Shown here one piece after another: positions 1 through 64,000 of a stretch of 64,000 bases of DNA. Made by a program: the position numbers and the translations under genes. Positions within the stretch are counted from its first letter, which is position 1. Each line of letters starts with the position of its first letter. The DNA is from Pleurotus djamor (taxonomy: Eukaryota; Basidiomycota; Agaricomycetes; Agaricales; Pleurotaceae): positions 1-64,000 of the forward strand of contig JAPEVF010000216.1 in NCBI GenBank assembly GCA_029747585.1, written 5' to 3'. The notes under the pieces were generated by a model. It had not been told where the DNA came from, did not search any database, and saw only the letters and a program-made list of their open reading frames with translations.

Positions 1-46
1 CTTCGTCGGCACTGGTAAGTTCACCATCTTTTCCTTAACCACCACC

Positions 47-2849
47 ATGTCCGACGTACGGCTTCTCCAAGACCCAAAAACCCCGTTCACCGATTACAGT
101 TCATGGCGTTTGGTATTGGCCCGGGCGGTCGCCACACATGGGAGTATCTCCAAACCGACGAAGAACGCGCAAAGTGTCCACAAACTGATATTGACCGGTA
201 TTGGCTAGGCTTACCGCTTGTGGTGCGTCGCATTGTTGGGGGGAGGGTTTCTCCTAATTATAGAACTAATCTTCTTGTTCTACCAGCATTCAGACAAGTT
301 GATATGCGTCAAGCCAGCGAAAGACCCGTTCGATGCTGCACGTCGCGGCTTTGAGTTTTTGAAGCATTTGCAGGCACCGGACGGGCATTGGCCAGGCGAG
401 TACAGCGGACCCATGTTCTTGCTACCGGGGATGGTCATTGGGTCATACGCGTCGGGTCAGTGGTTCAAGGAGGAGGAATGCTTGGAGATGGTCAGGTATC
501 TGCTGAACCGTGCGCATCCAGAGGATGGTGGGTGGGGAATGTATGTTCATTTACTACGTTTGCGACCCGAAGCATAGGCTTACATTCTGCCAACCAGCCA
601 CGTTGAAGGCCCGTCCACCGCTCTCGGGACTTCGCTGAATTACTGTGCTCTTCGTCTGCTCGGAGTAGACAAAGACCATCCTGCTGCTGTGAAAGCCCGA
701 GCGACTCTTCATAAACTCGGAGGCGCCGCCGCCTCGCCGTCATGGGGGAAATTCTGGATGTCAGTGCTGAATGTGTACGAATGGGAAGGGAACAATCCTA
801 TCCCACCTGAACTTTGGTGCGTTGCAGGCTGCTACTCGTAAGGCTCGTATCTGACTGGTCTGGTCGTCCTAGGCTTCTACCTGAATGGGTGCCTATTCAC
901 CCATGGCGATGGTGGATTCATACCCGAGCTGTTTATATACCCATGAGTTACCTATACCGCAACAAGTTCAAAGTGCCAGAAACACCTTTGATTCTCTCTT
1001 TGCGTGAGGTACGTTAGTATCGTTTGTTCGTCGTATCCACCCTTCAACACATCTCTAGGAACTCTACACGGAACCTTACCGATCGATCGACTGGCCAGCC
1101 CAATGCAACAACATCGCGCAAATCGACCTGTATTCCCCTCATACACCCCTCCTCGACCTACTCAACACGCTGCTCAGTCTAACGGTTGACTCGTGTACGC
1201 CCCATGCCATATCCAAACGCGCATTAGACCGAGTATACGAGCTTATCTGTATGGAGGACGAGAACACGTCTTACCAAGATATCGCTCCCGTGTCCAAGAT
1301 GATGCAAATGGTCTGTCGCGCTCACCGTGAAGGCCCAGACAGCGAGGCCGTTCGTCTTCACGCTGAGGCGCGGGCGGATTTCATGTGGGTTCGACCGGAT
1401 GGGATGTGTGTTCGTGGCACGAATGGGAGTCAGTTGTGGGATACAGGGTTCGCGGCCCAGATGGCTGTTGAAACCGGTTTAGCGGATTTGGAAGAGAACA
1501 AAGAAGTTGTGGGGAAGGTTCTTCAGTGGATTGTAGATTCACAGATGATGGAGGATCCGAAGTATTTCAAGGAAGCTTACCGACAGTCCACCAAGGGTGC
1601 ATGGTATGTTCAAGCAACCTTTCTCTATACAGGACGTCCTCATCTTCTGTCGTCTTTGTAGGGGTTTCAGCACAAAAGCGCAGAACTACACACTTTCCGA
1701 CTGCACAGGAGAAGGTCTGAAGGCAACACTCTACCTTCAGAACAAATGGAAGTGCGTGCCAATCGACCTTCTTCCCTCCCGATCTGCCCTTCTGACATGC
1801 CCACTCCTCAGAGACTCGCCGAAGTTGATGTCCGATCGACGTATTTTCGACGCCGTTGACTTGATGATTGGAATGCAAAATGGCGACGGTGGTTTCGCGA
1901 GCTACGAACTGATACGAGGTCCCAAATTCTTGGAGGCGTTAAACCCTGCTGAGGTCTTCGGTACGTACCCATCCCACCCCAACGACACGATGTGTTGACA
2001 CACCTTTCTCGGGGGGTCATAAAGGTGATATCATGACAGAGTTCAATTATCCCGAGTGTACGACCTCAGTCATCACGGCTCTCAGTGTTTTCAGGAAATA
2101 TTACCCTGATTACAGGAAGAACGATATTAGGTTCGAGTTTCTCGCTTCGTTTGCTCTTCGTGGCCCACTCATATATCTATTAAATAGCCGAGTGGTCAAG
2201 AATGCCATCAAATACCTCCACCACGTCCAACAGCTCGAAGGTGGTTGGGTCGGATCGTGGGGTATTTGCTTCACCTATGCGACGATGTTCGCTATGGAGA
2301 GTCTTGCATTGGTTGGTGAGACCTATGGGACGAGTGAGTCTGTCCGGAGGGCGTGTAAATTTTTGATGGATCGACAAATGGATGATGGGGGCTGGGGAGA
2401 GAGCTATAAGGTGTGTTTTGGTCTGATTATCTTTCCTCTGTATGACTGACGACAATGGTGATGCTTTGTGTAGTCCTGCGAACAAGCGAGGTACATCCAA
2501 CATGAGCAGTCCCAAGTTGTTCAGACGTCGTGGGCTGCGATGGCTTTGATGTTCGCCCAGTGTCCGAAGAGGAAGCCAATCGAGCGCGCAGTCAAGCTGG
2601 TCATGTCACGTCAACTGCCCGTAAGTTACCCCCTCTTCGTCCTGTTCCTATATTACTCCCATTGTCGACCTCGCAACTCACTGGGCCTTGTTTTCTTTGC
2701 AATAGGATGGCTCATGGGAACAGGAAGCCATTGAAGGCATCTTCAACAAAACCTGCGCTATCACATACCCGAATTTCAAGCTTATCTTTACGGTTTGGAT
2801 GCTGGGCCTCGCCCACAAGTATCTACAGCGGAATGATTTGGAGGATTGA
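47..2849 (+). pseudogene. ERG7: Lanosterol synthase, left copy, with one frameshift
   Basis: This gene encodes a 2,3-oxidosqualene-lanosterol cyclase, the endoplasmic-reticulum or lipid-particle enzyme that closes the first sterol ring system. The start [10 protein letters not shown], about ten exons and the C-terminal LQRNDLED all match the right copy. The catalytic segment reads SDCTGEG (Asp codon 1699-1701), where yeast has DCTAE. QW-type repeats are visible ([28 protein letters not shown]). The first introns are 223-286 and 541-597. The copy lacks one G near position 119 (ATTGGCCC here, ATTGGGCCC in the right copy), which shifts the frame after about 24 codons. The loss lies in a G-run and other exons stay open, so a base-calling error is as likely as true inactivation. 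Confidence 0.85.
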
Positions 2850-3465
2850 CTAGCCTGAGTTNCCCCCCTTCCGTTTACGCTTGAGACCATCGTCCCACCT
2901 TATTTACCCATGACTGCTGCCCCTGTTCTGAATCACCACTTGTGATATCGTGAACTCCTAGAGCCTGCTTCATTTGATGGTTTTTGTGCATATCCGTTCA
3001 TCTCTCATATCACCATCCTCGTCTTTTGTCATTTCTTATACAGCACTCAGCTTCCATAGTATTTGAAACTGAAAGTTCTTCATGATCAGCTCATGACTGA
3101 AGCAAGGTGACTCAAGCTTGGAAACATCCCAGAGCAGAACCGAGGAGATGCGTTAGGCAGAAAGGGATGAGTTGCCTGGGATCAGCGTTCCTGAACTCCC
3201 CTTGCGGAGAAGGCTTGAGTGTACTTACATGTTGCATTTTCGCCTGGAATAGACGTGATACAATGTTTGAACAATAGCATTCCTGTGAGTTGTATTACTT
3301 GGGTCGCAGAGAGACACATATGGAACCTGATAGATACAAAAAAAAAAATCAACCGTATAGGGTTGACCCCCGCCCTTACCACTCTCACGTCTTTTTTGCA
3401 AACTTACATTTCACTTCACAAATAAGTTTACGGTATCAGCTAGCCCAAGTACCATGCACCCTAGC
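2850..3465. other. Gap between lanosterol synthase and F-box gene, left arm
   Basis: No gene is seen. The stretch is the 3' flank of two convergent genes and is nearly identical to 22,480-23,076 in the other arm. It holds a single N at 2862 in a C-run and an A-run near 3340. Short open frames here show no family signal. Confidence 0.6.
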
Positions 3466-4397
3466 TTAGTCAATCCATATCCCAAGCGAGGATACCGAGT
3501 CTAGTACAACGACATCAATCTCTGTCGCCTTGAATGCTTCACCATGGATGGCACGCCAATAATCAATCACAGGAACGACCGAAGATTGACACATGATCGT
3601 AAGCTTCTTCACCACTAACCCATTTGCTTCCCGATCCTGTAGAATTCCTCCTGCATACCAAACATCATGGCTGCTCACATCCCTGCCCGCCACCCAAACG
3701 ACCTCCTCAAGCAAAGAGTAGTCAGAGGTTGAAGCTGCCCGGAATGGCTGGCCACCAAGCAAGAGAGCCCTGCACACCGATAGCGAATCGACAATAAGCT
3801 TCTTCACATGAGTCTGGGGCAGGAGAAAAGTGTATTCAAATGAGACCTCGGGCGGTCGATTGAATTGGAGGGTCTAGGAATTCCGGAGGCTCGTACAATT
3901 CAAGGTCGAGTCTGCGAATTCGTGAAGATTGTGTTCGGATGCATGAATCCATGGTAGCATCTATTTGTAGCAATAAAAGATCCAACATTGAGGTGAGGAA
4001 ACAAAGGGGGAGCGTATGCCCTGCCCGATCTATGAATAATTCGGCTATATCCTTCTTCATACAGACGTAGAGAGTCGTCCAGAATGAAGGGGTGGACACC
4101 AGGAGGCCTCGCCATCGCCGACAGACATGGGTGCATGCGAAGAACGATTCGCGCAGACTGAAAGGGCTGGGAGCCTTTGACCACTTTCTGCGAAGGGGTA
4201 GATGTTTGAATATCATCAGGAGCCGATTTCTTGAGGTAGTCCGGCGACGATGTCCCTACTTCGCATCTGAACAGCTCGTTGATGGCGTAGGAAGGCAATA
4301 TCCTTTTCAAACGCCTGAATCTTCCTGTCGATATCGTCAACGCTACGTACTTGCGAGCGCAGCCAGACCAAGACGTCGTCAGACATGCAGAAAACTA
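3466..4397 (-). pseudogene. F-box/LRR-type gene, left copy, internally deleted
   Basis: F-box proteins recruit targets to SCF ubiquitin ligases; fungal members of this type pair an N-terminal F-box with degenerate leucine-rich repeats. The start MSDDVLVWLRSQV is near 4387. An N-terminal coiled segment is followed by the F-box core (LPQEILLMIFKHLPL, then FFACTHVCRRWRGLL). Compared with the right copy there is a two-base GG insertion near 4227 inside the F-box. There is also a deletion equal to right-arm bases 21,327-22,069 (743 bases, not a multiple of three), joined at about 3870 inside CTAGACCCTCC. The C-terminal part (FLLPQTHVKKLIVDSL to SLGIWID) survives out of frame. It cannot make a full product. 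Confidence 0.85.
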
Positions 4398-4538
4398 GAC
4401 TGAATCTATATTGACTAAGTCTTGAGTCTCAGTGTGAGTTAGAGGTTCTCTTCTCACCTATTACTATGTAAGATACAGTCAGTTACACAGCGTAGGCGAG
4501 CAAATGAAGGGACGTACTCTAGTGGCTTAAGCTCAGGC

Positions 4539-4943
4539 TCAGGACTCCCGCCAATTTCCTTCGTTTATAATGGTGTAGCCTTCCGTGCATCCATTTGTGA
4601 CGGGCCAAATGTTGACAAGAACAACGAGTCCTTTCAACCATCGCTTTCTGCTGGGAGTTTTGCTGCTCGGTGACCAGATGGTTGATGATTGTCGCAACAT
4701 CCCGATGATTGATTGCGTTAGAGGGGCTGCGACCTCCTGAGAAAGCAAACCACAAAGATAGACGGGAGGATACTCGATTCGGTTTCCTCGCTTCCATGGA
4801 ATGAAGGGATTAGAATGCTATTGCATTGTTTGCTGCAAGAAAAAGAATAATCTACACAGAGTATCAAGAAAAGACAAAGGCGGGTACTGTAAATGGCTGG
4901 TGTAGACGTATGGCGTGGTATTTGGTTTGGTTGGAGATGTGTT
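4539..4943. other. Gap between left repeat arm and GMC oxidase 1
   Basis: No gene is seen. From about 4780 the sequence is homologous to 14,280-14,447, the same 3' flank behind GMC oxidase 2, so the tandem duplication extends past the stop codons. Bases 4539-4780 match nothing else recognised in the window. Confidence 0.5.
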
Positions 4944-7454
4944 CTAGAGCTTCCAAGATTGCTTGATGAGGTCAGAAGCGCGCTCAGCAATAACATAAAC
5001 GGCAGCTTGAGTATGGGCGGCAACAATGAAAGGCTAGAAACCCTGATTAGCTGTATGCTCAACGAATCGTACGAAAAAAGATACGGACCATCACGGATGC
5101 ATCGACGACACGCAAGCCACTGACACCCTTCACGGTCAAATCAGGATTGACGACCCCGGACTTGGATTGGACGGAGCTCATGGACGCGGTGCCGACTGGA
5201 TGCCAAACGCTCGTGGTAAAATTGCGCACGTATGCGTCAATTTCGCGATCAATGGTTGTGTTAACATCTACGAAGGGGCGGATGATATATCCCTTGAAAA
5301 CAGGAGCAGAGATGAAGCGATGAACGGCCTTGACAGCCTCGCGATAGATCCGGACATCAAGGGGGGACGTCAAGAAACCTGGGTCAATGATAGGATTGTC
5401 CCAGGGGTTTGAAGACTTCAAGGTTATGGAGCCACCTTAGGGCAGAATTCAAGTAACACGAAAGGACGCAGGAAGGAGACGTACGGGAAGCGGGCGACAC
5501 AAGGTTACTAGTGACGGTGAAGAAATTCCCCTTATCAGGAAGGGACTGGACGACACCGATAAAGCCGTTCTGGACAGATTATATTAGAGAGCGAGTGCGA
5601 CGATAAAGGGTCAAACACTAACGGAGAAGATGAGCTCGTAGTGGCCAGACGTCGGTCCGGCGGAGGGGTCTGGTTCTCCTTGCCAGATAGAGGAGTTGGC
5701 AGGAACCCTCAGCCAAGCCAATTGATTGGATACAGTGTTGACGAGAGGGCCTTGACCCGTGGCGTTGTACTCAGCGAATTGTTCTTTGAAAATTGTCATG
5801 TTCCTGCGCATTTCCCAGGTGTCGGTAGAATTGACGAAGAACTGGTTGGGCAGTAGCGCGTGATCCTGTCTTGGAGTCAATCATCTGTATCCTATTTTGA
5901 AGATGACAAACACGTACCTGGAGGTTCTTTCCAACATCGGAGACATTAGCGATGGGACGAATACCAATTTTAGACAATTGTCCCGCGTCGCCAATCCCGC
6001 TGAGCAGTAGCAACTGGGCGGAGCCAATAGTGCCCTGCGATGGAAACTGAGTTATCTTGAAAGCAATATGCACAGGTCTCGCTTACGGCACTGAGAATGA
6101 CTTCCTTCTTCGCTGTCAGATTGAACCTGGGAGCTAGAACAAAGGTGAGTCGGGAGGAGAATTCGAGTTGGAAGACTCTGCAGACGCACAACTAGGGCTC
6201 CGGCTAAACTCAACACCTGTTACTACAGGGAGTCCCTGAACACCACTTTGGATCAGGCGGGTTACTTGCGCCGTAATGAGGACATCAAGATTTGGGCGTG
6301 CAATGACGTCAGGGCGAAGGTATGCCGTCGCAGAGCTAGCGCGTTTGGACTGGCCAATGGTACTGACGGCCCAACCTGTGAGGCAAGATTTGAAGGTTAA
6401 TGACACATGGACAATCGACTCGAAGGTAACTCCATACCAATTCCGATCTCGTCACCTCGGTTCATATCGATGTTGAACGGGAAACCTGGGACTTGTTTCG
6501 TAGCGTTCAAAATCATGGGGTCGATGGGAGCTAAGTTGAAGTGGAGTATGTTGTAAGCACAGGTAAGTACGTCGTATGAACATAAACATACTGGGAAAAC
6601 CAGGCAAGCTGGGTCAGAGTATATTATCAGCAGCTAGGGAAGTTTCCCAATGGAAGGAGAGCACACCTCGTCATCAAAGTCCCATTGAAGCCATGAGCAG
6701 AAGGGAGGAATTGTCCAGTGGTGTTATGATTGTCGGCAGGCGGTACCATTCGTTCATTCTATCGAACGACGTGTGTCAGACAGGCTGGAAGGCCTCGTTT
6801 GAAAAAGCGTGCTTCACCTTTCTCATAAACGGTAGTAGATTTTCCCAAGACCAACCTTTATCTCCGGTGTGGTTGGCCCAGCGGTTGAAGTCGTCGGAGC
6901 CACCCCAGGTGTAAACGAGGAAATCTAACATATCTGAGTGCGGTGATATATTTGGTCCTTCACTGGCCGACTTACTGACAGAGGAGGTACCTCCGAGGAG
7001 TCTACCACGGGGGTATGGAAACGTGCGGTTATCCAGGCCGACCTGAGGGGCAACGGTGTAGTTCCAGTTCCATGGCTTATTGGGGGTCATGTTTGGGCCA
7101 AAGAAAGGAACGATGGCGTCCTCAATGCCCTCATTGCTATCATGGGTAGCAGATTGTCAGATTCATCGGCAATCAGGGGAAGTAAGTCCAGGATCACTCA
7201 CGAAATGCCAGCCTCAATGAGAAGGACTCGAGTAGACTGAGATTCGGAGAGACGGTTAGCGACGACGCAGCCAGCATTCCCCGCTACGTCAAAGTCAGCC
7301 TCGGCAAACAGGAAGTAAGTAGTATGGGTGTACCGCCAACGACGATGAAGTCGTAATCGCCACTGATATCACCGATACGAGAAGTGAGTTTGGCACTGGC
7401 AGATAGACCCGCAATGAGCACTACCAGTCCATGAAAGAAGCGAGATAAGCCCAT
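4944..7454 (-). CDS. GMC oxidoreductase 1, aryl-alcohol-oxidase-like
   Basis: This is a secreted FAD enzyme of the glucose-methanol-choline family. The closest remembered relative is aryl-alcohol oxidase, which oxidises aromatic alcohols and gives H2O2 to peroxidases in wood decay. The start MGLSRFFHGLVVLIAGLSASA is a signal peptide. The FAD-binding segment follows across an intron (DYDFIVVGG, then AGNAGCVVANRLSE), then PWNWNYTVAPQ, the YPRGRLLGG motif and LLLSGIGDAG. Both active-site histidines are present, in WHPVGTASM and IVAAHTQAAVY. A Trp precedes the first catalytic His where P. eryngii aryl-alcohol oxidase has Phe. Exons read through about ten introns without a lesion I could find. Substrate class is inferred. 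Confidence 0.85.
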
Positions 7455-7524
7455 GCGGTCGGCGTGTAGGGTTGAGGTAGCGGAGATGTACTTGCTCGAT
7501 GTCTTTGAGGGACTTTGACCCTTG

Positions 7525-7532
7525 TTTTTATA
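7525..7532 (-). promoter_or_regulatory. TATA box of GMC oxidase 1
   Basis: TATAAAAA reads on the minus strand about 70 bases before the start codon at 7454. The same box in the same context lies before GMC oxidase 2. Confidence 0.6.
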
Positions 7533-8739
7533 CCGTTCAGTCCATAACAAGCACTTCGGCTTCAGGCACTAAAAATGAAGCTTCAAGAATCTATGTCAAA
7601 TTGGGGAGAGATACCCATCTCCTTCGTCATTGGTTGGATATGTTGAGATCATACACAATCAAAGAAAATCGCAGAGAGATCTAGGTCGATACATTCTGCG
7701 AAGATTCAGACTTTCGAGGGAGCGATATTATATCCGAAAGGCGCTATGATTCGACGAAGTGCTGCTAAACGGATGTTAAGAGAGGCGGGACCCGCGGAAG
7801 GTACAAGCCGAACTGGGACTATGCTGGGCCTTGGCTCGCGGTTGGATGTCGCATGCTGTAAATCATTAGACACGGCTCTTCAGTCTGGAATCTGGATATG
7901 GGTTCGGACCCCAGATCATGCGAGCGCGTGTGGAGACTGTAATGAAGAAGAAGAACTGTCAAGCGGAGCTGTTACAGACAATTGTTGGATGGTGAAAGCA
8001 GTAACAAGAATCACCTTATCATTGAGTTCTCAGAGGGTAAGGGTGCATCCGAGTGCGTGGGTGGTGAGAGTGTCCATACGTTGCTCCTAGGTTCACGGCC
8101 GAAAAAAGTCTATTCCAGGTAAACATTATCAATCAATCCTTCCACACCGAATATCTGTCAATGTGTTTGGTGACTTGGATAGTACTGAAACTCGTTGGTG
8201 TGCCTTGGCGAAGGTGAGGAGATATACTTGGTCATCGGTCAAGCTTCAAGTCCGAGTTGGCATTGCAAGCGGCATGTCCAAGGTCGGCAAGCACTGTGCA
8301 CGTCCTGTCTAGATAGACCTATCCCAGACTCCCGGGCCAGGCACACTGAGACTCCTGAAAGTCGATGTGTATCATTTGACGGGCATAGGTGCTGATTTTG
8401 AGAGGCGAGTGCATAGTGATGGTCTGCAAGATTTCCAGCTCCGAGGAACGATGGCGTGGAATCGAAGAGAACCTCCAGAAAGTGGCAAGCCCTTTACAAT
8501 AAGCCTCCATGACCGTGTCCAGAAGGACAAAGAGTTTCTCCTTCATTTTCCTCCTCGTCTGGCGCGGTTTCCAAGGCTTAATATAATTTATGAGCAGACG
8601 TAGGGTGAAGTGGACTGAGAGCGGAGAAAGATGACGGCCCAGCAGCACCGGGGTACTGAGTACTGAGGTACTGACATTTCGTGGGTCGCGTGTCAAATGG
8701 AGTTGCCGGCATGGGAAGTGATGGGGCTGCCAACTTTCG

Positions 8740-8772
8740 TCCTCTCGTCATAGAGGTTGGTTTCCAGCCTAG
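8740..8772. repeat. 33-base direct repeat, copy 1
   Basis: It is identical to 13,699-13,731 and in the same orientation. It contains CCTCTCGTCATAGAGG, an inverted repeat, followed by a near-palindrome AGGTTGGTTTCCAGCCT. The two copies bracket the peroxidase and the relic FAD oxidase. Confidence 0.9.
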
Positions 8773-9257
8773 GGCTGCCAGATAGATCCAGCGGCGGGTT
8801 TTCAAAGGCTACGTGATTGGGTCATCGAGGGGGAGCAGCATCCCCATGAGAATTCAAATATTCAAGGTCAAGACGTGGATTCTCAAGGTGTAGGATGGGT
8901 TAGATGGCGGCGTGGCCGTCTGGATGAGACATGGTATTGGGGGGCGCGGAGTTTCGGCAACGACCGAAGCCGCTATTTTGAAAGTCAGTGCGCGTTGTAT
9001 CAACGTTGTATAACTTTATAGGTCTCGGACGAGGAGGCTGACTGCGACCAAGTGTATAGCGCGACGTCGTTTTCCTGTTGGTACTGAAATATACCTCAAG
9101 ATTCTCATGATATATACATCAAAAGACCACGCAAAGTGAGTGTTGATTCTTGCAATCCAAGTAGGACGTTGATAGCAGAAAACTGTAATTGGCCAAAAGC
9201 AACGGAGAAATAAGCTAAGAACTACGCAAGACGATACAGCAAGTTTACAAATCGGGA

Positions 9258-11202
<1,945 letters not shown>

Positions 11203-12080
11203 CGAAAAGCTGAATCCAAAACTGAAGAGCTTGCGCAACACAGACACTTTGTACTTGTCCTTTTATATGGCAAATTGACTCGATGAAAAGGCTGGATCCC
11301 ATTAAGAGAAGGTTTGCCAATGTCATTCCGATGATTCGGTGTGTGGACGTGTTTTCCATCGTAAAACGAACGAAAGGGTTGTCGTAGGCTCCGTAAATGC
11401 ATAGAGGGACACAGATTCTCATGTCAACCAGTGAGAAAAGAAGCATAGGAGTTTTTGGCATCAGCTTGAGCGTGAGGCTTGCTGGTGTCCATCCATATTT
11501 GTGAAGGGAGTGCGCTACTCCAACTTTGCGGGTCCCAGTGTTGCGGGTTGAGAACACAACATCTGATAGACCCCGACAGGTCACAGCTAATCAATTGCGA
11601 TAGAGCGGGTATCCTCCCATCTGGGTCTGACAGCCTTCAAAATTTGCAGGTCGAGGATATGATTGAAAGATAACGGTGAAGTACTTGAGAATAGAGTGGG
11701 ATGTAACCATAAGGCAGTCCAGGTTCCGCTCTCTCCGTGGCTATACCTAGCGCACGATTCTAGGCTGGATACGTGCCTGCTCACAAAAAGAGCAGCTCTT
11801 ATTGGCCCGTTGCTCGCCAGGGGAATCGGGATTGATCGTTCGCTGTCGTGCCAGGCTTGCTGATTGGCATGTCTATCGGAGTGATGTACCAAGGCGATCT
11901 GATCATAGCAGCCATCCATGGGCTCAGTTCAGCGAAGGGCCACATGCAGAGAGTTTATTTACGAGACTTGAGTGAGATGAATGAGAATGGCCATCTCAAA
12001 CACAATTTCGCGAGACGAAGGACAGCGGGTATCCATGAGAAAGGTTAGGTCGAGAGTACAATGTAGGGAGCACCTCAGCA
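11203..12080. other. Peroxidase promoter region
   Basis: No gene is seen between the peroxidase start and the relic oxidase. The minus strand carries a TATA box at 11,271-11,278. Open frames here have no family signal. Confidence 0.5.
11271..11278 (-). promoter_or_regulatory. TATA box of the peroxidase gene
   Basis: CCATATAAAAGG reads on the minus strand about 70 bases before the start codon, the usual spacing for highly inducible fungal secreted enzymes. Confidence 0.6.
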
Positions 12081-12084
12081 GTTT

Positions 12085-13323
12085 TCAGTCCCGAAAGAGG
12101 GGATAGTGACCGCGGTTGATGATCGTTGTGGTCGATGGGAAAGCGATGGAGAATAGTATATAAATACTAGGTACAGACTCGGTGGCTCGGAGATGTGTAA
12201 CAGTGATGGGCTGGAACGAAGCGGACCATCGTACTTGAGGCTTTCCAACGAGGGGTGCAAAGAGCTCATGCCATTTCTCGTAGATACCCATGCCTACGTT
12301 GATCTTCAGCGTGACCGTCGAAAATGTACGCCGCAGCCCAGAACGGAATGCATCGTCAATCTCTCCAGTGTCCACTCAACGACTGTTGGTTGGTTTTTTG
12401 GTGCGTAGAATAAGTGTCGGGGATCGAGAGAACGGCCGCATATCGTCGAACGGGTCCTTATGCAAGACATCGGCGCCAAGGTACCCCACACAACGGAGCA
12501 ACCATTATGAGGATCGTTCCTCAGTTTCATCATCTGCATCCTGGCATTAGATATCGCGGGGCCAGTAGAAATCGTATGTCCTCTGAGGCCACCCCACTTG
12601 GAGGCCAACAGGTACGCTCTGATATCGAAGCGGCTGAGATCCGAGCTTGCTCCCTTGAAAAGGGCAGGTTCTGAGGTTGCGTTTGCGTTGACGATGCGTC
12701 CGTCAGGGAGGACAACCTCATAGTTGACGACGTTGTCTGAGGCGAATACATGTTCGGGCGATGAATTGTCCCTCCAGGACCAAGACTTGCAGCTTTCTTG
12801 TCTGCAGACAGCGTTGTTGCATTGATGAGTTGAAGATCAATAGCAATACCAGGGCTGGCAATATTCGCTGCACCGGCCCAATCCGACAGACCATACAGAA
12901 AACGGGTATTTGCCTTGCTTGACTATCTTGACCGCTTCGGATACGTCTTCTGCATTGGTAGCAGTCACTCGGTATTGCGCTGCGAGCCCCCACTCCTGAG
13001 GAGTGTAGTACGACGCTCTGAGCTCCTGGAACTGAAGCCTGTAGGGCCAGGCAGCGTGACCTTCTCGCTACCAAGCTTCGTCAGCAGTTCCTGACACTGG
13101 AATTGGATGCACGATCAGAAAAAAACCTCGATCAAAGAAATTAGGAGACTTACACAGTCCTTGTTGGCAACTGCTCAAAGCCATTACATTCCCCCTTCGC
13201 GGCCTCTGCAGTTTCCAAGCTTCCGCAACATAATGCTCGAAGGACATTCTATACAGTGTGATCCACAGTCAGTACAGCAAGATTAAGTGGATGCATATCA
13301 ATCTCACCTTGAGTCGTGCTCAT
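12085..13323 (-). pseudogene. Relic FAD-linked (BBE-type) oxidase
   Basis: Translated pieces on the minus strand follow the order of secreted FAD-linked oxidases (FAD_binding_4 plus berberine-bridge C-terminal domain). An N-terminal segment reads LLTKLGSEKVTLPGPTGF. Then come QYRVTATNAEDVSEAVKIVK, AGAANIASPGIAIDLQ, DNVVNYEVVLPDGRIVNA, SRFDIRAY with KWGGLRGH, and a C-terminal EKWHELFAPLVGKP with VRWSASFQP. They lie in different frames. The GGH segment and the region between SLGPGG and FASDNVVN are missing, which removes much of the FAD site. Several introns near the 5' end remain intact. It is a dead gene. The ancestor was probably secreted and made H2O2; its substrate cannot be told. Confidence 0.85.
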
Positions 13324-14447
13324 GCGCGGTGTTTCGTGGGTGTTCTAGTTGATGGGTAAAGGTAGGCCGTCGTGTGAAGGTAGAGTCATCGCAAGGGTGA
13401 AAGGTCGCACTGATGGAGAAGACAGGCCGTGAGAAGACGTGATTTCCGAGTAGATATAGGTTACGCACCGTTCGAACCATCGTTTCCAGCGTACTCGCCG
13501 GATGAAAACGCGTCCATCGAGACGTCGTAGGTGGAGGACGTGACAGAGTACACAGACGCGCGAGGCTCAGTCAGATTGGCGGATCTTGAAACCTAGTGCC
13601 ACGGGTGTCGGAGTTCACGCCACCATGCCAAAACGGGCGGTCGGAGTTGTTTCAGATCCTCGTCCCAGCCTCTTTTCTCAGAGGACTATCATCGATCATC
13701 CTCTCGTCATAGAGGTTGGTTTCCAGCCTAGCAGAACAAGGGGGGTGTTTTGGCTTCAGCTTACCGAATGCCAATCCTCCCCATCTCGGGTTTGCCAGAA
13801 CTTCCTTCCACCTCGGCCCACCGCCACGCTGTCTTTTTTCTTTCTCGTCACGACGCACCTCCTCTTAGCGGCCTCTGCAGTTTTCGAGCCCCCGNCGGAG
13901 AGGTGTCCTGGCTTGATTGAGCATTCGCAGAACTCGTCACCGCCACGTCAGCCCACGACCGTTACAGTTATAATACCAAGGTGCCGTACTTTGTACTTTC
14001 TATTTCTTAACACCTTAGTGACACTGTAAGACAGGACTTTTACCACCTCCACAAATAGGGTTGGCCGTCTGAGCCTCACCTCGCCATCTACCTGTCCATG
14101 ACGGTCGTCGTTGGGTCTGGTGCACGGATTAAGGGGACGCGGAAAGGAAGGACGCATGACCAGCAAGTGAGTAGAGTTATCATGTACAGATTCGAAGAAG
14201 CTCTATCACCTTGGAGCAAATTCTCCGTTGTGGTTACCAAGGATAGTGTTGAGGTTGGGCTCCTTTCTGCCAGATTCGGCGTCCTCGCTTCCATGGAATG
14301 ACGGAATTAAGATGTTATTACATTGATTACGACAAGAAAAGGAATATATCTATAGTGTATCAAGAAAAGACAATGGCGGGTACTGTAAGTGGCTGGTATA
14401 GAGGGGTATGGCGTGGTATTCGGTCTGGACGGAGACGCCTTCTAGTT
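13324..14447. other. Gap between relic oxidase and GMC oxidase 2
   Basis: No gene is seen. The region holds the second copy of the 33-base repeat (13,699-13,731), a single N at 13,895, and from about 14,280 the conserved 3' flank of the GMC duplication. Confidence 0.5.
13699..13731. repeat. 33-base direct repeat, copy 2
   Basis: It is identical to 8740-8772 with different flanking bases on both sides. The copies are 4959 bases apart. Confidence 0.9.
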
Positions 14448-16956
14448 CTAGAGCTTCCAAGATTTCTTGATGAGGTCAGATGCGCGTTCAGCAATAACAT
14501 ATACGGCAGCTTGAGTATGTGCAGCAACAATGTATGGCTAGAAATGGCCTAAATCAGCAGAATTCTCAAAGAACTACACAAAAGAAGGCAGACCATGATG
14601 GAAGCATCGACGACACGCAAACCACTGACACCCTTCACGGTTAAATCGGGATTGACAACCCCAGACTTGGAATGGACCTGGCTCATGGCCGCAGTACCGA
14701 CAGGATGCCAAACGCTCGTGGTGTACTTGCGCACGTACGCGTCAATTTCGTCGTCGGTGGTTGCGTTACCCTCTCCGAAGGGGCCAAGGATGTATCCATC
14801 GAAGACGGGAGCAGAGATGAAGCGATGGACGGCTTTGTAGGCTTCGCGATAGATACGAACATCGAGAGGGGAAGTCAAGAAACCTGGGTCAATGATAGGA
14901 TCCTCCCAGGGGTTTGAAGACTTCAAGGTCAGGGAACCACCTGGTGTGGTGGCAGATGTCAGACAACGCGAAAGTACTCAGGAAGGAGACATACGGGAGG
15001 CGGGCGTCACAAGGTTGCTAGTGATGGTAAAGAAATTCCCTTCATCAGGGAGGTCCTGGACGACACCGATAAAGCCATTCTGGAGAGAATCTATTAGAGA
15101 GTGAGTACAATGATAAAGAGTCAAGCACTCACAGAGAAGATAAGCTCGTAGTGGCCAGACGTTGGCCCAGCGGAGGGGTCTGGTTCTCCTTGCCAGATCG
15201 AGGAGTTGTCGGGAACCCTCAGCCAAGCCATATGGTTGCATACAGTATTGACAAGAGGGCCTTGTCCCGTGGTGTTGTACTCAGCCAGTTGTTCGTTAAA
15301 TATAGTCAAATTCCTGCGAATTTCCCATGTGTCAGTAGAGTTGACGTAGAATTGATTGGGTAGAAGTGCGTGATCCTGCCATAAAGTCAATCATCCGTGT
15401 CATTTTTGAGATGACGAACACGCACTTGGAGGTTCTTTCCAACATCAGGGACATTCGCGATGGAGTGGATTCCGACTTGAGACAGTTCTGCAGCATCGCC
15501 AATCCCACTGAGCAGTAGCAACTGGGCGGAGCCGATAGAACCCTACAAAGGAAATTGAGTTGCCTTAAAAGGAGGCTTGTACGGATCAAACTTACAGCGC
15601 TGAGAATGACTTCTTTCTTCGCTTTCAGAGTGAACTTGGGAGCTAGAAGCAAAGTGAGTCGGGAGGTGGATTCCAGAGACACGGCAGCCACACGCACAAC
15701 TAGGGCTCTGACTGAACTCGACGCCCGTGACTACGGGAACTCGTCCCCGGACACCGTTTTTGATCAGGCGGGTGACCTGCGCCGTAATGAGGACATCAAG
15801 ATTTGGCCGTGCGATGACGTCAGGACGAAGGTATGTCGTCGCGGAGCTAGCGCGTTTGGACTTTCCGATGGTACTGACGGCCCAACCTATGAAACAAGAC
15901 TTGGATGTTGGTGACGCATGGATAATCGCCGTAACGACATACCGATTCCAATCTCATCACCTCGGTTCATGTCGATGTTGAATGGGAAACCTGGGACTTG
16001 GGTCGTAGCTTCCATGATCATGTCGTCGATGGGAGCTAAGTTCAAGATGTTGTAAGCACACGTATACTAAACCGCGACAGGGACACGAAACCTACTAGGG
16101 TAGCCGGGCAAGCTAGATGACGATCCGTCGTCAGCAATCAGGGAAGTCAGTACAAGGAAGGAAGGCGAACCTGGTCATCAAGGTTCCATTGAAGCCGTGT
16201 GCAGAAGGGAGGAACTGCCCGGTAGTGTTATGATCGTCCGCAGGTGGTACCATTCGCTCATTCTGTTAAAAATGTACATCAGACAGACGGGACAACCTTG
16301 CTTAGAGGAGGGTGTTTTACCTTCCTCATGAACGGCTGTAAACTATCCCAAGACCAACCTTGATCTCCGGTGTGATTAGCCCACCGGTCGAAGTCATCGG
16401 AACCACCCCAATTGTAAACGACGAAATCTAACGGAGTTGAGTGCGGTGAAATCTTTAATCTCTCACTGGCTGACTTACTGACAGAGGAGCTACCACCGAG
16501 GAGTTTGCCACGGGGGTATGGAAACGTGCGGTTATCCAGGGCAACTTGAGGGGCAACGGTATAGTTCCAGTTCCATGGCTTATCGGGGGTCATGTCTGGG
16601 CCAAACAAGGGAACGATGGCGTCCTCAATGCCTTCGTTGCTACCAAGGGTAGAAGGTGTCAGATTCGTCGGCAATCAAGAAGAGGAAGTCCATGATAACC
16701 CACGACATGCCAGCCTCAATGAGAAGCACTCGAGTAGACCGAGATTCGGATAGACGGCTAGCGACGACGCAGCCAGCGTTCCCCGCTACATTGAAGTTAG
16801 TCTCGGTCTAAAAGGCGGTGGCATGGACGTACCACCAACGACGATGAAGTCGTAATCACGGTCATTCACATCATGGATACGAGAAGTGAGTTTGGCACTG
16901 GCAGATAGACCCAAAATGAGCACCACCAGTCCATTAAAGAAGCGAGATAAGGCCAT
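14448..16956 (-). CDS. GMC oxidoreductase 2, aryl-alcohol-oxidase-like
   Basis: This is the tandem paralogue of the gene at 4944-7454, with the same exon plan and probably the same role as an extracellular H2O2-producing FAD enzyme. MALSRFFNGLVVLILGLSASA is the signal peptide. Then come DYDFIVVGG, PWNWNYTVAPQ, YPRGKLLGGSSSV, VVYNWGGSDDFDRWANHTGD, VNSTDTW and the active-site pair WHPVGTAAM and IVAAHTQ. It ends ASDLIKKSWKL. All exons checked remain open. It differs from copy 1 by scattered substitutions that keep the motifs, so both are likely functional. Confidence 0.86.
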
Positions 16957-18194
16957 GGCGGTTGGGGGTAGCGGAAATGTGCTTGCTGGAGGTGTTTGAG
17001 AGACGTTTACCTTGTTTTTATACCGCTCAACCCATAGCAAGCGCTTTGGGTTCCAGGCACTAAGAAGAAATAAAACTTGAAGCATCTATTCTGAGAGATA
17101 CCCACCTCCTCCGTCATTGATCGGATATGTTGAGACCATGCACCATCAACAACGGCAGAGAGATCTAGGTCAATACATTTTGCAAAGACTCGGACTTTCA
17201 AGGGAGTGATATCATATCCGAAAGGCGTTATGATTCGACGAGGTGTTGCTAAACGGATGTAAGGAGAGGCGGGACTCGCGGAAGGTATGATGCGCTCGGC
17301 TTAGCCGAACCTCGAATTCTGGTCGATATTTGTGATTGGCAGTTGGCATACGGTCGGGTATTGCAACGTCGTATACCACTAAGCACGGCTGGATATGAGT
17401 TCAGACCTCAGTTCATGCAAGCGGCCGAGTTAGACTTGTGTGGACGCACTGTGTCCAGGAGATACTACAACGAGATCAAAAAGGATTGTCACTTCGTACG
17501 ACGGAGCTGATTGATATTGTCGGAAGGTGAAAGCGCCGAGCAACCAGCATCAACTTATCGGTGAGTTTTCACAGGGTACGTCCGAGAGCGTGGGGGTGGT
17601 GGGAGAGTCCATAAATTGGTCCTAGGTTCCCGGGCGAAAAATGGTCCATTCAAGGTAAAATGTTCATCAATCATTCCTGACACACCGGATAATCTGTCGA
17701 TGTGTTTGGCGACTGGATACGGCTGAGGGAACCGAAGGGGGAATTCGCTGTTGTGCCTCGGCGAGGCGTCGAGATTTGCTTGGTGGAGTCCGAGTTGGAG
17801 TCGCAAACGGCACGCATTATTACGTCGGCCAACATACGGCTACGCGCCGCGCCCGTCCTGTCTAGACTTGGGCTGCACCCAAGGGGCTACATACGATACT
17901 CTATAGCAGATGCAAAAGTTCAAGATAGGAAAGTCAGATTGGCCTGTTTCAGCGACACTGAGGCCAAGTTTGTTTCGGCTTGCAGAATCGAACGGTTTGT
18001 TGACGGTTTGTGGTGGAAAGAGCGCCGACCTACGCTACGGAGTGGGAATAAAGCTCTACACTCGCTCCTCCCAGGCTCCCACGCGATCAAGAGTACGGAG
18101 TTATGAGATATAGTCCACGCGAAGGTCAAGGATGCTGGAAGGCATATGCAAAAAGTCCAACCTCCCCGTAGAGAATGCGCCCCCAACCCCGTAA
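16957..18194. other. Gap upstream of GMC oxidase 2
   Basis: Bases 16,957-17,720 are the GMC 2 promoter. Bases 17,720-18,190 follow the break in the truncated F-box gene. They carry an open tail for it but no recognised domain. Confidence 0.5.
17015..17022 (-). promoter_or_regulatory. TATA box of GMC oxidase 2
   Basis: TATAAAAA on the minus strand about 60 bases before the start codon at 16,956, matching the box of the paralogue. Confidence 0.6.
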
Positions 18195-18549
18195 TTGCTC
18201 CGGCACGGCTTAGCCAGAGATCAGTGATTTTCTGGTTGCTGTGTCTCAATATGCAACACCATATTTGTGGAAAATCGAACGCAATTGTCCGCCATCGCCG
18301 ACAAACCTGCGTGATGGCAAGGGTGTTCTTGATGATGGACAAAGTCTCGTCGAAATCGAGGGATATCAGGCTGAAGATCATGCACAAGAGGTCTTCGGGA
18401 AATTCTGCGACGATCGTGCGCGGTAGAAGACGAGATTTGCGTGCGCGTCGTAGGAAGGCAATGTCATCTTGCAGATCTTGGATTTTCTGGTTGATGTTGC
18501 TGATGTTGGTGATGCTTGACTGGAACCATTCAAGGATACTGACGGTCAT
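17920..18549 (-). pseudogene. Truncated F-box gene fragment
   Basis: From its start (MTVSILEWFQSSI) to LWLSRAGAIT this is a close paralogue of the intact F-box gene at 47,975-49,582. Homology also extends into the shared 5' flank, where both have the GCACCGGCCGAAC motif. It stops abruptly near 18,190. After that the frame continues into unrelated sequence for about 90 codons. The leucine-rich target-binding part is lost, so it is probably a pseudogene, although a short F-box-only product is possible. Confidence 0.75.
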
Positions 18550-18760
18550 GATGGACGAAAGACAAGTACGCCTCGAGGCTGACCCGTGACGATAACAAGC
18601 CTGTTCGGCCGGTGCCTTTATATAAACAAAAACTTGTGAGCATTTCAAAGCGCGACCTTCCATCATCCCGTTTATCAACAGAAAATGTGTAGGATACTGA
18701 AGATCAATAAATGGAAATAAGTCTAGGTGGCCCAAGATCCTGTCAACTGACTTACAAGTT

Positions 18761-20380
18761 TTACACAGTCAGAGAGGGCACCGACTCCACCAATTTGACT
18801 TCCATCACTTCTTGTTGAAACCATGCGATATCCGTGACCAACTCATGATCTTCAGGCGTACACACAATGGTGAGCTTCTTCATCGCCAGTCCCTTCGATT
18901 CCCGTTCACGCAGGATGCTGCCCGCGTCTAACATATCCTCGCCATCCACACCCTTGTCGGTGACCCAGATAATGTGCTCAAGAGAAGGATAATAAATTTC
19001 TGATGTTTCCCGATAAGGGCCCTCGCCAAGGAGAAGGCCCTCACATGTAGGGAGCGAGTCGACAATGAGAGTTTTAATATATGTTTCAGGTGGATGGAAA
19101 ACCCAATCGAATGACTTCAAGTCGTGCGGTCGATTAAATTGGAGAGTGGTGATTCGAGGCGCGCCAGCGGGAAACACTCGCATGAATGATTGCCATAGGC
19201 CGCCGCCATTCTGCTGTAGGGTCGAGAATGTGAACGGTGGCGATCCAGGTAGAATATCACCCTCTCCCCGTTCATATTCACCACCCGCCTGAGGATATAT
19301 ATGTATAGCTTGGTTCCAGTAACTGCCCATATTTGGCGCCAGGACTAGTCGTGAGTGCCAATCGCGTGGTTCAGTGGGGATCAAGGCGAGGAATCCTGCA
19401 ACCGCGGAAGTCAGGTGAGCCGAATCCGCCCGATCGTAGGGTGCGTGCATTCGGGCGGAGCTAACGTGAGGACAGGATACGTGGCGGAGAAAAACCTCCA
19501 AGATATGGAGGTCCTCTTCCAGTACCAAGGAAGTCAGGGACGGTAGGATAGTTAAGGTCGGTGTTTGTGTTTGTAGGACGTCAGGAGAAATAATTTCCTT
19601 GAGATCTAGAGCTTGTAGATGAACCATTCCGCCCAATGCGTGCAGGAGATAGGTCAAGCCCAGTTTGAAGATGTTGCCAAGGTCGAATTGGATTTTAAGG
19701 AAGGAGAGCTGGGAGAAGAGAGGAGATTGTATGTTTTGAGGGAGAAACTCTTGGAGATGAAGGTATCGTAGTACAGGACGGATGGCTGATGTCTCCAACC
19801 CATTTTCAGTCGCAGGACAAAATTGGAAGGAGCCCCATGAAAACGTCCGAACAATGGTGAGGTGCTCGAGCATTGGCAAGTTGGGCTGTGTGATAGAGGA
19901 TATGAGATCTGTGGCTTCGGCACTTCTATCTGGGTTAACCTCCAGTTCACGGATCCGCGAGGAGTGATTTTGGATGAAGTATCCAATCGTTGCTCCATTC
20001 CATCTATGGGCCCTTTCGTCGTTAAGGATTCGAAGGGGGAGCGTAGGTCCCGCTCGCTCAGAGAAGAGTTCGGCCAGTTCTTTCTTCATAAAGACGTAGA
20101 TTGTGTCCCAAAAGGAAGGGATGGAGATAAGAATGTGTCGCCATCGACGACATACATGAGTACAAAAGAAGAAGGACTGGCGTAGACTGTTTAGTTCGAG
20201 GGCTTTCTGGGCATTGGTGGTCTTTAAGCCAAGAGGAAGGTTCTCAAATATCATTGTGAGAAGTTCGTCAGGAAGATCGGCAACCAGGGTAGATGTCATA
20301 TTGCTTTCAAGTGAAAAGCCTGGCAGCTCCTCGTCGATATTATCGCCGTGAAGGGAACCCACAGGTCCAGTAAGCCTCAT
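18761..20380 (-). CDS. F-box/LRR-type protein, intact
   Basis: This is a single-exon gene of 539 residues. The F-box lies near residues 30-85 (LVADLPDELLTMIFENLPL, then FFFCTHVCRRWRHILISIPS). The rest is a degenerate leucine-rich repeat region ending in a conserved block (TLQFNRPHD, IKTLIVDSLPTC, IIWVTDKGVDGEDM). It is the intact paralogue of the two damaged genes in the inverted-repeat arms. Such proteins normally act as substrate adaptors of SCF ubiquitin ligase. Its target is unknown. Confidence 0.88.
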   Translation of the reverse strand: MRLTGPVGSLHGDNIDEELPGFSLESNMTSTLVADLPDELLTMIFENLPLGLKTTNAQKALELNSLRQSFFFCTHVCRRWRHILISIPSFWDTIYVFMKKELAELFSERAGPTLPLRILNDERAHRWNGATIGYFIQNHSSRIRELEVNPDRSAEATDLISSITQPNLPMLEHLTIVRTFSWGSFQFCPATENGLETSAIRPVLRYLHLQEFLPQNIQSPLFSQLSFLKIQFDLGNIFKLGLTYLLHALGGMVHLQALDLKEIISPDVLQTQTPTLTILPSLTSLVLEEDLHILEVFLRHVSCPHVSSARMHAPYDRADSAHLTSAVAGFLALIPTEPRDWHSRLVLAPNMGSYWNQAIHIYPQAGGEYERGEGDILPGSPPFTFSTLQQNGGGLWQSFMRVFPAGAPRITTLQFNRPHDLKSFDWVFHPPETYIKTLIVDSLPTCEGLLLGEGPYRETSEIYYPSLEHIIWVTDKGVDGEDMLDAGSILRERESKGLAMKKLTIVCTPEDHELVTDIAWFQQEVMEVKLVESVPSLTV

Positions 20381-20806
20381 GCCGTGGATGCTAGTCAGTG
20401 AGTCTGCTTTTAACCGTCAAAATGACCACGGAGATGAGTGGTTCCAGGTAATAGGGCAGATGGTACATCCTGTATCGCACCTTCAAAGCAAGGACATCGT
20501 ATGGCGTCCCAGAGAGTTCAGTCGCAATGACCATGTACGAGTATTTTATAGATGTTTCATAGCTTCCGTGGAAAGGAAGCCTAGCAAACAGGTGCAAACT
20601 CACACCTACCGTTGACTCCTCGGAGTCCTGGGCCTGAAGGCCTGACCACTGAGTACTGATGCCTGAGCTTAAGCCACTAGAGTACGTCCCTTCATTTGCT
20701 CGCCTACGCTGTGTAACTAACTGTATCTTACATAGTAATAGGTGAGAAGAGAACCTCCAACTCACACTGAGACTCAAGACTTAGTCAGATCAGTCCAGTT
20801 TTCTGC

Positions 20807-22479
20807 ATGTCTGACGACGTCTTGGTCTGGCTGCGCTCGCAAGTACGTAGCGTTGACGATATCGACAGGAAGATTCAGGCGTTTGAAAAGGATATTGCCT
20901 TCCTACGCCATCAACGAGCTGTTCAGATGCGAAGTAGGGACATCGTCGCCGGACTACCTCAAGAAATCCTCCTGATGATATTCAAACATCTACCCCTTCG
21001 CAGAAAGTGGTTAAAGGCTCCCAGCCCTGTCAGTCTGCGCGAATCGTTCTTCGCATGCACCCATGTCTGTCGGCGATGGCGAGGCCTCCTGGTGTCCACC
21101 CCTTCATTCTGGACGACTCTCTATGTCTGTATGAAGAAGGATATAGCCGAATTATTCATAGATCGAGCAGGGCATACGCTCCCCCTTTGTTTCCTCACCT
21201 CAATGTTGGATCTTGTATTGCTACAAATAGATGCTACCATGGATTCATGCATCCGAACACAATTCACAATCTTCACGAATTCGCAGACTCGACCTTGAAT
21301 TGTACGAGCCTCCGGAATTCCTAGACACCATCAATCGATCCAACTTCCCCATCCTCGAGAATCTCACCATTACTAGCCTTCACCCTCCCAGGTTGGACTC
21401 AACGACAAAGCTTGATTTTTCTCCCGAACTGAATGCGGCTTCTGCCATTGCGACTCTGCGCTATCTCGAGCTCCGACGGATCGGTGTCAAGAACATCGCG
21501 TCTCCCTGCTTCTCGGATCTGTCTACCCTGAAGCTTGTCGACCTCACGCTACCTGACAAGCCAGCGTTCACTGATCTCATCCACGGGCTAGAGAGGATGT
21601 CTCGTCTAGAAAATTTGGTTCTGGACCACGCTATTCGCACTGGGACTGTGGAGAATATGAATCAAACCAATCTCCTTCTCCCCTCGTTAATATCCCTGAA
21701 ACTGCGAGACAATGTTCGGAACATAGAGGCCCTCCTCAAGCTGATCTCCTCCAAGCAAATCGAGTCCATACAAATCCATTCAATCCCCGTTGGTATAACG
21801 ACGAAGTGCTGGCTTGCGCAGCCAGAGCATTCTATGATTTGATCCCTTCTCCAGTGCGTGAGGATTGGTGCTACCAGTTGACCTTGGCGCCTGGACCCAG
21901 GAATCGCTGGAATCATTCTATCCACGTTAGCCAGGAGCCTATCATTGGACTTCTGACTGGAAATAGAAAACTACGCGAAGCACCGCCGTATAAATTCTCT
22001 GTCAGTGAGATCAGTGCTGGTCTATGGACTTCATTCGCCACGCATCTCCCTTTGCCACGCATCGCCANCCCTCCAATTCAATCGACCCCCCGAGGTCTCA
22101 TTTGAATCCACTTTTCTCCTGCCCCAGGCTCATGTGAAGAAGCTTATTGTCGATTTGCTATCGGTGTGCAGGGCTCTCTTGCTTGGTGGCCAGCCATTCT
22201 GGGCAGCTTCAACCTCTGACTACTCTTTGCTTGAGGAGGTCGTTTGGGTGGCGGGCAGGGATGTGAGCAGCCATGATGTTTGGTATGTATGCAGGAGGAA
22301 TTCTACAGGATCGGGAAGCAAATGGGTTAGTGGTGAAGAAGCTTACGATCATGTGTCAATCTTCGGTCGTTCCTGTGATTGATTATTGGCGTGCCATCGA
22401 TGGTGAAGCATTCAAGGCGACAGAGATTGATGTCGTTGTACTAGACTCGGTATCCTCGCTTGGGATATGGATTGACTAA
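20807..22479 (+). pseudogene. F-box/LRR-type gene, right copy, frameshifted
   Basis: The start MSDDVLVWLRSQV and an intact F-box (LPQEILLMIFKHLPL, CTHVCRRWRG) are followed by a full-length body ending SLGIWID. Against the left copy there is a seven-base insertion near 21,262 (ACAAT-TC-ACAAT) and a four-base duplication near 22,284 (GTATGTATG for GTATG). A probable one-base loss in a C-run near 21,794 shifts the frame before YNDEVLACAARAF. There is an N at 22,068. The two multi-base insertions cannot be base-calling errors of the usual kind. As read, only about 150 residues are made. Confidence 0.82.
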
Positions 22480-23076
22480 GCTAGGGTGCATGGTACTTGG
22501 GCTAGCTGATACCGTAAACTTATTTGTGAAGTGAAATGTAAGTTTGCAAAAAAGACGTGAGAGTGGTAAGGGCGGGGGTCAACCCTATACGGTTGATTTT
22601 TTTTTGTATCTATCAGGTTCCATATGTATCTCTCTGCGACCCAAGTAATACAACTCACAGGAATGCTATTGTTCAAACATTGTATCACGTCCATTCCAGG
22701 CGAAAATGCAACATGTAAGTACACTCAAGCCTTCTCCGCAAGTTCAGGAACGCTGATCCCAGGCAACTCATCCCTTTCTGCCTAACGCATCTCCTCGGTT
22801 CTGCTCTGGGATGTTTCCAAGCTTGAGTCACCTTGCTTCAGTCATGAGCTGATCATGAAGAACTTTCAGTTTCAAATACTATGGAAGCTGAGTGCTGTAT
22901 AAGAAATGACAAAAGACGAGGATAGTGATATGAGAGATGAACGGATATGCACAAAAACCATCAAATGAAGCAGGCTCTAGGAGTTCACGATATCACAAGT
23001 GGTGATTCAGAACAGGTGGGTAAATAAGGTGGGACGATGGTCTCAAGCGTAAACGGAAGGGGGGAACTCAGGCTAG
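22480..23076. other. Gap between F-box gene and lanosterol synthase, right arm
   Basis: No gene is seen. It mirrors 2850-3465 and holds the convergent 3' ends of both genes, with a T-run near 22,605. Confidence 0.6.
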
Positions 23077-25880
23077 TCAATCCTCCAAATCATTCCGCTG
23101 TAGATACTTGTGGGCGAGGCCCAGCATCCAAACCGTAAAGATAAGCTTGAAATTCGGGTATGTGATAGCGCAGGTTTTGTTGAAGATGCCTTCAATGGCT
23201 TCCTGTTCCCATGAGCCATCCTATTGCAAAGAAAACAAGGCCCAGTGAGTTGCGAGGTCGACAATGGGAGTAATATAGGAACAGGACGAAGAGGGGGTAA
23301 CTTACGGGCAGCTGACGTGACATGACCAGCTTGACTGCGCGCTCGATTGGCTTCCTCTTCGGACACTGGGCGAACATCAAAGCCATCGCAGCCCACGACG
23401 TCTGAACAACTTGGGACTGCTCATGTTGGATGTACCTCGCTTGTTCGCATGACTACATAAAGCATCACCATTGCCGTTAGTCGTATAGCAGAAAGATAAT
23501 CCGACCATAACGCACCTTATAACTCTCTCCCCAACCTCCGTCATCCATTTGTCGATCCATCAAAAATTTACACGCCCTCCGGACAGACTCACTCGTCCCA
23601 TAGGTCTCACCAACCAATGCAAGACTCTCCATAGCGAACATCGTCGCGTAGGTGAAGCAAATACCCCACGATCCGACCCAACCACCTTCAGGCTGTTGGA
23701 CGTGGTGGAGGTATTTGATAGCATTCTTGACTACTCGGCTATTTGACGGATGTATGAGTGGGTCACGAAGAGGAAAAGAAGCGAGAAACTCGAACCTGAT
23801 ATCGTTCTTCCTGTAATCAGGGTAATATTTCCTAAAAACACTGAGAGCCGTGATGACTGAGGTCGTACATTCGGGGTAATTGAACTCTGTCATGATGTCA
23901 CCTTTATGACCCCCGAGAAAGTTGTGTCAACATATAGTGCCATTGGGGTGGGATGGGTACGTACCGAAGACCTCAGCAGGGTTTAACGCCTCCAAGAATT
24001 TGGGACCTCGTATGAGTTCGTAGCTCGCGAAACCACCGTCGCCATTTTGCATCCCAATCATCAGGTCAACGGCGTCGAAGATACGTCGGTCGGACATCAG
24101 CTTCGGTGAGTCTCTGAGGTGTGGGCATGTCAGAAGGGGCAGAATGGGAGGGAAGAAGGTCGATTGGCACGCACTTCCATTTGTTCTGAAGGTAGAGTGT
24201 TGCCTTCAGACCTTCTCCTGTGCAGTCTGAAAGTGTGTAGTTCTGCGCTTTTGTGCTGAAACCCCTACAAAGACGACAGGAGATGAGAACGTCCTGTATA
24301 GAGAAGGGTTGCTTGAACATACCATGCACCCTTGGTGGACTGTCGGTAAGCCTCCTTGAAATACTTCGGATCCTCCGTCATCTGTGAATCTACAATCCAC
24401 TGAAGAACCTTCCCCACAACTTCTTTGTTCTCTTCCAAATCCGCTAAACCGGTTTCAACAGCCATCTGGGCCGCGAACCCTGTATCCCACAACTGACTCC
24501 CGTTCGTGCCACGAACACACATCCCATCCGGTCGAACCCACATGAAATCCACCCGCGCCTCAGCGTGAAGACGAACGGCCTCGCTGTCTGGGCCTTCACG
24601 GTGAGCGCGACAGACCATTTGCATCATCTTGGACACGGGAGCGATATCTTGGTAAGACGTGTTCTCGTCCTCCATACAGATAAGTTCGTATACTCGGTCT
24701 AATGCGCGTTTGGATATGGCATGGGGCGTACACGAGTCAACCGTCAGACTGAGCAGCGTGTTGAGTAGGTCGAGGAGGGGTGTATGAGGGGAATACAGGT
24801 CGATTTGCGCGATGTTGTTGCATTGGGCTGGCCAGTCGATCGATCGGTAAGGTTCCGTGTAGAGTTCCTAGAGATGTGTTGAAGGGTGGATACGACGAAT
24901 AAACGATACTAACGTACCTCACGCAAAGAGAGAATCAAAGGTGTTTCTGGCACTTTGAACTTGTTGCGGTATAGGTAACTCATGGGTATATACACAGCTC
25001 GGGTATGAATCCACCATCGCCATGGGTGAATAGGCACCCATTCAGGTAGAAGCCTAGGACGACCAGACCAGTCAGATACGAGCCTTACGTGTAGCAGCCT
25101 GCAACGCACCAAAGTTCAGGTGGGATAGGATTGTTCCCTTCCCATTCGTACACATTCAGCACTGACATCCAGAATTTCCCCCATGACGGCGAGGCGGCGG
25201 CGCCTCCGAGTTTGTGAAGAGTCGCTCTCGCTTTGACAGCAGCAGGATGGTCTTTGTCTACGCCGAGAAGACGAAGAGCACAGTAATTCAACGAAGTCCC
25301 GAGAGCGGTGGACGGGCCTTCAACGTGGCTGGTTGGCAAAATGTAAGCCTATGCTTCGGGTCGCAAACGTAGTAAATGAACATACATTCCCCACCCGCCA
25401 TCCTCTGGATGCGCACGGTTCAGCAGATACCTGACCATCTCCAAGCATTCCTCCTCCTTGAACCACTGACCCGACGCGTATGACCCAATGACCATCCCCG
25501 GTAGCAAGAACATGGGTCCGCTGTACTCGCCTGGCCAATGCCCGTCCGGTGCCTGCAAATGCTTCAAAAACTCAAAGCCGCGACGTGCAGCATCGAACGG
25601 GTCTTTCGCTGGCTTGACGCATATCAACTTGTCTGAATGCTGGTAGAACAAGAAGATTAGTTCTATAATTAGGAGAAACCCTCCCCCCAACAATGCGACG
25701 CACCACAAGCGGTAAGCCTAGCCAATACCGGTCAATATCAGTTTGTGGACACTTTGCGCGTTCTTCGTCGGTTTGGAGATACTCCCATGTGTGGCGACCG
25801 CCCGGGCCCAATACCAAACGCCATGAACTGTAGTCGGTGAACGGGGTTTTTGGGTCTTGGAGAAGGCGTACGTCGGACAT
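23077..25880 (-). CDS. ERG7: Lanosterol synthase, right copy, intact
   Basis: This is an oxidosqualene cyclase of full family length. It starts [20 protein letters not shown], reads unshifted through [19 protein letters not shown] where the left copy is broken, and ends LQRNDLED. The catalytic motif is SDCTGEG. QW repeats [14 protein letters not shown] and DGSWEQE are present, and about nine short introns have standard borders. It makes lanosterol for ergosterol and possibly for triterpenoids. If no other copy exists elsewhere, this is the essential one. Confidence 0.92.
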
Positions 25881-25922
25881 GGTGGTGGTTAAGGAAAGGA
25901 TGGTGAGCTCACCAGTGCCGAC

Positions 25923-26157
25923 GATCAAGTTTATACGTTATAACTACTTGAAACCGCAAAATGGTCTGATAATTTGGCGGGCGCTCGGCGTTCGGAGTGA
26001 ATGTTAAAACATGGCGATTTCAGGATGACCTTAGCAAGATTATTTAAACTGTGCAACAATAATCTACATATGATGGAAAGAGATAGACGACAAACATTAA
26101 ACATCTACGACAGATGGAGAACATACAGTCCCAAGTATCCATCTTACAAACGGCCAA
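25923..26157. other. Gap between lanosterol synthase and RPB1
   Basis: No gene is seen. It is AT-rich and holds the lanosterol synthase promoter and the RPB1 3' flank. It lies outside the inverted repeat. Confidence 0.5.
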
Positions 26158-32870
<6,713 letters not shown>

Positions 32871-33243
32871 ATGAGGAACCAGCGTGTATGCTTTAAAAAT
32901 TAAAATATTTTGAGACCAGTCGTAAAGTTGCAGAATCCTGGAGGAAAACGGAAGAAAAATGAAGAAAACGGGGCGGTGATGCGGAATGGTGCTCCTCGAC
33001 AAAGGATTGGAGGAGTTTTGTCGCCAACGACGGCGATGTCAGGCGCGATGATGGTGGTTGAGGGCAACCTTGAAATATGACTGGTTCACACAATGTGACT
33101 CTACTTGGCTTGTGACTGCTGACCAACGGATTACAGCTCCGACATGCGGTTGACACTCCGCAGCGTCGCGTCATATGCAACAACTACAAAATACACAAAG
33201 ATACCAAGTACATGTTTGAAAGATGCTACATGTACGTCCAAGT

Positions 33244-35180
33244 CTAAGCCGTGGCGAAGAGTCGCTTGGTGTAGCTAGGAGATTATCAGCACCGTCGTTA
33301 GACGGGAGAAGGAACATGAACTCACGAATTCAGGCCGTGAACGCCACCTTCCACCTGGGCGCTCGCAGTCCTCAGCTCGAATCTAACCTTACCAGCCTGC
33401 ACTCCTTCCTTCAGCTCGCCGACATTCTTGATACCAATGTCCTGCAGCGAGTGCTGCACACCAACATACAGGTATGGCAAGAACGCCTTCACGCTACCCT
33501 TATCCTGGACATCGCCTGAAACTCCTTGGGCCACCTTGACGGCGCTGGATTCGGAGAAGTATCGAGAGGTAGCCGCGTTCTCCAACGTAGTCGACTTCTT
33601 GGGATCAGGGTATTTGGCAGCACCGGGCTTGGAAGCTGAAGGAGCAGCTTTGCCTTGTTCCATGGCCTCGAGACTACCCATTCCACGGTATGCTTTGACA
33701 CGCTTGCCGTCGTGATAGAAGTATTCACCCGGTGCTTCCTCTGTGCCAGCAAGTAGACCACCCATCATGACAGCGCCAGCACCAAGCGCGAGAGCTTTGA
33801 CGATATGTCCGACATTGCTGATGCCTCCATCGGCGATAACAGGGACGCCAAATTTGGAGGCAAACTCAGCCACGGCGTACACGGCGGTAGCTTGAGGACG
33901 ACCAACGGCCATGACTTCCTGGGTGATGCAGATCGACCCCGAGCCCATACCGACACGAAGACCATCCGCTCCAGCTACGATCAAGGAAGCGGCCTGTTCG
34001 CGGGTGACGACGTTACCGGCAATGACTTCAAGCTTGGGGAAGGTAGACTTGATCCATTGGATCATCTCTATTTGGAAGACAGAGTTTCCTTGCGAGGAAT
34101 CTAGGACAACAATATCCAAGCCTGCCTCGACGAGGAGCGTGAGGCGCTCGCGGTCCGATGGACGCGTACCAACGGCAGCGGCAGCGTAAAGTTGTTTTGA
34201 TTCGGGGTTTTTCGATGCCAGAGGGTAAGACTGATTTTTGAGCAGATCAGACCGAGCAAGGAGGGAGACGAGTCGACCTTGAGAGTCGACAATGGGAAGC
34301 TTTCCCTTTTTCGAGTCGCGGAGGATGTCGTTGGCTTCGGTCAATGTGATGCCCTGTTGAGCAGTGACGAGGGTCGTAGTCATGACATCTGCGAGGCGCG
34401 TCGCAGGATCGCGGAACTGGACATCGCGCGAAGTGACAATACCAACGAGCTTGCCACCCAAGGCACCAGTTTCTATACAAGAAGTGGTCAGTATGTGCTG
34501 CGATGAAAAGTTAATGATGGAACGGGGTATCAGATTGATATGAATACAGATCTCCGCATATCACACGAGCAATCGCGTTTACTCAGCAGAACGAAGGTTA
34601 TAAATGTATGGAGTTCATCCTGCGCAGGGCCATGGAGCTACAAAAAGACTCACCAGTGATAGGGATACCACAAAAGCCGAGACGAGCCTTGATGTCAAGT
34701 ACATCTTCGACATGATGATTGGGTGAAAGGACGACTGGATCGGTGATAAAGCCGTTCTCGTGACGCTTTACGGCTCGGACCATCGCAGCCTGGCGTTCAG
34801 GCGGCTGGTTGTGATGAATAACACCGATGCCACCGAGAAGCTGCATGGGCAGAGAGAGACATGAGGCGCTGATACAGATACAGATACTGGTGGTGAATGG
34901 ACCATACAGCCATGGCAATCGCCATTTCCCCCTCCGTCACTGTGTCCATCGGACTACTCATGAAGGGAGTTTTGAGGACGACGTTCCGGGTGATGCGACT
35001 TTCGGTGACGACGTCGGAGGCAGGAAAGTCGATCTTTCCTGGCAAGAGTAGGAAATCGTTGTAGGTGAGACCGCCATGGATGGTCGAGTCCATGAGATCC
35101 TTTACGGATAATCCATCTGAGCGCGGATATGAGTTGAGGTGGTCGAGAGCAGTGGAGGCGTCGAGGAACTGTGCGGGCAT
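33244..35180 (-). CDS. Inosine-5'-monophosphate dehydrogenase
   Basis: This enzyme oxidises IMP to XMP with NAD+, the committed step of guanine nucleotide synthesis, in the cytosol. The start chosen is [15 protein letters not shown]. Then come [11 protein letters not shown], a tandem CBS region ([31 protein letters not shown]) and the catalytic loop [18 protein letters not shown] with its nucleophile Cys. [18 protein letters not shown] and [11 protein letters not shown] follow, and after a final intron YTKRLFATA. Length (about 530 residues) and motifs fit a functional enzyme. A longer in-frame start exists upstream but is not conserved in type. It lies 373 bases upstream of RPB1 on the same strand. 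Confidence 0.95.
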
Positions 35181-35770
35181 GTCGAGTGGGCAAGAGGTTG
35201 CCAGAAAAATTTGAATCTGCGAAGTCCGCGCTGATAAATAGTCGGCTTTGGATATGTTTGGCTCAAGTTCGACCCTGAATGGACTTTGGAAACTTTTTAT
35301 CATCGACAATTGCGCAATGCCGTGATGACGGAAAATTGGGGGCTTCACCTTACTACATAGAGAGTCAAAGGTGTGTGGACAGATCCTCCATGTAAATCGC
35401 TGGATTGTTCTTAGGGCACACCTTTCCATGTCGGCCCTCGTACGACGATGCCAAAGCCGCAACCAGAGGCAGGCTGAGAACATATTTCTTTCATTGTTGG
35501 GAACTTAGATATCTGCTAGTCGTCTGCCGGAGGGATCAAAACGGGGAAAGTAGAAAGTAGTGTACTAAGAACTTGCCGTTCGCCGACCATCTAGGAACCA
35601 ACTCATTCGAAAGATCTGCCGCAGCCAACGAGGATGCTTGAACCTCAAGGCCTCACATACATATCTTGCCTTGTATTCAAGCAAAGTGTAACCCTTCAAT
35701 GAACCCTCAGGAACTGGCATTGCGCGTTGCCGACTGAAAGTGAGTGTAGCAGTCCTCTTGAGACTCGTAC
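35181..35770. other. Intergenic region before the third F-box locus
   Basis: This is the divergent promoter space between IMP dehydrogenase (-) and the F-box gene (+). No other gene is seen. Confidence 0.5.
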
Positions 35771-37287
35771 TTGCACCCAGCGTCTTTTGCTTGCTGCATG
35801 TACGTTGCAACCTCCATGTCCTCGATCCTAGTGCGCAGGGTTCTGAGCACCAACCCAAGCCAACAGGATATAGAGCGCACAATTCAACACTTAAAGAGGA
35901 ACATACAAGAACTCGAATATCACCGGAATGCTTATCTGGTCGTGTCCAGGTTACCTGTCGAAATCATCCCTCTCATATTCGAGCACTTGGTCAATGCCTG
36001 CGTGCTTCGAAGCCAAATAGAGTACACTCATAGAAATCCGTACCTGACATGGAGATCGGTCACACAAGTCTGTCGCCTATGGAGGACCGTCCGAGCCCTC
36101 AACTCTCGACTCTGGACAAATATTTCCATCCCCTTGAGCCGGGACTTGAGGGCCCTTCCCCTTGAGCGATCCAAGTCCGTTCTGCTCTATCTCAAGGCTC
36201 GGTACATTTCGGGGTCGGCAGTCTCGCAAATCATCATTTCTAATTCGGATCGGTGGGACACCATCGAACTCAATTTCACCTGCGCTGAATGGCTGGTTGT
36301 CCTTAAACGCCTCGAAAATATAGGGCTCCCAGCTCTTCGCAGACTCACTATCAGAACCTCTCATCGCTCCCGAGAAACCCCTCATCTTTCCACTTTCTCC
36401 CCGCCGCTCAGGCTTGGAACCATCTCACCTTTGCGCCACCTCTCCCTATATGGTCCCCACATAGACCTTGATGTTCCATACTTCACCCATCTTCATTCCC
36501 TTTACATCTCTGAAAGCAGATCCGACCCCCACGCCTACTCCGCTCAGCATCTCTACGCTCAGACATATGAGCAATCTAGAAACTTTGGACCTGCAAAGAA
36601 AGCCAAGGTTTCCCGAAAGACCTCGAAGTGTGCCATCTCCCCTACCTCACCAGACTCCGCTTGAGTGTTGGCTACATCTCTATCGTCTCGATTCTAGACC
36701 ACATTTCTTGTCCGGCCGTCCAATCACTCAACATCGATGTATCGGGCCAATTCCCACCAAAGACGATCCGTCATGCTACCGCAGCCTTCTGCGCTACGGC
36801 ACGATTTGACCCGTCCTCGTGGCGTGTTTCCGCGTTTGTCTTCTTCTCTGCATTAGGGTGCTCAACCTCCATCAGCTTGATACCTCCGAACCGTTTGCCA
36901 ACGCCGCTGCTCTGTATGACAATCAAGTGAGGTCCCTCTGACTTCGCTCACTTCCCTCCGCTATTCTCTTCGTTGTGCCTCTGTGACAGCTCCCAGTTCA
37001 CCTTGAGATACAGAGCGCAATTCTTTGATACCAGGAGAAAGCCCGAGGCTATCGTTGACGTTCAGTCCTTTCGGACAACATTCCACCTTATTGAAAGGTT
37101 GGAGGTGTTCGGCATCCATTATCTTATTGCCATCCTTTCGGAGCCATCATATACAAATCACCGAGGAGACGAAGTAGAAGCGAGAAATCATCTAGGGCTC
37201 GGCACATCTATCAGCTTTCCTGCACACAAAGAAATTACTTTGACCGTACTTGATAAGCAAAGAAACAAGAAACGAGCTTTGCAATAG
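35771..37287 (+). pseudogene. F-box/LRR-type gene with frameshifts
   Basis: The start region, perhaps MSSILVRRVLSTNPSQQDIE, leads through a coiled segment to an F-box (VSRLPVEIIPLIFEHLVNA, then VTQVCRLWRTVRA). Leucine-rich sequence runs to about 36,540 (LHSLYISESRSD). After that the reading moves to a second frame (STLRHMSNLETLDLQ) and then to a third (VCHLPYLTRLRLSVGYIS). At least two shifts are needed to follow the homologous fold, and the C-terminal part is hard to trace. It is probably a decaying member of the F-box family. Base-calling errors could explain some of it. Confidence 0.65.
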
Positions 37288-37850
37288 CTCAAGACAATAC
37301 TGGCCAATCGTCGAGTCCATGGAGCGACCGTTGAAAAACTGACAATCAAACAAATGTTTCAAGAGGAGTATTTGGGGCAAGATAACGTGAAGCTTTTGAA
37401 AGGTGTGGTCGGAACCTTGATACACGCTCGGACTGAGCATGTGGAGGACGACCATTTTCCAGGTTAAAACGAATGAATCCGGACTTTTACGAGAATATGG
37501 GTCCAAGCAACCTTAGTCTCTGGAACCTAGACCTTGATTTTTTTTCACTTCGCGGCCCTTCTGCGTACTCGCCAAAGTTATGTGTTTGAGCGCAAAGAAG
37601 CTGGGAGAAGTAATGAACTCTTCTCCTTTGTTAGCGCCTACGCGATCGCTTCGACATGAGATCATGAATGCTGAAAAACCCACAGCTTTTCGATATGGTG
37701 GTGGTGGCGCTGGGACGTACTTACTTCTAAGTAGGGTGGTTGCGAATTTGTACATGTTTCGATGCGACGCGACCACGTGATCTGTTTTTGTTTGGCGTCG
37801 GTCGTCGTTTGCTTTGCGTTTGCTTGGATCCATTTCGACTTGTCCATGAA
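37288..37850. other. Intergenic region before the kinesin gene
   Basis: No gene is seen. The kinesin frame is open upstream to 37,740 but the conserved start is at 37,851. Confidence 0.45.
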
Positions 37851-40779
37851 ATGTCGTCGTCGTCGTCGCCGTCCGCCCAGAAGATCAGAATAGTCGCCCG
37901 CCTGCGTCCTCGCATTTCTGCAGAGCCTGAAGACGAGTCCGTTAAGGTCGTCAGTGGTTCTCCTAGCTATATCAACATTGTCAACCCCAGAGACACATCT
38001 CAGGTTTTCAAGTTCCAGTGCGTGCGCCATGTTGCTCACCGTGTAGAGATGAGGCCCACATTAGCGATGCTCAGGTTCGCCAATTGCTATGATGAATCAT
38101 CCACACAAGAGGAGATTTTCGCCAACGACGTCCTGCCCATGATTGACCTCTTCTATCAAGGACTCACCGTCACCATCTTTGCTTATGGGGTCACGTCCTC
38201 TGGAAAGACGCACACTATGCAAGGCTCAAAGTCGCAGCCTGGAGTCATTCCTCGTACCGTACAAGCCATTTTCCGCAAGAAGGATCACCTTTGCGAGGCA
38301 ACTTCGTCTGCGCAAGTGAGCATCTGTATGGCTTACATGGAGATATACAAAGACGACGTCTATGATCTTCTTGTTACTCGGGAGAATGTCAGTGCCCGCC
38401 GTATCACTGACTGAACTGGGTTGGCTCACATTTTCTTTCCAAAGGCACCGAAACTCCCTGTGCGCGAGAACGAGCATGGCAAAGTCTTCGTGGCAAACCT
38501 CACATACGAACCTCTATCTACATCTACTGAATTTGACGCCCTTTACGCGTAAGATTTCCCAATCACTTGCTTAACCAGCCTGTTTTTCCTGACGTCACAT
38601 TGATAGTCGTGCTAACAAGCATCGTTCCGTCGGCGCAACGAATTTTAACCGCGCGTCCTCTCGTTCACATGCCATTCTACTGCTTCGCATTACTATAACC
38701 GACCCAACATCTAATCGAAGTAGGTGTTAGCGGTTGTGTATTTACCGCTTTTCTGACTCTCCCATCCATAGCCCTCACTGGAACCATCAACCTCGTCGAT
38801 CTCGCTGGCTCTGAGAACAACAAGCTCACAGGAAATGACCCTTCTAGAATGGCCGAGTCTGCCGCCATCAACAAGTCTCTGAGTGTCTTGGGTCAGGTTG
38901 TCCATGCTCTCAACTCTAATCAGGTAGGCTCGGTCCGTAGACCCTTGAACCAAATCTCATCCATCTAGTCCCGGATACCATACCGCAACTCCAAGCTCAC
39001 ACGAATCCTGCAAGATGCCCTCGGCGGTTCATCCGTTGGTCTCCTTATCTGCAATCTCGCTCCGGGAGCCAAATTCAGACAAGATACCCTGAATACCCTC
39101 AAGTAAGCTCCCCTGCATACCCTAGCCAAATATTTTATCCAACTGCATATACAGCTTTGCCTCTCGTACCAAGAACATTGAAAATAAACCTGTCGTCAAC
39201 GAGGAAGGTATGTACCATTGCCGCGCTTTATCCGAGTAACCACCCTCGCTAACCAACAAACCCTCTCCTCTCATTCCACCGACGCATGCATCCTCTCCTT
39301 CCCGATGTATCTACTTCTTATCATCTACNAAAAAAAGAAAATCGTCCTAAACCGACTTTCCATGCTCCTCCCAACCCGCAACGTGCTGGCTCCCATTCGC
39401 GTCAATCCCTGCTCCCCGCTCCGAAGATACCACGAGCCTCTGCTGTCGCCCACGGTGGCCCCGGGTTTCAGCCACTCGCCTTGCAACCGCAGCTGGGTAT
39501 CAAGCAAGAACCGAGCGCTGTCGGGCTCACATTAACCGAGTCTGAGCTGAATGAGAAGGTAGGTCACACGTTGACTCATCCACCGTTGGCTCCATGTTGA
39601 TGTTTCTCATTGCCTAGGTGGCTAAAGCCGTTGAAGCCGAGGTGGCCCGGCGGATGGTGGAGATCGAACGGCAACGACAGCAGGAACGGGAAGAGCAAGA
39701 GAAGAAGGCTCAGGAAGCTCTTGAGGCTGCACGCCAGAGGCCTCAGAGCATTGCTGAGACTGAGGCTGATGTAGATAAAGAGAATCGTTGGCACCGACGG
39801 GCGAAGTCTCGGTCTCCCAAGAAGGAACCTACGCACTCTGTGCTCCCGCCTGGAGTGCTGTCGCCGGCCAAGAAGCACAAGGAGCTCGAAGGGGATCTAC
39901 GGTCGAGACTTCAAGAGCTTGAGCAGAGATTGTATGTTTCTCGTAATTTAATTTCGTGGCACGCTAATCCAACTTCTTGCAGTGACCGTGGCAGCACCAA
40001 AGACGCGCCGGACGTCCTTTCGCCCGTGTCTAAGAAGAAGATTGGTCGAGCCTATGTTGCTGCTGCGCGCTCGCACTCTGAGAAGTACGTGTCCCTTGTC
40101 GTCGCCCCTTTGCCCTCGAACTAACACAATAATCCTGCAGGGGTGATCTTCAAGCCGCCTTGGAGCTTTACCGCAAAGCGGAAACCTACGTTCCAGACAA
40201 TATCAAGCTGAAAGAGAGGTGGATACTTTTCGTCATGAATGTCTTCCTGTGTAAATTAACACAGGATGTCTAAATTCATCACACTCGTTTTCTGACTGTT
40301 TTTTGTTTGTGTGCGCTATGGTAACCAGGATCATCGAAATTGATTGGGCGGTGAAGAACGGGCGGCCGTTCGCCCCGTCTCCGAAGCCGAAGAAGAAGAA
40401 AGCATCTGGGAGCAAGTCGCGGCGTAATGCGTCCACATCCCAGAGTGATACGGGGATGGATGTTGACCATCATGATGACTCGGTTGGCACGGATGGAAGG
40501 CGACGCAAGGGTAGGGGTGGCCCCCGACGAGGTGACGAGTTCGGCATGGAAGTCACCAACAACCATAACAACAGTCCTGGGAGGTACAAGCGACATCGTG
40601 GTTTCGACAGTCAGGAAGGAAACGACCGTGATGAAGAGATGGAGACACCTCCGAAGCGACTCAGAAGGAGCAAGCGCGGGAAGAGTGTGGCCGCCGCTGT
40701 GGAGAGTGATGAAGACGATGATGAAGGATATGTCCAAGCCCCGGTGAAGAAGGGTAAACGTAAAGTCATGCCGCATTGA
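37851..40779 (+). CDS. Kinesin motor protein, possibly kinesin-10/Kid-like
   Basis: This is a microtubule motor. An N-terminal motor domain starts [20 protein letters not shown]. The P-loop reads [11 protein letters not shown] (the usual pattern is GxTGSGKTxTM). Switch I is NRASSRSHA and switch [10 protein letters not shown], followed by the neck-proximal [17 protein letters not shown] coiled coil rich in Glu, Arg and Gln (39,618-39,720) follows. The tail has [30 protein letters not shown] and strongly basic runs (KPKKKK, RRSKRGK) that look like nuclear or DNA-binding signals. About nine short introns. The basic tail and order of parts suggest a chromosome-associated kinesin, but the clade is an inference. 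Confidence 0.88.
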
Positions 40780-41289
40780 TTTATTCCCTTTTCTATGTTC
40801 CCCCCGCTCCTCGTTTCCTTTTCTTATGTTATGTTGTGACCTTGTTCTGCAATGTTTTGTAACTTATAGCTATTGGAATTTATTTTCGCAGATGTCGAAG
40901 TTGATCAAAGCGCCGATGGCTCGGTCAGCCTTTCCTCCCACATCAACGTCAAGTATTAGACTTTCCCCGGTCGCAATTCGCATCTTTGAATTGACTCTCC
41001 CTTGCCTCCTCCACGCTCTTGTCTCTCCGACCAATCATCGCTCACCTATTTCCGTCTTTTAGACTCAACTGTTCTCACATCGTCTTCGGCATCCCTAGAT
41101 CCATGGGAGAATGTGTGTGCGTGTGTATAATAATGGACGAGTTATTCCTGCTCGACCCATTACTGCGGTTTCACCAGCCTCAAGGAGCATGGATAAAGAG
41201 TACTTGGGATCGCTGTTCACTCCCATTCTTTCGTCTCTCTTTGTTGAGCGATTGACTGACCGACTGACGACGCCCCAACGCCTGCAATC
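40780..41289. other. Intergenic region between kinesin and cytochrome b561
   Basis: No gene is seen. The sequence is pyrimidine-rich before 41,290, as is common for fungal promoters. Confidence 0.5.
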
Positions 41290-42127
41290 ATGAGTGACCG
41301 TCCATTACTTGCTCACGAAAAGAAAGCCATCCCTCACGCCATCCTCTGCACCATTGGCTTTCTTATCATCCTCCCCATCGGTTCGCTTGTTGCTCGCTAT
41401 CTCAGAACCTTCACCCACAATTGGTTCTGGTTCCATGCGATCTGGCAATTCCTCGTCGGCGGCCCCATCATCTTTGCTGGATGGGCGCTGGGTCGGGAGA
41501 CTACCAACTTGCTCCAAGAGCCACATTATAATGATCCCCACAAGGTACGTCGCGTTGCGTTCAATTACACGTACTTCTCTGAATCCTTCACAATTCATGG
41601 TAGAAAACCGGTCTTGCCCTCTTGATCCTCTATATCCTTCAACTCACCCTCGGCGCTGTCATCCATTGGTATAAGCCTACCGTCTTTTTCAAGGGCGTCA
41701 GACCACCACAAAACTACCTTCACGCTGTGTTGGGTTTGATCATCCTTGCTTTGGCGGCTTATCAAGTCCACTATGGTCTGGTAAGCCGATCACCTTTTGA
41801 AATCATATCACAATTCCTTATGGTTATGGACACATTTTTTGATTGATGTAGAATACGGAATGGCTTCTTACGGGTAACTTTCATGCCGTGCCGCAGTCAG
41901 CGAAGAACGCATGGGAAGCGCTTATCATCGTATGTCCCCCGTTTCATTGAATCCTGAATGAATCCCCGATTACTGAGTTACGTGAATAGCTCTTCTGGAT
42001 CCTCTACCCCCTCGGGCTATTCCTCCTCCCACGTCAATTCACCCAGGAGCGTGCATACCGCAGGGCAGTACATTCTGAGAAAGATGGCCAGTCTGATCAC
42101 ATACAACTACAATCTTCGTCTTCTTAG
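41290..42127 (+). CDS. Cytochrome b561-type membrane protein
   Basis: Four short exons encode about 220 residues: MSDRPLLAHEKKAIPHAILC, NTEWLLTGNFHAV and LFWILYPLGLFLLPRQFTQE mark successive parts. At least four membrane segments are visible (HAILCTIGFLIILPIGSLVA, FLVGGPIIFAGWALG, GLALLILYILQLTLGAVIHW, YLHAVLGLIILALAAYQV). Histidines lie near the membrane faces at the spacing used for two hemes in cytochrome b561 and ferric reductase-like domains. It probably moves electrons across a membrane. Larger fungal relatives carry an N-terminal DOMON domain, which is not seen here. The tail is short and Ser-rich. Confidence 0.72.
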
Positions 42128-42544
42128 TCCCACCGAATGTGCTGATAGCGATAGATATGTATAAACATTGTGGACACAGAGAGGAAACTACTAATGATAC
42201 ATTCGACGATATAAACGCAAGGAGAGAGGGAAAGGAAGACTGGGACTAGCTACAAAGCAATTTCGACGAGGGGTTTTGTCTAAGCGATAAGGATATATGG
42301 ATATATGGGTGACGAGAGGATTGTGGATATAGGGATATAAAAGACGCGAGAGACCGAGACTTCAATAGTGATACAGTGGTGTGGTGTGTGGGTATGCGGG
42401 GAGGGGGGAGATGGGTATGTTGCACCAGCCTTTTTGTTTTCTGAACAATAACGGATAACGATATACGAGAGGAGTCGGGTTCGAGACGATTTCTTTGCTA
42501 CAAGGGGTTGTTGGTTGATGTCTAGGGTTGATTGATTTGAGCTT
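42128..42544. other. Convergent 3' flanks
   Basis: This lies between two genes that end facing each other. It is purine-rich on + and holds no gene. Confidence 0.5.
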
Positions 42545-43619
42545 CTAATGGGGAGGGGGATAATGGTGGTGGTGGTGGGCATGCGAGTAGGATGCTTCGT
42601 CTTCGCTCTTGACGGCGGGGGACCAAGGGTCAGCGGTGGTGGGAGCGTTGGAAGGAACGGTGGTGCGAGGCATGATGTAGCGGTACTGATCATCTGGGTG
42701 GCGATGGCGGGCGGCAGACGTGGCTGCGGAGGAAGAGGAACTAGTAGAAGTGTAAGAGGAAGCAGGATAATGATGGTGTCTTGAAGCTGAAGGAGAGACG
42801 AGTGAACCCGGAGATACGGGTGCTGGGGATAAAATGAAGTCTGGGAAAGGAGTGTATAGGAAGAGGGCTCCGACGAGGAGGGCACTCGAGTTGGGCGAAG
42901 GATAAATAATCATTCCGGCGCCATCGATCTTGTCGGTGTTCCAAGCGGCGATGGCCACCTACGATTGAGTGAGTATGGGATAATTTTCGGGTGGCACGAC
43001 GCGGAACTCACGGTCTGAGTTTCGAAGAGAACCCTGGACAACGAACGAAAGTTTGCTTGGTTGACGGTATTGGCGTTGGGATCGCGAAGCCTATCAGCCA
43101 TGAAGGTACATAAAGGAGGGTTGTTGCGCCTGATCCAAGCCTGGAGGTCGTGGAGGAGGTTGGGCTGTTCGTGAAGAATGCGAGCGAAGAATTGAGTGGG
43201 CCACAAGTCCATCCTGCTACGAGTACTTGAGAGGGTCAGCGATCACGGAAAGCTGAGGGAGGAGAGGGATACTGACTTGTCGCCATCTGTTTCTACCGCG
43301 GTGATACGGATTTCCTGGCTACTCGCCTTGTCCGACGCTCTCATGCCGCTGACGATGAGAGGGCCCCTCCATGGCCGAGATTGGGGAACTTGAGAGGAGG
43401 GCGGGGGGGACAAAGGACTCTAGGTGAGTAGGCAGGCGGTAGACCATGATGGGAGATGGAAGTGGGCAGAGGAGGAGGAGAAGGAGGGATAGTATGGTTG
43501 AATATCGGTGCGAGGGGACGGGTATAAGTAAGTATGGAATATTGTCGAAGTTCTCGAAAACGGAGCCCTGAGGAGGGCCAGGAGATAACATAACCGTGGA
43601 GACGAGTCGGGGTTGTCAT
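42545..43619 (-). CDS. Possible Med25/PTOV-like domain protein
   Basis: Two solid exons can be joined. One holds RPWRGPLIVSGMRASDKASS and EIRITAVETDGD; the next holds MDLWPTQFFARILHEQPNLL, FETQTVAIAAWN and ALLVGALFLYTPFPDF. The layout (Trp-Arg/Ser-Gly at the start, then Asp-x-Trp-Pro and later beta strands) resembles the PTOV activator-binding domain of Mediator subunit 25. The C-terminus is Ser- and His-rich (HAHHHHHYPPPH). The 5' part is proline-rich and can only be joined if a seven-C run near 43,405 has the wrong length. No von Willebrand A domain is seen upstream. The family call is weak. Confidence 0.4.
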
Positions 43620-44191
43620 GACGCATCATCGGCGAATTGTCTGGCGTCGCCTCTGTTTAGGGAAAAATTTAGGTTGGGGGTCCCAAGACAAATTCTACGA
43701 CATACGCCGAAAATGGAATGTTCAATAAGATCACCACAACGACGAATGCCCCTGAGCGTGTGCCTGATCAGCCCCTCGCAACGTCCGAACTTGTCCTCGT
43801 ACGCATGGCGGCTCCGGTCCCCCTCCCCCACGTGAACCACGTTGCCATCCCCGCCGGACTGCTCGGATTCCCTGCTTGAAGCGTTCACAGGGTCGCTATA
43901 TCGACTTTCGCTTCGTCTGCAGTCCAACACTAAATGTTTAGCCAACCCAACTTTCGCCTCTTCGCCTTGCAATTCTGCCCGCGGCGGCCTTCGGGGGCCC
44001 GGTCGTCTCTGCGCCCGGTTACAGCCAAGTAATTGTCTCGTCACCACCACCAACCGCGTCCTTCGCGTTCCTTACCCACCCCTCTCATTCTCCTCGGCTA
44101 CATCACCTCTCCTAGACAACCACATCTCCTCAATTATTGACTAATTATCCCGTCCATCGCACCCTTTACCTACCCCAACCACCTTTATCCC
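43620..44191. other. Gap upstream of the Med25-like gene
   Basis: No supported gene. A minus-strand open frame at 43,616-44,053 has no family signal. Pyrimidine-rich sequence from 44,050 looks like a promoter for the plus strand. Confidence 0.45.
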
Positions 44192-46991
44192 ATGATCATC
44201 TCGGAAAGCAAGTCCAGCTCCCCGACATCCCCTCTTCCTCCCGCCTTTGCCCAGCGGCAGCAAAGGCCAACCAAAGCTCCTATCATCTCCTATTCCCCTT
44301 ATCAGGAACAGCTTTCATGCTTTGGACTCGAACATGGAGTACTTATCATGACCTCTTACCCCATCTTACTGGAGACCTCTTCAACTGATTCAATTCCTCG
44401 TATCTAGTCAAGCTGCCTATGGACCATCATCAGGTACCTCAGCGCCGATTGCTCGGGTTAGGCACGCCCCAAGTTACCGTTGCAACATAGCTCAAAAAGC
44501 CTCGACCCCGCCCGCTCCGTCCAACATCCCTCCTTCGATCAAGATCCATCCATACAATTACTTATCTCCTCTGGTCCTGGGGCGTACCAGGTACCAAACC
44601 TTCGTATCTTCAACTAGATCACACCTCTTTTGTTGTTTGCTGTTGTCGACAATTGGCCACGTTTCGTCCCCTCGAAACCGCAGACAAAGCTACAGCGCGA
44701 ATAACAAGTTGAAGACCATCGTGTACCAATGTTCATCAAAGACACAACTGACTTTGTCAGTTATGGCCCCCCNAAGAGCTTCAGCCTGGTCAGCCGTACT
44801 CACCATGATGTCTCTCCCATTCCCATGAGGCTCACCCCCATTCTTGCATTTTGAACGCACGTACTAGGCCAATTCGCCGTTCGCTTGTCATGAATGTTTC
44901 CGCGTGCGCTTTCTCCGTTTGCTTTCGCGCAATCACGCAACGTACCTTCCTATCATCGGACTGCTCGATGACGAGATCCATGACGGCACCTCTCTCACCG
45001 ATGGTTAGCCTATTTCTCAAGCCATGACTCATCGCTCTCAACCTAAAAATTCTCTCTACCCGATGCGGCAACCACCTTACGCACCATCGCATCTTCGCGA
45101 ACATACGGATACTTGAATCTCAGCCGCGTTTACTTTGTACAGCTCCTTGCCGTCGGCAGTTTCTGGGGCTCAGAGTACGTTATCCATTTTGTCTGATTTT
45201 GTTTACCGTTCATGTCTTGATGTTGACTTCAATCAGAATCGACATGTTCTGTTCTCTTGATCTAGCCTGTTATCACCCAATCGTCGCCGTTTCCTTGATC
45301 ATCTTCTGCGAGAAAGCGCAAAGGAGTTACAGGCTGTGTTTTGAATTGACATAACCCTTCTCGAGGCGTGCTTCGCGGTCAGGCCACTTCGAGCGACTCC
45401 CTTCTCATCCCTGAACAACGATTCAATCTGCAACGCACCTTCAGGCATCAGGTCCTCGTGCCAACCGAGTAGACGTATCCTCGTTGAGGGATCGAGGAAT
45501 CATCTCCCCATTTCCCCATTACTCTACACTCTCGAGATGCCAGAGCGAATGAGATCCGTTCCAAGACCATTCCTGTCTTGTCGCAGACTCGCAGCACGGC
45601 GTAGCGGAATTCCTCTTCCCAAAAGCAGATCCAGTGGCGTACACCTTTCCGTACACATTGATATCGACCGCATGTCCATTACCATGGACGTACACAAGAC
45701 CCCCTTGTACCATATGCACTTCACACGTTCCTCATGCTCTCGAAACGTATACTTCGATAACCCTCACAGTGAGTTCTATTCAATTTGGACCACACATGTC
45801 TACTTCTTACATACAACGCAGGAGGTAGCCCTGTCTCCCTTGGAGAACGTCATCTCAACCCTAGTTCTTATACAATCGCAATACACTACCCTCAATCCAA
45901 TGAATTGAATGAACACCGCCGTACCTTCATGCTTCACGCGGTGTCCATCGTGGACTCCCCACTTCCCACACGCACTTTGCACGCACCCACACATTCAAAA
46001 ATTTAAACTCCAGGTCCACTATGGACTGACATCTCGCATCAGAAAGTGGTCCCCACCCGTTACCATGAAACGCTATTACATCTATAGGGTCGACTAGTGG
46101 CCGTTACGAACCCACGATAATATTCTCATCAAGCATCAAGCTCCAAATCCATGGCGTCAACGCATCAACTGACCTTAAGGACCGGACCATCGCGGACCCT
46201 GCCCTGAACCACGACATTGTCACGCGAATACAAGATTCGTTCTAACACCATCCTAGATGTAAGTCGAGCTAAACCCGATCGTTCCGATCCGCACTTGGAA
46301 GGACTCATCGACATCACTCAATCCTAGGTGGGGAAAAACCTTTGATGAAGGCTAGGGCTTCAGAAGGAGTGCCGTTCTATCCGTGCGTTTCAGCTTTCTC
46401 CTTCTCAGGTCTAGACATTTCGACCATATGCTCAAAACTGAATTCTTTGCTCCTCATTAGTCGAAGGGGTGTGCGTATCCGCAGTCACCACTTACCTATC
46501 TCTCCGTGAAGCCCAAACCTCCACATCATTTATCCATCTGGAGAAAGCCCAACGAAAGCGATGATGGATAGGGCACATCCCTGTGGCCATCACGTTATGA
46601 TCAAATGTATGTATCTACTTCCTGCATGCCCCCAATCCCGGTAAAGTCGAGCCCAAGGGTACCCGCAAGCAAATCACAGTACATCGCAACCCCCGGCTCA
46701 CCTTCTGACGCCTCCTTCAACGACAACGACGCGCTAGACTTTTTCTGGAATACCAAGCCATTCTTGTTGCTCGTCGACTCGAACGAGGCTCCCATGTATT
46801 CTTCTAGGGGTAGGCAAAGGGCGAGTAATTGGAATTCTTCTACGCCCATTTCCGCGGAATTTAGTCTTTCTGCTTTATCCATAGGTGCCTGTTTCAGCTG
46901 GGCACCTTTCCTACCAGTACGCCGTTGGAGTCAACATTGTCTGTTTGGGTTAGACCCGATGAGTCTCTTCCCAAGGCTACGGATCAATTGA
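44192..46991 (+). other. Unrecognised coding-like region
   Basis: Several plus-strand stretches read like real exons but I cannot name a family. These are MIISESKSSSPTSPLPPAF (44,192), GPSSGTSAPIARVRHAPSY to LSPLVLGRTR (44,420-44,590), KDTTDFVSYGPPKSFSLVS (44,738-44,810), YGYLNLSRVYFVQLLAVGS (about 45,105-45,165) and SDASFNDNDALDFFWNTKP (46,705-46,765). There is an N at 44,773. They may be one long multi-exon gene or a decaying one. Low-complexity proline and serine runs make chance open frames more likely here. Confidence 0.3.
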
Positions 46992-47974
46992 TCTCTGGCC
47001 AACTGCATCTCACCTTCGCGGCTCCTCGTCAACTATACATATTCACCCACCTTGCCAATGCCTCGCCCCTACTGGCTCTCTGGCTCTCTGGCCCTCTGAC
47101 TTGACACGGAGTTAACTCTTCCAATCGCACAATTTCGGGCACTTTGTGTAGCTAGCCGAAAGTGCGAAGACTTTGGGTGGACCTCGGTGAATTTAGCAAA
47201 ATTCAAGGAAGGCGAAGCTACTCGGACGATATTCCCAGAAAACCTCCGTACTCTGTGTCTCTATTCTGAAAATATTCTGAAAAGTGTTTAACCGTTCACT
47301 TACATACAGAGTGACTATGCATGAGAAGTCCGGCATAAGTAAGTCGGCGAAATGCTCTTTGAGAGAGATCAAAGCTACCACGACACCATGGAGGACTCGT
47401 TTCAAATTCCATCGAGTTTTCTTCTGGGACGCGCTGACAACGATTCTCCTGGCGATCTCCTGTCCTGCGATCATGTGATGACCGTGCGGAACTGTGCCTA
47501 TCGAAAGAGAAGATTCAGCTTGACTTCAACGTTTCAACTTGCAGTGACTCCAGAGTCCAAATCAATTGTATCCATCGGGCTCCTCACGTGTCTCTGCGAC
47601 CCAAGATGCCTCACGCAGGCCGTATTTTGAACGAACGAGATTCGAACGAGCTGACTGAAGAAGTTCACGATTGCCCTTAGCACGCATGAGGACCACGAGT
47701 CGGTGACGGATAATGCATGGTTTCGACACAAAGTGATGGAAGTCAAAGTGATGGAGTCGGTGCCCTCTTTGACTGTGTAAAACCTGGAGGTCAGTTCATG
47801 GCGTTCTCGGGTGACCTAGGCTCATATCTTTCCATTGGTATTCAGTATCCTACGCAATACATACTACACAAAGCGGCCCGGGCGGGAGGTCGCGCTGTGA
47901 AAAGTTTTTAAAAGCACCGGCCGAACCTGAACTCAGCGTCATTGGCCTCGAGGCGTGTTCATCTTTCGACCGTC
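46992..47974. other. Gap before the intact F-box gene
   Basis: No gene is seen. The last 100 bases are homologous to the 5' flank of the truncated F-box copy (18,550-18,640). Confidence 0.5.
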
Positions 47975-49582
47975 ATGACAATCAGTATCGTCGAATGGCT
48001 GCAGTCGAGCATCCCCAACATCCGTGACATCGACCAGAAAATCCAAGATCTACCAGATGATATCGCTTTTCTACGGCGCGCTCGCAAATCTCGTCTTCTG
48101 ACGGGCACGATCGTCGCAGAGTTTCCCGAAGACCTCTTATGCATGATATTCGGCCTAATATCCCACGATTTCGATGGAACAGTGTCTATCGTCAAGAACA
48201 CCCTCGCTGTCACGCAGGTGTGTCGGCGATGGCGAACAGCTGCACTCGATTTCCCCAAAATGTGGTCCTGCATATTTAGCCACAAGAACCAGAAAATCGC
48301 CGATCTCTGGCTAAGCCGTGCCGGAGCAATCACGCCTTTGCGAATAATGACCGCCTCGGAGCCTTACAACTCACATGAGAGTGTTCAGCATATCCTCTCT
48401 CAATACGCCTCGCGCTTGAAAGAGATTAGTCTTCGACCGCCGACCGCTCTCGATGATCTGGAGCTACAGGTTCCTCTCCTCGAGAGGCTGACACTTTGTG
48501 GTTTCAGAGGGCCTGGGTATCAGATCAGTCATCTCCTTTCCTCGGGAGCGGCATCCGGAGCTTCGTTGCGCTACCTTTACTCATTCAATTGCTCCTTCAG
48601 CTTCAATCAGCCGTTCTTCTCTCGTCTTCGCTCCTTGATTCTCCGGTACCCGAACCCAGTTCCCTTACCTGACATGATTAACGCCCTTCGGCGAATGGAA
48701 GAGCTTGAAGTGCTATTACTGGCCCACGCTGTAGACAAGTACGAAGAAGAGGATCCGAGTTTAAAGATCGTTCTCCCCAGGTTAACCACTTTACACATCA
48801 GGGAGCAGCGGATTTCTACACTGTTGATCCTACTGCGTCTTATCTACAGCCCAACCTTAAACTCTTTCAAGGCCCAAGTCAGCGGTGAACATCCCCCAAC
48901 GAATGACGTCCGGGAATTGGCTCGTCTCGCATACGGGCTCATTCCCACTACCCAACCATGGAAAGTGTGTTTTGACATCTTGCTATCACCTTGGAGTTGG
49001 GCGCCGGTTCGAATGATGGTCAAGGTGTGGCCGGACTCCGCCAAATACCCCACTCAACTCCCCCATGATCCTCCCTTTACTGTCACCGTTACTGATTCGA
49101 GGACCTGCCAAAATGCATTCACATTGTCTTCGTTGATCCCACTATCCTCCACGCCAGTCTCCCTTTATTTCACCGACGAAACCTTTAATTCGGATAAAAA
49201 GGTTTATACTTCTTTGGGGCCTTTCTTCAACCATCGCCCATTTGAGGAGGTCCTTGTTGAAGAGGGCTCCTACCCATGTTTTCTGGAGCTTCTGGGACCC
49301 CCTCAAGATGGCTTGTTTTTCTTCCCTTCCTTGAAGCATCTCGGTTGGATTGAGCGTGACCATACAATTTGTTGGGATAACGCTGGGCTCCAATTAAAGG
49401 AAGCTTTGCGAGCGCGCGGAAAGATTGGCCTCGGACTTGATACGCTCAGGATATTTTTGAACTCTTCGATATTGGAGCCTGGACGACATCTTTCGGAATT
49501 GCAGACGTTCTGCGCAGGGAAGCTGGACTTGCAATTCGTGTGGTCTAATAGGATGCCCGCCGTTGAGGAAGACTTTTATTGA
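47975..49582 (+). CDS. F-box/LRR-type protein, intact
   Basis: This is a single-exon gene of 535 residues. I chose the ATG of MTISIVEWLQSSI, which is conserved in the truncated copy. The N-terminal coiled segment (IDQKIQDLPDDIAFLRRARK) is followed by the F-box near residues 55-110 (IVAEFPEDLLCMIFGLIS, then VTQVCRRWRTAALDFPKMW). Leucine-rich repeats follow (LLERLTLCGF, LPRLTTLHIREQRI). It probably recruits an unknown target to an SCF ubiquitin ligase. Confidence 0.88.
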   Translation: MTISIVEWLQSSIPNIRDIDQKIQDLPDDIAFLRRARKSRLLTGTIVAEFPEDLLCMIFGLISHDFDGTVSIVKNTLAVTQVCRRWRTAALDFPKMWSCIFSHKNQKIADLWLSRAGAITPLRIMTASEPYNSHESVQHILSQYASRLKEISLRPPTALDDLELQVPLLERLTLCGFRGPGYQISHLLSSGAASGASLRYLYSFNCSFSFNQPFFSRLRSLILRYPNPVPLPDMINALRRMEELEVLLLAHAVDKYEEEDPSLKIVLPRLTTLHIREQRISTLLILLRLIYSPTLNSFKAQVSGEHPPTNDVRELARLAYGLIPTTQPWKVCFDILLSPWSWAPVRMMVKVWPDSAKYPTQLPHDPPFTVTVTDSRTCQNAFTLSSLIPLSSTPVSLYFTDETFNSDKKVYTSLGPFFNHRPFEEVLVEEGSYPCFLELLGPPQDGLFFFPSLKHLGWIERDHTICWDNAGLQLKEALRARGKIGLGLDTLRIFLNSSILEPGRHLSELQTFCAGKLDLQFVWSNRMPAVEEDFY

Positions 49583-49779
49583 AAACGTCAACCTACTATC
49601 CATCATCCATGATTCTCGGCTCAGAGGATGCGTCCGCCTTCTCATCACCGGCTCTGACCTCTCCAAGTCTCATTTGTCTCGCGAAAGATTCGCCGCATCG
49701 TTTCCATCGACATTCAAAAAGCAAACCACTGCATCTTAGAGCTAGCGTGTGTCATGTATCAAAAGCAACAATCAACATA

Positions 49780-50256
49780 CTACGCCCTTTCCGTCACGCA
49801 TGCCTGAGTCGCTCCCTCTTTGCGTTTCTCGAGAGCTTCATAATCGTTATAGTAAAAGCCCTCCTTCAGCTCTTGGCCTTGTTTCTCCACTGCATCGCTA
49901 TAGACTTGTTGCTCCTTGATGGCTCCTCCGTCGCCCTTCTCAGGAAGGTCGTTGGGATAATTATCTCGTTCCTCGGTCTCTCGGACTTCTTCGCGCTTCT
50001 CGACGACCTCATAGTCGTTGTAGTAGAAACGCCCCTCAAGTACTTCTTCGCCGCGCTTCTCCAGTACTTCATAGTCATTGTAATAAAATCGCTTCTCTGC
50101 AACCTCCTGAGCCGCTGTCGGACAATGTTAGCCCCAACGTTGTCTACAACGGCCAACAGAAATGGAACACTGACCTCGGTCTACAGCTACAGGTAGTGCG
50201 GCGACGAACGACGAGGCGATGAGGATGGCAGAGGCGATGAAAGAACGGCTCAACAT
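49780..50256 (-). CDS. Secreted Tyr-rich repeat precursor with Lys-Arg sites
   Basis: Two exons (50,256-50,175 and 50,114-49,780) with a 60-base GT-AG intron give exactly 139 codons. Residues 1-20 are a signal peptide (MLSRSFIASAILIASSFVAA). The rest is acidic and repetitive with a period near 20 residues. FYYNDYE occurs at 37-43, 57-63 and 114-120, each followed by V/A, L/V and then EKR (46-48, 66-68, 123-125). Another EKR lies just before copy 1 (34-36). Two decayed units lie between (NYPNDLPEK, VYSDAVEKQ). Lys-Arg is the Kex2 cleavage signal, so this fits the Kex2-processed repeat precursors of fungi, which include pheromones and ustiloxin-type ribosomal peptides. No family name is claimed. 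A structural repetitive secreted protein is the alternative. Confidence 0.82.
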
Positions 50257-51380
50257 TCTGGTTACTGGTCGTATGATACTGGTGGACCAAGCACCTTCAG
50301 CAGACTCATTTATACTGGTGCGACTCTCACCATATACTCCATCTTTCGGCTTTTTTNAACATGATGTTCCTTGCTTTAAGGACATGCAACGCTTCCGCCC
50401 TTCAAATTGTCTGGGGTGCAAGTTTACTTGCATTTCCTCGGTACCCAGTTGCTTGGAGTTTTGGGAAACCCCTCCCAAGTCCCGGCCGCTTAAGTTCCGT
50501 CTCGACGATGGGTGCTACAGTGTCGCGAACAGGCCGTCCAAGACAACTTGATGTTCACGCTACTTCGCGATCTGTTGCTAACTCTTCAACTCGGTCATCG
50601 GTCATCGGAGTCGGGTATGCATCTTCGCTTCAAGCTTCAATCCCTCCACTTTCCAAGACATACTTAACAGGAATGGTACCCACCATAGCACGATGCCTAC
50701 CTCTGGAGTCATGGGTTGATAGCTATGTTCCTGCCCGGCTTCCTGTATGCTTTCTCCTTGTCATCATGAATCAAATCTGACCGTCCGATGTACTTTATCA
50801 GGCCGTACAATGCACCCGTGCCTAATTCTAACTTCCCTCTCTGAAGGTCCTGTCGCTTGGCGGACAGTCAAGTCTCTAATCAGCCTGGAACCATACGGGA
50901 GTTCTAAAGGAATCATGCAATATTCACATCGCCTTCAGTCTTCGATGTTGAAAGTTGTCAGGGTTTGCTAATTAGTACTTGCATAGGTTCCGAACCAACC
51001 GGGGCCGTATCTAGGAGCATCCATCTGGGAATTGGGGGTGGACGTGGGCGAGGACCTTGAGCGGAGTGAATGGGGTCGATACTAAAGTTTGGCGATAATG
51101 ACTGCAGGTTGCGTGTTAGTAAGAATATTGGGCGATGAATAAACTCAAACCGTATACTAAACCCTAGGTCGACGGACGTGCGTGTCCGTCAGTACGACCC
51201 TATCCTGCGACAGGGGCCTCTGATGCTCTTCCTACCGGCTGTCATCGTCCATGGCAGCGCCAGCGCAACGACAGAGCTTTCCCGCTGAAAGCATGCTCGA
51301 AAATTGCTACAGAAAATACCCTTTAAGGCTGTCTCCAGTCGTCTGCTCTCACCTCACTACACTCACATAGAAAACGAACC
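50257..51380. other. Divergent promoter space
   Basis: This lies between the repeat precursor (-) and the subtilase (+). No gene is seen. An N lies at 50,357 in a T-run. Confidence 0.5.
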
Positions 51381-54300
51381 ATGAAGCCTCCATGTTTGCT
51401 CAGCGTTTCGCTGCTACTTTCGACGCTCGGTCTGGGACTTGCTGTCGATCTCGGAGAGCTGGACGACTCGATATACGTTCCTAATGCGTACATGGTGGAG
51501 ATGGATGATCTGGCAACGCTGCAGAGGCGGGATGACGAGGTGCATGTCTCTACTTTTCTAGCTGAAAACGAGGCTAATATTGGAGTTTTGTATGCGCTAG
51601 CCTATACACGACTATGTTTATCGACATATGCGGCGGAGGGGGATAGGCTTTGATGTAAAGCACGAATACAATGCTCCAGACATCATGGTGGGAGCTTCGA
51701 TGAGGTTACAAGTACGTCGTCATCCATTCTCCTTCATCATGTGCGCCCTAATTTCTTTCCTCAACCAAGTCCGCAGACGTGAGTAATAGACCCTCGAGAC
51801 CGCCGTTTTCTGAGTCTCAACTGCTGCTTAGGACATTCATTCAATTTCAAACATACCTGGCGTCAGGCATGTCCAGCCTGTACTACGTATACGCCGCCCA
51901 ACGTCAGTTCTTCCACCTCCGTCATCAGCCTTCTTTTATCTTAGGTTATGTCAATAGACCTATCACAGACATTCCCGTCACTGGTCCAGAAGACCCACAC
52001 GTACCCTCAAACGCTCTAAGCACACATATAATGACAGGCGTTGATAAGGTCAACGCGCAAGGGTATTTCGGGAAAGGCGTACGCATAGGGATCGTCGACA
52101 CAGGAATAGACTACACACATCCTTTCCTGGGCAAGAAATTGGGAAAGGGAAACAAAGTCATTGGGGGTTATGATTTTGTTGGAGATCGGTATAATGGCAC
52201 GAACGAACCGGAACCAGATGATGATCCATTGGATCAGTAAGTCCAACTAGACGTCTCTCGAGCCTATTGCTGAATAGTGCTGCAGGTGCTCGGGACATGG
52301 AACACACGCGGCTGGTATCATTGGTGCAAACCCCGGGAATCCGTTTGGTATCCAAGGGGTGGCGTATCAAGCTTCGCTTGCTTCATACAGAGTGTTTGGA
52401 TGTAATGGTTCGACGAGTGATGAACGTAAGTGCTTTCATTCTCTCCCTGATACTGTCCGACTTATCATGACCCTCTGCTCATAGTAATCATTGATGCGCT
52501 GATACGAGCGTATAACGATGGCATGGATGTTATCACGCTATCTCTTGGAGGTGTGGATGGTTGGACGACTGGTGTTGGGTCGGTTGTTGCGAGTAGGATT
52601 GCCCAACATGGGAGAGTCGTCACTGTTGCGGCGGGGAATGGTAAGTCTTTCGCTTCTACGCACGCGTCATTCTATCTGACATCCGCCCTCATTCTAGAGG
52701 GAACCGTTGGCTCGTGGTATACATCAAGCCCCTCCAATGGTCGAGCGACGATATCAGTCGGGAGCGTGGATAAGTGCGTTGTGTCGCCTTCGATAGCTGG
52801 AATGATGTTGTTGACACTGCTTGATACAGCACCGTGATACCTATGCAAAATATCACTGTTCTAGGAGCTGACCACCCTCCGATAGTTCGTCTTTCCCTGC
52901 TTCCAACCTGTCTTCTTCTCTAATAACAAGATTCTTCGCTCTTTAATAGCCATACCTCCAGGCTCTGCCTCTAAATATCCCCAAGGACCTACCTATCTAC
53001 GCCACGTCTACTCAGATATCTAATAAGAACGATGCTTGCGAGCCTCTTCCCCCATCAACGCCTGATTTGTCGGGGTATGCCGTCGTTATACATCGTGGAG
53101 GATGCTACTTTGTACGTCCTTATCTACCTCTCTCTGGTTCGTTCCTCACCGTGAACCTTGCGTCGTTGCGTTTGTCTTCTTGCAGACTCAGAAACTGGAT
53201 AATGCGGCTAAGTTCGGAGCAAAGACATTTCTGGTATACAAGTTCGTTAACCATTTCCCTCTACTTCGGAGTGCCGCTGCTCATTTCTTTCCTTTCAAAG
53301 CTCGGACGACGGAGAGTTTTCTGGTATCGCTGTCGGGAATTACACAGCTGTCCTTATAACGGCTGATGATGGTAAATGGGTAAGTTTCCCCCAACCATTC
53401 GTTCCCATCCCTTTTCTCACCGCTCTCCAGCTTGTCAACCAATTTATCGCCAAAACCCCAATCCTCCTTCACTTTCCACCTGAGGGTGCCCCACATAACA
53501 TCCCAGATCCCAAAGGCGGGCTCACATCGTCGTTTTCGTCTTATGGCCCGACGTACGATATGTACTTCAAACCCGCGTTGGTAGCACCGGGAGGGAATAT
53601 TCTCTCGACCTTCCACACGAAGAATGGAAGTTGGGCTGTGCGCTCGGGGACGTCGATGTCCGCGCCTTTCGTTGCGGGCGCTGCTGCGTTGTTCTTGGAA
53701 GCAAAGGGTGTGGCGAATGGTGCGGGGGGAAAGAAGAGGAAGGAGGTTGTGGAGTCGATGAGGGATTTGTTGCAGACGACGGCTGTGGGTGTCCTGGCGA
53801 ATTCTTCGGCGGAGAGTTTGTTCCAGACTGCGACGCAGCAGGGTGCGGGGCTTATACAGGTGGACAGGGCGATCGCGACGAAGACGATTGTGAGGCCTGG
53901 ACAGTTGATGTTGAATGATTCGGTTAATTTTGTTCCGGAGTGAGTTGGTTCTTTGTGCTTTTGTTGTGTGGAGGCTGATCTCGAGGTTAGGCATACTATT
54001 ACCGTTACGAATACGCATACGGTACCCGTTTCTTATGAACTTTTTCACGTTCCGGCTGGGACGGCGTTGACGATACAACCTGTAAGCTTCCCTCTTCTCC
54101 CTTGTTCAATCACTTGACGCGAACCCTTGCCGCAGAATTCGAGCGAAGCTTCATTAGCCCCCGTCCCAATCATTCCTTCCTTCGCAAACGTTGCTATCAC
54201 TCCGGACACTCTCTACCTCCTGCCAGGCGAAACCGTCCAAGTGGCACTTTCATTCACCCCACCAGCCGACGTGGATGTGAAACGACTACCCGTTTATTCG

Positions 54301-55012
54301 GGGTTCATCCAGCTTGTCTCGCCGGAAGAGACGTTGAAGGTGACGTACCTGGGTGCGGTGGGGTCGTTGAGAGAGAAATCGATCATAGATAGGACCGAGA
54401 CGTTCTTTGGACCTGGGGTGCAGTTGCCCATTACGCTGGACGCAGATGGGCTGCCCCAGTTGGATGAGTGGGGATATTCGATGGCTGAGCATGACTTCCC
54501 TTCGATTGCGTATAGGTGAGCTTTTCTCTCACAACGATGCAATCATTTTGATTGCTAACGACTCATTTTTNGTCGGGTAGACTGACGTTTGGATCGCCGC
54601 TTGTTCGGATTGATCTTGTGGATAAGAATTTTTCGCTTACGACGCAGATGAGGAGACGTTCGGCGATGTGGTATGATGAAGAGGTAGATGACAAGGTCCC
54701 GACGGTTGGGCCGTTGCAATCTCTGAGCTATACCCCTCGGAATGGGTATGACACGGTGGGTCCCCCCTCTTCCGTCGCCCCCTTCTGCTCTTGCTTACCC
54801 GCTCGGTTGTCAATTCACAGGAGCCTAGCCTCAATGGATACAATCATTATACATTCAGAGGCCTCTTTGCCAACCGAACGAGGGTGGAAAACGGTCAGTA
54901 TCGTATATTGCTACGCACGCAGAGGGTGACGGGGGCGAAGAATGTGGATGCTGATATCGAAAGTTGGTTAAGCCCCGTTATCAACGTGAACTATGCCTCC
55001 ATGTCGCTATAA
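51381..55012 (+). CDS. Secreted subtilisin-like serine protease (S8A, Vpr type)
   Basis: This is a multi-exon extracellular endopeptidase. A signal peptide (MKPPCLLSVSLLLSTLGLGL) is followed by an I9-like propeptide (PIHDYVYRHMRRRGIGFDVK, after an intron). The catalytic triad is Asp in GIVDTGIDYTHP, His in GHGTHAAGI and Ser in SGTSMSAPFVAGAAALF. The oxyanion segment is VVTVAAGN. A PA (protease-associated) domain is inserted between His and Ser (YAVVIHRGGCYF, KFGAKTFLVY). A C-terminal Fn3-like region follows (LLPGETVQVALSFTPPADV) and the gene ends NVNYASMSL. An N at 54,572 lies in an intron. It probably scavenges protein or processes secreted enzymes. Confidence 0.92.
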
Positions 55013-56405
55013 TTATAATTGGGACCAGTGTTGACGGAGGTTGAGAGGCATCTAATACATGGACACGCATTCCGACTGACCGCTTCTTCAACTTCCCCAC
55101 TCAGGGGCTTTGGAAGGCCGGCCTCCGTGTGTTGAAGATTTACTTATCTCAGGCTCCACGTTCAGGACCGTATCACAGTGAGCTCACCTCTCCAATCTCT
55201 CTGGCTTTCTGCGGACGTAGGTGGCCATCAGCAAAAACAAAGGTCCCGTCCTGGACTCCTGGAAGTAAGTTGTCTGGCTACTTGAAGCCGACTGTCCATG
55301 GTTTCCCCACTCGGCTCGGAGAACAGGCTTGATCATGGGGGATCCGGGGCGAAGCTTGTTTATCCCCGCATGCGGCATGAGTATGAGAGGAGAACCAGCC
55401 AGACACGCGCGGAGACTCTAACCAGAAGTTGAGTAATCGACTCAGTTCCGTCCGATACTAGGGCGTCAGGCTTCAAAGCTTCAAGCTTCAAGTTCGAGAA
55501 TCGATGTCGGCGTCGACTTGGAACTTCGTTGTATGGCATAACACTTTTTTCCGCACAGTGCCACATAGTTGCAATTTCCTAAGGTCCTCGCGCTCGCCGA
55601 TCTGCCAGCGGAGGAACTAAGGATTATTAATGTTATTAATGACCCAAGTGGTAAGTACATATACGTTTGTAATAAATGACGTAGAAGGGGGGGGGTTCAA
55701 GGTATGAGGCTGAGGAGACATTCTATAACGCCGCCCATGGATTCGGGGGTTTGCCAGCCTTTTGGTTGCGGTTGCGTTTGAGGTTGTGTGAGGGTGTGAG
55801 CTTTGGGATTTTTGGAGGTGGCGGTGGAGGAAGTGATTGTGGACGTGGAGGAACGGGAGAGGACATATGTGATTGTTGCGGATGATGAAGACAAGGGAAG
55901 GCAGTCGAAGTTGATGCGGATCGAAACGCAGCCGAGGAAGGAAGGCCAAAAGTTGACGAGAGCAGAAACGTGACAAGAAGCAAGAAAAATTAGCGAAGGT
56001 GACAGCTTACACAGATCAAAGACATACCGAAGTAATGTAAACCGACTGCTTGAACGTTGAACGTGAACGATCAATTCGAAGTATTCCGCTCACTACGTCC
56101 CAAGGCTGCGCCGGAAATACCTATCAAGGCTCGGCTAAAAACAAAGAGCGAGAAGGTGGCAACATTAGAAGCTGCCTTCGAAAGAGATATCGGGCGGAAT
56201 TTGATCAAGGTGTTGTATATTATTTAATCTTGACTCGAACGAGTATTCTTTATGGCGTATTTGGCAAGTGGCATTGAACGTTTGAACTACGATATCGACA
56301 GGAAGGGGAGGGTACTCAACCAGTCAGGCGGCTACGTCGCATTTGCCCATCACCACATAGAGGGCACTTAGTGACCATTTCCTCATAGGTAGGCTGGTTA
56401 CCAGC
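55013..56405. other. Gap after the subtilase
   Basis: No supported gene. A minus-strand open frame at 55,697-56,074 is Ser/Thr-rich with a hydrophobic stretch and could be a small secreted protein, but start, introns and family are unclear. A G-run lies at 55,686. Confidence 0.4.
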
Positions 56406-56408
56406 CTA
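56390..56408. repeat. Perfect 8-base palindromic hairpin
   Basis: TAGGCTGG-TTA-CCAGCCTA. It overlaps the stop codon of the neighbouring minus-strand gene. It resembles the near-palindrome inside the 33-base repeats (AGGTTGGTTTCCAGCCT). Confidence 0.8.
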
Positions 56409-57258
56409 GATTTGGGAGCGGTCGTCCATCCTGGCAGGTGGTTTGTGCGTCCGTGCAGTCTTCCCATCAGCGATAGATCCCAAATGTGGCAGGGAGTCCA
56501 TAGCCTTCTCTCCCATCGCAAAACCAACCAGCGCATCTTCCATCCACTCCTCACCTTCCCTCCACTCCCCCGCGCGTCCCCAGCCCCTAACACGCTCAAC
56601 CGCTGCCTCGCTCCTCTTTTCCATTACCGCATCCTCGATAGTCTCGTGCCCCGCGGGCACCTTCTCCAGCCCAAGCAAGTTGTAATAAACGAGCATCGAA
56701 AGATCGGACTGCAACTTGTATTGCTCCGCGCAGAACTTGCGGTACTTGAACATCATACGCATGATGCCTGCATAGACGGCTGAGGGGCGCGGCACGTAGA
56801 TCATGACGGGGGTGCCCTCGAGAGGTGCAGTCTCTAGTTCGTCTTGGGTGTAGCCTGGGAGGGATGCGGGCAGGAGATGGATGCATTGCATGCTGAGGCA
56901 GTCGGTGGCCTGTGTGACGCGATGAAGACGACTGAGTCGCAAAAAGTCGCCCTCGGCTCTCACGAGGTAGTTCGGGAGTGTGGCGACGGGGAGGTTCATT
57001 TGAGTGAGGACCGCCGAGAGCGTCTCCAACGTGTCATCCGGTACGAGGAATGTGAAGTTCTGGCGGGGTGAGCAATGTGCTGAGCCTTATAGATGGCCTT
57101 GTACACACCTTTTGGATGCGTGGAACACTCATGCGGTTGTCCAGGAGGGAACCCCAGAGTATGAGATTCGTGTGCTCGCTGAGCCTTTTCAGCGCTCTGC
57201 GGACGATTTCGTCGGTTGGCAACGAGAGTATGTCTTCTGTGAGCTGTTTCATGGTCAT
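56406..57258 (-). CDS. Unrecognised two-exon gene
   Basis: Exons 57,258-57,109 and 57,059-56,406 join in frame through a 49-base GT-AG intron to give 267 residues. It starts MTMKQLTEDILSLPTDEIV. It has a helical N-terminus, then LILWGSLLDNRM, FTFLVPDDTLETLSAVL, IHLLPASLPGYTQDELE and VMIYVPRPSAVYAGIMRMM, and a charged Trp/Glu-rich tail. No signal peptide or membrane segment is seen. It is acidic and probably cytosolic. I do not recognise the family. Its 5' flank shares sequence with the gene starting at 59,402. Confidence 0.7.
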
Positions 57259-59401
57259 GGGTGGTCAAGATCACGGGCGCCAATTCACATGGCACAGGGC
57301 GAGGTTGAACTCCGCTAGCCCCATCTGACTTTTGGATTTCAACTCCGCAACTCCAAACAACACGGAGTTCGAACCCTGGTCTCAACCGCCTTGTTATAGT
57401 CGTTCAACGTACTATTCAATAAACGTCGCATGTGGCATTTGGCTGCCCTCTGACCATCATCTAGATTAGTCGGAAGGAGAAATGACGATTTCGCCTGAGG
57501 TAACCGAGTTTAAGTATCAGGCGACAAGCGCATAAAAAAAAANTCAGAGGGGTGTGTTGGGGGCAGAAACCCGAATCGACAGGGAGAGAATATTCCAGCG
57601 GGAATTCTGGAATTCTGCGAGAATCCCAGCCCACGTGAAAACCGACTCCGCTGGTCTCCGACGTTAGGCGCCTCTCCTCCTCCCTTTAAATCTCCCCTGT
57701 AATTTCCGTTCATCGCTGTCGTAGACGGTGTCGGCCGTTTGATGCTGAAGAGCTATTTTAGAGTATAAATTCGACTTTAAAGAATATATGAAGTATTAAA
57801 TATGTGGATTTCTCGATCCATACCCAGTTTTCTTGCCCGAGCTACGAGTCCAATGCTTCGACACATCTAAGTTGAGCTGGAAAAGTCCAGGCATTTTTCC
57901 GTCCTGTGGTACATCTTACTCGTACATAAAATTAAGATGAGGACTCTTGACCTGATAAAATGGCGCTATTGAAGGAATTTGTCAACACTTGTGCTCATAA
58001 GCCGGGTCTCTGGTACTCTGCCCCGATTTCCTCTCCTTTGTGGATGAAGAATGATTAAAAAATCGCCTCAAGTCTGCTCCTAAGCCTTCATTACCAGATC
58101 CTATGGTAATCAATCCATTATCACCCTCTTTGACTTGAGTAACATTCATATTGCATGATAAATCTTTGCTTGTCCGTTGTGGTGCTTATCAGTAACGCTA
58201 AGCAGCCGAAGTTCAATCAAATCATTATTATAACTCTTAATAAAGTAGGAACACCCCTCAGATGCTGTCAAGGACACGGGAGACGGGTTCTCAGCGTCAC
58301 GACGACCAGTCGGGGGACGTACAGGAGAGAAGAGAGGGGACATGAGCCCACCGCCGAAAGAAGTCCATGCGCTTGGCATTCCCGTACCTGATTCTCTGGG
58401 ACATTCTCTCCCAGTGGATCCGGTGCCCTCCTTGGGGGTGTGGAATCAGAATCTCGGCGCGAGAGACGTGCTCAAAACTGATTGAAAGGCGGCAATTTGA
58501 ATGATGAGATGAACGGAGAACACAAATTGATGAAAAGGAGGATGGAAGTAACCTGCATTTTTGCTAAGAGAAATACGAATGGCATTTTATAGGGAATGAG
58601 GCCGTAAATGTAGCGGAATGGGGAGTACATAGCGGAAGATCAAGAAGAGTCCGAGGGAAAAACTTCACNGTCTCAGCATGATGTCTAGTACTGGAAAGCC
58701 TATGAAAGCACCATGGACGACGTATCGCAGAACACAATGGTGAGATATGGAATTGGGGGGAGAGATAGCCTATTAGCGCGGAGCAAAGTGGATGCAATGT
58801 GCGATCTGTCATGCACGGAGTCACAAGGGAACATTGCAAACCCAGACCAAACCCAGATGGAAGGGAAACCATTGTTTGATGATAAGTAGTGTCAATGAAA
58901 ACGGACGTGTTGATTTCAGCACTATTGAAGCTCTTGAAAGACGGCAACCGCGGATGAGGGACTGAGGCGACAGGTACCCTTGGACGGTTAGAGGAGGTTC
59001 GAGGGGAAACATTTAAAACCGGGTTCCATGGCCTGCGTGAGCAATGGAGTAGTGTGCAGTGAGAAGACATATCCCAACTGGATAGAGTAGGCCAAGATGG
59101 CCGGGACCCTGGATGGCCAGGGTGGATACTTAATAATGTTACTTGTGGGACAGCGAGCTAGTAGGGGGAGAGAAGAGGGAGAGAAAAGATATATGTGAAC
59201 GTTCAAAGCAGGCTAAGGGCCCATGCCGCGGACATTCAAGATTGTATTGGGCGTTGCATAACTATCCCAAGAGCATCAGCGATGAGTCCGGTGCTGAAAT
59301 TCAAAAGTCAGATGGGCGGCGCTGGCGGAGTTCAAAAAGTTTCCCCTATTCCATCAACTTCGCGACTCGAGAACGGCTCGCCTTCCCCGCACAACCCAGT
59401 C
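57259..59401. other. 2.1 kb gap with AT-rich core
   Basis: No supported gene. Bases 57,306-57,347 share an inverted copy with 59,294-59,334. Bases 57,720-58,250 are AT-rich. Single N bases lie at 57,543 and 58,670. The minus-strand open frame at 58,564-59,070 shows no family signal. Confidence 0.5.
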
Positions 59402-60436
59402 ATGTCAAATTCCATCTCGGTCACCACAGTCCTTGCACACCAAGTAGAAGCGGCGAGAGCCGTATCCATGAGGTATGTTCTGCCTAACCTTTGGTGGCAA
59501 CGTATCTGAACTTGCTCAGGCTTGATGCCGAGGGCGTCAAACACGTTTTCATTGGAGGCTTCGCTTGCGCCGTCTTGGGGAGTGAGAGGCCTACACAGAT
59601 GAGTATTGTCTATATTCCCAATATTGCAACACAACTGATGCACTCTGCACGATATCGATATCCTTATAGAGACCGCAGGCCGCAACATTGTAGAGCTACG
59701 TGACAAAATGGTACGCCTTGACGAAAGGTTGATGACCTCCAACATGAAATTATACTTTGTGCGGGTGCGTAATCTTCAGATCCATCATATGTCCCCGAGG
59801 TCCAACTTGCTCCAGGAACTTCCCCCCTCGCCATCATCATCGCACCCAACGCAGGACGACGTGGCGGAAGACACTGTCAAGAACAGCCGAGGCAACGTTT
59901 TGGTTGAGACAGTGGCCGCCGGGACGCTTGGGTTGCCTTCAATTGCGGGACCCATTTACCATGACGACAAGTCCGGTAACAACCTCCCTTTCAGCCTGTC
60001 TATCCCGCCATCTAATACCTAACGCCCCACAGACATCAAAATCCTCCACCCCTCTGTACTACCTCTCACCAAGCTCAGTCGCTGGGCAAGTCTGCGCGGT
60101 AGCACGCGCCCAGAGTCCATCATTAGATGTGGCAAAGATGCGCGGGACTTCATACTCCTCATTGGTTTTCTTGTGGACCTTGACTTGAAGCTAGGAATCG
60201 CGGATTACGAGGGAAAATCGAGACCCAAGATCTTGCGCCTCGTCTCTACTTTTTACCACAGCCGCAAAGATGAGAAAGAGTTTTGCGAGGTGCTGCAGAA
60301 GGTGATGAAACCGGAGGATTGGGAGGATATGTTACAGACTCCATCGTTGGAGGTGGAATCAGAGACCATGCCGACTAATTTCAGGAAGAGGAGGATGGGA
60401 GATCAGAAAGGAAAGGCGCGATCTAGAGCTGCGTAG
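59402..60436 (+). CDS. Nucleotidyltransferase-like protein
   Basis: It starts MSNSISVTTVLAHQVEAARA. After a GT-AG intron it reads LDAEGVKHVFIGGFACAVLG, then SERPTQ, then DIDILIETAGRNIVELRD. A Gly-Gly pair followed about 17 residues later by Asp-x-Asp is the signature of the Pol-beta-type nucleotidyltransferase fold. Later parts are GNVLVETVAAGTLGLPSI and, after another intron, DIKILHPSVLPLTKLSRWAS and GFLVDLDLKLG. The tail is basic (RKRRMG). The intron separating ERPTQ from DIDI (59,599-59,650) appears to have AT-AC borders. An additional intron near 59,760-59,850 is likely. Cellular role unknown. Confidence 0.62.
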
Positions 60437-61831
60437 AGACCAGCAGAGCGCTGGGCAGTGGTGGAATTGAACGGACTTACCTACCAGCGTTGAGGAGAAG
60501 GTCGTCAATGACTCAATGCTGGGTGCCCACCTCTCTTATGCTCTAAATTGTAACTCTCTAGAAATAATCATTATCTTGTCTCCTTCCCTTCGTCATTCGG
60601 CCAGCGAACGACGCACCCGCTCGTTTGCCACCGTTGAAACTCCTTTGTTGCATGATTCATCGTGTCCTCGAATCTTGATCAACCATAATTCCTGATTTCC
60701 CGCCCATCCATCTTCCTCAGCATCCTCCTCAGCTCGCCGACCTACCAGCAACACGCTCGAGCTCTCGTTTGGCACCTCAATTGATGCTCGGGTTCATCCA
60801 AGGGTCGACGTAGATGGACCCTGGAGACACTGGGATGGACCGGGCTACACAGAGTAACCCCCGCAAAAAATGCTTCTCTTCCTTGAGCTTGATCTGCGGC
60901 TTCTTCATCAGAATTGTTCTACGGATTCTTTCTCCATTTTCTGCTCCTTGTCCCTTCTGCGGTAAGACGTGATCCATTTCAGGATGATTTTGCCTTTGGT
61001 AAGCGCTCTCCTCTCCTCTCTCCATCACCCCCAGCTCTTTCGCCATCGTGCTTCTGNGCAGGATCTGCAGCCTCCTATCTCGCCCTAGTCGGAGCTCGAA
61101 ATGACCGACCCCCTTGAGGCGTCAACTTGGCGTCAACATCATGTCTCTCCTTAGCTGTAACCCCATATCTCGGCAAACACACGTCTAAAAGGAATAGACG
61201 CACCTTGGTCCCGTTAGGGGATTATATGAGGCCGAAGGTTATAGGGTTCCAATCGAAGACGGTACTTGGATGGTACGTTTTTATCAGTTCCTGTAGTTCA
61301 AAAAATGCTATCTATAATTAGAAAACTTACCACCACTCTTGGACACTTCAAGCTGTAGTTCCTTCTATACCCCCTTCCTTGTACTCCGCGGACACCCACC
61401 GAGGAAACTTGACTTCAGCATGATGTCGTATGCGCTCAGGCGTTTTCATCACATCATGAACGCGATCCTAGAAGGAATAAATAAAGCAAGGAGTCGTTGC
61501 GGAGAAATTTGAGGTCAAAGATTTGGCCAGCTCTAGAGAAACTCGAACCTGGTACATTGTCATCAGTTTTATTCGCTTCTATCAGACGGCGATCAATGTT
61601 CCCACACTCTGACGATCTATGATGTATAGTGTACATTGATACGACGTCTGAATCAATTGGTCGGCCTCTTGCCGTAGTTCAAAAAACGTGATATTCTCGT
61701 GACCGGCGCGTGACCTCTGGTCTCTGGCTAACCACCGTGAGCAAAAGTTAAGGCAGCGTGGGTATCTGCCAAGGTCTTACCAATGACGTAACACACTTGA
61801 AACTTCCCTCCTCGTTCGAAACCCTCCGGTC
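60437..61831. other. Gap with weak minus-strand coding signal
   Basis: No gene I can name. On the minus strand, RRLIEANKTDDN (61,560-61,610) can be spliced at a GT-AG intron to DRVHDVMKTPERIRHHAEVK and WVSAEYKEGG (61,340-61,480), suggesting a small unrecognised gene at about 61,230-61,636. An N lies at 61,057. Confidence 0.3.
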
Positions 61832-64000
61832 ATGGCAGGCTCGGGCTTTTCACCATCTCTTGGTCCGGCATTTCGCTTCAATTCCAAGGCTCCCAGTAGA
61901 GCGGCTCTATCCTACGATGAATTCTTTAGTCAATCCTCGCTTCAAACAGTCAATACTGCTTACTCTGGCTTTGCCCCTGGTACCCCTGGATATCGCCCTC
62001 TGGCACAAATATCTCCTTCTTTTGGTCTTGAGAATGACTGGACAGCTTGTGGAGGCTCATACCCACTACCATCTCAGTCCAATAGCTCATATCCCAAGCG
62101 ATCTCTCCCGGAACCTAAGGAGAACATGAACACGAAGCGGCATAAATCAAGCAGTCAAACTGGTGCAATTGCAAACAGCGAAGCGACTTGCTCAACGGGC
62201 AGCTTGCGGACTCTCTCAAGCACTGATAAGCTAGAACGCTTCTTTGATCTTCTTAGTTCGATGGACTGGACCCTTGGAGAGCTTAACTACCATCTGTATG
62301 CATGGCGCCAAGCTGATAAACAGCCAATACGACACTCGAAGCGGCATGCAGCCTACGTCCAGAAGTATCTGAGCGGACACACAGATTTCTCAGTCTCCGA
62401 CGTCCTAGACTCCTGGCTAACATCTCCATATGGACGGATGAAACCTGATCACGCCGAGCGTAGCCACATGTATTCCCTCGAAGTCGACTATCATAACCTG
62501 AAGGCTGCTCGTTCAGCATTATCGTCATTCGCTGCGCAAATTATTCAAGATAGACTGAAAAAGGAAGTGCGAAAGATCACCGATGTTCCCTCTGGCCTGG
62601 GCATACCACAGGGTCAAAATGATCTGAGCTGGGGAACCCTTGGAGCGTCGATGATGCCGCGAATAATATCAACACTTGATCAACACCAACCCTTGATGTT
62701 CCGTCTCATGAAGACGGTCGCAGAATCTCCGCCACGTAAACGAAACGGTGTGTATACTATACGAAAGCATCGCCCAGTGGAGTTGGTGAGTTTTGGAGAC
62801 TGCTGCTCTATCTCAAAATTTTGGGACTCATCGGAAATTAGAGTGCAACATATGCGCTTGCAGCCCTTGACTTTTGTCACTCCTCGAAATCAAAACTACT
62901 TTCGGTTGCACGCGGAGTTTTTTACTTGTCGAGTGGGGTACCGGCTGATGTGATTGCATATAACTCCCGCATCGGAAACACACCGTCGATCAATACGATT
63001 AAGGCCACACTTAAAACTCTCTCAGACGAAAAGGCCGCTCTGATCCGAAGGCTGGGCAGCAACGACACAACTTGGATTGACCCTGGTACTGGTGACACAC
63101 GAGTCAAGGTCAATGCTATTCTGTTTGACAACGTTCAGCAGTTTCATCAGCAGCGAGACAAGAGAATGGGTCGCGAGAATAGCATGGTTATTGGTGTGGC
63201 TGGAACTTTCATCGAGTTGTCGGCCCCGCCGACCGCAGTTGACCTGGACGACCGGCGTGCACGGCTCATTCAGAATCAAAGGAAGAATTTTACTATTGAC
63301 CGCCTTCTTGGACTTATTGATCAGGCGCACTTTCGAAACATCGGAATACTCCAATGGCTTGGCGCCCTCACAAAGTACATCCCAGAACTGAACCACCTTC
63401 AGACCGAGGTCTCTCTTCGCTATCGCACAAGGTGCCAGAAAATGATCCTCCCCACCGAGAAGTCAAGGATTCATCCGCTAGCATGCAGCGGGAAAAACGA
63501 AGCAAACATTTCAGAGCTCAAGGACGCGCTCCTCGACTTCTTAGACCAACTGGGACAAACAACCGACAGTCACGATAACCGTTTATGGCTTGGATGCGGT
63601 GACGGCCTATCTTATCACAACATGATAACACTCAAAAAACACCTTTCCAACCACGACAATCCATTTCAAAGCTTCGAACTCTGTATTCCTGTCCTCCAAG
63701 TCTTCCATACCTCCTGGACAAACTTCAGCCGCCTACTCGAGACACACTGGGGACCTGCACTCAACGACAACCCTGCTACTCTTGGGCATAGTGCGAAGAA
63801 AATTGGTCGGCAAACGCCTGCAAATTTCAAGAAAGTTGACTACTACCCGACTGCTGAGCTCGTGGATATTGTTCACGACATGCGCATGCTTGACTGCTGG
63901 CGACTACATTATGGCACCACCAACATATTCAACTACTTCAAAGACCTTGCGGACAAGAGCTTGCTTCCAACCTTTGAGGAACTTGAAACGATCGCGGCAA
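61832..64000 (+). CDS. DUF6589-type protein, cut by window end
   Basis: The start is MAGSGFSPSLGPAFRFNSKA. A Ser-rich N-terminus (about 130 residues) is followed by a helical region (FFDLLSSMDWTLGELNYHLY, SDVLDSWLTSP). Then come conserved blocks typical of the DUF6589 family of mushroom genomes: VIAYNSRIGN, LFDNVQQFHQQRDKRMGREN, LGCGDGLSYHNMITLKKHL, FHTSWTNFSRLLETHWGP and VDYYPTAELVDIVHDMRMLD. Function is unknown. The family is highly multiplied and often near repeats, so a mobile-element origin is suspected. Near 62,916 the frame shifts by one base (LHAEFFT should read LHAGVFYLSSG), probably a G-run error or a true lesion. The C-terminus lies outside the window. Confidence 0.7.

Follow-up and report, generated by a model that had tools for sequence, protein, structure and literature searches.

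What does a small, tyrosine-rich repeat gene in the pink oyster mushroom Pleurotus djamor encode, does it stand alone, and what becomes of the peptides that it would release? The gene lies in the window analysed here, a stretch of 64,000 nucleotides consisting of bases 1-64000 of contig C548 (68,361 bases), from an assembly of 55.86 Mb in 1,413 contigs. It is read from the minus strand, 50256 to 49780 (Table 1), and encodes 138 residues once a 60-nt intron is removed. The coordinates, strand, start codon, intron and product given by the first-pass annotation, which was made from the sequence alone, all held, and an NCBI prediction for this species, ONZ45_g8387, has the same 138 residues, all identical. 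As 28 of the 29 alternative GT-AG introns listed also leave the frame open, support for the 60-nt intron comes from the NCBI model and from its position, which the paralogues described below share. The hydrophobic N-terminus, judged by eye, is taken as a putative signal peptide.

Table 1. Features of the precursor gene in the window (window positions; all on the minus strand).
Feature	Position	Strand	Basis
Exon 1: ATG, putative signal peptide (about residues 1-20, MLSRSFIASAILIASSFVAA), then LPVAVDR	50175..50256	-	translation of DNA
Intron, 60 nt, phase 1, GTCAGT...CGACAG	50115..50174	-	predicted; NCBI model gives identical protein
Exon 2: repeat region and stop	49780..50114	-	translation of DNA
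Core 1, FYYNDYE, flanked by KR on both sides; starts at residue 37	50068..50088	-	
Core 2, FYYNDYE, preceded by EGR, EKR after; starts at residue 57	50008..50028	-	
Core 3, FYYNDYE, preceded by KEG, EKR after; starts at residue 114	49837..49857	-	
Decayed unit DNYPNDL, then PEKG (dibasic site lost); starts at residue 78	49945..49965	-	
Decayed unit QVYSDAV, then EKQ (dibasic site lost); starts at residue 97	49888..49908	-	
Lys-Arg preceding core 1	50089..50094	-	
Lys-Arg following core 1	50053..50058	-	
Lys-Arg following core 2	49993..49998	-	
Lys-Arg following core 3	49822..49827	-	
TATA-like box, 58 bases upstream of the ATG	50309..50314	-	

The three identical FYYNDYE cores that had been described are present, and in all three, two residues intervene before the downstream EKR. 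The accompanying claim of processing by Kex2 agrees with the Lys-Arg that follows every core; on the left side, a point that the annotation had left unmentioned, Lys-Arg directly precedes core 1 only. Similarly, a period of about 20 residues stands but a strict one does not, as the five units are spaced 20, 21, 19 and 17 residues apart. Towards the C-terminus of the protein, EKRKEGATQA resembles the EKREEGEAQA of a paralogue on contig C1249.

Among the three copies of FYYNDYE, six of the seven codons vary, every change is a third-position transition, and the residue is never altered, just as had been noticed earlier; over the six-residue cores (FYYNDY), pairwise comparison gives 10 silent and no replacement differences, and over the five residues after the core it gives 9 silent and 4 replacement differences. 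When six transitions were placed at random, all were silent in 0.00012 of the placements, a figure that overstates the surprise because the copies were chosen for being identical. Judged from these substitutions, the cores of the window copy appear to be still under constraint. Two simpler origins of the cores were considered and rejected. Chance was ruled out, since a 20-base degenerate core pattern occurs three times in the 55.86-Mb genome, always within this gene, while the same pattern read backwards, used as a control, occurs nowhere in it. Recent tandem duplication was ruled out by the silent divergence together with the absence of a tandem array from the gene (TRF reported six rows in the window, none of them there); the copies have thus diverged in DNA and been preserved in protein.

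The same region shows signs of loss, as two of the five units have decayed and two of the three left-hand Kex2 sites are gone. These losses suggest that the window copy is partly eroded, and they would also fit a dying paralogue that yields little or no useful peptide, as would the truncation, on contig C685, of a copy of the C1249 gene, which demonstrates that family copies do break, and our failure to find a second copy or allele of the locus in this assembly (five candidates scored), where some other loci are represented by both alleles. However, the frame is open, the splice sites and a TATA-like box are in place, and replacement differences are absent from the cores. We therefore consider a dying gene rather unlikely.

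Basidiomycete pheromones have a CaaX-type end, whereas the window protein ends in ...CVTERA; it also has no Pfam family match at E ≤ 1, MF_alpha included. Both observations speak against a mating pheromone precursor, even though the Kex2-type repeat architecture resembles that of alpha-factor precursors, a likeness also found in the accessible part of PMC9233826. According to the available text of the KEP survey PMC7329392, from which all statements cited to it here are taken, DUF3328 genes lie near 17 of the 76 KEPs that resemble putative basidiomycete pheromones, so the UstYa neighbours of the paralogues (see below) do not exclude a pheromone; in the same source, however, KEPs annotated as alpha-factors or fungal pheromones are without DUF3328 neighbours, with three exceptions. 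Taken together, we regard a pheromone as highly improbable.

The gene does not stand alone. When its protein was searched against its own genome, matches were obtained on contigs C1249 (E 4.4e-8) and C685 (E 2.3e-7) and, weakly, on C634 (E 0.02). In our own spliced models, the C1249 precursor has 165 residues and seven FYYT[NH]Y cores; the C685 precursor (C685:40929-41595, plus strand) has 203 residues and nine FFYT[HD]Y cores; and the C634 precursor has 156 residues and the cores FYYTGY, YLYSKY, FYYTHY, FYYHDY and FYYTRY. The layout of signal exon and intron is common to all four genes as modelled, with the intron at the same place and in phase 1, the 58-nt introns of the three paralogues having been chosen by us and removed to give the protein models. 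Exon 1 of the window gene shares 83-86% DNA identity, over 59-71 bases, with its counterparts in the C1249 gene and in the truncated C685 copy. A TATA-like box lies at −69 to −71 in C1249, the truncated C685 copy and C634; none was found within 160 bases of the intact C685 paralogue. The window gene thus matches the family pattern, F-[YF]-Y-x-x-Y beside dibasic sites with a signal exon and a phase-1 intron, the intron being a part of the definition established in the four P. djamor genes only. Of the earlier interpretation, we retain a Kex2-type precursor like those of ustiloxin and other dikaritins, its tyrosine-rich core under constraint, and replace the lone new precursor by a family of asperipin-like paralogues. 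The family may extend further, as a Kex2-repeat gene with LVYIYDGE units, which adjoins UstYa genes at C340:9714-9995 and C453:51411-51692 (near-identical contigs that are probably alleles), is matched by the C685 precursor at E 2e-9 (C634 precursor, 0.3) and has a likely signal exon that likewise ends in LPVEQG. We take it on these grounds for a probable, more remote member.

In the cores of C1249 (pS 0.79, pN 0.03) and C685 (0.83, 0.04), silent change is far more frequent than replacement; in those of C634 (0.41, 0.27) the excess is much smaller. For the five residues that follow the core, the corresponding values are 0.73 and 0.20, 0.96 and 0.04, and 0.65 and 0.30. Constraint on the core alone is therefore not a rule throughout the family: in C685 the following residues are conserved as strongly as the core itself, and in C634 the cores vary.

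The first-pass annotation had seen no UstY-type oxidase in the window, and a search with PF11807 (UstYa, E ≤ 0.1) confirmed this for the whole 68-kb contig and gave no match on C1249 or C634 either. The genome scan for UstY/DUF3328 genes that it had proposed was productive, with 46 exon-level matches at the same threshold on 18 contigs, some of them alleles. Two of the genes stand head to head on C685, at about 38.2-39.1 kb (minus strand) and 39.3-40.4 kb (plus strand), the latter ending about 0.6 kb before the FFYT precursor. NCBI numbers them consecutively (g2362/g2363). Their spliced models score E 2.2e-42 and 1.2e-52 against the Pfam UstYa family and carry two HxxHC motifs each (HQLHC and HVAHC; HQLHC and HIRHC). 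The minus-strand model equals NCBI protein P0032 letter for letter; the plus-strand model, with a GC-AG first intron by our own reading, has 287 residues and differs around that intron from the NCBI version, P0019, which has 271.

This arrangement recalls asperipin-2a of Aspergillus flavus, a bicyclic peptide with the core FYYTGY closed by tyrosine ethers through AprY, a UstYa homologue, in a four-gene cluster (as given in the accessible part of PMC6514808, where Aspergillus oryzae served as the laboratory host for its expression). As in its precursor AprA, the Pleurotus family has a repeated hexapeptide core in a Kex2-type precursor; FYYTGY is identical to one of the five C634 cores; and UstYa-type genes adjoin the precursor at C685. 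The differences are that the host is a basidiomycete, that C685 carries a pair of UstYa genes and the asperipin-2a cluster a single one, and that neither an aprT-like transporter nor an aprR-like reductase was recognised beside the C685 cluster among the 11 of 66 frames of at least 120 residues scanned (C685:11000-53000, exons not joined). The comparison is by the published core and cluster description. The window core FYYNDY agrees with FYYTGY at four of six residues and is thus not the asperipin-2a core. As the FYYTGY core is found in C634 and the linked oxidase at C685, and neither in the window gene, we assign this gene to an asperipin-like family without naming its product an asperipin. 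Ustiloxin and phomopsin, which are dikaritins, likewise combine a Kex2 repeat precursor with UstYa/DUF3328 proteins, but they have the cores YVIG/YAIG and YVIP, a Tyr-Ile link and a tyrosinase (PMC7329392); unlike the dikaritin clusters, the window gene has no UstYa gene on its contig.

Most likely, the window gene belongs, as a dispersed paralogue, to a P. djamor family of asperipin-like Kex2-repeat precursors, the peptides of which would be crosslinked by UstYa proteins. The precursor would enter the secretory pathway through its signal peptide; Kex2 would cut after Lys-Arg, freeing short peptides with the scaffold F-[YF]-Y-x-x-Y; and UstYa-type oxidases, by analogy with asperipin-2a, would join tyrosine side chains to yield small cyclic peptides. 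Cores 2 and 3 of the window copy would need left-end trimming by another protease, and since no UstYa gene was found on C548, crosslinking of its product would have to occur in trans. For the family as a whole we infer transcription, secretion, cutting, trimming and crosslinking from the genes.

The missing oxidase could also be taken to mean that the window copy gives linear, unmodified secreted peptides (FYYNDYEVLE and longer pieces) acting as signals or in defence, with only the C685 product being cyclised. The Pleurotus KEP peptides reported so far are plain: those detected in P. ostreatus and P. eryngii derive from a different precursor and end in -AADW, unlike the tyrosine cores of the window gene; they agreed with synthetic standards, and the accessible text of PMC9769878 makes no mention of a crosslink. 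Furthermore, DUF3328 neighbours are recorded for 103 of 1,680 KEP genes in Basidiomycota (PMC7329392), from which it can be derived that 1,577 are without such a gene within 15 genes. On the other hand, the aromatic scaffold F-Y-Y-x-x-Y is exact in three old copies, and the UstYa genes matched on 18 contigs could act in trans. Linear peptides are therefore a possibility that we hold to be the less probable outcome, and crosslinking remains our preferred reading.

A search for homologues had also been proposed, and the window protein alone matched only itself in the public database. A profile of the four paralogues, in contrast, retrieved at least 17 further proteins (E 4.9e-28 to 5.2e-5, among 7,990 candidates scored); the ten of the 17 with a species comprise eight Aspergillus or Penicillium records, one P. 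eryngii and one Mycena crocata. As these relatives appear only with the profile, the tie of the window copy to the mould precursors runs through its paralogues. The 79 cores extracted from 21 proteins, among them the four of P. djamor, give the consensus F-[YF]-Y-[TDN]-x-Y, with T, D or N at position 4 in 75 and F at position 1 in 78, although the extraction pattern itself restricted positions 1, 2, 3 and 6 and left non-fitting units, including the two decayed ones of the window gene, uncounted. Joint conservation of core and dibasic site in relatives had been set beforehand as a test of the precursor reading, and it was observed: a dibasic pair directly precedes 68 of these 79 cores and lies within 8 residues after 71.

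Among the matches listed, the closest relatives of the C685 UstYa proteins are from P. pulmonarius, P. eryngii, P. ostreatus and Hohenbuehelia. In P. pulmonarius, proteins of both types (P0021 and P0030) are recorded on a contig of 47,522 bases; as this is apparently one and the same contig, the pair has probably been kept together in that species. In M. crocata, an FFYTHY/FYYTNY precursor, P0015, and a UstYa protein, P0036, are both recorded on a 359,126-base contig, a hint of linkage that concerns one of the 17 precursor hits, among the UstYa matches listed from one query. A tree was built from 102 UstYa proteins (67 basidiomycete and 35 ascomycete, with phylum assigned from genus names), namely those of 120 listed matches that had a species name; its root is undefined, and several of its branches are long and unsafe. 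The Pleurotus proteins and one from Hohenbuehelia form a group of 14 with support of 100/94 and without any of the 35 ascomycete rows; P0036 is not part of this group and sits, on a long branch, close to two Aspergillus rows. With no ascomycete among the 14, the tree gives no sign that the Pleurotus genes were recently acquired from moulds.

The separation of this group, with P0036 placed near the two Aspergillus rows, would also fit mushroom and mould cores that had converged independently on F-Y-Y-T-x-Y instead of being inherited or transferred, and short, repetitive precursors lend themselves to such an origin. Against this, the core, the spacer style (xxEKRDExxEKR) and the dibasic sites are common to both phyla. 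Convergence is, in our view, conceivable but not the expected history.

Comparison between contigs shows how precursor genes differ within the assembly. C1249:10608-19321 and C685:15689-24351 are 91.7-94.9% identical over three stretches and hence are probably alleles; the seven-core precursor is intact on C1249, and its C685 copy (C685:15689-15892) is truncated to the signal exon and one core. A 2.2-kb stretch holding the FYYTGY gene, C634:47402-49614, is missing from the corresponding junction, C685:43363/43364. Since identity in the flanks of this junction is no more than 78.5 and 84.4%, and colinearity between the segments is otherwise lacking, a duplicated segment is a likelier account of the C634 stretch than an allele. 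It is tempting to speculate, though we would not lean on it, that the oyster mushroom makes combinatorial asperipin-like cyclic peptides: the UstYa proteins of one cluster would act on dispersed precursors (FYYTGY, FYYTNY, FFYTHY and FYYNDY); precursor genes would be gained, broken or lost between haplotypes; and the peptide repertoire would differ between the nuclei of a dikaryon.

As to novelty, genes of this kind, Kex2-repeat genes beside UstYa genes in Basidiomycota, are already known (PMC7329392), and it is the present member that is new. The window gene shares the architecture and processing logic of the KEPs of Agaricomycetes described in the available portions of PMC7329392 and PMC9769878, in which tyrosine cores like those of the Pleurotus family are not mentioned. 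KEP type G-5/P-1 of the former is Tyr- and Asp-rich and occurs in Aspergillus, Penicillium and several mushrooms, with Pleurotus not in the genus list as far as that text goes; set beside our family by description, it may be the same family, and part of the Pleurotus family may already be catalogued in that survey. Asperipins and other dikaritins are given as ascomycete products in the accessible parts of a review (PMC9233826) and a research paper (PMC12048977), and phomopsin-like precursors with DUF3328 genes have been detected across Dikarya (27, Ding et al., according to PMC7329392). Nothing naming this asperipin-like family in Pleurotus was found in the literature searched, which was mostly open literature with few matches examined in depth. 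In P. ostreatus, fruiting involves developmental expression of six of the 16 UstYa-like genes, which are described as 'probably involved in dikaritin production' (PMC8893723, available part); precursors of the present kind are, by our own inference, candidate substrates of their products. The family and its adjacent UstYa pair, in a cultivated mushroom, offer a tractable place to seek a basidiomycete dikaritin, and the natural core variants could be used to map what the oxidase accepts.

Several neighbouring genes were also recorded. Oxidoreductase genes lie near the C1249 and C634 precursors, at C1249:11.8-13.5 kb (FAD_binding_4) and C634:39.2-43.4 kb, and also at C685:17.0-18.7 kb; in the window, a stretch at 12182-13099, 37 kb from the precursor and with no Pfam match, is 73-84% identical to those near the C1249 and C634 precursors. 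On the plus strand of the window, 51381-53940 holds a subtilase gene in pieces, with Peptidase_S8 matches at 52451-52834 and 53251-53940; it is divergent from the precursor, with its likely start about 1.1 kb away, and may be either a chance neighbour or a processing protease. As C548 has no P_proprotein match, this subtilase is not recognised as a kexin, and the one match to that kexin-type domain in the genome is on C222. Finally, an F-box-like gene adjoins the precursor; its 5' part (47909-48334) has an 82% identical copy at 18190-18620, and a further copy, at 76% identity, on C453.
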